DNA from: Clostridia bacterium
GTDB taxonomy: Bacteria; Bacillota; Clostridia; UBA1381; UBA9506
Direction: 5' to 3'
Assembly: GCA_017407515.1 (NCBI GenBank)
Contig: JAFQWH010000031.1
Span: forward strand, 1 to 32,846
DNA: 32,846 nt
The notes beneath the pieces were generated by a model. The model was not told the DNA's origin. It ran no database searches and saw only the letters and a program-made list of their open reading frames with translations. Positions 1 through 32,846 of the stretch are shown here, one piece after another. Position 1 is the first letter of the stretch. Each line of letters starts with the position of its first letter. The translations under genes were made by a program, and so were the position numbers.

Positions 1-204
1 ACAGCAACCTGCCCCAACTGTAAAATTGCTTGCTCCGTTTTAGATAAAGCCGGCGTTTCCTACGAAAAGCTTTTGGCTAACGAAAACGCAGAGCTGGCAA
101 CCAAGCTTGGCGTTAAGCAGGCACCGACGCTGGTTATCGTAAAAGACGGCGGCGTTGCAAAATACCACGGTGTTTCTGACATTAAGAAACTGGTTCAGGC
201 GTGA
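1..204 (+). CDS. Thioredoxin-fold domain, C-terminal part of a truncated gene
   Basis: The reading frame is open from the first base and ends at a TGA, giving 67 residues with no start codon in the window. It begins just before a CPNC redox motif (ATCPNCKIACS), continues with a helix, and carries the cis-proline region QAPTLVIV, which is the thioredoxin/glutaredoxin pattern. The CPxC pair would exchange disulfides with a reductase or a substrate. From memory of the families, a tail like this is fused to the anaerobic ribonucleoside-triphosphate reductase (NrdD) of many Clostridia, so this may be the end of nrdD; a stand-alone thioredoxin is equally compatible with what is visible. The thioredoxin reductase gene starts 10 bp downstream, which suggests one operon and that TrxB reduces this domain. 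Confidence 0.75.
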   Translation, partial: TATCPNCKIACSVLDKAGVSYEKLLANENAELATKLGVKQAPTLVIVKDGGVAKYHGVSDIKKLVQA

Positions 205-214
205 GGATAGCACT

Positions 215-1114
215 ATGTATGATATTATCATTATCGGCGGCGGCCCTGCGGGGCTGACCGCCGCCTTATATGCCCGCAGGGCAAATAAAACCGTTTTAGT
301 TATTGAAAAAGGCACTTTTGGCGGACAAATTACCTTTTCTCCCAAGGTGGAAAACATTCCCGGCTTTGCTCTCGTTACCGGTAACGAGTTTGCCGAAAAA
401 CTGGTGGAACAGGTGCTCGCACTCGAGGCTGAAGTTGAATGTGCCGAAGTGCTTTCTATAAAAGACGGTGAAGTCAAAACCGTTGTAACAGACAGCGGTG
501 AATTCCAGGCTAAAACTGTTATCATCGCAACCGGTGCAAAGCACAGACTGTTAGGCCTTGAAAAGGAAGAAGCTATGGTAGGTAACGGTATTTCTTTCTG
601 TGCAGTTTGTGACGGTGCGTTCTATGAAGGTAAAACCGTTGCGGTTATCGGCGGCGGTAACTCAGCACTGCAGGAGGCACTGCTACTGGCTGAAACCTCA
701 AAAAAGGTGTATGTTGTGCAGAATCTTGACTTCTTCACCGGTGAGGACAAGCTGGTTGAACAGCTTAAAACCAAGGCTAACGTCGAGGTTATTCTCGGCA
801 CAGTGGTAGAAAGCCTGTTAGGTGAAGACGAGCTGACCGGTATTGTTATGCGTCGGGTTTCGGACAATGAAGTAACAGAGCTCGCTGTTGACGGAATGTT
901 CGTTGCCATAGGCTTGATTCCGCAGAACGAGGCGTTTGCAGACGTAATTACCTTAAACGAAATGGGCTATGCTGATTCCGGCGAGGATTGCCTGACCACG
1001 GCACCCGGCATTTTTGTTGCCGGAGACTGCCGTTCTAAACGAATTCGTCAGGTGACAACGGCTGCGGCAGACGGTGCTATTGCGGCACTTGCGGCTTGTA
1101 ACTATATTGGATAA
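215..1114 (+). CDS. trxB: Thioredoxin-disulfide reductase
   Basis: This 299-residue flavoprotein would move electrons from NADPH through FAD to thioredoxin in the cytoplasm. The N-terminal FAD-binding motif GGGPAGLTAALYA lies at about residues 8-20. The catalytic CAVC pair (FCAVCDGAF) is near residue 130, and the NADPH-binding GGGNSALQEA motif follows. The C-terminal FAD motif (GIFVAGDC) is present, so the protein looks complete and near the usual 300-320 residues. I chose the ATG at 215 rather than the upstream in-frame ATG at 155, because MYDIIIIGGG is the normal N-terminus and GAGG lies just ahead of it. It follows the thioredoxin-fold gene by 10 bp and is closed by a strong terminator. 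Confidence 0.95.
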   Translation: MYDIIIIGGGPAGLTAALYARRANKTVLVIEKGTFGGQITFSPKVENIPGFALVTGNEFAEKLVEQVLALEAEVECAEVLSIKDGEVKTVVTDSGEFQAKTVIIATGAKHRLLGLEKEEAMVGNGISFCAVCDGAFYEGKTVAVIGGGNSALQEALLLAETSKKVYVVQNLDFFTGEDKLVEQLKTKANVEVILGTVVESLLGEDELTGIVMRRVSDNEVTELAVDGMFVAIGLIPQNEAFADVITLNEMGYADSGEDCLTTAPGIFVAGDCRSKRIRQVTTAAADGAIAALAACNYIG

Positions 1115-1121
1115 GAAATAA

Positions 1122-1163
1122 GAGGCTGTGGCAAGATGAAATCATTTTGCTACAGCCTCTTTT
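1122..1163 (+). terminator. Rho-independent terminator after trxB
   Basis: Two 18-base arms (1122-1139 and 1142-1159) are complementary throughout except for two G:U pairs, and TTTT follows. It lies 7 bp past the trxB stop. The right arm and T-run recur at 1373-1393 on the far side of the repeat element. Confidence 0.9.
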
Positions 1164-1372
1164 AGGGATGGACGCAAAATAGTGCAGATTGGATAAACTG
1201 AATCCCGCCGGCGTACGCTGGTACGCCTAGAGGTGAAGTTTATTCAAAGCACAAAGCGTTTTTTTGAAATTCGTTGTATAACGAATTTCTACATTAACTT
1301 TTTCAACTTTTTCTTTCTTATTTTGTTGTCCACTTTAAAAATTGGCTTTACTCTAGCTTTGTGTGGTCTGTG
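1164..1372 (+). repeat. Structured repeat element, copy 1
   Basis: This non-coding stretch matches, in inverted orientation, the sequence at about 30860-31053. The best conserved block is 1182-1256, where GTGCAGATTGGATAAACTGA and AGTTTATTCAAAGCACAAAG are identical or nearly so in both copies. Three structural parts are visible. First, TTGGATAAACT pairs with AAGTTTATTCAA around an inner hairpin GGCGTAC/GTACGCC (1210-1227). Second, CACAAAGC (1249-1256) pairs with GCTTTGTG (1356-1363). Third, inside that lies GAAATTCGTT/AACGAATTTC (1266-1289). The 3' end GGTCTGTG is shared with copy 2. The flanks 1143-1163 and 1373-1393 are identical 21-bp direct repeats. A 63-codon frame inside it has no gene-like features. 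Confidence 0.8.
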
Positions 1373-1519
1373 CATTTTGCTACAGCCTCTTTTTTTGTTT
1401 GATTTTTTGGGGGCTGTGTGGTAGAATGAAGTTAACAGAGTAGGGATTGACATACAGACAGTCAGGAACGCCTGCCTCTACGAAGAAAGAATGGAATATT
1501 TTATTCAGGGGGACCAGTA

Positions 1520-2218
1520 GTGATTAATTATGCACACAGGGGTGCAAGTGAATATGCACCGGAAAATACCTTATCTTCCTTTTATCTTGGGCTGATTCAG
1601 GGAGCAAATGGAATAGAAACTGATGTTCAAAGAACAAAAGACGGCGTTTTGGTATTGTTCCATGATGATACGATAGATAGAATTACTGATGGAAAAGGTA
1701 GCCTTTCAGACTATACCTTAGAAGAAATAAAGAAATTAAAAGTATATGGAAACAGCACCACTTGGTTTTATGACAGCGTCGTTACGCTGAGAGAATTTTT
1801 AGAAAAGTTTGCGGCTTATGATATAAAATTTGCGATTGAACTTAAAGGAGCGGGTGTGGAAGAGGACACTCTTTCTATGGTAAAGGAGTTTGGGGCTTTT
1901 GAAAAAACCACATTCACAAGCTTTGATTTTAATTATATTAAAAAAATTAAGGAACTTGATAAAGCTGCAAGGATAGGTTGGCTTACAGAAAATCCCGGTG
2001 AAAAAGAAATAGAAGAAATTCTGAATATTTCAGGCGAAGAAATGGCACCAAAAGCAGAGTATATCACGGAGGATATGGTGAAAAAGCTGCGTAGTAAAGG
2101 TCTGGGAATAAGAGCATGGGGCGTTTCTAATGTATCCCTTATGAAAAAAATGTGTATGCTAAATATTGATGGCATGACAGTGAATTTTCCGGACAGATTA
2201 TATCAATATTTACGTTAA
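1520..2218 (+). CDS. Glycerophosphodiester phosphodiesterase family protein
   Basis: The 232-residue protein belongs to the GDPD TIM-barrel family, which hydrolyses glycerophosphodiesters to sn-glycerol 3-phosphate and an alcohol. The catalytic signature is at the N-terminus: AHRGASEYAPENT (residues 5-17), then GIETDVQRTKDGVLVLFHDD with the metal-binding Glu and Asp and the second catalytic His. No signal peptide is seen, so a cytoplasmic UgpQ-like enzyme is likely. The start is a GTG preceded by a G-rich Shine-Dalgarno (CAGGGGGA). Codons are visibly more A/T-rich than those of the neighbouring ligase and trxB genes, and the gene sits between two repeat elements; both suggest acquisition, though this is inference. 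The stretch 1394-1519 before it holds no other gene that I can see. Confidence 0.9.
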   Translation: MINYAHRGASEYAPENTLSSFYLGLIQGANGIETDVQRTKDGVLVLFHDDTIDRITDGKGSLSDYTLEEIKKLKVYGNSTTWFYDSVVTLREFLEKFAAYDIKFAIELKGAGVEEDTLSMVKEFGAFEKTTFTSFDFNYIKKIKELDKAARIGWLTENPGEKEIEEILNISGEEMAPKAEYITEDMVKKLRSKGLGIRAWGVSNVSLMKKMCMLNIDGMTVNFPDRLYQYLR

Positions 2219-2300
2219 AGGAATAAATTTTTGTCCGTGAATTGACAAAATCATATAAAGAATGTCAGAAGGTGTCTACGAAAGCTGACGTATGAAGAAT

Positions 2301-2361
2301 TGTAGGGGAGGGTCTCTGTGCCCTCCCGATAAACGGGCGGGGATGGAACCCCGCCCCTACG
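2301..2361. repeat. GC-rich palindromic intergenic repeat
   Basis: The outer arms TGTAGGGG and CCCCTACG enclose two perfect hairpins: GGGAGGG/CCCTCCC (2306-2328) and GGGCGGGG/CCCCGCCC (2335-2356). Together they form a branched, cruciform-like unit of about 60 bp. It resembles the dispersed GTAGGGG...CCCCTAC palindromes I recall from genomes of gut Clostridia. No T-run follows, so it is not a standard terminator. I see nothing else in 2219-2431 apart from the ribosome binding site of the next gene. Confidence 0.75.
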
Positions 2362-2431
2362 ACCTATCACTACTGCCTGTGGTGCAGAATCTCATAAGAA
2401 GGAGAAGTCTTTAAAAGGAGTGCATACATAA

Positions 2432-3316
2432 ATGAAAACAGGCTGGCTGGTGGTGAACCACTTTTTACAAACCAATAAATTTACAGATTTATATGACCGG
2501 CTGAAAAAAGGTGCTAAACAGGCAGGTCTTAGTCTTTTAGTAAAAACCGGTTGTGATTTGTTAAACGAAATCAGCAGCGGGTTTTTAAAGGAGCAGGAAA
2601 AGCCTGATTTTGTCCTGTTTTGGGATAAAGACGTCCGCCTTGCAAAGGCTTTGGAAAACATGGGAATTCGGGTGTATAATTCAGCAAAAGCCATTGAAAT
2701 TTGTGACGATAAAAGCCTGACGCATCAGTCTCTTGCGGGAGTTGTTCCCATGCCGAAAACCGTCATAGCTCCCATGACCTATGAAAGCGTAGGGTATACA
2801 GATTTGTCCTTTGTGGAGACAGTTGGGGAGGCTCTTGGCTATCCTATGATAATAAAAGAGTGCTTTGGTTCTTTTGGTGCACAGGTGTACCTGGTGCATA
2901 CTTTGGAGGAAGCGAAGGAAAAGGTGAAAAGCTTAGCCGGAACGCCCTTTTTGTTTCAGAAATTTATTGCTCCGAGCTCCGGCCGGGATATTCGCCTGCA
3001 AGTCGTGGGTGAAAAGGTGATTGCGGCGATGCTTCGATACAGTGAAACCGGGGATTTTCGTGCCGGTATTACCTCCGGCGGCTCTATGAAGCCCTATGAA
3101 CCGACAAAGGAGCAGCGAGAACTGGCGGTTTTGGTTTGCAAAACCTTGGGGCTTGACTTTGCCGGGGTAGACTTTTTGTTTGGGGAAAACGATGAGCCAA
3201 TTTTATGCGAGGTAAATTCCAACGCACATTTTAAAAATTTATATGATTGCACCGGCGTAGATGCCGCGGCGGCAATTATGGAACATATTGCAGACAAGCT
3301 GGAGGGACGGGCATGA
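2432..3316 (+). CDS. RimK-like ATP-grasp ligase (first of tandem pair)
   Basis: This 294-residue protein has the ATP-grasp arrangement of RimK-type ligases, which use ATP to join a carboxylate to an amine through an acyl phosphate. A substrate-binding N-terminal region is followed by MIIKECFGSFGAQVYLV (about residues 139-155; lysine and glycine-rich ATP loop). Then come LFQKF (adenine-binding hinge), GRDIRLQVVG, and the metal-binding pair in GVDFLF...CEVNSN (final Glu and Asn near residue 260). All key ligase residues look present. The substrate is unknown: glutamate addition to a protein or small molecule is the family default. An AAAAGGAG Shine-Dalgarno precedes the ATG. The stop overlaps the next start by 4 bp (ATGA), and both proteins start MKTGWL, so the pair looks like a duplication working together. 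Confidence 0.85.
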   Translation: MKTGWLVVNHFLQTNKFTDLYDRLKKGAKQAGLSLLVKTGCDLLNEISSGFLKEQEKPDFVLFWDKDVRLAKALENMGIRVYNSAKAIEICDDKSLTHQSLAGVVPMPKTVIAPMTYESVGYTDLSFVETVGEALGYPMIIKECFGSFGAQVYLVHTLEEAKEKVKSLAGTPFLFQKFIAPSSGRDIRLQVVGEKVIAAMLRYSETGDFRAGITSGGSMKPYEPTKEQRELAVLVCKTLGLDFAGVDFLFGENDEPILCEVNSNAHFKNLYDCTGVDAAAAIMEHIADKLEGRA

Positions 3317-4167
3317 AAACAGGCTGGCTGATTTACAGAAAAAAAGATGCCGAGCGAAACCGGCATAACATAACCTTTTACGAAAACGCCGGCAACAAGC
3401 GTGGTGTTAAAATTCTGCTCCGGTATTTTGAAGAATTTTCTTACGGAACGAGTGCCCGGGGGTTAACCCTTACCTATGAAGGGCAAGGGGTCGAAAAGCC
3501 GGATTTTGTGGTTATGCGTGCCGACGAACCGTTGTTTTCCTACCATTTGGAGCAGATGGGTTTTCGCGTGTTTAACGATTCCTATATTTCTCTGGTGGCA
3601 AACGATAAGGCAAGAACCCTACAGGTGGCGGCAGCGGCAGGAGTGCCTACGCCGGAAAGCCGTCTGGCTCGGCATGAAGATGCCTTGCTTGTGGCTGAAA
3701 CCCTGGGGTATCCTTTAGTCATAAAACCCCGTGATGGTCACGGTGGGATAGACGTTTTATGGATAAAAAATGAAGCGTCTCTTACTGAAACGCTTCAAAA
3801 TTATCATCATGACACTTTTTTACTCCAAAAGCCCGTTTCCGACCTGGGCAAGGACTTACGGGTGTATGTAGTGGGCAAGACTGTTGTGGCGGCAATGCTT
3901 CGCCAAAGGGACGACGATTTCCGCAGCAACTACTGCTTAGGGGGCTCTGCTACACGGTATGAACTCTCCGGCGAAGAAGAGGCACTGGTTAACAAGGTCA
4001 TCAGCCTGTTTGACATCGGTTTTGTGGGCATAGACTTCATGTTTTCCGACGGTAAGATGATTTTAAACGAAATTGAAGATGTGGTCGGTGCCAGAATGCT
4101 TTACCATCTGACGGACCTTGATGTTGTTGATATTTATGTGGAACATATTTTAAAAACTATTGGCTAA
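3313..4167 (+). CDS. RimK-like ATP-grasp ligase (second of tandem pair)
   Basis: This 284-residue paralogue overlaps the preceding gene by 4 bp, implying translational coupling. ATP-grasp landmarks are [16 protein letters not shown] (about residues 135-150), [24 protein letters not shown], and GIDFMF followed by LNEIEDVVG. At the last motif the usual Glu-x-Asn metal-binding pair reads Glu-Ile-Glu, so one ligand differs from the first paralogue (EVN). That may alter metal binding or point to a different role. A longer frame begins at 3247, but the ATG at 3313 matches the MKTGWL start of the partner. The 3' end overlaps the convergent sigE gene by 11 bp. The substrate is unknown. Confidence 0.82.
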
Positions 4168-4894
4168 GCTTTATAAATTCTTTTTTGAGTCGCTCGATAA
4201 TGCGTTTTTCCAGTCGGGATATGTAGGACTGGGAAATCCCCAGCATATCGGCGACTTCTTTTTGTGTTTTTTCGTTTCCGTTTTGCAGACCAAAGCGGAG
4301 CTCCATAATGCGTTTTTCTCGGCTGGAAAGCCGCCCCAGGGCACTGTACAGTAGTTGCCGGTCAACTTCTTCGTCCAGCCGGCGGGAAATTTCGTCGCTT
4401 TCTGTTCCTAAAACATCGGATAAAAGAAGCTCGTTGCCGTCCCAGTCTGTGTTTAAGGGTTCATCAATGGAAATTTCCGTTTTGGCATTATGATTTTTCC
4501 TCAAGTACATTAAAATTTCGTTTTCGATGCACCTTGAAGCATAGGTTGCCAGTTTAATGTTTTTCCCTGTGTCAAAGGTGTTAATCGCCTTAATCAGACC
4601 AATGGTGCCGATGGAAATCAAGTCTTCTATGTTAATGCCGGTGTTTTCAAATTTTCGTGCCACATAAACCACCAGACGGAGATTTCGCTCAATCAGGATT
4701 TTTTTAATCTCCGATGCTTCCGGTGATAGCCGGCAGAGGAGCTGTGCTTCTTCTTCCGGAGACAGGGGCGAGGGCAGGGCCTCGCTGCCACCGATATATA
4801 AAACTGACGGTGGCTCACCGGTGAGCCACTTTATAATCTGCTGTTTTTTAAGTTCGGAAAGTGTTAACAGTTTTCGGAGTAAGCTTTGTTTCAT
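4157..4894 (-). CDS. sigE: RNA polymerase sporulation sigma factor SigE (pro-form)
   Basis: The 245-residue protein is the early mother-cell sigma factor, which directs transcription after asymmetric division. [13 protein letters not shown] (about residues 33-45) marks the start of the mature protein, and the roughly 30 residues before it are the inhibitory pro-peptide. Region 2 is diagnostic: [20 protein letters not shown], then [18 protein letters not shown] and [19 protein letters not shown]. Region 4 ends with the helix-turn-helix [21 protein letters not shown] chose the ATG at 4894 because GGGAG sits about 9 bases ahead; longer in-frame starts lie inside spoIIGA. It overlaps spoIIGA by 47 bp and converges on the ATP-grasp gene with an 11-bp overlap and no terminator between them. 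Confidence 0.95.
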
Positions 4895-5759
4895 GGTGGT
4901 TTTCTCCCTCGAAATCATGGGGCAAAATGGCGTCCCAATTATTATAATAATCCAGCGTCCGGTCAACAAGACCAATATAGACGGTTTCGGTTGGTATCAG
5001 TTTTTTGCCTTTTTCTATGTAAATTTTTTCAGGTAAAAAGGCAGCAAGAAAAGATTCGCCGGAAATAGTGCAATAGGCAATGGCAATCAGGTTTTTCTCA
5101 GCTTTAAAAGCCTCCTCCGGGGTCTTATAAGACTCAAAGAGGCATTTAGCACTGCTCCATTGAGCGATAATGACACTCTTTCGGCTGATTTCATCGTAAA
5201 GTAAATTGCCGCTGTCATAAAAACCCCGAAGATGAAGGGTTTTCCCGCGGTACACAACCTTAAGAGGGATAATTTTCTTTCCTCTGGCTGCAATTTTAGC
5301 ACCGCAGGCAAAGGCGGCTTTCAAAAGAACCCAGCAACCAAGGGCAAGGAGCAACAACAGGTAGACAGGAATGTTTACATACAGGGAACCGTTTTTATAT
5401 ACAACCCCCAAAAGGGAGCCGAGGTCCGTTAAGAAAAACAGACAAAAGGCAGCACCGCTGTAAACAAAAACTGTTGCAAAAAATACAGCAATAAATTTTA
5501 AATATGTACGAAGGCATCCGGGACGAAAGGCCATTGCCACCATAGCGGCACCCACAAGAAATTTTATGGGGAAACAGTATAAGAACATAGGAGGCAGAAA
5601 AAACACACCGGCGGCATAAACAGCCCCTAAAAGAGCAGCGAAACATAACTGGTCGGCTTTTATTTGCTGGTGAAGAAGCAGTCCTGTTATCCATAAAAGC
5701 AGATAATCAAAGACGAAATTCACCAACAGCAAAACGTCGAGATAAATTTTCACTTCCAT
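4848..5759 (-). CDS. spoIIGA: Sigma-E processing peptidase SpoIIGA
   Basis: This 303-residue membrane-embedded aspartic protease cleaves pro-SigE at the sporulation septum in response to SpoIIR from the forespore. The N-terminal 150 residues contain about five hydrophobic helices, beginning at [19 protein letters not shown]. The soluble C-terminal domain carries the catalytic motif [10 protein letters not shown] with Asp182, close to the Asp183 known for Bacillus subtilis SpoIIGA; Ser replaces the more common Thr in the D-T/S-G triad. It starts at an ATG with GGAGG a few bases ahead. Its 3' end overlaps the sigE start by 47 bp. The promoter at 5795-5828 has the hallmarks of Spo0A control. Confidence 0.93.
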
Positions 5760-5794
5760 GTTGCTTCCTCCGATGTATGTAATGGGTTATTATC

Positions 5795-5836
5795 AGTATA
5801 GCACGGATGTTTGGAAAAAAATGTCAAACTTTGACG
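5795..5836 (-). promoter_or_regulatory. spoIIG-type promoter with Spo0A-box-like sites
   Basis: Reading the minus strand, a -35 TTGACA (5822-5827) and a -10 TATACT (5795-5800) are separated by 21 bp, longer than the usual 17. The Bacillus subtilis spoIIG promoter is known for a similarly stretched spacer (22 bp) with Spo0A boxes overlapping the -35. Here TGTCAAA at 5822-5828 on the plus strand matches the 0A box TGTCGAA at 6 of 7 positions. A second, poorer, inverted match lies at 5830-5836. Confidence 0.7.
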
Positions 5837-5883
5837 GGGTTTCAAAAAAATTCCAATTATGGGTTTGTGAAGTGATATTTGAA

Positions 5884-5912
5884 TTGAAATAGGGGGAAGA
5901 ATATGGTATAAT
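5884..5912 (+). promoter_or_regulatory. Strong sigma-A promoter into the palindrome array
   Basis: TTGAAA (5884-5889), a 17-bp spacer and TATAAT (5907-5912) read toward the palindrome array, whose first hairpin starts at 5913. A transcript would begin inside that hairpin and run toward the glycosyltransferase gene. Confidence 0.65.
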
Positions 5913-6105
5913 GATTTCATCGAAGATGAAATCGTCGATATGAATTCTTGCGAATTCTCGATATGTTAAAATTAACTCGATATGTGCTTCGCACTCGATA
6001 TGTCGCTGATGCGACGAGAATTCATATCATATCGAGTTTGAGCAAAGCGAAAACATATCGATTTTGTGATAACAAAAATATCGAGCAAACGAAGTTTGCA
6101 TATCG
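5913..6105 (+). repeat. Nested palindrome array with CGATATG/CATATCG cores
   Basis: Four CGATATG copies (5936, 5959, 5978, 5996) are followed by four inverted copies, CATATCG or AATATCG (6028, 6054, 6077, 6099), at about 19-26 bp spacing. Most intervals are themselves hairpins: GATTTCATC/GATGAAATC (5913-5933), GAATTC/GAATTC (5942-5957), GTTAA/TTAAC (5965-5976), GTGC/GCAC (5984-5994), GTCGC/GCGAC (6002-6015), TTTTGT/ACAAAA (6062-6077) and GCAAAC/GTTTGC (6085-6099). GATATGAATTC (5937-5947) also pairs perfectly with GAATTCATATC (6018-6028), enclosing the inner arms. No protein-coding frame is credible. It could act as a structured leader RNA, a small RNA or a DNA cruciform. Confidence 0.8.
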
Positions 6106-6146
6106 ACAAAAAAATTAGTGTCATCTAAATCGTTCACTTATTTTAT

Positions 6147-6266
6147 AATTGACACATACAGAATTTTATTTCATAAAATTCCTAGGAGCGAACGCTCCTT
6201 TGTACTCTTACGAGCACTGTGTCAATTGACGGCGTCGCAAAAATCTCCTTGCAAGCAAAGATTTTT
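6147..6266 (+). repeat. Second branched palindromic structure
   Basis: AATTGACACA (6147-6156) and TGTGTCAATT (6218-6227) form a perfect 10-bp closing stem around three hairpins: GAATTTTAT/ATAAAATTC (6161-6181), AGGAGCG/CGCTCCT (6184-6199) and CTC/GAG (6205-6214). This is a cloverleaf-like layout. A further nested hairpin follows, AAAAATCT/AGATTTTT (6239-6266), with TTGC/GCAA inside. The 24 bases 6147-6170 recur at 6278-6301 with two mismatches. The 72-codon frame across this region is not gene-like. Confidence 0.7.
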
Positions 6267-6279
6267 ACTCCTGGTAAAA

Positions 6280-6308
6280 TTGAACCATACAGAATTTTAT
6301 TATATAAA
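6280..6308 (+). promoter_or_regulatory. Promoter-like sequence before the GtrB-like gene
   Basis: TTGAAC (6280-6285), a 17-bp spacer and TATAAA (6303-6308) precede the gene by about 75 bp. The near-duplicate at 6149-6177 reads TTGACA, 17 bp, CATAAA, so the promoter-like block exists in two tandem versions. Confidence 0.5.
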
Positions 6309-6383
6309 AACCGAAACCAACCCAATCCTAAAATGAATCTCATTTGCATACATAAAGAATAAAACCCCAGGGAGGTGCCTTGT

Positions 6384-7346
6384 TTGTCAATTCGGTATTC
6401 TGTTGTGATTCCGGTTTATAATGAAGAACCGGTTGTTAAGGAAAGTTACAAACGCCTAAAGGCGGTTATGGAGCAAACCAAAGAAACCTATGAACTGATT
6501 TTCGTCAATGACGGCAGCCGTGACGGGACGGAAGCGATCATCAGTGAGTTATGCGAAATTGATACACATGTTAAGCTCGTCAGCTTTTCCCGGAATTTTG
6601 GTCATCAAACGGCAATTACCGCCGGTATGGACTTATCTTCCGGTCAGGCGGTTGTAGTTATTGATGCAGACCTGCAGGACCCGCCGGAGGTTATTTTAGA
6701 CATGATAGAGAAGTGGAAAGAGGGCTTTGACGTTGTCTACGGTCAGCGGATTAAGAGAAAGGGCGAAACCTTTTTTAAAAAACTGACGGCGAAGTTTTTC
6801 TACCGCACCTTAAAAAGCTTGACTGATGTGGAAATTCCCGTTGACACCGGTGACTTTCGGTTAATTGACAGAAAGGTTTGTGATGTTTTATCTTCCCTGA
6901 CCGAGAAAAACCGCTACGTTCGCGGTCTTGTCAGCTGGGTTGGCTTCCGGCAGACGGCGGTGTACTTTGAACGGCAGGAACGTTTTGCCGGGGAGACGAA
7001 ATATCCCTTTAAGAAAATGGTTAAATTTGCTGTGGATGGGATTACCACTTTTTCTTATAAGCCCCTTAAAATTGCCACCTATTTAGGCTTCTTTTTGTCT
7101 TTTCTGAGCTTTTTATATCTGCTGGTGGTTATCTGGCTGAAACTGTTTACAGATTGGACGGTTTCCGGCTGGGCGTCTATTTTGTCAGTATCTTTGTTCT
7201 TTAACGGTATTGTTCTGATTATGCTGGGCATTATCGGCGAATACATTGGCAGAATTTACGACGAAAGCAAAAACAGACCTCTTTATGTGATTGCAGAAAA
7301 GAAAGGATTTACGGATGAAAAAGAAAAATCTACTACAGATTGTTAA
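6384..7346 (+). CDS. GtrB/DPM1-like polyprenyl-phosphate glycosyltransferase (GT2)
   Basis: The 320-residue enzyme would transfer a sugar from a nucleotide donor to undecaprenyl phosphate at the inner face of the membrane. The GT-A fold starts at VVIPVYNEEPVVKESY. FVNDGSRDGT holds the donor-binding Asp and VVIDADLQDPPE the metal-binding D-x-D. FSRNFGHQTAITAGMDLS and DTGDFRLIDRKV are typical of the GtrB/DPM1 subgroup. Two C-terminal membrane helices (about residues 230-300) anchor it. I chose the TTG at 6384 because GGGAGG lies 8 bases ahead; the GTG at 6375 is inside that site. It overlaps the GtrA-family gene by 32 bp, the usual pairing for lipid-linked sugar transfer. The leader is the palindrome-rich region 5913-6308. 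Confidence 0.9.
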   Translation: MSIRYSVVIPVYNEEPVVKESYKRLKAVMEQTKETYELIFVNDGSRDGTEAIISELCEIDTHVKLVSFSRNFGHQTAITAGMDLSSGQAVVVIDADLQDPPEVILDMIEKWKEGFDVVYGQRIKRKGETFFKKLTAKFFYRTLKSLTDVEIPVDTGDFRLIDRKVCDVLSSLTEKNRYVRGLVSWVGFRQTAVYFERQERFAGETKYPFKKMVKFAVDGITTFSYKPLKIATYLGFFLSFLSFLYLLVVIWLKLFTDWTVSGWASILSVSLFFNGIVLIMLGIIGEYIGRIYDESKNRPLYVIAEKKGFTDEKEKSTTDC

Positions 7347-7785
7347 ATTCGGCTTTGTAGGCCTTTTGAATACCTTAATTGATTATGGAATGTTTTTTCT
7401 GTTCTTTTCACTTTTTAGGCTTGATAAAAACATTGCTCAGGTTTTAGCCACCTTGCTTGCTATGACCAACAGCTATCTTGTAAACCGTTATTGGACTTTT
7501 GAAAAATCGGGAAACATTCAGGGGGGAGAAATCGGGCGGTTTATCATTGTCAACATTTTATCTTTGATTACAACCCTTTTATGTTTGAATTTGTTTTACG
7601 ATGTTTTAGGTCTTCACAATTTGGCAAATTATCTGCTTATCCTTTGTCAAATTCCTTTTTCTCTTGGGGACGATTTGGGGGTTTTCTTCTGCAAAATCCT
7701 TGCGATGCCCTTTTCCCTGGCGGTTAATTTTATGGGAAACAGACTGTGGGTTTTTCGTGAAAAAAATAAGAAAAAAACAGCGTGA
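7315..7785 (+). CDS. GtrA-family membrane protein
   Basis: This 156-residue protein has four predicted membrane helices and the GtrA-family start FVGLLNTLIDYGMFFLF. It also has the conserved TNSYLVNRYWTF segment and a closing NFMGNRLWVFRE. GtrA proteins are thought to flip polyprenyl-phosphate sugars made by the neighbouring GtrB enzyme, so that the sugar reaches the outer face for attachment to a wall polymer or glycan. The ATG at 7315 has AAAGGA seven bases ahead; the upstream in-frame ATG at 7291 lacks such a site. The 32-bp overlap with the glycosyltransferase suggests coupled translation. No acceptor-specific GtrC-type gene is nearby. Confidence 0.88.
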   Translation: MKKKNLLQIVKFGFVGLLNTLIDYGMFFLFFSLFRLDKNIAQVLATLLAMTNSYLVNRYWTFEKSGNIQGGEIGRFIIVNILSLITTLLCLNLFYDVLGLHNLANYLLILCQIPFSLGDDLGVFFCKILAMPFSLAVNFMGNRLWVFREKNKKKTA

Positions 7786-7819
7786 ATTTTGTCGAAAAAA
7801 TGTTTTTATGTAAACAAAG

Positions 7820-7927
7820 TTATCAACAGTTTTTAACTGTTTTTATGTTAAAAACCTAAGAGGAATGGCGGTTTTATGCGAAAAAATCTTAAAAAACTGT
7901 TAATAACCCTGTGGATAATGTTAATAA
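7820..7927. promoter_or_regulatory. Cluster of DnaA-box-like 9-mers
   Basis: One perfect DnaA box, TGTGGATAA (7910-7918, TTATCCACA on the minus strand), is flanked by TGTTAATAA at 7898-7906 and 7919-7927. TTATCAACA in the opposite orientation lies at 7820-7828. The three variants differ from TTATNCACA at one position each. They lie in the AT-rich 275-bp gap ahead of pyrH, which has no gene. The role is unknown: DnaA-dependent regulation or titration is possible. Confidence 0.5.
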
Positions 7928-8009
7928 CTTCGCTTGTCTTGTAATGTGCTTTTCGGTATTATGTTAAGCGTTTTACGGTTTTTAAAATCTATATTTTTTG
8001 TAATACTAC

Positions 8010-8038
8010 TTGAATCTTTATAGAAAACACGATATAAT
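8010..8038 (+). promoter_or_regulatory. Sigma-A promoter of the pyrH cluster
   Basis: TTGAAT (8010-8015), 17 bp and TATAAT (8033-8038) stand 50 bp ahead of the pyrH start codon. This is the best promoter before the 15-kb co-directional cluster. Confidence 0.7.
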
Positions 8039-8087
8039 TAAATAGATACAATATAATCAAATGCCAATAGGTTTATGGAGGGTACCA

Positions 8088-8798
8088 ATGACAAAGCGAT
8101 ATAAACGAATTTTACTGAAAATCAGCGGCGAAGCTCTTGCCGGTAGCAAAGGTACGGGTCTTGATTTTGAAACCTTAGAAAACATTGCCAAGGTTGTTAA
8201 GGAATGTAACGATGCCGGCGTTCAGATTGCCATTGTTGTAGGTGGCGGCAACTTCTGGAGAGGTCGTTCCGGCGGTAACATGGATAGAACCCGTGCTGAC
8301 CATATGGGTATGCTGGCAACGGTTATTAACTCTCTTGCTATGCAGAGTGCTTTAGAGGCTGTGGGTGTTCCTGCCAGAGTGCAGACGGCCATTGAAATGC
8401 GTCAGATTGCAGAGCCCTATATTCGTGGCAAGGCTGACCGTCATATGGAAAAAGGCAGAGTTGTTATTTTCGGTTGCGGAACCGGTAACCCCTTCTTCTC
8501 AACAGATACAGCAGCGGCACTCAGAGCTGTGGAAATTGATGCTGAGGCAATTTTCCTTGCCAAAAAGGTTGACGCGGTTTACGACAGTGACCCGGCGAAG
8601 AACCCCAACGCAAAGCGTTTTGAAAGCTTGAGCTATATCGAAGTGTTAAATAAGGGTTTGGGCGTTATGGATTCAACAGCTACCTCCCTTTGTATGGATA
8701 ATAACATTCCGATTTTAGTGTTCGGAATTGATGACCCTCAGAATATTATTCGTGTTTTAGAGGGCGAAAAAATCGGAACGATTGTATCAAACGGATAA
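8088..8798 (+). CDS. pyrH: Uridylate (UMP) kinase
   Basis: The 236-residue enzyme phosphorylates UMP to UDP with ATP, feeding RNA, wall precursor and CTP synthesis. It is an amino-acid-kinase-fold protein: LLKISGEAL binds phosphate near the N-terminus, [10 protein letters not shown] (about residues 50-59) and [15 protein letters not shown] follow. [19 protein letters not shown] is the PyrH-specific nucleotide loop, and [11 protein letters not shown] contacts ATP. The ATG at 8088 has GGAGGG six bases upstream; the in-frame ATG at 8061 has none. frr follows by 27 bp, the conserved bacterial order. Expression may respond to the promoter at 8010-8038 and the DnaA-box-like cluster before it. Confidence 0.96.
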
Positions 8799-8825
8799 AA
8801 CAGAACAGAAAGGAAGTATCAGACT

Positions 8826-9371
8826 ATGTATGAAGAAGTAAAAACAAAAATGGATAAGGCAATTCGTGCCTTGGAAAATGACTATGCAGCAATCCGTGCA
8901 GGCCATGCCAATCCTGCACTCTTAGACAAAATAACAGTAGATTATTACGGAACAGCAACCCCCATTCCCCAGGTTGGTACCGTTTCTGTACCTGAAGCAA
9001 GAATGCTGGTGGTTCAGCCTTGGGACGCTTCTATTTTAGGTGACATCGAAAAGGCAATTTTAAAGTCTGACTTGGGGTTGACTCCCAACAATGACGGTAA
9101 AGTTATTCGCATTAACTTCCCGGCACTCACCGAGGAACGCCGTAAAGACCTTGGCAAGAGCATCTCCAAGCGTGCTGAAGAAGCTAAGGTTGTTATTCGT
9201 GGCGTTCGTCGCGATGCTTTAGAATCCTTTAAAGCTCAGAAGAAGCAGGGCGAAATTACGGAAGATGATTTAAAGCAGGCAGAGACCGATGTTCAGAAGC
9301 TGACAGACCAGTATATTAAGGACATTGACGGTATTGCAGCTAAAAAAGATAAGGAAATTATGGAAATCTAA
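8826..9371 (+). CDS. frr: Ribosome recycling factor
   Basis: The 181-residue protein, with EF-G, splits the post-termination ribosome so its subunits can be reused. The length is close to the usual 185. Family features are present: an N-terminal helix with RALENDYAAIRAGHANPALLDK, the domain II segment VDYYGTATPIPQVG, and the conserved INFPALTEERRKDLGK. The C-terminal helix ends in DKEIMEI. AGAAAGGAAG precedes the ATG. It lies between pyrH and uppS with short gaps (27 and 10 bp) and is almost certainly co-transcribed with them. Confidence 0.97.
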   Translation: MYEEVKTKMDKAIRALENDYAAIRAGHANPALLDKITVDYYGTATPIPQVGTVSVPEARMLVVQPWDASILGDIEKAILKSDLGLTPNNDGKVIRINFPALTEERRKDLGKSISKRAEEAKVVIRGVRRDALESFKAQKKQGEITEDDLKQAETDVQKLTDQYIKDIDGIAAKKDKEIMEI

Positions 9372-9381
9372 GGGGATTTTT

Positions 9382-10134
9382 ATGTTTAATATCTTTAAAC
9401 GGGGTATTGACAAAAAGCTTTTGCAGGAAGTTGACCCCGCTAATCTGCCCCGCCATGTGGGCATTATTATGGACGGGAACGGCCGTTGGGCAGAAAAACG
9501 AGGCCTGCCTCGCACAGCCGGACACCGTGCCGGAGCTCAGAACCTTAAAACCATTACGGAGTTTGCCGGTCAGATGGGAATTCCTTACATAACAGCCTAT
9601 GCCTTCAGTACGGAAAACTGGAAACGCCCCAAAGAAGAGGTAGATGCCTTAATGCAGCTCCTTTTAGATTATCTGCGGGACAAAGACCAGCTTGCCGGCA
9701 AAAACGTTACCATTCGTGTAATTGGTGACCGGAGTGCTTTATCTGACGAGATTAACCGCGAGATTGATGTGATTGAAGATTACACAAAAGACCGTGACGG
9801 TATGGTTTTATATCTTGCTATCAATTATGGTGGACGGCAGGAGATTGTCCGCGGGGTGAACAATCTTTGCAGGAGGGTGCAACAGGGCGAATTAGAACCC
9901 GGCGATGTAACAGAAGCAATGCTCTCAGCTGAGGTTTATACCCGGGACGTGCCGGAGGCAGATTTAATTATCCGCCCCAGCGGAGAGTTGAGACTGTCAA
10001 ACTTCCTTCTTTGGCAGTCGGCTTACAGTGAATTCTGGTTTTCAGATATTAACTGGCCGGATTTTAGCACAAAAGATTTTACTCAGGCCATTTTAGACTA
10101 TCAAAACAGAAACAGACGGTTTGGTGGCAGGTAA
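9382..10134 (+). CDS. uppS: Isoprenyl transferase (undecaprenyl diphosphate synthase)
   Basis: The 250-residue cis-prenyltransferase condenses farnesyl diphosphate with isopentenyl diphosphate units to make undecaprenyl diphosphate, the lipid carrier for peptidoglycan and surface glycans. HVGIIMDGNGRWAEKRGLPR carries the catalytic Asp near residue 30. AYAFSTENWKRP and RPSGELRLSNFLLWQSAYSE are the other signature segments; the latter usually reads RTSGE-x-R, so the Thr-to-Pro change is a small variation. The ATG at 9382 has AAGGGGA ahead; the longer frame from 9325 overlaps frr. The carrier it makes is the expected substrate of the GtrB/GtrA pair upstream. Confidence 0.95.
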   Translation: MFNIFKRGIDKKLLQEVDPANLPRHVGIIMDGNGRWAEKRGLPRTAGHRAGAQNLKTITEFAGQMGIPYITAYAFSTENWKRPKEEVDALMQLLLDYLRDKDQLAGKNVTIRVIGDRSALSDEINREIDVIEDYTKDRDGMVLYLAINYGGRQEIVRGVNNLCRRVQQGELEPGDVTEAMLSAEVYTRDVPEADLIIRPSGELRLSNFLLWQSAYSEFWFSDINWPDFSTKDFTQAILDYQNRNRRFGGR

Positions 10135-10157
10135 TGCCTCATTCAGAGAAACTTTCG

Positions 10158-10193
10158 GAGCTAACAGCCGGCAGATATGCCTCCTGTTAGCTC
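10158..10193 (+). other. Long perfect hairpin between uppS and cdsA
   Basis: GAGCTAACAG (10158-10167) pairs with CTGTTAGCTC (10184-10193), and GGCA (10170-10173) pairs with TGCC (10178-10181) across a GATA loop, leaving a CC/TC internal bulge. No T-run follows, so it does not look like a terminator. It may be an RNA-processing or stability element between two genes of the same transcript. Confidence 0.65.
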
Positions 10194-10224
10194 TGGTAAT
10201 ACATTGGCGAAAGGAGCGACCTTT

Positions 10225-11052
10225 GTGTCAAAATTACGAGCACGTGTAACGAGTGGTTTAATCGGTGCGGCTTTGGTTCTGATTGTTGTTTTTTCATCAG
10301 CGGAAGTTTTTCATGCAGCAATTGCAATTGCTTGCTTTATTGCTCTTTATGAACTGCACAGAACCTTTGATCAGCAAAAGAAATGGCAGATAGTTATTAT
10401 AAACTATCTGTTTGCGTTAATTTTTTTACTGACGCCGTTGTTTTCGTCGGTCTCACAAAAAGAACTGATAACCTTTCTGTTTGTGAGTTATTTAATGATA
10501 CTTTTAATCTGCTCGGTTTTGTTTCATGACACCGTTAAGTTTTCCGATGTCAGCCGGTCTTTCTTTAGTTTGGCGTATAGCGTTCTGCTTCCCTTGCACC
10601 TGATTTATATCCGCAATATGAATGATGGGCTTGCCTTAGTGTTTTTGGTGTTTATCGGTGCCTGGATGCCGGATATTTTCGCTTATTTTTCCGGTTGCCT
10701 TTTGGGAAAACATAAGCTGATTCCTAATGTTAGCCCCAATAAAACCATAGAGGGTGCGGTGGGTGCTGTAGTTGGTGCTGTGGCTATGTTTGCTCTTTAT
10801 GGCTTTATTTTATCTTTCTTCTTTCACTATACGGTGAATTACTGGATTTTACTGTTTTTATCTCTGCTGTGCGGCGTGGCGTCCCAGTTTGGTGACCTGG
10901 CGGCATCGGTGATTAAAAGGGAAACCGGCAAAAAAGATTTCGGTAACTTAATTCCCGGTCATGGCGGCATTATTGACAGAATGGACAGCTTAATTTTTAT
11001 CGCTCCCTTGACTTATTACTTTTTACTGTTTTTTGAGGTTATTTGCAAATGA
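10225..11052 (+). CDS. cdsA: Phosphatidate cytidylyltransferase (CDP-diglyceride synthase)
   Basis: The 275-residue membrane enzyme converts phosphatidic acid and CTP to CDP-diacylglycerol, the precursor of anionic phospholipids. About seven or eight hydrophobic helices span the protein. The C-terminal signature is intact: PNKTIEGAVGA, then VIKRETGKKDFGNLIPGHGG and IIDRMDS. I chose the GTG at 10225 because AAAGGAG is 8 bases ahead and the protein then begins MSKLRARVTSGLIG; the earlier frame from 10177 runs through the intergenic hairpin's right arm. Its stop overlaps the dxr start (ATGA). Confidence 0.94.
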   Translation: MSKLRARVTSGLIGAALVLIVVFSSAEVFHAAIAIACFIALYELHRTFDQQKKWQIVIINYLFALIFLLTPLFSSVSQKELITFLFVSYLMILLICSVLFHDTVKFSDVSRSFFSLAYSVLLPLHLIYIRNMNDGLALVFLVFIGAWMPDIFAYFSGCLLGKHKLIPNVSPNKTIEGAVGAVVGAVAMFALYGFILSFFFHYTVNYWILLFLSLLCGVASQFGDLAASVIKRETGKKDFGNLIPGHGGIIDRMDSLIFIAPLTYYFLLFFEVICK

Positions 11053-12212
11053 TGAACTTGACAATTCTGGGTTCTACCGGCTCCATCGGCACGCAGGCCT
11101 TAGAGGTTGTAACGGCTATGGGAAATATCCGCATTCGTGCTTTGGGTGCAGGTAGAAATATTACGCTGCTGGAAGAACAAATTCGCTGTTTTCACCCTCG
11201 GTATGCCTGTGTGGCAGACGAGGCTCTGGCGGCAGAACTGAAGCTGAAGGTGGCAGACACCGACACGGAGGTTTTGTCCGGCGAAGCGGGTATGGTGTTT
11301 TTAGCAGAAGAACCCGGCAGCGATACGGTTTTGGGTGCAATTGTTGGTTTTGCGGGCCTTGTTCCCTCGCTGGCGGCGGCTCGTGCCGGAAAACGACTGG
11401 CTCTTGCCAACAAAGAAACCTTAGTTTCCGGCGGAGACTTGGTTAGAGAGGCTTTGGCTTCCTCAGGTGGGGAAATGATTCCTGTGGATAGTGAGCATAG
11501 TGCCGTATTCCAATGCCTGGAAGCGGTTTCTGCATCCCGGCGAGAGGCTGAGGTTAAGAGAATTATCCTGACGGCGTCCGGCGGTCCTTTTGCAGGCAAA
11601 AAGCGGGCGGAGCTGTCGGCGATTACCCCTGAGGCAGCTTTAAAACACCCGAACTGGGATATGGGTGCTAAAATTACCATTGATTCTGCAACACTGATGA
11701 ATAAAGGGCTGGAGGTTTTAGAAGCCGCACAGCTTTTTTGTGTTTCTGCCGATAAAATTGATGTGGTGGTGCACCGGCAAAGCATTGTGCACTCCATGAT
11801 TGAACTGACAGACGGTGCGGTTTTAGCTCAGATGGGCGTGCCGGATATGAAACTGCCCATTCAGTATGCTCTGACCTATCCTGAGCGTAAACCAATGCAG
11901 AACAACGAGCTAAACCTTGCAAAAGTGGGCACGCTGACCTTTGAAGAACCGGATTTAGAGACCTTCCGGTGCCTTGCTCTTGCGTATGAGGCGGCAAAAG
12001 TAGGGTATACTATGCCTTGTGTCTTAAACGGGGCCAATGAAGTAGCGGTATCTTTGTTCCTGCAGAAAAAAATTGGCTTTTTAGAAATTGCAGAGGTGAA
12101 CGAATGGGTGATGCAGGCACATAGTGTTGTGATGCATCCTACGGTATCAGATATTATTGAAGCTGACCGCTGGGCTCGTGAAACAGCCCTTTCCTATTTT
12201 GAAAAGAAATAG
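11049..12212 (+). CDS. dxr: 1-deoxy-D-xylulose 5-phosphate reductoisomerase
   Basis: The 387-residue enzyme carries out the committed step of the MEP isoprenoid pathway, turning DXP into 2-C-methyl-D-erythritol 4-phosphate with NADPH. The N-terminal Rossmann motif LGSTGSIGTQALEV binds NADPH. ALANKETLV, PVDSEHSAVFQCL, LTASGGPF and DSATLMNKGLEVLEA carry metal and substrate-binding residues, including the Asp and Glu of DSEHS and the flexible-loop region. The start is ATG 11049, or ATG 11052 directly after it; the first overlaps the cdsA stop. Isopentenyl units from this pathway feed UppS in the same cluster. Confidence 0.95.
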   Translation: MMNLTILGSTGSIGTQALEVVTAMGNIRIRALGAGRNITLLEEQIRCFHPRYACVADEALAAELKLKVADTDTEVLSGEAGMVFLAEEPGSDTVLGAIVGFAGLVPSLAAARAGKRLALANKETLVSGGDLVREALASSGGEMIPVDSEHSAVFQCLEAVSASRREAEVKRIILTASGGPFAGKKRAELSAITPEAALKHPNWDMGAKITIDSATLMNKGLEVLEAAQLFCVSADKIDVVVHRQSIVHSMIELTDGAVLAQMGVPDMKLPIQYALTYPERKPMQNNELNLAKVGTLTFEEPDLETFRCLALAYEAAKVGYTMPCVLNGANEVAVSLFLQKKIGFLEIAEVNEWVMQAHSVVMHPTVSDIIEADRWARETALSYFEKK

Positions 12213-12238
12213 ACTCGGGAAAGCTCAAAGGAGGCAGT

Positions 12239-13270
12239 ATGACAACCATTTGGACTGCGATTGCAGCAATCTTGATTTTTTGTATTTTAATTTTTGTTCA
12301 TGAATTCGGTCATTTTCTGTCCGCGAAACTTTTGGGCATTCGTGTTCATGAATTTGCTATTGGTATGGGACCGAAACTGTTCGGAAAGAAAAAGGGAGAC
12401 ACCCTGTATTCCGTTCGTATACTTCCCATAGGTGGCTTTTGTGCCTTAGAGGGGGAGGACACCTCCTCGGAGGATGAAAAAGCCTTAAGCAACAAGCCCG
12501 CATGGGTGAAACTGATTGTTATGGCTTCCGGCTCTTTTATGAATCTCCTCCTTGGCTTTATCTTGCTTTTATGCTTATACGGAACAGCCAAACAGATTGT
12601 TGTTCCCCAGGTGGCAACGGTTGCACCGGGGAGTGCGGCTGAAGTCAGCGGGATTTTGCCCGGTGACGAAATTGTGAAATTAGATGGCAATCGGATTCAT
12701 ATAGCGAGTGATTTATATTGGGTAAAATCCCGACTGACAGACAGAAACACGGAAATTGTTGTTCGCCGTGATGGTGTGAATCATACTCTTTCTATCTCTC
12801 CGGAAAAAACCGATTCAGATTATAGCTTAGGTGTCGCCTTAACGCCTCAGAAAAACAACTTTTTCCTGACGGTAAAGACCGGTACTTATACAACAGTGTT
12901 TTACGCCCGAGTGATTCTGGAAACCCTTCTTGATTTGCTGCGGGGCAACATCGGCCTTTCCAGCATGTCAGGCCCTGTGGGCATCGTTTCGGAAATCGGT
13001 TCTGCCGTCAAGGAAACAACACAGTCCGGCTGGGTTGGCTTTTTAAGCCTTCTGCAGCTTACGATTTTACTGACAATTAACCTGGGAATTTTCAATCTTT
13101 TGCCCATTCCGGCTTTAGACGGGGGACGGATTTTCTTTGTGTTAATCGAAATGATTCGCAGAAAACCGTTGCCGCCGGAAAAAGAGGGAATGGTGCATAT
13201 GATTGGCTTTGCCCTTTTAATTTTGCTTTCGCTTTTTATCGCGTATATTGACGTTTTGCGGCTGATATAG
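12239..13270 (+). CDS. rseP: Site-2 protease family zinc metalloprotease (RseP/RasP)
   Basis: The 343-residue intramembrane protease cuts membrane-spanning proteins, such as anti-sigma factors, after a first external cut. The zinc motif HEFGH is at residues 21-25 in the first helix. The third zinc ligand is in NLLPIPALDGG near residue 300. A PDZ domain occupies about residues 120-195 (VAPGSAAEVSGILPGDEIVKLDG). SMSGPVGIVSEIG is the conserved segment before the third helix. AAAGGAGG stands only four bases before the ATG, a short spacing. In many Clostridia ispG follows; here mutL does. Confidence 0.94.
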   Translation: MTTIWTAIAAILIFCILIFVHEFGHFLSAKLLGIRVHEFAIGMGPKLFGKKKGDTLYSVRILPIGGFCALEGEDTSSEDEKALSNKPAWVKLIVMASGSFMNLLLGFILLLCLYGTAKQIVVPQVATVAPGSAAEVSGILPGDEIVKLDGNRIHIASDLYWVKSRLTDRNTEIVVRRDGVNHTLSISPEKTDSDYSLGVALTPQKNNFFLTVKTGTYTTVFYARVILETLLDLLRGNIGLSSMSGPVGIVSEIGSAVKETTQSGWVGFLSLLQLTILLTINLGIFNLLPIPALDGGRIFFVLIEMIRRKPLPPEKEGMVHMIGFALLILLSLFIAYIDVLRLI

Positions 13271-13283
13271 AAAGGATAAAACC

Positions 13284-15239
13284 ATGGGGAAAATACAAGT
13301 ATTAGATAAATCGGTTTCCAACAAAATAGCGGCAGGTGAAGTGGTTGAGCGTCCGGCTTCTGTTGTAAAAGAGCTTTTGGAGAACGCGTTAGACGCCGGA
13401 GCTACCCATGTTACCGTGGAAATTAAAAACGGCGGCATTACCTATATCCGTGTAACGGATAACGGTATCGGTATGTCCAGGGAAGATGTTCCTGTGGCAC
13501 TCCTTCGCCATGCAACCAGTAAAATCTCCGATGCTAAAGACTTGGATGCGATTTCAACCTTGGGCTTTCGCGGTGAGGCACTTTCGTCTATTGCTGCTGT
13601 GAGCAAATTTGAAATTTATACCCGCACCCAGGAGGAGGAAACCGGCACCCATCTGGTTTCAGAAGACGGGGAAATTACAGATTGCAGCGAGGCAGGTTGC
13701 CCCGCAGGCACAACGGTAATCGTTCGTGATTTATTTATGAACACCCCTGCCCGTATGAAATTTTTAAAGAAAAACTATACGGAAGCCGGCTATATTGCCG
13801 ATATTGTCAACCGCCTGGCTCTTGCCCGGAGTGATGTTTCTTTCCGCCTACTTTCTGACGGCAAGGAAAGCCTGTTCACAGCAGGGGATTCTGACCTCTT
13901 AGCGGCTATCTATGCGGTTTACGGTAAAGAACTTAAAAACACAATGAAGCCGGCGTCTTTTGATGAGGGCGGAATCTCCATCAGCGGTTTTTGTGCAACA
14001 GCACAGGGAGCCAGACCTAACAGAAGTATGCAAAGCTTCTTTGTAAACGGCCGGTATATTAAAAGCCCACTTCTTGCCCGTGCGGTGGAGGAGGCTTATA
14101 AAAACGAACTGATGGGCGGTAAATTTCCTGCCTGCGTTCTTTTAATTACCCTGCCTCCCGCCATGGTGGATATTAACGTGCACCCCACCAAGCTGGAAGC
14201 AAAATTTGCCGATGAAAAAGCGGTGTATCACTGTGCTTACTGGGCAGCAAAAAATGCTCTGTATCAGAAAACAGAGATTCCGGCGGTAACCCTTTCTGAC
14301 GAAACTGAGGAGGCAGTACCGCCAAAAACGGCTTCTATGAATTTTGGAACAGCAAAGCCTGCCAGACCGGTGGTGGCTCTTCGTGAAACCGGTTTTTCGC
14401 CGAAAAAAGAAACGGAATCTCCTTTTGTTTGGCGTGGACTGCAGGAAAAAACGGCGGTGCAGCCTGTGATTACGCCTGTCAAAACAGAAGAACCCGTGAT
14501 TGCGGCGAAAAAGGAAGAGCCAAAGGCAGTTGAAAAACCGGTAGTGGCTAAACCGGCGGAGATACCGGCAGAACCGGAGATAACGGCACCGGCACCTGAA
14601 CCTGAACCTGTACAAGAGCCGGCTCTGACAGAACAGCCAGCTGTAAAAAAAGAAAAAACAGAACATTCCTACCGTATTTGCGGCCAGATTTTTGATACAT
14701 ATATCATTGTGGAAAAAGACGGACAGATGCTCTTAGTTGACCAGCACGCGGCCCACGAACGCTTGCGGTATGAGGCGTTGCTTTTGCAGTTTGAGGGACG
14801 CTCTGTGCAGTCTCAGATGCTTTTGATTCCCGTTACCCTGCGGCTGACGGCTATTGAAGAAAGCCAGTTTGCAGAGTACCAGGCAACCTTAAATGACATG
14901 GGCTTTGTAGCCGAACCTTTTGGTGAAAAAACTGTCATTTTGCGAGGGGCACCTGAGGCACTGGAGGAAGAGGCATTAAAGTCCTTGTTCTTAGAGGTTT
15001 TGGGGCATCTTTCAGAAAAACGAAAAGACGCCCAAAGTCAAAAGGCACAGCGGGCACTTTACACCATTGCCTGCAAAAGTGCTGTTAAGGCAGGGAACAA
15101 GCTAAGCGAGCAGGAAATGAAAACTCTGCTAGACAGCGTTTTTGATTTAGGCCCGAAAAACACCTGTCCCCACGGTCGGCCTATTACCGTTGCCATGACC
15201 CGTGGTTTTATTGAAAAACAATTTAAACGGATTGTATAA
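13284..15239 (+). CDS. mutL: DNA mismatch repair protein MutL
   Basis: The 651-residue protein links mismatch recognition by MutS to strand incision. The N-terminal GHKL ATPase has ELLENALDAGA (about residues 30-40), DNGIGM and LGFRGEALSSI (near residue 93). A Pro/Glu/Ala-rich linker runs from about residue 335 to 455. The C-terminal domain carries the endonuclease metal motif DQHAAHERLRYE (near residue 486) plus ACKSAVKAG and CPHGRP, so this is the nicking type found in bacteria without MutH. No mutS is in the window, although mutS-mutL adjacency is common in Firmicutes. It follows rseP by 13 bp. Confidence 0.96.
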   Translation: MGKIQVLDKSVSNKIAAGEVVERPASVVKELLENALDAGATHVTVEIKNGGITYIRVTDNGIGMSREDVPVALLRHATSKISDAKDLDAISTLGFRGEALSSIAAVSKFEIYTRTQEEETGTHLVSEDGEITDCSEAGCPAGTTVIVRDLFMNTPARMKFLKKNYTEAGYIADIVNRLALARSDVSFRLLSDGKESLFTAGDSDLLAAIYAVYGKELKNTMKPASFDEGGISISGFCATAQGARPNRSMQSFFVNGRYIKSPLLARAVEEAYKNELMGGKFPACVLLITLPPAMVDINVHPTKLEAKFADEKAVYHCAYWAAKNALYQKTEIPAVTLSDETEEAVPPKTASMNFGTAKPARPVVALRETGFSPKKETESPFVWRGLQEKTAVQPVITPVKTEEPVIAAKKEEPKAVEKPVVAKPAEIPAEPEITAPAPEPEPVQEPALTEQPAVKKEKTEHSYRICGQIFDTYIIVEKDGQMLLVDQHAAHERLRYEALLLQFEGRSVQSQMLLIPVTLRLTAIEESQFAEYQATLNDMGFVAEPFGEKTVILRGAPEALEEEALKSLFLEVLGHLSEKRKDAQSQKAQRALYTIACKSAVKAGNKLSEQEMKTLLDSVFDLGPKNTCPHGRPITVAMTRGFIEKQFKRIV

Positions 15240-15257
15240 ACAAAAGCGGAGGAGAAA

Positions 15258-16181
15258 ATGTCTCAGATTCTTGTAGTAGCAGGGCCTACTGCCAGCGGCA
15301 AAACCGGCCTTGCGATACGTCTGGCAAAAGAATATGGCGGCGAAGTAATTTCGGCAGATTCAATGCAGATTTACCAGCATATGAACATAGCCAGTGCCAA
15401 GCCGACGGTAGAGGAAATGGAGGGGATTCCCCACCATTTGCTCGACTTTGTTTCGCCCTTTTCTCCTTTTTCCGTTGCAGACTATGTGAAGCTTGCGAAA
15501 GAAAAAATTGAGGAAATTACAAAAAGGGGAAACCTGCCTATCCTTTGCGGCGGTACGGGGCTTTACATTTCCTCTTTGGTGGATAACATTGAATTTACCG
15601 AAGCAGAAACCGACTTTTCCGTGCGAAACCGATTGATTCAGGAGGCAGAGGAAAAAGGCATTGTACCCCTCTATGAACGGTTGCAAGGGATTGACCCGGA
15701 AGCGGCAGAAAAAATTCACCCCAACAACCAAAAACGGGTCATTCGTGCTCTGGAAATTTTTGAAACCACGGGGCTTACCCTGTCCCAGCAAAATGCACGG
15801 TCTCGCCTAAATCCGCCCTCGTTTACCGCCTATATGTTGGCTCTTTGCCCGCCCAGAGAGGTGCTGTATCAGCGGATTGATATGCGGGTTGATGCGATGG
15901 AACGACAGGGCTTGTTTGAAGAAACCAAGGCCTTGCAGGCTATGGGCCTTCAGCGGGATATGCAGTCCATGCAGGGCATTGGCTATAAAGAAGCTTTTGA
16001 TTACCTGGCAGGCAAGGTCAGCCGGGAAGAATGCTTGGAAGAAATAAAAAAAGCAACCCGACATTATGCCAAACGACAGCTAACCTGGTTCCGCCGGGAT
16101 AAACGGTATATTTGGGTTGACCCAACAGACGAGAAAAACGTTACAACTGCGATGGAGGCATTTACATGGAAGAACCCTTAA
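15258..16181 (+). CDS. miaA: tRNA dimethylallyltransferase
   Basis: The 307-residue enzyme adds a dimethylallyl group to N6 of adenosine 37 in tRNAs that read codons beginning with U. The P-loop GPTASGKT is at residues 9-16. ISADSMQIYQHMNIASAKP holds the catalytic Asp, and PILCGGTGLYISSLVDN, HPNNQKRVIRALEI and RHYAKRQLTWFRRD are family signatures. The start ATG has GGAGGAG upstream. mutL-miaA adjacency is frequent in bacteria; the usual hfq is missing, with recD2 overlapping the 3' end by 16 bp instead. Its substrate dimethylallyl diphosphate comes from the MEP pathway begun by Dxr. Confidence 0.96.
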   Translation: MSQILVVAGPTASGKTGLAIRLAKEYGGEVISADSMQIYQHMNIASAKPTVEEMEGIPHHLLDFVSPFSPFSVADYVKLAKEKIEEITKRGNLPILCGGTGLYISSLVDNIEFTEAETDFSVRNRLIQEAEEKGIVPLYERLQGIDPEAAEKIHPNNQKRVIRALEIFETTGLTLSQQNARSRLNPPSFTAYMLALCPPREVLYQRIDMRVDAMERQGLFEETKALQAMGLQRDMQSMQGIGYKEAFDYLAGKVSREECLEEIKKATRHYAKRQLTWFRRDKRYIWVDPTDEKNVTTAMEAFTWKNP

Positions 16182-18385
16182 AGCTTTCCGGCTCTGTCAC
16201 AGAGGTGATTTATTTTAATAAAGAAAACGGTTACAGTATTTTTGAACTCTTAACGGAGGACAAGGACGTTATTACCTGTACAGGAACCCTTCCCTTTGTA
16301 AACCCCGGCGAGAACCTGACGGTTATGGGAGGCTGGTATCACCACCCCAGCTACGGCAAACAGCTAAAGCTTACGGGTTTTCTGCGTCCTGAGCCCGGGG
16401 GTGAAATAGAAATACTGAATTTTTTGGCGTCCGGAATTATTCCCGGTGTCCGCCGGGCAACGGCGGAAAAACTGGTGGAGCGGTTTGGTGTCGACACTCT
16501 GCGGGTTATAGAAGACGCTCCGGAACGGCTGGCGGAAATTAAGGGCATTTCGGAAAAGAAAGCCTTTGAAATTCGCAGTGCCTATTTAGAAACGAAAGAC
16601 TTAGAACAACTGATTATGTTTATGCAGAAGCATGGCCTCGCCACGGGGTACGCTATGCGGCTCTATGAACAGTTTGGGGGTCAGGCGGTTAATAAGCTTG
16701 AGAAAAACCCTTATTTATTATGTGAAAAAATCTCCGGCATCGGTTTTAAAACGGCAGACGGCGTTGCAAGAAGCTTAGGCATTATGCCGGACGATGAAAA
16801 CCGTATTCGTGCCGGAGTTAAGCATACCTTAACCTATAACGGTTTTTCCGGCGGGCATACCTTTTTACCGCGGGGTATTTTGGTGCAAAGTGCGGCGGCA
16901 CTTTTATCGGCAGATACGTTACTGGTAGAAAATGCTTTGGTGTCTCTCCTGGCTTCCGGAGCACTGGTGAGTGATGTTATCGGCGAAACAGAAGGCATTT
17001 TTTTGCCGGAGCTTTACTATGCCGAGCATGATTTAGGTAAAAGACTGCTGGCGATGATTCAAAAAAATAGCGAGGCAGACTTTGAAAGCACCCATAAAAT
17101 TGAAAAAGAGATAAGCGACCTTGAAAAAGAGCAGGGCATCACTCTGGCACCCATGCAAAAAGAGGCGGTTATTACTGGTATGACCTCCCACTTTTCCATT
17201 ATAACCGGCGGACCGGGTACGGGTAAAACAACGATTATCCGGTTTTTAATTGATGCGTTTTCCAAGCGGAAAAAGAAAATTGCTTTATGTGCCCCTACGG
17301 GTCGTGCGGCAAAACGCATGAGCCAGCTCTCCGGCAAAGAGGCAAAAACCATTCACCGTCTTTTAGAGGTGGGCTTTTCAGAAGACGACAGCCTCCTGCG
17401 TGCCTTTTCCAAAAACGAAGAGGACCCCTTAGAGGAAGATGTTATTATTGTAGACGAAGCCTCCATGGCAGATGTTTTACTGCTTGATGCTCTCGTGGCG
17501 GCGATTAAGCCGAAAGCCAGGCTGATTTTGGTGGGGGATTCCGACCAGTTGCCGCCGGTGGGAGCCGGGGACGCACTGCGGGATATTATCGCCTCGAAAA
17601 AAGCACCGGTCGCACGACTTGATACAGTGTTCCGCCAGGCGGAGGAAAGCATGATTGTGCAGAATGCTCACCGCATCAATCGGGGCGAACTGCCTATCTA
17701 TAACGAAAAGGGGAAAGACTTTTTCTTTGTATCTTGCAGTGATGCAGAGGAGATTGCAGAAAAACTGACAGAGCTTGTGGGAAACCGCTTGCCAAAAGCC
17801 TATAACCTAGACCCCATGCAGGACATTCAGGTGCTTTCTCCCATGAAAAAAACAACAGCCGGTGTGAATCAGTTAAACAAACTTTTGCAGGAAGTCTTAA
17901 ATCCGCCGAAAAAGGGGCTGCATGAACGGGTAGGAGCCTTGCGGACTCTCCGTGAGGGCGATAAGGTTATGCAGATTAAGAATAATTATGACCTGCCCTG
18001 GGAGACCTTAGACGGGAAGCAGGAGGGCGTTGGCGTTTATAACGGCGACATCGGCACCATTGAGATGATTGAGCCTGAGGGCGTTACCGTTGTGTTTGAC
18101 GGGGAACGCCGGGCAACCTATAAAAATCCTATGCTGGAAGAATTAGAGCTTGCGTACGCTGTAACGGTTCATAAAAGCCAGGGTAGCGAGTTCCCTGTGG
18201 TGGTTATGCCGATTTTTCACGGTGTGCCACGGCTCATGACCCGGAATTTATTGTATACAGCTGTCACCCGTGCGGTGAAACTTGTGGTTTTGGTGGGGCT
18301 AAAGAGTGCCGCGGAGACCATGATAGGTAACGACTACGAAGAAAAAAGGTATTCTGCTTTGCCCCGGTGGCTAACAGAGAATTGA
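16166..18385 (+). CDS. recD2: RecD2-type ATP-dependent DNA helicase
   Basis: The 739-residue protein is a superfamily 1B 5'-3' helicase of the RecD2/YrrC type, which works outside RecBCD in repair and fork maintenance. The N-terminal part (about 1-310) has an OB-like start and tandem helix-hairpin-helix segments (ASGIIPGVRRATAEKLVERF, AEIKGISEKKAFEI, KISGIGFKTADGVA). The helicase core has Walker A ITGGPGTGKTT (near 348), APTGRAAKRM, Walker B IIVDEASMAD (near 430), GDSDQLPPVGAGDAL, and the C-terminal AVTVHKSQGSEFPVVVMP and LLYTAVTRA motifs. It overlaps miaA by 16 bp. Confidence 0.94.
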   Translation: MEEPLKLSGSVTEVIYFNKENGYSIFELLTEDKDVITCTGTLPFVNPGENLTVMGGWYHHPSYGKQLKLTGFLRPEPGGEIEILNFLASGIIPGVRRATAEKLVERFGVDTLRVIEDAPERLAEIKGISEKKAFEIRSAYLETKDLEQLIMFMQKHGLATGYAMRLYEQFGGQAVNKLEKNPYLLCEKISGIGFKTADGVARSLGIMPDDENRIRAGVKHTLTYNGFSGGHTFLPRGILVQSAAALLSADTLLVENALVSLLASGALVSDVIGETEGIFLPELYYAEHDLGKRLLAMIQKNSEADFESTHKIEKEISDLEKEQGITLAPMQKEAVITGMTSHFSIITGGPGTGKTTIIRFLIDAFSKRKKKIALCAPTGRAAKRMSQLSGKEAKTIHRLLEVGFSEDDSLLRAFSKNEEDPLEEDVIIVDEASMADVLLLDALVAAIKPKARLILVGDSDQLPPVGAGDALRDIIASKKAPVARLDTVFRQAEESMIVQNAHRINRGELPIYNEKGKDFFFVSCSDAEEIAEKLTELVGNRLPKAYNLDPMQDIQVLSPMKKTTAGVNQLNKLLQEVLNPPKKGLHERVGALRTLREGDKVMQIKNNYDLPWETLDGKQEGVGVYNGDIGTIEMIEPEGVTVVFDGERRATYKNPMLEELELAYAVTVHKSQGSEFPVVVMPIFHGVPRLMTRNLLYTAVTRAVKLVVLVGLKSAAETMIGNDYEEKRYSALPRWLTEN

Positions 18386-18393
18386 GGAAAGAC

Positions 18394-19044
18394 ATGGATA
18401 ATCAGATTACATATCCTTATATTGAAGCATTTTTAAACGAAATAGAACCGCCGGACAATCAGCTTCTGCATGAGCTTGAGGCGGAGGCAAGGCGAGACAA
18501 CGTTCCGGCGGCAGTACGCCCAACGGCACGGTTTTTGTCAGTTTTAGCAAAGCTGAAGCAACCCAAACGCATCTTAGAGATTGGCTCTGCCATTGGCTAT
18601 TCCGCTCTGACTTTGTACCTTGCCTGCGATAGAAAAACGAAAATTGTTACCATCGAAAAGGACGAGGAACGGTTTTTACTGGCTCGCAACAATTTCCGCC
18701 GCTTTGAAGCCTTGGGAGATATTAAGCCTATCTGCGGTGATGCGGAAGAAGAAATTGAGAACCTGGAGGGCACCTTTGACATGGCGTTTATTGATGCGGC
18801 AAAGGGTGCCAGTATGCGGTATTTTGACAAGATTTTGCCGAAGATGGAACAGGGCGGCATGATTGTTACAGATAATGTTTTATACGGTGGGAGAACAGCC
18901 GCACCGGGCGAACCTGTACATAAGCACAGAACCGGCGTTCGCATTATGCGAGAATATTTAGACTTTCTCTGCACAGACCCCCGGTTTTACACAGCAGTGT
19001 TGCCGGTGGGAGATGGCGTTGCAGTAACCCTTTTAAAGGACTAA
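18394..19044 (+). CDS. yrrM: O-methyltransferase, YrrM/TrmR-like
   Basis: The 216-residue protein is an S-adenosylmethionine-dependent methyltransferase of the class I O-methyltransferase group. Motif I is ILEIGSAIGYSALTLYLA; the acidic ribose-binding residue is in VTIEKDEERFLLAR. FDMAFIDAAKG and GGMIVTDNVLYGG complete the cofactor and metal site. The nearest characterised relative by pattern is Bacillus subtilis YrrM (TrmR), which methylates 5-hydroxyuridine at the tRNA wobble position; that assignment is inference from family and from neighbouring miaA and pth. The ATG at 18394 has GAGGAAAG ahead. recD2 ends 8 bp before it. Confidence 0.85.
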   Translation: MDNQITYPYIEAFLNEIEPPDNQLLHELEAEARRDNVPAAVRPTARFLSVLAKLKQPKRILEIGSAIGYSALTLYLACDRKTKIVTIEKDEERFLLARNNFRRFEALGDIKPICGDAEEEIENLEGTFDMAFIDAAKGASMRYFDKILPKMEQGGMIVTDNVLYGGRTAAPGEPVHKHRTGVRIMREYLDFLCTDPRFYTAVLPVGDGVAVTLLKD

Positions 19045-19057
19045 ACGGAGGAAAGAC

Positions 19058-19627
19058 ATGTACGTTATTTTAGGGATTGGAAACCCCGGAAAGCAGTATG
19101 AAAACACGAAGCACAATATCGGTTTTATCAGCCTTGACTTTCTGGCGGCATCTTTGGGCATACAAATCAATAAAATTAAACATAAAGCCTTAATCGGCGA
19201 GGGCACTATCGGCGGCGAAAAGGTGCTACTCGTTAAACCGCAGACCTATGTGAATCTTTCAGGAGAGTCTGCCGGAGAAATTCTGCGGTTTTATAAGGTG
19301 CCGCCGGAAAATTTGATTGTTATTTATGACGATGTTAACTTAGCTGCCGGTAGAGTCAGAATCCGGCCCAAGGGCTCAGACGGCGGCCATAACGGCATTA
19401 AGTCAATTTTGTACCACTTAAAAAGTGACCAGTTCCCCCGCATTCGGTTAGGGGTTGGGCAAAAGCCGCCGGAATACGATTTGGCGGATTGGGTGCTTTC
19501 CAAATTTACCGACGAGGAGATTAAGGTTTTATCAAAAACCGTGGATAAAGTGCCGGATATGGTTCGGGAAATAATTGTAAACGGTGCCCAGAGTGCTATG
19601 AACCGTTATAATGGTTTTGGTCAATAA
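19058..19627 (+). CDS. pth: Peptidyl-tRNA hydrolase
   Basis: The 189-residue enzyme releases peptides from tRNAs dropped by stalled ribosomes. The signature LGIGNPGKQYENTKHNIGF contains Asn9 and the catalytic His19. VIYDDVNLAAGRVRIR holds the conserved Asp, and GSDGGHNGIKSI and FPRIRLGVG complete the active-site cleft. The length is typical. GGAGGAAAG precedes the ATG. pth directly followed by mfd is the standard Firmicute order, with only 11 bp between the pth stop and the chosen mfd start. Confidence 0.97.
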   Translation: MYVILGIGNPGKQYENTKHNIGFISLDFLAASLGIQINKIKHKALIGEGTIGGEKVLLVKPQTYVNLSGESAGEILRFYKVPPENLIVIYDDVNLAAGRVRIRPKGSDGGHNGIKSILYHLKSDQFPRIRLGVGQKPPEYDLADWVLSKFTDEEIKVLSKTVDKVPDMVREIIVNGAQSAMNRYNGFGQ

Positions 19628-19638
19628 GTAAGGATTTG

Positions 19639-22600
19639 GTGATTGTTTTGTTTGATAAACTTCTGTCCGGAAAAAAAGAGTGGAAAGAACTTCAGACCGC
19701 TACAAAAAGCGGTCTTTTTCCGCTGTCTGTGACAGGACTGACAGAGCAGAGCAAGGCTCATATTACCGCCATGATTTGCGGCGAAACAAAGGCCTGCGGT
19801 ATGGTGGTTTGTGACAGTGATTACAGTGCAAAGCAATTTTGCGAGGACATCAGCTTTTTTTCAGGCAAAGAGGCGATTTATTATCCCTCAAAAGAAATAG
19901 AATATTACCGTGTTGATGCCAAAAGCACGGAGCTTGAGGCACAGCGTCTTTCAGCTTTGGGTCGATTGGCAGAGGAAGGCGACGAGGCACTTTTGGTTTT
20001 GGGCATTGATGCTCTCCTTCAGTTTGCGGCAGATTTTTCTGCCTTTAAAAGCTCCATGATAACCCTTTCCGATGGTGGCAGTTTTGCCGTTTCCGAGCTT
20101 TTGGAAAAGCTGACAGAATTGGGATATGCAAGAGAAGATATGGTGGAATCAAAAGGGCAGTTCTCTGTTCGCGGCGGTATTGTAGACGTGTACCCGCCCG
20201 GTGCAGAAAACCCTTACCGAATTGAATTTTTCGGTGACGAAATTGATTCTATCCGTGAGTTTGACCCGATTATGCAGACCTCCGTACAAAAGCTTGCTTC
20301 TGTTCGGATTGAAGCGGCAAGAGAGATGGTTCAGACAGCGGAAAACCGCCCCTGCGTGGCAGATTATATTCCGGTGGAAGCACCGGTATTTTTTAATGAG
20401 CCGGAACGCATCAGAGAACGGGCAGAGGGATATTTATGGGATATTGGCGAAACGGTTTCCGCCCTGTTGGAAAAAGGAGTTATCGAAAAGGCAGAGGAGG
20501 CCTATATTCACGATTACGAAAAGGTTTTATCGATTCTTTTAAAGCACCCCTTTATCGGGCTTTTCACCCTGCCTCAATCCACAAGGGACTTTCACCCGAA
20601 GATGGCGGTCAACGTAACCACCCACGGGGTGAATATCTATTCCGGCCGTCGGGATTTATTGTATACAGATATTAAGGAATGGCTCTCTGTTGGCTATGCC
20701 GTCGTGTTAGCGGCGGGCAACGCCATGCAGGGCGAGGCACTGCTTCGGGAACTTTCTGAGCAGGGTTTTCCCGCCTTTTTATCACGCGACCCCGAGGAAG
20801 CAACTCAGGGACAGATTCTTATTTTAGAGGGTAGACTCAAAAAAGGCTTTTCTTACCCTGCCTGTGGCCTGTTGCTACTTTCCGACAGCGAAATTTTCGG
20901 CAGAGAGGCTCGACGGAGCCGCCGCAGAAAAGTGGCCAAGGGGAACAAGCTCAAAAGCTTTGACGATTTAGATATTGGGGATTATGTAGTTCATTCCACC
21001 CATGGTATCGGTCAGTATGTGGGCATGGATACCCTAACGGTGGACGGACATTATAAGGACTATTTAAAGATTCAGTATGCCGGAGAGGACTTTTTATATG
21101 TCCCCTGCGACCAGCTGGACCTTTTGCAGAAATACATCGGAAAAGAAGCCAGAGTCCGGCTTTCCAAAATGGGCGGTGCCGATTTTTCACGGCAAAAAGC
21201 CAAGGTAAAAAAATCAACCATGGAGCTTGCCCAGGGACTGATTCAGCTCTATGCTGCCCGGCAGGCTTCCCGTGGGTATGCCTTTTCGCCGGATACCACC
21301 TGGCAAAAGGAATTTGAAGATAGATTTCCCTATGAGGAAACGGAAGACCAGTTATCTGCCATAGCGGAAGTTAAGGCAGATATGGAATCTGACCAGCCCA
21401 TGGACCGTCTCTTGTGCGGTGACGTTGGCTACGGCAAAACCGAAGTGGCTCTCCGTGCTGCCTTTAAAGCGGTGCAGGACTCAAAGCAGGTGGCATACCT
21501 TGCTCCTACAACGGTTTTGGCGTTGCAGCACTATAACACCTTTATCCGTCGCATGAAGGATTTTCCCATTCGTGTAGAGTTGATTTCAAGACTGGTCAGT
21601 GCCAAGGAACAGACGGCAATTTTAAAACGGCTCAAGACCGGGGAAACGGATATTGTCATCGGTACGCACAGACTTTTGGGGAAAGATATTGAGTTTCACA
21701 ATCTGGGGCTTTTGGTGATTGATGAGGAGCAGCGTTTCGGTGTTCGCCATAAGGAACGGATTAAGGAAATGAAGAACAATGTAGACGTTTTAACCCTGTC
21801 TGCAACCCCCATTCCCAGAACGCTGCATATGTCCATGGTGAACATTAAGGACATGAGCTTGCTTTCCGAACCGCCTCAGGACAGATACCCGGTTTCGACC
21901 TATGTGGTGGAATATAACCCGGTGATTGTTTTAGATGCCATAAAAAAAGAACTGTCCCGGGGAGGACAGGTGTATTATCTTCATAACCAGACCCAGTCTA
22001 TTTCTGCCTGCGTCCGCAGGCTTGCTCAGGAACTACCTGATGCAAGAATTCGCTTTGCTCACGGGCAGATGGACCCGGAGGAGCTGGAAGATGTTATGAT
22101 GCTGATGCAACAGGGTGAGATTGATATTTTGGTTTGCACCACCATCATAGAAACGGGGCTGGATATTCAGAACGTTAATACTATGATTATAGAAGATGCT
22201 GACCGTTTAGGCCTTGCTCAGCTTTATCAGCTGCGAGGCCGCGTTGGCCGCAGTAACCGCCGTGCTTACTGCTATTTGACCTACCGTCGGGATAAGGCAC
22301 TTCGGGAAGAAGCAGTTAAACGTCTTTCTGCTATTCGTGAATTTACGGAGTTTGGCTCCGGCTTTAAAATTGCTATGCGTGACCTGGAAATCCGTGGTGC
22401 CGGGAACCTTTTGGGTGCCGAGCAGCACGGGCACATGGAAACCGTTGGCTATGATATGTATTGCCGACTCTTAGAAGAATGCGTCAATGAGCTGCAGGGC
22501 AGACCGCCTCAGGAAGAAGACTGGGAGCCGCAGCTTGACTTTGAAGCCGATGCTTACATTCCGGCAACCTATATCAGAAGCCACCGCCTCCGCCTTGAGT

Positions 22601-22977
22601 TTTACAAAAAAATCGGTGCGGTAACGTCCGAGGCAGATAGCCGCGATGTGGCAGATGAAATGATTGACCGCTTCGGGGACTATCCGAACTGCGTAGAGAA
22701 CCTGCTGATGGCCGCCCAAAGCAAAGCCTTAGCTAAAGAAACGGAAATTTCTCAGGTAACGGTGCGTGAGGGTAGCGTGCTTTGCTATTTTAAGGGCACC
22801 TTCCAGCCAGCGAAAATTGCCGAATTGATTGGGAAATATCAGGGCAGAATCCTGCTGTCGGCAGGGCAGAAACCGTACTTTTCCTATCGTATGCAGGAGG
22901 CAGACAAAAAGAATGTAGCGGCTTGTATTAAAAGTTTGTTACAAGCCTATAAGGACTTGCACGACGAAAAAAAATAG
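19639..22977 (+). CDS. mfd: Transcription-repair coupling factor
   Basis: The roughly 1112-residue translocase removes RNA polymerase stalled at DNA damage and recruits UvrA. The N-terminal UvrB-like region is followed by a CarD-like polymerase-interacting domain (about residues 435-510, VVHSTHGIGQYVGMDTL). The RecG-like translocase has Walker A CGDVGYGKTEVA (near 594), the DEEQRFGV box (near 695), SATPIPRTL, the motif VI region QLRGRVGRSNR, and a C-terminal TRCF domain. The start is uncertain: GTG 19639 is four bases after AAGGA, TTG 19636 is even closer, and TTG 19648 is also possible. An intrinsic-terminator-like hairpin lies about 20 codons in. Confidence 0.95.
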   Translation: MIVLFDKLLSGKKEWKELQTATKSGLFPLSVTGLTEQSKAHITAMICGETKACGMVVCDSDYSAKQFCEDISFFSGKEAIYYPSKEIEYYRVDAKSTELEAQRLSALGRLAEEGDEALLVLGIDALLQFAADFSAFKSSMITLSDGGSFAVSELLEKLTELGYAREDMVESKGQFSVRGGIVDVYPPGAENPYRIEFFGDEIDSIREFDPIMQTSVQKLASVRIEAAREMVQTAENRPCVADYIPVEAPVFFNEPERIRERAEGYLWDIGETVSALLEKGVIEKAEEAYIHDYEKVLSILLKHPFIGLFTLPQSTRDFHPKMAVNVTTHGVNIYSGRRDLLYTDIKEWLSVGYAVVLAAGNAMQGEALLRELSEQGFPAFLSRDPEEATQGQILILEGRLKKGFSYPACGLLLLSDSEIFGREARRSRRRKVAKGNKLKSFDDLDIGDYVVHSTHGIGQYVGMDTLTVDGHYKDYLKIQYAGEDFLYVPCDQLDLLQKYIGKEARVRLSKMGGADFSRQKAKVKKSTMELAQGLIQLYAARQASRGYAFSPDTTWQKEFEDRFPYEETEDQLSAIAEVKADMESDQPMDRLLCGDVGYGKTEVALRAAFKAVQDSKQVAYLAPTTVLALQHYNTFIRRMKDFPIRVELISRLVSAKEQTAILKRLKTGETDIVIGTHRLLGKDIEFHNLGLLVIDEEQRFGVRHKERIKEMKNNVDVLTLSATPIPRTLHMSMVNIKDMSLLSEPPQDRYPVSTYVVEYNPVIVLDAIKKELSRGGQVYYLHNQTQSISACVRRLAQELPDARIRFAHGQMDPEELEDVMMLMQQGEIDILVCTTIIETGLDIQNVNTMIIEDADRLGLAQLYQLRGRVGRSNRRAYCYLTYRRDKALREEAVKRLSAIREFTEFGSGFKIAMRDLEIRGAGNLLGAEQHGHMETVGYDMYCRLLEECVNELQGRPPQEEDWEPQLDFEADAYIPATYIRSHRLRLEFYKKIGAVTSEADSRDVADEMIDRFGDYPNCVENLLMAAQSKALAKETEISQVTVREGSVLCYFKGTFQPAKIAELIGKYQGRILLSAGQKPYFSYRMQEADKKNVAACIKSLLQAYKDLHDEKK
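19694..19719 (+). terminator. Terminator-like hairpin inside the start of mfd
   Basis: AGACCGCT (19694-19701) and AGCGGTCT (19708-19715) form a perfect 8-bp stem with an ACAAAA loop, and the T-run 19715-19719 follows. This meets the usual intrinsic-terminator pattern but lies within coding sequence just after the mfd start. It could attenuate transcription when ribosomes do not follow closely. Confidence 0.55.
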
Positions 22978-22985
22978 TGTATAAT
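22957..22985 (+). promoter_or_regulatory. Sigma-A promoter of prsA
   Basis: TTGCAC (22957-22962), 17 bp and TATAAT (22980-22985) span the end of mfd and lead into prsA, about 78 bp before its start codon. Confidence 0.7.
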
Positions 22986-23062
22986 TATAAAGAGATATTT
23001 TGTCTTGTATTTTTCTTTCAAAAATAAATCTGCCATCTATGGCAGGAAAGGGAGTGTTAATC

Positions 23063-24082
23063 TTGAAAACAATGAAGAGATTGATTGTGCTGGCTTGCGT
23101 TTGCGTTTTAATGCTCAGCTTTGCCGGCTGTGGAAAAGTGGAAGTTTTCAGAGAAGTTGCTAAGGTTAATGACCGTGTTATCAGCAAGGAAGAATTTGTG
23201 TTCTATCTGGAAATGGTAAAACAGCAGATGCTGGCAGAAGCGAATGCACCGGATGTTGAAACCTTCTGGGATGGGGAAATTGACGGTGTAAAGGCAAGCG
23301 ATGCTGCTAAAAACAAGGCTTTAGAGGAAATGCTTCGCGTTGAGGTTGCCTGCATTAAGGCAGAAGAAAAGGGCCTTGCACTGTCTGATGCACAGATTCA
23401 GTCAATCCGCAGTTCTATAAAAACAAATGACCGTCAGCAAAAGGAACAGATTAACCAGGTTAAGGAACTGACCGGTCTTTCTGATGACCAGCTGATTGAG
23501 TTGGAGAAAAAGAGTGCTTTAGCAAGCCTCTATGTAAATAGTTTAAGTGCTGAAGATCCGGCTCTGCTCTCACCGTCTGATGAAGAAGTTCAGGCAATGT
23601 ATCAGCAGGAATTTGTTCATGTAAAGCATGTTCTGGTAAAAAATACAGAAGCAGACGGCTCTACCAGTGATGAAATTAAGGCAAAGAAAAAGGCAGTAGC
23701 TGACGATGTTCTTGCTAAGGCTAAAGCCGGTGCTAACTTTGATACTTTAGTGAAAGAATACGGCGAAGACCCCGGCATGACAGAAAAACCCGAAGGCTAT
23801 ACCTTTACAAAGGGTGCTATGGTTCCCGAGTTTGAGGCTGCATCCTATGCCCTGGCTGTTGGCGGTGTTTCGGAATTGGTTGAATCAAGCTATGGCTGGC
23901 ACATTATTAAAAAATATGCTTTGCCTACCTCCGGCGAGGAATATGAAACAGCTATTGCTGCTATTAAGGAAGAACTGTCAGCTGATAAGTTCAATGCAAT
24001 CTTAGATGGCTACAAAGCTGAAATGAACGTTAAAATTCATCAGAACGTAATAGACGGTATTGCCGTTAAAGAATTAAAATAA
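23063..24082 (+). CDS. prsA: PrsA-like foldase lipoprotein (parvulin peptidyl-prolyl isomerase)
   Basis: The 339-residue extracytoplasmic lipoprotein would help exported proteins fold by cis-trans proline isomerisation. The N-terminus MKRLIVLACVCVLMLSFAGC is a signal peptide ending in a lipobox (FAGC). A SurA-like N-terminal chaperone region follows (AKVNDRVISKEEFVFYLEM). The parvulin domain begins at VKHVLVKNTEADG and ends at SSYGWHIIKKY, with FTKGAMVPEFEAASYAL in between. I place the start at TTG 23063, eight bases after AAAGGGAG; the ATG at 23072 is an alternative. It has its own promoter and ends 4 bp before a strong terminator, so it is probably monocistronic. Confidence 0.9.
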   Translation: MKTMKRLIVLACVCVLMLSFAGCGKVEVFREVAKVNDRVISKEEFVFYLEMVKQQMLAEANAPDVETFWDGEIDGVKASDAAKNKALEEMLRVEVACIKAEEKGLALSDAQIQSIRSSIKTNDRQQKEQINQVKELTGLSDDQLIELEKKSALASLYVNSLSAEDPALLSPSDEEVQAMYQQEFVHVKHVLVKNTEADGSTSDEIKAKKKAVADDVLAKAKAGANFDTLVKEYGEDPGMTEKPEGYTFTKGAMVPEFEAASYALAVGGVSELVESSYGWHIIKKYALPTSGEEYETAIAAIKEELSADKFNAILDGYKAEMNVKIHQNVIDGIAVKELK

Positions 24083-24086
24083 AAAA

Positions 24087-24117
24087 ACTGTCTTGCTTTT
24101 GCAAGACAGTTTTTTTT
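24087..24117 (+). terminator. Bidirectional intrinsic terminator
   Basis: ACTGTCTTGC and GCAAGACAGT form a perfect 10-bp stem with a TTTT loop. An A-run precedes and a T-run follows, so it can serve prsA on the plus strand and the membrane-protein gene on the minus strand. Confidence 0.92.
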
Positions 24118-24134
24118 ATGTCTATTGCGTATTG

Positions 24135-24500
24135 TTATTCTTCATTTTTAGGGGTTGCTTTTTTCTGCATAATACCTGCAGCAAAAAAAACAACAGCAAA
24201 AATAAATGATAAAACACTCCAAATCAGTAGGTCTTTAAAACTGCCTACGTTAGCAATTCCTACAATTCCGCCAACTGCATAAAAGCAACCGGCGGTAATA
24301 GAAGCTCCAAAGCTTTTTCTGCCGGCAACGCCAACAATACCTGCTACGAGCATACATAATGCCAAAATAAAACCTGCAGTGCCGCTGACTTCGCCATTTC
24401 CAGCCAGGGTATTACCTACTCCTGCTGCACAGGATTGCAGAGCAATCACTAAAAACAGCACCATACTAACGATACCAATAACTAACTTAGCTGTTTTCAT
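24135..24500 (-). CDS. Small membrane protein of unknown function
   Basis: The 121-residue protein has four hydrophobic segments: KLVIGIVSMVLFLVIALQS, then TAGFILALCMLVAGIVGVAG, a glycine-rich ITAGCFYAVGGIVGIANVGS and LLIWSVLSFIFAVVFFAAGI. A short charged tail (KKATPKNEE) ends it. The first helix ends in LQSC, which could act as a lipobox but is more likely just a membrane segment. I recognise the pattern from small uncharacterised Firmicute membrane proteins and cannot assign a function. The ATG at 24500 has GGTGA five bases ahead; an upstream GTG at 24509 is possible. It follows the lipoprotein gene by about 10 bp, so the two form an operon. Confidence 0.75.
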   Translation of the reverse strand: MKTAKLVIGIVSMVLFLVIALQSCAAGVGNTLAGNGEVSGTAGFILALCMLVAGIVGVAGRKSFGASITAGCFYAVGGIVGIANVGSFKDLLIWSVLSFIFAVVFFAAGIMQKKATPKNEE

Positions 24501-24510
24501 GTTTTTCACC

Positions 24511-24990
24511 TTACCATTCTAAAATAATTTTACAATCTGAGTCCAGGAAATAGTTATCATAGAATTCCAATTCTACATAATTTTCTGCTGAATCCAGTCC
24601 GTATGCCATTTGTCCGGTAGCTTTTCTGCCGGTTGAGATAGAATCAGGATATTCGACACTGACAGGATATGTATCCATAGCGTTATTGTCCTTATCATAG
24701 GCTTTAAAAATCATATCGCTGATATACAGATCATCTTCCTGAGACATATTTTCGTAGCTATATGAAATAATGATAACTCGTTCCGGTGTTTTATCGCTGA
24801 ACTCATTTCGGTCAGCGGTTTCTGTAACACCTGTAATAATCAGTTTATAGTCTCCTTCATCTTTTTTGATGAGGATTTCGTCGCCGATTTTGTAACTTTT
24901 TTCTTCGACAGGCTTTGTTGTTCCACCAACACAAGCACATACGCTAAGAGCCAAACAGCATAATAAGACAAGCAATACAAAACGTTTCAT
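24511..24990 (-). CDS. Lipoprotein with a DUF4352-like immunoglobulin-type domain
   Basis: The 159-residue protein begins with a lipoprotein signal, MKRFVLLVLLCCLALSVCAC, followed by a short linker. The rest looks like an all-beta domain: KIGDEILIKKDEGDYKLIIT, then RVIIISYSYENMSQED and a DKDNNAMDTYP turn. Strand order resembles the DUF4352 family of surface lipoproteins, whose ligand is unknown; this match is from memory and is uncertain. AGGGGGTG stands just before the ATG. It is divergent from the XRE regulator and shares a 129-bp control region with it, so it is the probable regulatory target. Confidence 0.75.
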   Translation of the reverse strand: MKRFVLLVLLCCLALSVCACVGGTTKPVEEKSYKIGDEILIKKDEGDYKLIITGVTETADRNEFSDKTPERVIIISYSYENMSQEDDLYISDMIFKAYDKDNNAMDTYPVSVEYPDSISTGRKATGQMAYGLDSAENYVELEFYDNYFLDSDCKIILEW

Positions 24991-25022
24991 TCTTTCACCC
25001 CCTTATATTTTTAGTTGTTTTA

Positions 25023-25082
25023 GTTATACTATATATAGCTATAACTTATATACAGTATAACATAAACCTCTATAAAAAACAA
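25023..25082 (-). promoter_or_regulatory. Lipoprotein promoter and dyad operator
   Basis: On the minus strand TTGTTT (25077-25082), 17 bp and TATACT (25054-25059) form a promoter for the lipoprotein operon. GTTATACT (25023-25030) and AGTATAAC (25054-25061) are perfect inverted repeats centred at 25042, and one arm covers the -10. TATAGCTATA (25035-25044) is a further palindrome inside. This fits repression by the adjacent XRE protein. Confidence 0.55.
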
Positions 25083-25119
25083 GTACAAATTATATAATTG
25101 TTTTTAAAGGGGTGTTACA

Positions 25120-25437
25120 ATGAATAGAATTAAACAATTACGAGAAGAAATTGGTATGACTCAAGTAAGGCTTAGCATTGAGCTTGAGGTTGCTCAGGAA
25201 ACAATCAGTGCCTATGAACATGGAAAGCATTATCCCAGTGTAGCATCGCTTATTAAAATGATGAAAATCTTTAATGTCAGTATAGATTATATTTTAGGTT
25301 TTTCAGAGGCACGTACTTCTGTTAGCCGGCTTACGGACAAAGAACATCAGTTGCTTAGCAGTTTTAGTCGACTTTCGGACATAAAAAAAGACCTTGCGAT
25401 TGCTTATCTGCAAGGTCTGTTGGATGGTTCTGAGTAA
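25120..25437 (+). CDS. XRE-family transcriptional regulator
   Basis: The 105-residue protein has an N-terminal Cro/CI-type helix-turn-helix (about residues 4-60): IKQLREEIGMTQVRLSIELE, then VAQETISAYEHGKHYPSVAS and NVSIDYILGFSE. The C-terminal 40 residues are helical and may dimerise; no peptidase or ligand-binding domain is present. AAAGGGGTG precedes the ATG. It is divergently arranged with the lipoprotein/membrane-protein pair and is likely to bind the dyad at 25023-25061. Its stop is 6 bp from the convergent yigZ stop, with a possible shared hairpin at 25448-25499 inside yigZ. Function beyond local repression is inference. Confidence 0.88.
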   Translation: MNRIKQLREEIGMTQVRLSIELEVAQETISAYEHGKHYPSVASLIKMMKIFNVSIDYILGFSEARTSVSRLTDKEHQLLSSFSRLSDIKKDLAIAYLQGLLDGSE

Positions 25438-25443
25438 TAAAGT

Positions 25444-26073
25444 TTATACGGCCAGCGGTCTGTACTCTGATTTGAGTATCTCACAAGTACCGCGGCCGTT
25501 TGTTGTTTCGGTGAGTTTTTTCTGAAAGGCCTCCAGCAGGCTTGAACGGATACAAACGGTAACAGAAACGTCCTGACCGAAGTCGGAGTCTTCAGCTTTC
25601 AGATTTTCCTGTTCTAAGAGGTATTGTAAGCGGCCGTAAAGCTCGTAGCTTACCGTAATTTTTACAAGGGTGCAATCCGTCATGACGGAGATAATTCCGG
25701 CATCAACGCCGATTTTAGCGCCTTTAGAGTAAGCTCTGACCAAACCGCCGGCCCCCAGAAGCGTTCCGCCGAAATACCGGGTGACAACAACGCAGAGGTC
25801 GCACAGCTCCTCTTGTTTTAAAACCTCCATCATGGGAAGACCTGCTGTGCCGCCCGGCTCGCCGTCGTCAGAAAAACGGGCAATGTTGTTTTCCCGAATC
25901 ACGTAGGCGTAGGTATTATGAGTAGCGTCGGAAAACTCCTTCCGCATCTCAGCAATAAAGGCAAGAGCCTGGGCCTCTGTGGTAACAGGCCGGACCGTTG
26001 CGATAAACCGTGATTTTTTTTCAACGTGTTCTGCCCGGGCAGGCTGTTTTATAGTTTTATAGTCTTTTTCCAT
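25444..26073 (-). CDS. yigZ: YigZ/IMPACT family protein
   Basis: The 209-residue protein belongs to the UPF0029/IMPACT family. Its N-terminal domain carries KKSRFIATVRPV, then ATHNTYAYVI and the strongly conserved FSDDGEPGGTAGLPMMEVL. VVTRYFGGTLLGAGGLVRAY follows, and a small C-terminal DUF1949 domain ends it. The eukaryotic relative IMPACT affects translational control through GCN1; the bacterial role is not established. The ATG at 26073 has AAGGAGT six bases ahead and lies 4 bp after the hflX stop, so it is the last gene of this operon. Long-range complementary segments at 25448-25499 within its 3' end could be an imperfect terminator for the convergent XRE gene. Confidence 0.92.
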   Translation of the reverse strand: MEKDYKTIKQPARAEHVEKKSRFIATVRPVTTEAQALAFIAEMRKEFSDATHNTYAYVIRENNIARFSDDGEPGGTAGLPMMEVLKQEELCDLCVVVTRYFGGTLLGAGGLVRAYSKGAKIGVDAGIISVMTDCTLVKITVSYELYGRLQYLLEQENLKAEDSDFGQDVSVTVCIRSSLLEAFQKKLTETTNGRGTCEILKSEYRPLAV

Positions 26074-26077
26074 GGGG

Positions 26078-27361
26078 TTACTCCTTATCCTTAAGGTAGG
26101 GCTTGAATCGGTTATATTCCTTTGCGTCCAGCAGCACCTCAACCAGCGTGCCGTCCGGCTCGTAGTCCTCGTTTAAAATCGGGTGATTTTCGTGAAGCTC
26201 GGAGAGCAGAGCTCCCTGTGTAAAGGGAATTTTTAAGGTAAATGCCTGTTTTTTGCCGGGGGCAACGTCTGCAATAGCATCAATTAAATCAGGCAGGCCG
26301 TAGCCCGTATGAGCACTGATGGAAACAGTTCTGGTTGCACCGGGAAGCGAAGCGGGCAGCTCTAAATCTTCAGGTTTTGCATCTGCCTTATTAAAGGCTA
26401 AAACCACCGGTTTATCACCGGCACCCAGCTCTGCTAAAATACCGCTGACAACCTGAATATGCTGCAGATACTCAGGGTTTGAACCGTCGGCAACGTGGAC
26501 GATTACATCAGCTAAGGAAATTTCCTCTAAAGTAGATTTAAAAGCTTCAATTAAGTGGTGAGGGAGCTTGCGGATAAAGCCGACGGTATCAATCATCAAA
26601 ATTTGTCTGCCGTCTTCTAAGCTAAAGCCACGAACGGTTGGGTCTAAGGTTGCAAAGAGCTTATCCTCAGCATATACCTCAGCTCCGGTTAATATATTTA
26701 ATAAAGTAGACTTTCCGGCGTTGGTGTAGCCGGCTAAGGCCACGGTAATGGACTTATCACTCTTTCTGCCGGCACGGAGCAGTTCTCTGTGCTTGCGGAC
26801 TTCAGAGAGAGCCTCCTGCAGATGATGAATCCTGCGGCGGATATGTCGACGGTCGGTTTCCAGCCGTGTTTCACCCGGCCCACGGGTACCAATGCCGGCA
26901 CCTAAACGGGAGAGCTGTGTACCGATGCCCATAAGGCGAGGGAGCATATACCGAAGCTGTGCCAGCTCAACCTGAATTTTACCCTCGCTGGAATGAGCGT
27001 GGCGGGCAAAAATATCTAAAATCAGCATACTGCGGTCAATAACGCGTAGTCCTAAAATTTTCTCTAAGTTCTTAAGCTGAATAGGAGAAAGCTCGCTGTC
27101 AAAAATGACCAGCGTCGCCTCTAGGGACTGGCAGGCGGCAAGCAGTTCTTCCACTTTGCCCTCACCTAAATAGGTGGCGTTTTCCGGGCTGGGACGATTT
27201 TGAATTAAAACACCCACAGTTTCTGCTCCGGCGGTTTCCGCTAACCGGGCAAGCTCAGCAATGGATTCCTCGGTTGTATCCTTTAAGGGGTCGCCGCTGC
27301 CGGTATGCACACCGGCTAAAACGGCACGTTCCTGTTCTTGTTTTGTTTCAACTAAAACCAT
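26078..27361 (-). CDS. hflX: GTPase HflX
   Basis: The 427-residue ribosome-associated GTPase splits stalled or heat-damaged 70S ribosomes. The N-terminal HflX domain includes YLGEGKVEEL, then DSELSPIQLKNLEKIL and RVIDRSMLILDIFARHA. The GTPase G1 is GYTNAGKSTLLN (near residue 210), switch regions include DPTVRGF and MIDTVGFIRKLPHHLI, and FNKADAK is G4. GLGAGIGTRGPGE-like sequence (LGAGIGTRGPGETRLETDRR) joins the two parts. The ATG at 27361 has AAAGGAG five bases ahead. The flavoprotein gene ends 24 bp upstream. Confidence 0.95.
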   Translation of the reverse strand: MVLVETKQEQERAVLAGVHTGSGDPLKDTTEESIAELARLAETAGAETVGVLIQNRPSPENATYLGEGKVEELLAACQSLEATLVIFDSELSPIQLKNLEKILGLRVIDRSMLILDIFARHAHSSEGKIQVELAQLRYMLPRLMGIGTQLSRLGAGIGTRGPGETRLETDRRHIRRRIHHLQEALSEVRKHRELLRAGRKSDKSITVALAGYTNAGKSTLLNILTGAEVYAEDKLFATLDPTVRGFSLEDGRQILMIDTVGFIRKLPHHLIEAFKSTLEEISLADVIVHVADGSNPEYLQHIQVVSGILAELGAGDKPVVLAFNKADAKPEDLELPASLPGATRTVSISAHTGYGLPDLIDAIADVAPGKKQAFTLKIPFTQGALLSELHENHPILNEDYEPDGTLVEVLLDAKEYNRFKPYLKDKE

Positions 27362-27385
27362 AAAAGCTCCTTTCAAACAGTCGCA

Positions 27386-28633
27386 TTATAGTATACCGAA
27401 AACGGTTTCGGCAGCACTTTTTCCGGCAAGATACCCGGTGGAGAAAGCAATTTGCAGGTTGTAGCCGCCGGTGTAGGCATCAAGGTCAATAATCTCTCCG
27501 GCAAAAAACAGACCGGAGACCTTTTTTGATGCCATGGTTTTTGGCACAAGTTCTTTTGTGTTAACGCCACCGGCGGTGATAATCGCCTCGGCGATGGGGC
27601 GGGGACGCTTTACCGTCAGCGTCAGCCCCTTTAAAAGCTGCACCAGGCGGGTGCGTTCTTCTTTCGTAATTTCGTGAACCTTTTTCCGCGGGTCGATTCC
27701 TGAAAGTCGGACGACAACGGGAATCAGTTTCTTAGGCAATAGCTTATCTAAGCTGTTAATAAAATCCTTGTTGATTTCTTCGGAAAAGTCACGGAGAATC
27801 CGGCTGTCAAGCTGTTCAGGGGAGAGAGCCGGCTTTAAGTCAATAGAAATTTGGTAGCGGTTATGCTCGTAGTCACGCAGGTGAGCACTGGCAGACAAAA
27901 CCAAGGGTCCTGATATGCCAAAATGGGTAAACAGAAGCTCGCCGTTTTCCCGATACAGGGTTTTGCCGGTTTTATCCTTGGCTACAAGGCTTACATTTTT
28001 TAAAGATAGCCCCATGGCGTCTTTAGGCCAGCTTTCAACGGTCTCTAAAGGCACTAAAGAGGCTTTTGGTTCTATTACAGAGTGACCGACTGCTTTGGCA
28101 AAACGGTAACCGTCTCCGTCGGAGCCGGTTTGGGGATAGCTGACACCACCCGTGGCAACAATTACAGTTTCTGCGGTAATTTTTTTGCCGTTTGCAAGCA
28201 TAACGCCGCAAGCGTTGCCCTTTTCCGTTATAATCTCTTTAACCTTAGCACCCAGCTGAACGGTGCAGGTTGAAACGTAGTCAGAAAGAGCACGGATTAC
28301 ATCAGAGGATTTGTCGCTGACAGGGAACACCCTACCGCCCCGTTCTACCTTGGTTTCAACGCCCTTTTGCTGCAAAAGGGCACGCATATCTTCATTATTA
28401 AAGGTAGAAAAGGCACTGTACAAAAACCGACCGTCACCGGGAATCTGGCTCATAAATTCAGAAATCGGTGCGGCGTTTGTCACGTTGCACCGCCCTTTGC
28501 CGGTGATGAACAGTTTTTTTCCTAATTTATCATTTTTCTCTATGAGGCAAACCTTCGCACCATAGGCTGCGGCTGTGCCTGCCGCCATAAGTCCGGCGGC
28601 ACCGCCGCCGATTACCAATACGTCAAAATCCAT
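27386..28633 (-). CDS. BaiN/HI0933-like NAD(P)/FAD-dependent oxidoreductase
   Basis: The 415-residue flavoprotein has VLVIGGGAAGLMAAGTAAA at the N-terminus (FAD dinucleotide fold), then KKLFITGKGRCNVTNAA, the HI0933-family signature. ATGGVSYPQTGSDGDGYRFA is in the middle, and GLFFAGEIIDLDAYTGGYNL near the C-terminus is the second FAD contact. Relatives are annotated as aminoacetone oxidase-like or BaiN-like enzymes; the substrate cannot be read from sequence. The ATG at 28633 is preferred, since an upstream in-frame TTG lies directly on the GAGTGA site. It is first in the minus-strand operon with hflX and yigZ. Confidence 0.88.
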   Translation of the reverse strand: MDFDVLVIGGGAAGLMAAGTAAAYGAKVCLIEKNDKLGKKLFITGKGRCNVTNAAPISEFMSQIPGDGRFLYSAFSTFNNEDMRALLQQKGVETKVERGGRVFPVSDKSSDVIRALSDYVSTCTVQLGAKVKEIITEKGNACGVMLANGKKITAETVIVATGGVSYPQTGSDGDGYRFAKAVGHSVIEPKASLVPLETVESWPKDAMGLSLKNVSLVAKDKTGKTLYRENGELLFTHFGISGPLVLSASAHLRDYEHNRYQISIDLKPALSPEQLDSRILRDFSEEINKDFINSLDKLLPKKLIPVVVRLSGIDPRKKVHEITKEERTRLVQLLKGLTLTVKRPRPIAEAIITAGGVNTKELVPKTMASKKVSGLFFAGEIIDLDAYTGGYNLQIAFSTGYLAGKSAAETVFGIL

Positions 28634-28672
28634 GGTCAATCACTCTTTTAACAGGTTTTTTCTTCTTTCTTT

Positions 28673-28701
28673 AGTATAACAGACGGGGCTTTTTTTATCA
28701 A
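28673..28701 (-). promoter_or_regulatory. Sigma-A promoter of the flavoprotein-hflX-yigZ operon
   Basis: On the minus strand TTGATA (28696-28701), 17 bp and TATACT (28673-28678) lie 40 bp ahead of the flavoprotein start. Confidence 0.75.
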
Positions 28702-28788
28702 TATTAAGGAATTTAAAGAAAAACGGAGAAATCTAAAGAAAACAAAAGAGTAGGAGGTGTAATTTCAAAAATTGACGTCGCATAATAT

Positions 28789-28817
28789 TTGCCAAAAAGT
28801 GAAATATTGAGTAATAT
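28789..28817 (+). promoter_or_regulatory. Sigma-A promoter of groESL
   Basis: TTGCCA (28789-28794), 17 bp and TAATAT (28812-28817) place the transcription start just before the CIRCE operator, the usual geometry for HrcA repression. Confidence 0.65.
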
Positions 28818-28827
28818 ATATCTTGTG

Positions 28828-28854
28828 TTAGCACTCAACACAAAAGAGTGCTAA
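28828..28854 (+). promoter_or_regulatory. CIRCE operator (HrcA binding site)
   Basis: TTAGCACTC, nine bases, then GAGTGCTAA: an exact match to the CIRCE consensus. It lies between the groESL promoter and the groES start, so the operon should be repressed by HrcA and released on heat shock. hrcA itself is not in the window. Confidence 0.98.
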
Positions 28855-28857
28855 TAA

Positions 28858-29184
<327 letters not shown>

Positions 29185-29188
29185 TTAA

Positions 29189-30832
<1,644 letters not shown>

Positions 30833-30859
30833 GATAGGCCAAATAAAAAACGGCACAGA

Positions 30860-31053
30860 CCGCACAAAGCATACCATTATCATGATAATGGTTAGGCAAG
30901 CGTTTTACAAATTAAAAGTAATGAAGGAATTCGCTTTAGCGAATTCCTTTTTTATATGCTTTGTGCTTTGAATAAACTTCGCCTCTTGCTGTACCTGTGT
31001 ACAGCGTCGGGACTCAGTTTATCCAATCTGCACCATTTTTTTGTTTGGCCGAT
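30860..31053 (-). repeat. Structured repeat element, copy 2 (inverted relative to copy 1)
   Basis: Read on the minus strand this matches copy 1 at 1164-1372. The conserved block is 30957-31033. The inner hairpin GCTGTAC/GTACAGC (30988-31005) differs from copy 1 by two compensating pairs. The second hairpin GGAATTCGC/GCGAATTCC (30926-30947) also covaries with its counterpart. The closing stem is CACAAAGCAT with ATGCTTTGTG, and inside it lies the perfect 20-bp palindrome ACCATTATCATGATAATGGT (30873-30892). Flanks 30843-30859 and 31054-31070 are the identical direct repeat ATAAAAAACGGCACAGA. No gene is seen here. Confidence 0.8.
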
Positions 31054-31069
31054 ATAAAAAACGGCACAG

Positions 31070-31104
31070 AAAAACAGCTCCTGTCATTGATAGGAGCTGT
31101 TTTT
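31070..31104 (+). terminator. Intrinsic terminator of groESL
   Basis: AAAAACAGCTCCT (31070-31082) and AGGAGCTGTTTTT (31092-31104) make a perfect 13-bp stem with a nine-base loop, the T-run being part of the right arm. It is separated from groEL by the repeat element. A smaller hairpin, CGGGCGG/CCGCCCG, follows within 31124-31147. Confidence 0.85.
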
Positions 31105-31161
31105 AATATTTGAATTTATGTACGGGCGGTGCTTTATTCCGCCCGAATTTAGTGTAACGGT

Positions 31162-31347
31162 TTATTCTCCGGTAACAATAACGCTGACCGGGCAGCCTTC
31201 TGCCGCTTCTTTTACTGCTGCCTCAAGGTGTTCGTCCGGCTGCGTGAATACCTCTGCTGTGCCGTCTTCTTGTTGACGAAATACATCCGGGCAGGTGCCG
31301 TAGCAAAGTCCGCAGGCAATGCAGCCCTCAATAATTGTAACGTTCAT
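31162..31347 (-). CDS. [4Fe-4S] ferredoxin
   Basis: The 61-residue protein is a small low-potential electron carrier. GCIACGLCYGTCP gives Cys9, Cys12, Cys15 and Cys19, and GCPVSVI gives Cys52. In single-cluster ferredoxins of this length the ligands are the first three and the distal cysteine, so Cys9, 12, 15 and 52 probably hold one [4Fe-4S] cluster and Cys19 is an extra residue; this is inferred from family knowledge. The ATG at 31347 has AAAAGGGG upstream. It stands alone on the minus strand between the groESL terminator and the tRNA promoter. Its redox partner is not evident. Confidence 0.92.
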   Translation of the reverse strand: MNVTIIEGCIACGLCYGTCPDVFRQQEDGTAEVFTQPDEHLEAAVKEAAEGCPVSVIVTGE

Positions 31348-31448
31348 ATTGTTTCCCCTTTTCACGCTATGATACCTCTATTTTTCCTCTTTTTCCTAAA
31401 AGTTATACGCAAGGAGGGGTGGAGTTTTTTGAAAAGGAAAATAATCTA

Positions 31449-31477
31449 TTGACAAAATCAGGGCATCATAGTATAAT
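31449..31477 (+). promoter_or_regulatory. Consensus sigma-A promoter of tRNA-Thr
   Basis: TTGACA (31449-31454), exactly 17 bp, and TATAAT (31472-31477): a perfect consensus promoter 33 bp before the tRNA, typical of stable RNA genes. Confidence 0.95.
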
Positions 31478-31510
31478 AATTGATGGTTTCATGCGTACAA
31501 TTTCATACTT

Positions 31511-31586
31511 GCTGGTGTGGCTCAGTCGGTAGAGCAGCTGATTCGTAATCAGCAGATCGTCGGTTCAAGTCCGATCACCAGCTCCA
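31511..31586 (+). tRNA. tRNA-Thr (anticodon CGT)
   Basis: The 76-base cloverleaf has acceptor arms GCTGGTG/CACCAGC, D arm GCTC/GAGC, anticodon arm GCTGA/TCAGC with loop TTCGTAA, and T arm GTCGG/CCGAT with loop TTCAAGT. The anticodon CGT reads ACG (Thr). The discriminator is U and the CCA end is encoded. It has its own promoter and terminator. Confidence 0.97.
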
Positions 31587-31590
31587 AAAA

Positions 31591-31616
31591 AGCACCCTTA
31601 AAAGGGTGCTTTTTTT
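31591..31616 (+). terminator. Intrinsic terminator of tRNA-Thr
   Basis: AGCACCCTT and AAGGGTGCT pair perfectly over nine bases with a two-base loop, followed by a run of T. It begins four bases after the tRNA CCA. Confidence 0.93.
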
Positions 31617-31708
31617 GGCTTTCTCAGTAGGAAACTACTAAGTGGAGCAAAGTGTGCTTTGCTTTGAGGCACAACACCTTATTTTTTGTCCTTTACTATA
31701 TAAAAACA

Positions 31709-32593
31709 TTAAGATAGAGCAATATATGGGAATTCCTCTTTTAAAAAGAAATCTTTGTAGGCAATAAAATCAAAAAAATGTTTTACATTACCGAAAAGAT
31801 CCTGTGGTTTATAGTAAATACTGAGTATCTGAGATACAAACCAAGGGACCTGTACAACATCAAAATCTTTTGATACGGGAGATGTATAAGCATGTCTTCT
31901 GCCTATTCCTATGCCGATGCCCGCCAGGATACTTTTTTTGTAAATGCTCAAGTCATCACAATAAAAGGCAACGTTCGGTGTTACGCCAACTCGGGCGAAA
32001 AACTGGTCAGAAGCACGGTGTACAGCACTCCCTTTAGCCGGATAAACAAAGGTCTTGTTATGGAGGTCAGAATAGTTAACTTTATCCTTTCCTAAAGGGT
32101 GCCCTTTGGGAACGAGTAAAATAAGTTCTGTTTCAGAAACATCATACTGATCATAATCATTGTAAATATCAGATTTTTCATCAATGACTAAATGATAGTT
32201 ATGATAATCTTCTTCCGGGTGATTTAATGTTATGTTTATGTTCACCTCAGGATGACGTTTTTTATATTCAAATATACAATGAGTGATTTCGTTCGTCATA
32301 GCTCGAATCAAAATATTTATCTCGCGTCCGTCCTGTAAGGATTCGGATAGTAAGAGAGGAATACTGTCAATTTTCTCAATGGCGGGGGCAAGGATATTCA
32401 GAAGCTTTTGGCCGTTTTTGTTCAGGGCGATTTGATTGGGATAACGGTCAAACAATTGGCAATTGAGCTCTTTTTCAAGTCGCTTGATAGAGGATGCTAC
32501 TGACGGCGTGGGAACCATATATTTTTGTGCGACCTTTGCAAAGCTTTCGTACTTTGCACTATCGCAAAAATAGTGTAACTGTAGTAATTCCAT
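31709..32593 (-). CDS. LysR-family transcriptional regulator
   Basis: The 294-residue protein has an N-terminal winged helix-turn-helix (about residues 1-60: LLQLHYFCDSAKYESFAKVA, then VPTPSVASSIKRLEKELNCQ and LFDRYPNQIALNKNG). An effector-binding domain of periplasmic-binding-protein fold follows (ELILLVPKGHPLGKD, SILAGIGIGIGRRHA). The effector is unknown. It has a perfect sigma-A promoter (32630-32658), and the inverted repeat at 32655-32686 overlaps its -35, which suggests autoregulation. It is divergent from the gene starting at 32832, the likely target. No clear terminator follows it; 31646-31663 holds a hairpin without a T-run. Confidence 0.93.
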   Translation of the reverse strand: MELLQLHYFCDSAKYESFAKVAQKYMVPTPSVASSIKRLEKELNCQLFDRYPNQIALNKNGQKLLNILAPAIEKIDSIPLLLSESLQDGREINILIRAMTNEITHCIFEYKKRHPEVNINITLNHPEEDYHNYHLVIDEKSDIYNDYDQYDVSETELILLVPKGHPLGKDKVNYSDLHNKTFVYPAKGSAVHRASDQFFARVGVTPNVAFYCDDLSIYKKSILAGIGIGIGRRHAYTSPVSKDFDVVQVPWFVSQILSIYYKPQDLFGNVKHFFDFIAYKDFFLKEEFPYIALS

Positions 32594-32629
32594 ACCAACA
32601 TCTCCATTTTCCTAACAATTATTTTCTTT

Positions 32630-32658
32630 ATTATAACCAACATAAAAATAAATGTCAA
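32630..32658 (-). promoter_or_regulatory. Consensus sigma-A promoter of the LysR gene
   Basis: On the minus strand TTGACA (32653-32658), 17 bp and TATAAT (32630-32635) form a perfect consensus promoter 36 bp before the start codon. Confidence 0.9.
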
Positions 32659-32686
32659 GAACCGCTTTGTAACTAGTTATTCTTGA
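32655..32686. promoter_or_regulatory. Candidate LysR operator
   Basis: TCAAGAA (32655-32661) and TTCTTGA (32680-32686) are inverted repeats, and the palindrome TAACTAGTTA (32670-32679) lies between them. One arm overlaps the LysR -35 box. Which of the two symmetric sites the regulator uses cannot be decided from sequence. Confidence 0.45.
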
Positions 32687-32831
32687 AAATTTTATAAAAC
32701 TGTGTTTTAAAAAAGGTAAATTTTAAAGTTTATCTAAAGCACAATGTGAAAGAATCTTTTTTAAAAAAAGGCGAAATGTTATAATATAAATAGATGTACA
32801 ATATATGCCATATGTATACTGGGGGGGCTTT

Positions 32832-32846
32832 ATGAGTGAAGTTTAT
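32832..32846 (+). CDS. Start of a gene cut by the window end
   Basis: An ATG at 32832 follows a G-run Shine-Dalgarno (GGGGGGG, 32821-32827) and encodes MSEVY before the window ends. A TATAAT at 32780-32785 could be its -10, without a convincing -35. It is divergent from the LysR gene and so probably its target. Five residues are too few to name it. Confidence 0.6.

Follow-up and report, generated by a model that had tools for sequence, protein, structure and literature searches.

A folded repeat of roughly 200 bp occurs twice in the window, the 32 846-nucleotide stretch of clostridial DNA analysed here, and raises the question of what kind of element it is and what keeps it folded. An earlier note, made from the sequence alone, had described the two copies as inverted, had pointed to paired base changes in their hairpins and had taken these as a sign of selection on the structure, whether as DNA hairpin or as RNA. 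Here, we find that the repeat belongs to an apparently undescribed family of dispersed small DNA repeats in uncultured Clostridia, in which one branched fold is kept as the sequence changes. The placement of the element at stop codons, its true closing stem, the asymmetry between its strands and its spread across the class are not reported in that note.

Both copies are present in the window and lie in inverted orientation, as claimed; they form the longest inverted repeat in the window, pairing 1176–1257 with 30958–31039 (82 nt, 87%). The positions first assigned to them were correct but the extents were too short, and the fuller limits are listed in table 1. The element folds as a three-way junction, in which a long stem, P0, closes the structure and two arms branch off, one conserved (P1) and one variable (P2). 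All the stems named earlier exist in the sequence, and it is their placement that needs revision: TTGGATAAACT/AAGTTTATTCAA is a real helix, but rather than an outer stem it is the base of side arm P1, while CACAAAGC/GCTTTGTG, described as a second closing stem, is likewise real and forms the base of the second side arm, P2. The longer closing stem that carries both arms, P0 (GCAAAATAGTGCAGA/TCTGTGCATTTTGC), had been overlooked. In copy 1 it pairs GGGATGGACGCAAAATAGTGCAGA with TCTGTGCATTTTGCTACAGCCTC, interrupted by small internal loops, and encloses P1 and P2 as siblings; the complementarity of its two arms, B and C, is preserved between loci. P1 is the most conserved part of the element (alignments A1, A2 and A5), and across the family conservation resides in P1 and the junction. 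P2 varies, holding a GAATTC-type hairpin in copy 1 and shrinking to a mere mini-loop in the minimal elements of 112–118 nt that occur in several genera. The folding energy of each copy beats all 200 of its dinucleotide shuffles (z-scores in table 1). Variants of P1 were also observed: an extra hairpin stands in the 5′ side of its internal loop at four loci (L007 1647–1750, L063, L073 and L130), and at L127 (601–674) P1 is a near-perfect palindrome, recognised by the model on either strand (71.6 and 47.5 bits).

Table 1. Coordinates of the repeat and its surroundings in the window. R1, covariance model of the 74-nt P1 core; z, folding energy relative to dinucleotide shuffles.
Feature	Position	Strand	Details
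Pyr_redox gene, flank of copy 1	155..1114	+	Pfam
Palindromic terminator-like hairpin upstream of copy 1	1121..1163	+	descending arm repeats arm C (GAGGCTGTGGCAAGATGAAATCATTTTGCTACAGCCTCTTTT)
Copy 1 (P0 + P1 + P2)	1164..1390	+	R1 core 1182–1255, 99.3 bits; fold z −4.9
Copy 1, P0 5′ arm (B)	1164..1188	+	AGGGATGGACGCAAAATAGTGCAGA; pairs with 1367–1390
Copy 1, P1 arm	1189..1247	+	TTGGATAAACT/AGTTTATTCAA helix, tandem G.A step, GGCGTAC/GTACGCC hairpin
Copy 1, P2 arm	1250..1363	+	CACAAAGC/GCTTTGTG closing stem
Hairpin in copy 1 P2	1266..1289	+	GAAATTCGTT/AACGAATTTC
Copy 1, P0 3′ arm (C)	1367..1390	+	TCTGTGCATTTTGCTACAGCCTCT
GDPD gene, flank of copy 1	1520..2218	+	Pfam
groEL	29204..30832	+	Pfam; stop codon 3 nt from copy 2, opposite strand
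Copy 2	30836..31051	−	R1 core 30960–31033, 100.8 bits; fold z −10.6
tRNA-Thr (CGT), close to copy 2	31511..31586		

The paired changes between the two copies are borne out, both in the inner hairpin (GGCGTAC/GTACGCC in one, GCTGTAC/GTACAGC in the other) and in the next one (GAAATTCGTT/AACGAATTTC against GGAATTCGCT/AGCGAATTCC), and the inference that the structure is selected is supported by covariation counts that exceed those of shuffled controls. Among 16 short elements, 91.4% of cells pair and 26 of the 42 pairs are changed on both sides, with a covariation score of 0.455 compared with 0.176 when shuffled; none of 500 shuffles reaches the observed score, and sliding the partners lowers pairing to 32–45%. 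An alignment of 34 rows, drawn mostly from distant genomes, behaves in the same way (92.7% paired, 33/42 pairs changed on both sides, score 0.457 versus 0.173, 0/500 shuffles), and across both alignments pairing drops from 91–93% to 32–47% in the slid controls. Each alignment has its own bias. The 34 rows were fitted to R2, a model built from the minimal elements and slightly longer forms, which favours structure; the 16 elements were aligned by plain MAFFT and their arm C was located by its pairing with arm B, which favours P0, although pairing in P1 is independent of this step. All seven of the outermost P0 pairs vary on both sides, and the ends of the element are thus defined by pairing and not by sequence. 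Independent variation at the paired positions, which would have refuted the selection of the structure, did not occur.

The two strands are not equivalent. Non-Watson–Crick pairs in P1, read on the strand on which the repeat was described, are G.T rather than A.C in a ratio of 191 : 9, and the whole fold in distant families has 100 G.T against 17 A.C pairs; copy 2 folds with −92.9 kcal mol−1 on this strand and with −83.3 on the other. Because G.U outnumbers A.C here, this strand is the folding one, be it RNA or single-stranded DNA, and it is the strand that the earlier note had named.

Searches with covariance models yielded the dozens of dispersed copies with preserved pairing that were expected of a new family, and the opposite outcome, an absence of further copies, did not arise: there are about 10 in the genome and many in relatives. 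In the window's genome, searching with DNA turned up 14 sequences that match either the element or the terminator-like flank, and R1 recognised 10 clear copies, two of them in the window. The same model found the element in 45 of the 61 genomes of the order, at up to 37 copies per genome (37 in G047), and in none of 298 further genomes from the class and phylum. Copies may also form tandem arrays, with a period of approximately 215 bp in G008 and approximately 114 bp in G001. The restriction to the order that R1 alone suggested was rejected, since R2 has matches across the class, in 51 of 391 Clostridia genomes spread over many families; carriers often have several copies each, and the true per-genome numbers are at least those counted. 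An exact-pattern scan returned named hosts that were mostly ruminant-gut Clostridia and Oscillospiraceae assemblies. Where hits in other phyla were tested with the model, it failed to support them. A phage origin was dismissed, as there were three exact pattern hits in viral contigs and the model confirmed none.

The family also turns over, as joined-flank searches in relatives reveal. A clean empty site in G006 lies opposite the copy at L003, decayed remnants occupy the smpB locus in two relatives, another locus retains a solo right end, and ordinary terminators stand in for three of the G047 copies. Subfamilies are lineage-specific, remnants decay at orthologous spots, and copies inside some genomes (G004, for example) are more alike than copies between species. 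This is how elements that are amplified and then decay would look. Insertions between near-identical strains were not seen, and what related species show is decay or clean absence; the flanks of the copies have no constant target-site duplication, and clean empty sites are few.

The position of the element relative to genes is highly constrained. In 120 of 131 contexts, determined by simple ORF calling, the gene beyond arm C lies on the opposite strand, and its stop codon is separated from the element by a median of 2 nt. On the arm B side, the median distance to the neighbouring gene is 69–96 nt, and that gene may have either orientation. At 85 of 106 distinct junctions, the distance from the element to the stop codon is between −6 and +10 nt. 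Copy 2 is typical in this respect, being 3 nt from the groEL stop codon, and copy 1 is one of the 11 orientation exceptions, in which the next gene is on the same strand. The adjacent genes are unrelated, including groEL, smpB, rpmA, rpmB, fusA, ileS and alaS-like genes; they were identified by eye from translations, with a Pfam check only for groEL and the genes flanking copy 1 in the window. In several same-strand gene pairs, the element stands just before the apparent ribosome-binding site of the next gene and is probably co-transcribed. The element apparently supplies the stop codon of the adjacent gene, as a TAG or TAA inside its end, at L065, L098, L110, L140, L143, L147 and L433. Targeting of a replication strand was rejected, given that in 92% of cases the element is oriented according to the gene next to it; we infer, without a measurement, that this is more than the replication bias of genes alone would usually produce.

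Many copies in the genus adjoin a palindromic terminator, one arm of which resembles arm C; it is frequent in the genus but not a general part of the family. This repeated palindrome (GGGGCTGTAGCAAAATG...CATTTTGCTACAGCCCC) is used dozens of times in the carriers G004, G006 and G000, and the hairpin upstream of copy 1 is an instance of it. Its pattern has 69, 49 and 13 matches in these three genomes, respectively, counts that take in the elements' own arms, compared with none in G003 and two in G009, the two non-carriers tested in the genus. The palindromic terminator may itself be a second, REP-like repeat.

We give an even chance to the reading of the element as a non-autonomous, mobile small interspersed repeat of 112–240 bp that acts as a folded single strand, which would account for its dispersed and tandem copies, its subfamilies, the freely changing outer stem and the difference between strands. 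The mechanism is inferred: an enzyme of the host, or another trans-acting enzyme, would recognise the folded strand, mainly through P1 and the junction, as single-stranded DNA, and the same enzyme, so far unidentified, would insert it at gene ends, while insertions elsewhere would be removed by selection. Against this stand the lack of any mobiliser, the want of a constant target-site duplication and of insertions between near-identical strains, and the fact that strand-specific folding fits RNA equally well. It is a more doubtful proposition, offered tentatively, that the repeats are class-wide selfish elements whose folded single strand is moved by an unrecognised enzyme targeting gene ends (stop codons or terminators) with near-nucleotide precision and in a fixed orientation. 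The main rival is an RNA transcribed from the folding strand and running antisense to the 3′ end of the adjacent gene, for instance as a barrier to antisense transcription or as a small RNA amplified by recombination. G.U wobbles and tandem G.A steps are typical of RNA, placement at stop codons would fit a barrier, and a T-rich stretch follows arm C (T frequencies of 64% and 67% at its first two nucleotides) in the manner of an intrinsic terminator, but this enrichment is irregular and the T-run is weak or missing in many copies. Furthermore, no conserved promoter was seen by eye (no statistical test was applied), and a terminator has no need of so elaborate and conserved a P1; a functional RNA is possible, although we would not expect it.

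Fixed orientation, a distance of 0–4 nt to the stop codon and the probable co-transcription in same-strand pairs could also suit a 3′-UTR element of the adjacent gene's mRNA, involved in translation termination, mRNA stability or termination. We regard this as improbable: the mRNA has the sequence of the less favourable strand, on which the conserved G.U pairs become A.C mismatches and copy 2 folds less well, and the adjacent genes have no shared function. An ordinary MITE, that is, the deletion derivative of an insertion sequence whose movement depends on a DDE transposase binding terminal inverted repeats, would be small, intergenic and dispersed and would show terminal inverted complementarity, as the element does. 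However, the terminal sequences differ wholly between subfamilies while remaining complementary, so that there are no sequence-conserved terminal inverted repeats; the conserved part lies inside the element, which keeps a fixed orientation towards the neighbouring gene, and neither an autonomous relative nor a recurrent gene was found beside copies (no genome-wide DDE search was made). We regard a MITE of this kind, too, as improbable. A riboswitch or attenuator, suggested by the A-B-C arms, was rejected because arm A is not general and because there is mostly no downstream gene on the folding strand.

The search for a mobiliser of the folded single-strand repeat that we favour has been negative. 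For each of Y1 transposase, reverse transcriptase, IS110 and TnpB there are several nearly complete, high-copy genomes that lack it, although some of the genomes are incomplete assemblies and single absences are therefore weak evidence. An IS200/REP type was rejected since Y1 genes do not follow copy number and have no copies of the element on their flanks, IS110 and TnpB were rejected as mobilisers since their presence does not track the element, and a retroelement or group II derivative was rejected for the lack of reverse transcriptase in the genus and in the 37-copy genome. No ORF family recurs beside copies, other than ORFs read through the element itself; a peptide read from P1 (MDKLNPEGV...) was discarded, as indels in other copies break the frame. 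A divergent Y1/RAYT-like protein of approximately 175 amino acids (KRKPTRLKGYDYS...MPNHIHL) is encoded at L244, L233, L235 and L237, where the flanks contain neither the element nor obvious repeats.

The earlier note knew of no named element with this sequence, and nor do we: Rfam reports only tRNA above the gathering threshold in the window and no match to the element above that threshold in eight copies (E-values up to 5), and no description was found in the literature searched. Without an Rfam model, the family is likely to escape annotation in abundant gut bacteria. Features unusual for a family of interspersed repeats are its covariation across the class and its placement at stop codons. 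With a fold conserved across many Clostridia families, a known folding strand and tight placement at stop codons, it offers a testable case for the movement of non-autonomous elements that lack matching transposase ends, and for the sites at which they are tolerated.

Integron attC sites also fold from one strand, with an outer helix, an unpaired spacer, an inner helix and an extrahelical base, and they keep pairing as arm sequences vary and form tandem arrays. The element shares this layout only (one-strand fold, varying paired arms, tandem arrays); no R or L box sequence and no cassette genes are apparent, and its copies are scattered at gene ends. Group IIC introns insert beside terminator hairpins in a fixed orientation, as the element does, yet the element is only 112–240 nt long, shows no intron domains in Rfam and lacks the reverse transcriptase noted above. 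REP, BIME and REPIN repeats, associated with RAYT transposases, are dispersed extragenic palindromes (PMC2817692, PMC3733652, PMC3116915), and flanking ORFs often take their stop codon from a REP end (PMC3733652), as happens here with some copies of the element; recognition of a folded single strand is a suggested further parallel. REPs, however, are palindromes of 20–40 bp tagged GTAG or CGTC, whereas the element is a three-way junction of 112–240 nt without a constant tag (GTAG occurs only in some subfamilies), and Y1/RAYT-like genes are missing in many of its carriers. The BOX, RUP and SPRITE repeats of Streptococcus pneumoniae are small and dispersed, enriched between convergent genes, predicted to fold as RNA and modular, with tandem boxB, and are considered non-autonomous mobile elements (PMC3049150). 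By analogy, the element would work most like BOX or REP repeats, although the definition of a REP is not met; BOX repeats are defined by the boxA-boxB(n)-boxC modules of streptococci. The likeness to BOX, RUP and SPRITE, drawn without a BOX alignment, lies in small size, dispersion, folding, modular or tandem structure and presumed non-autonomous mobility; the element differs in sequence, fold and host group, and is distinguished by class-wide covariation, a defined folding strand and, in most copies, a single orientation close to the stop codon.
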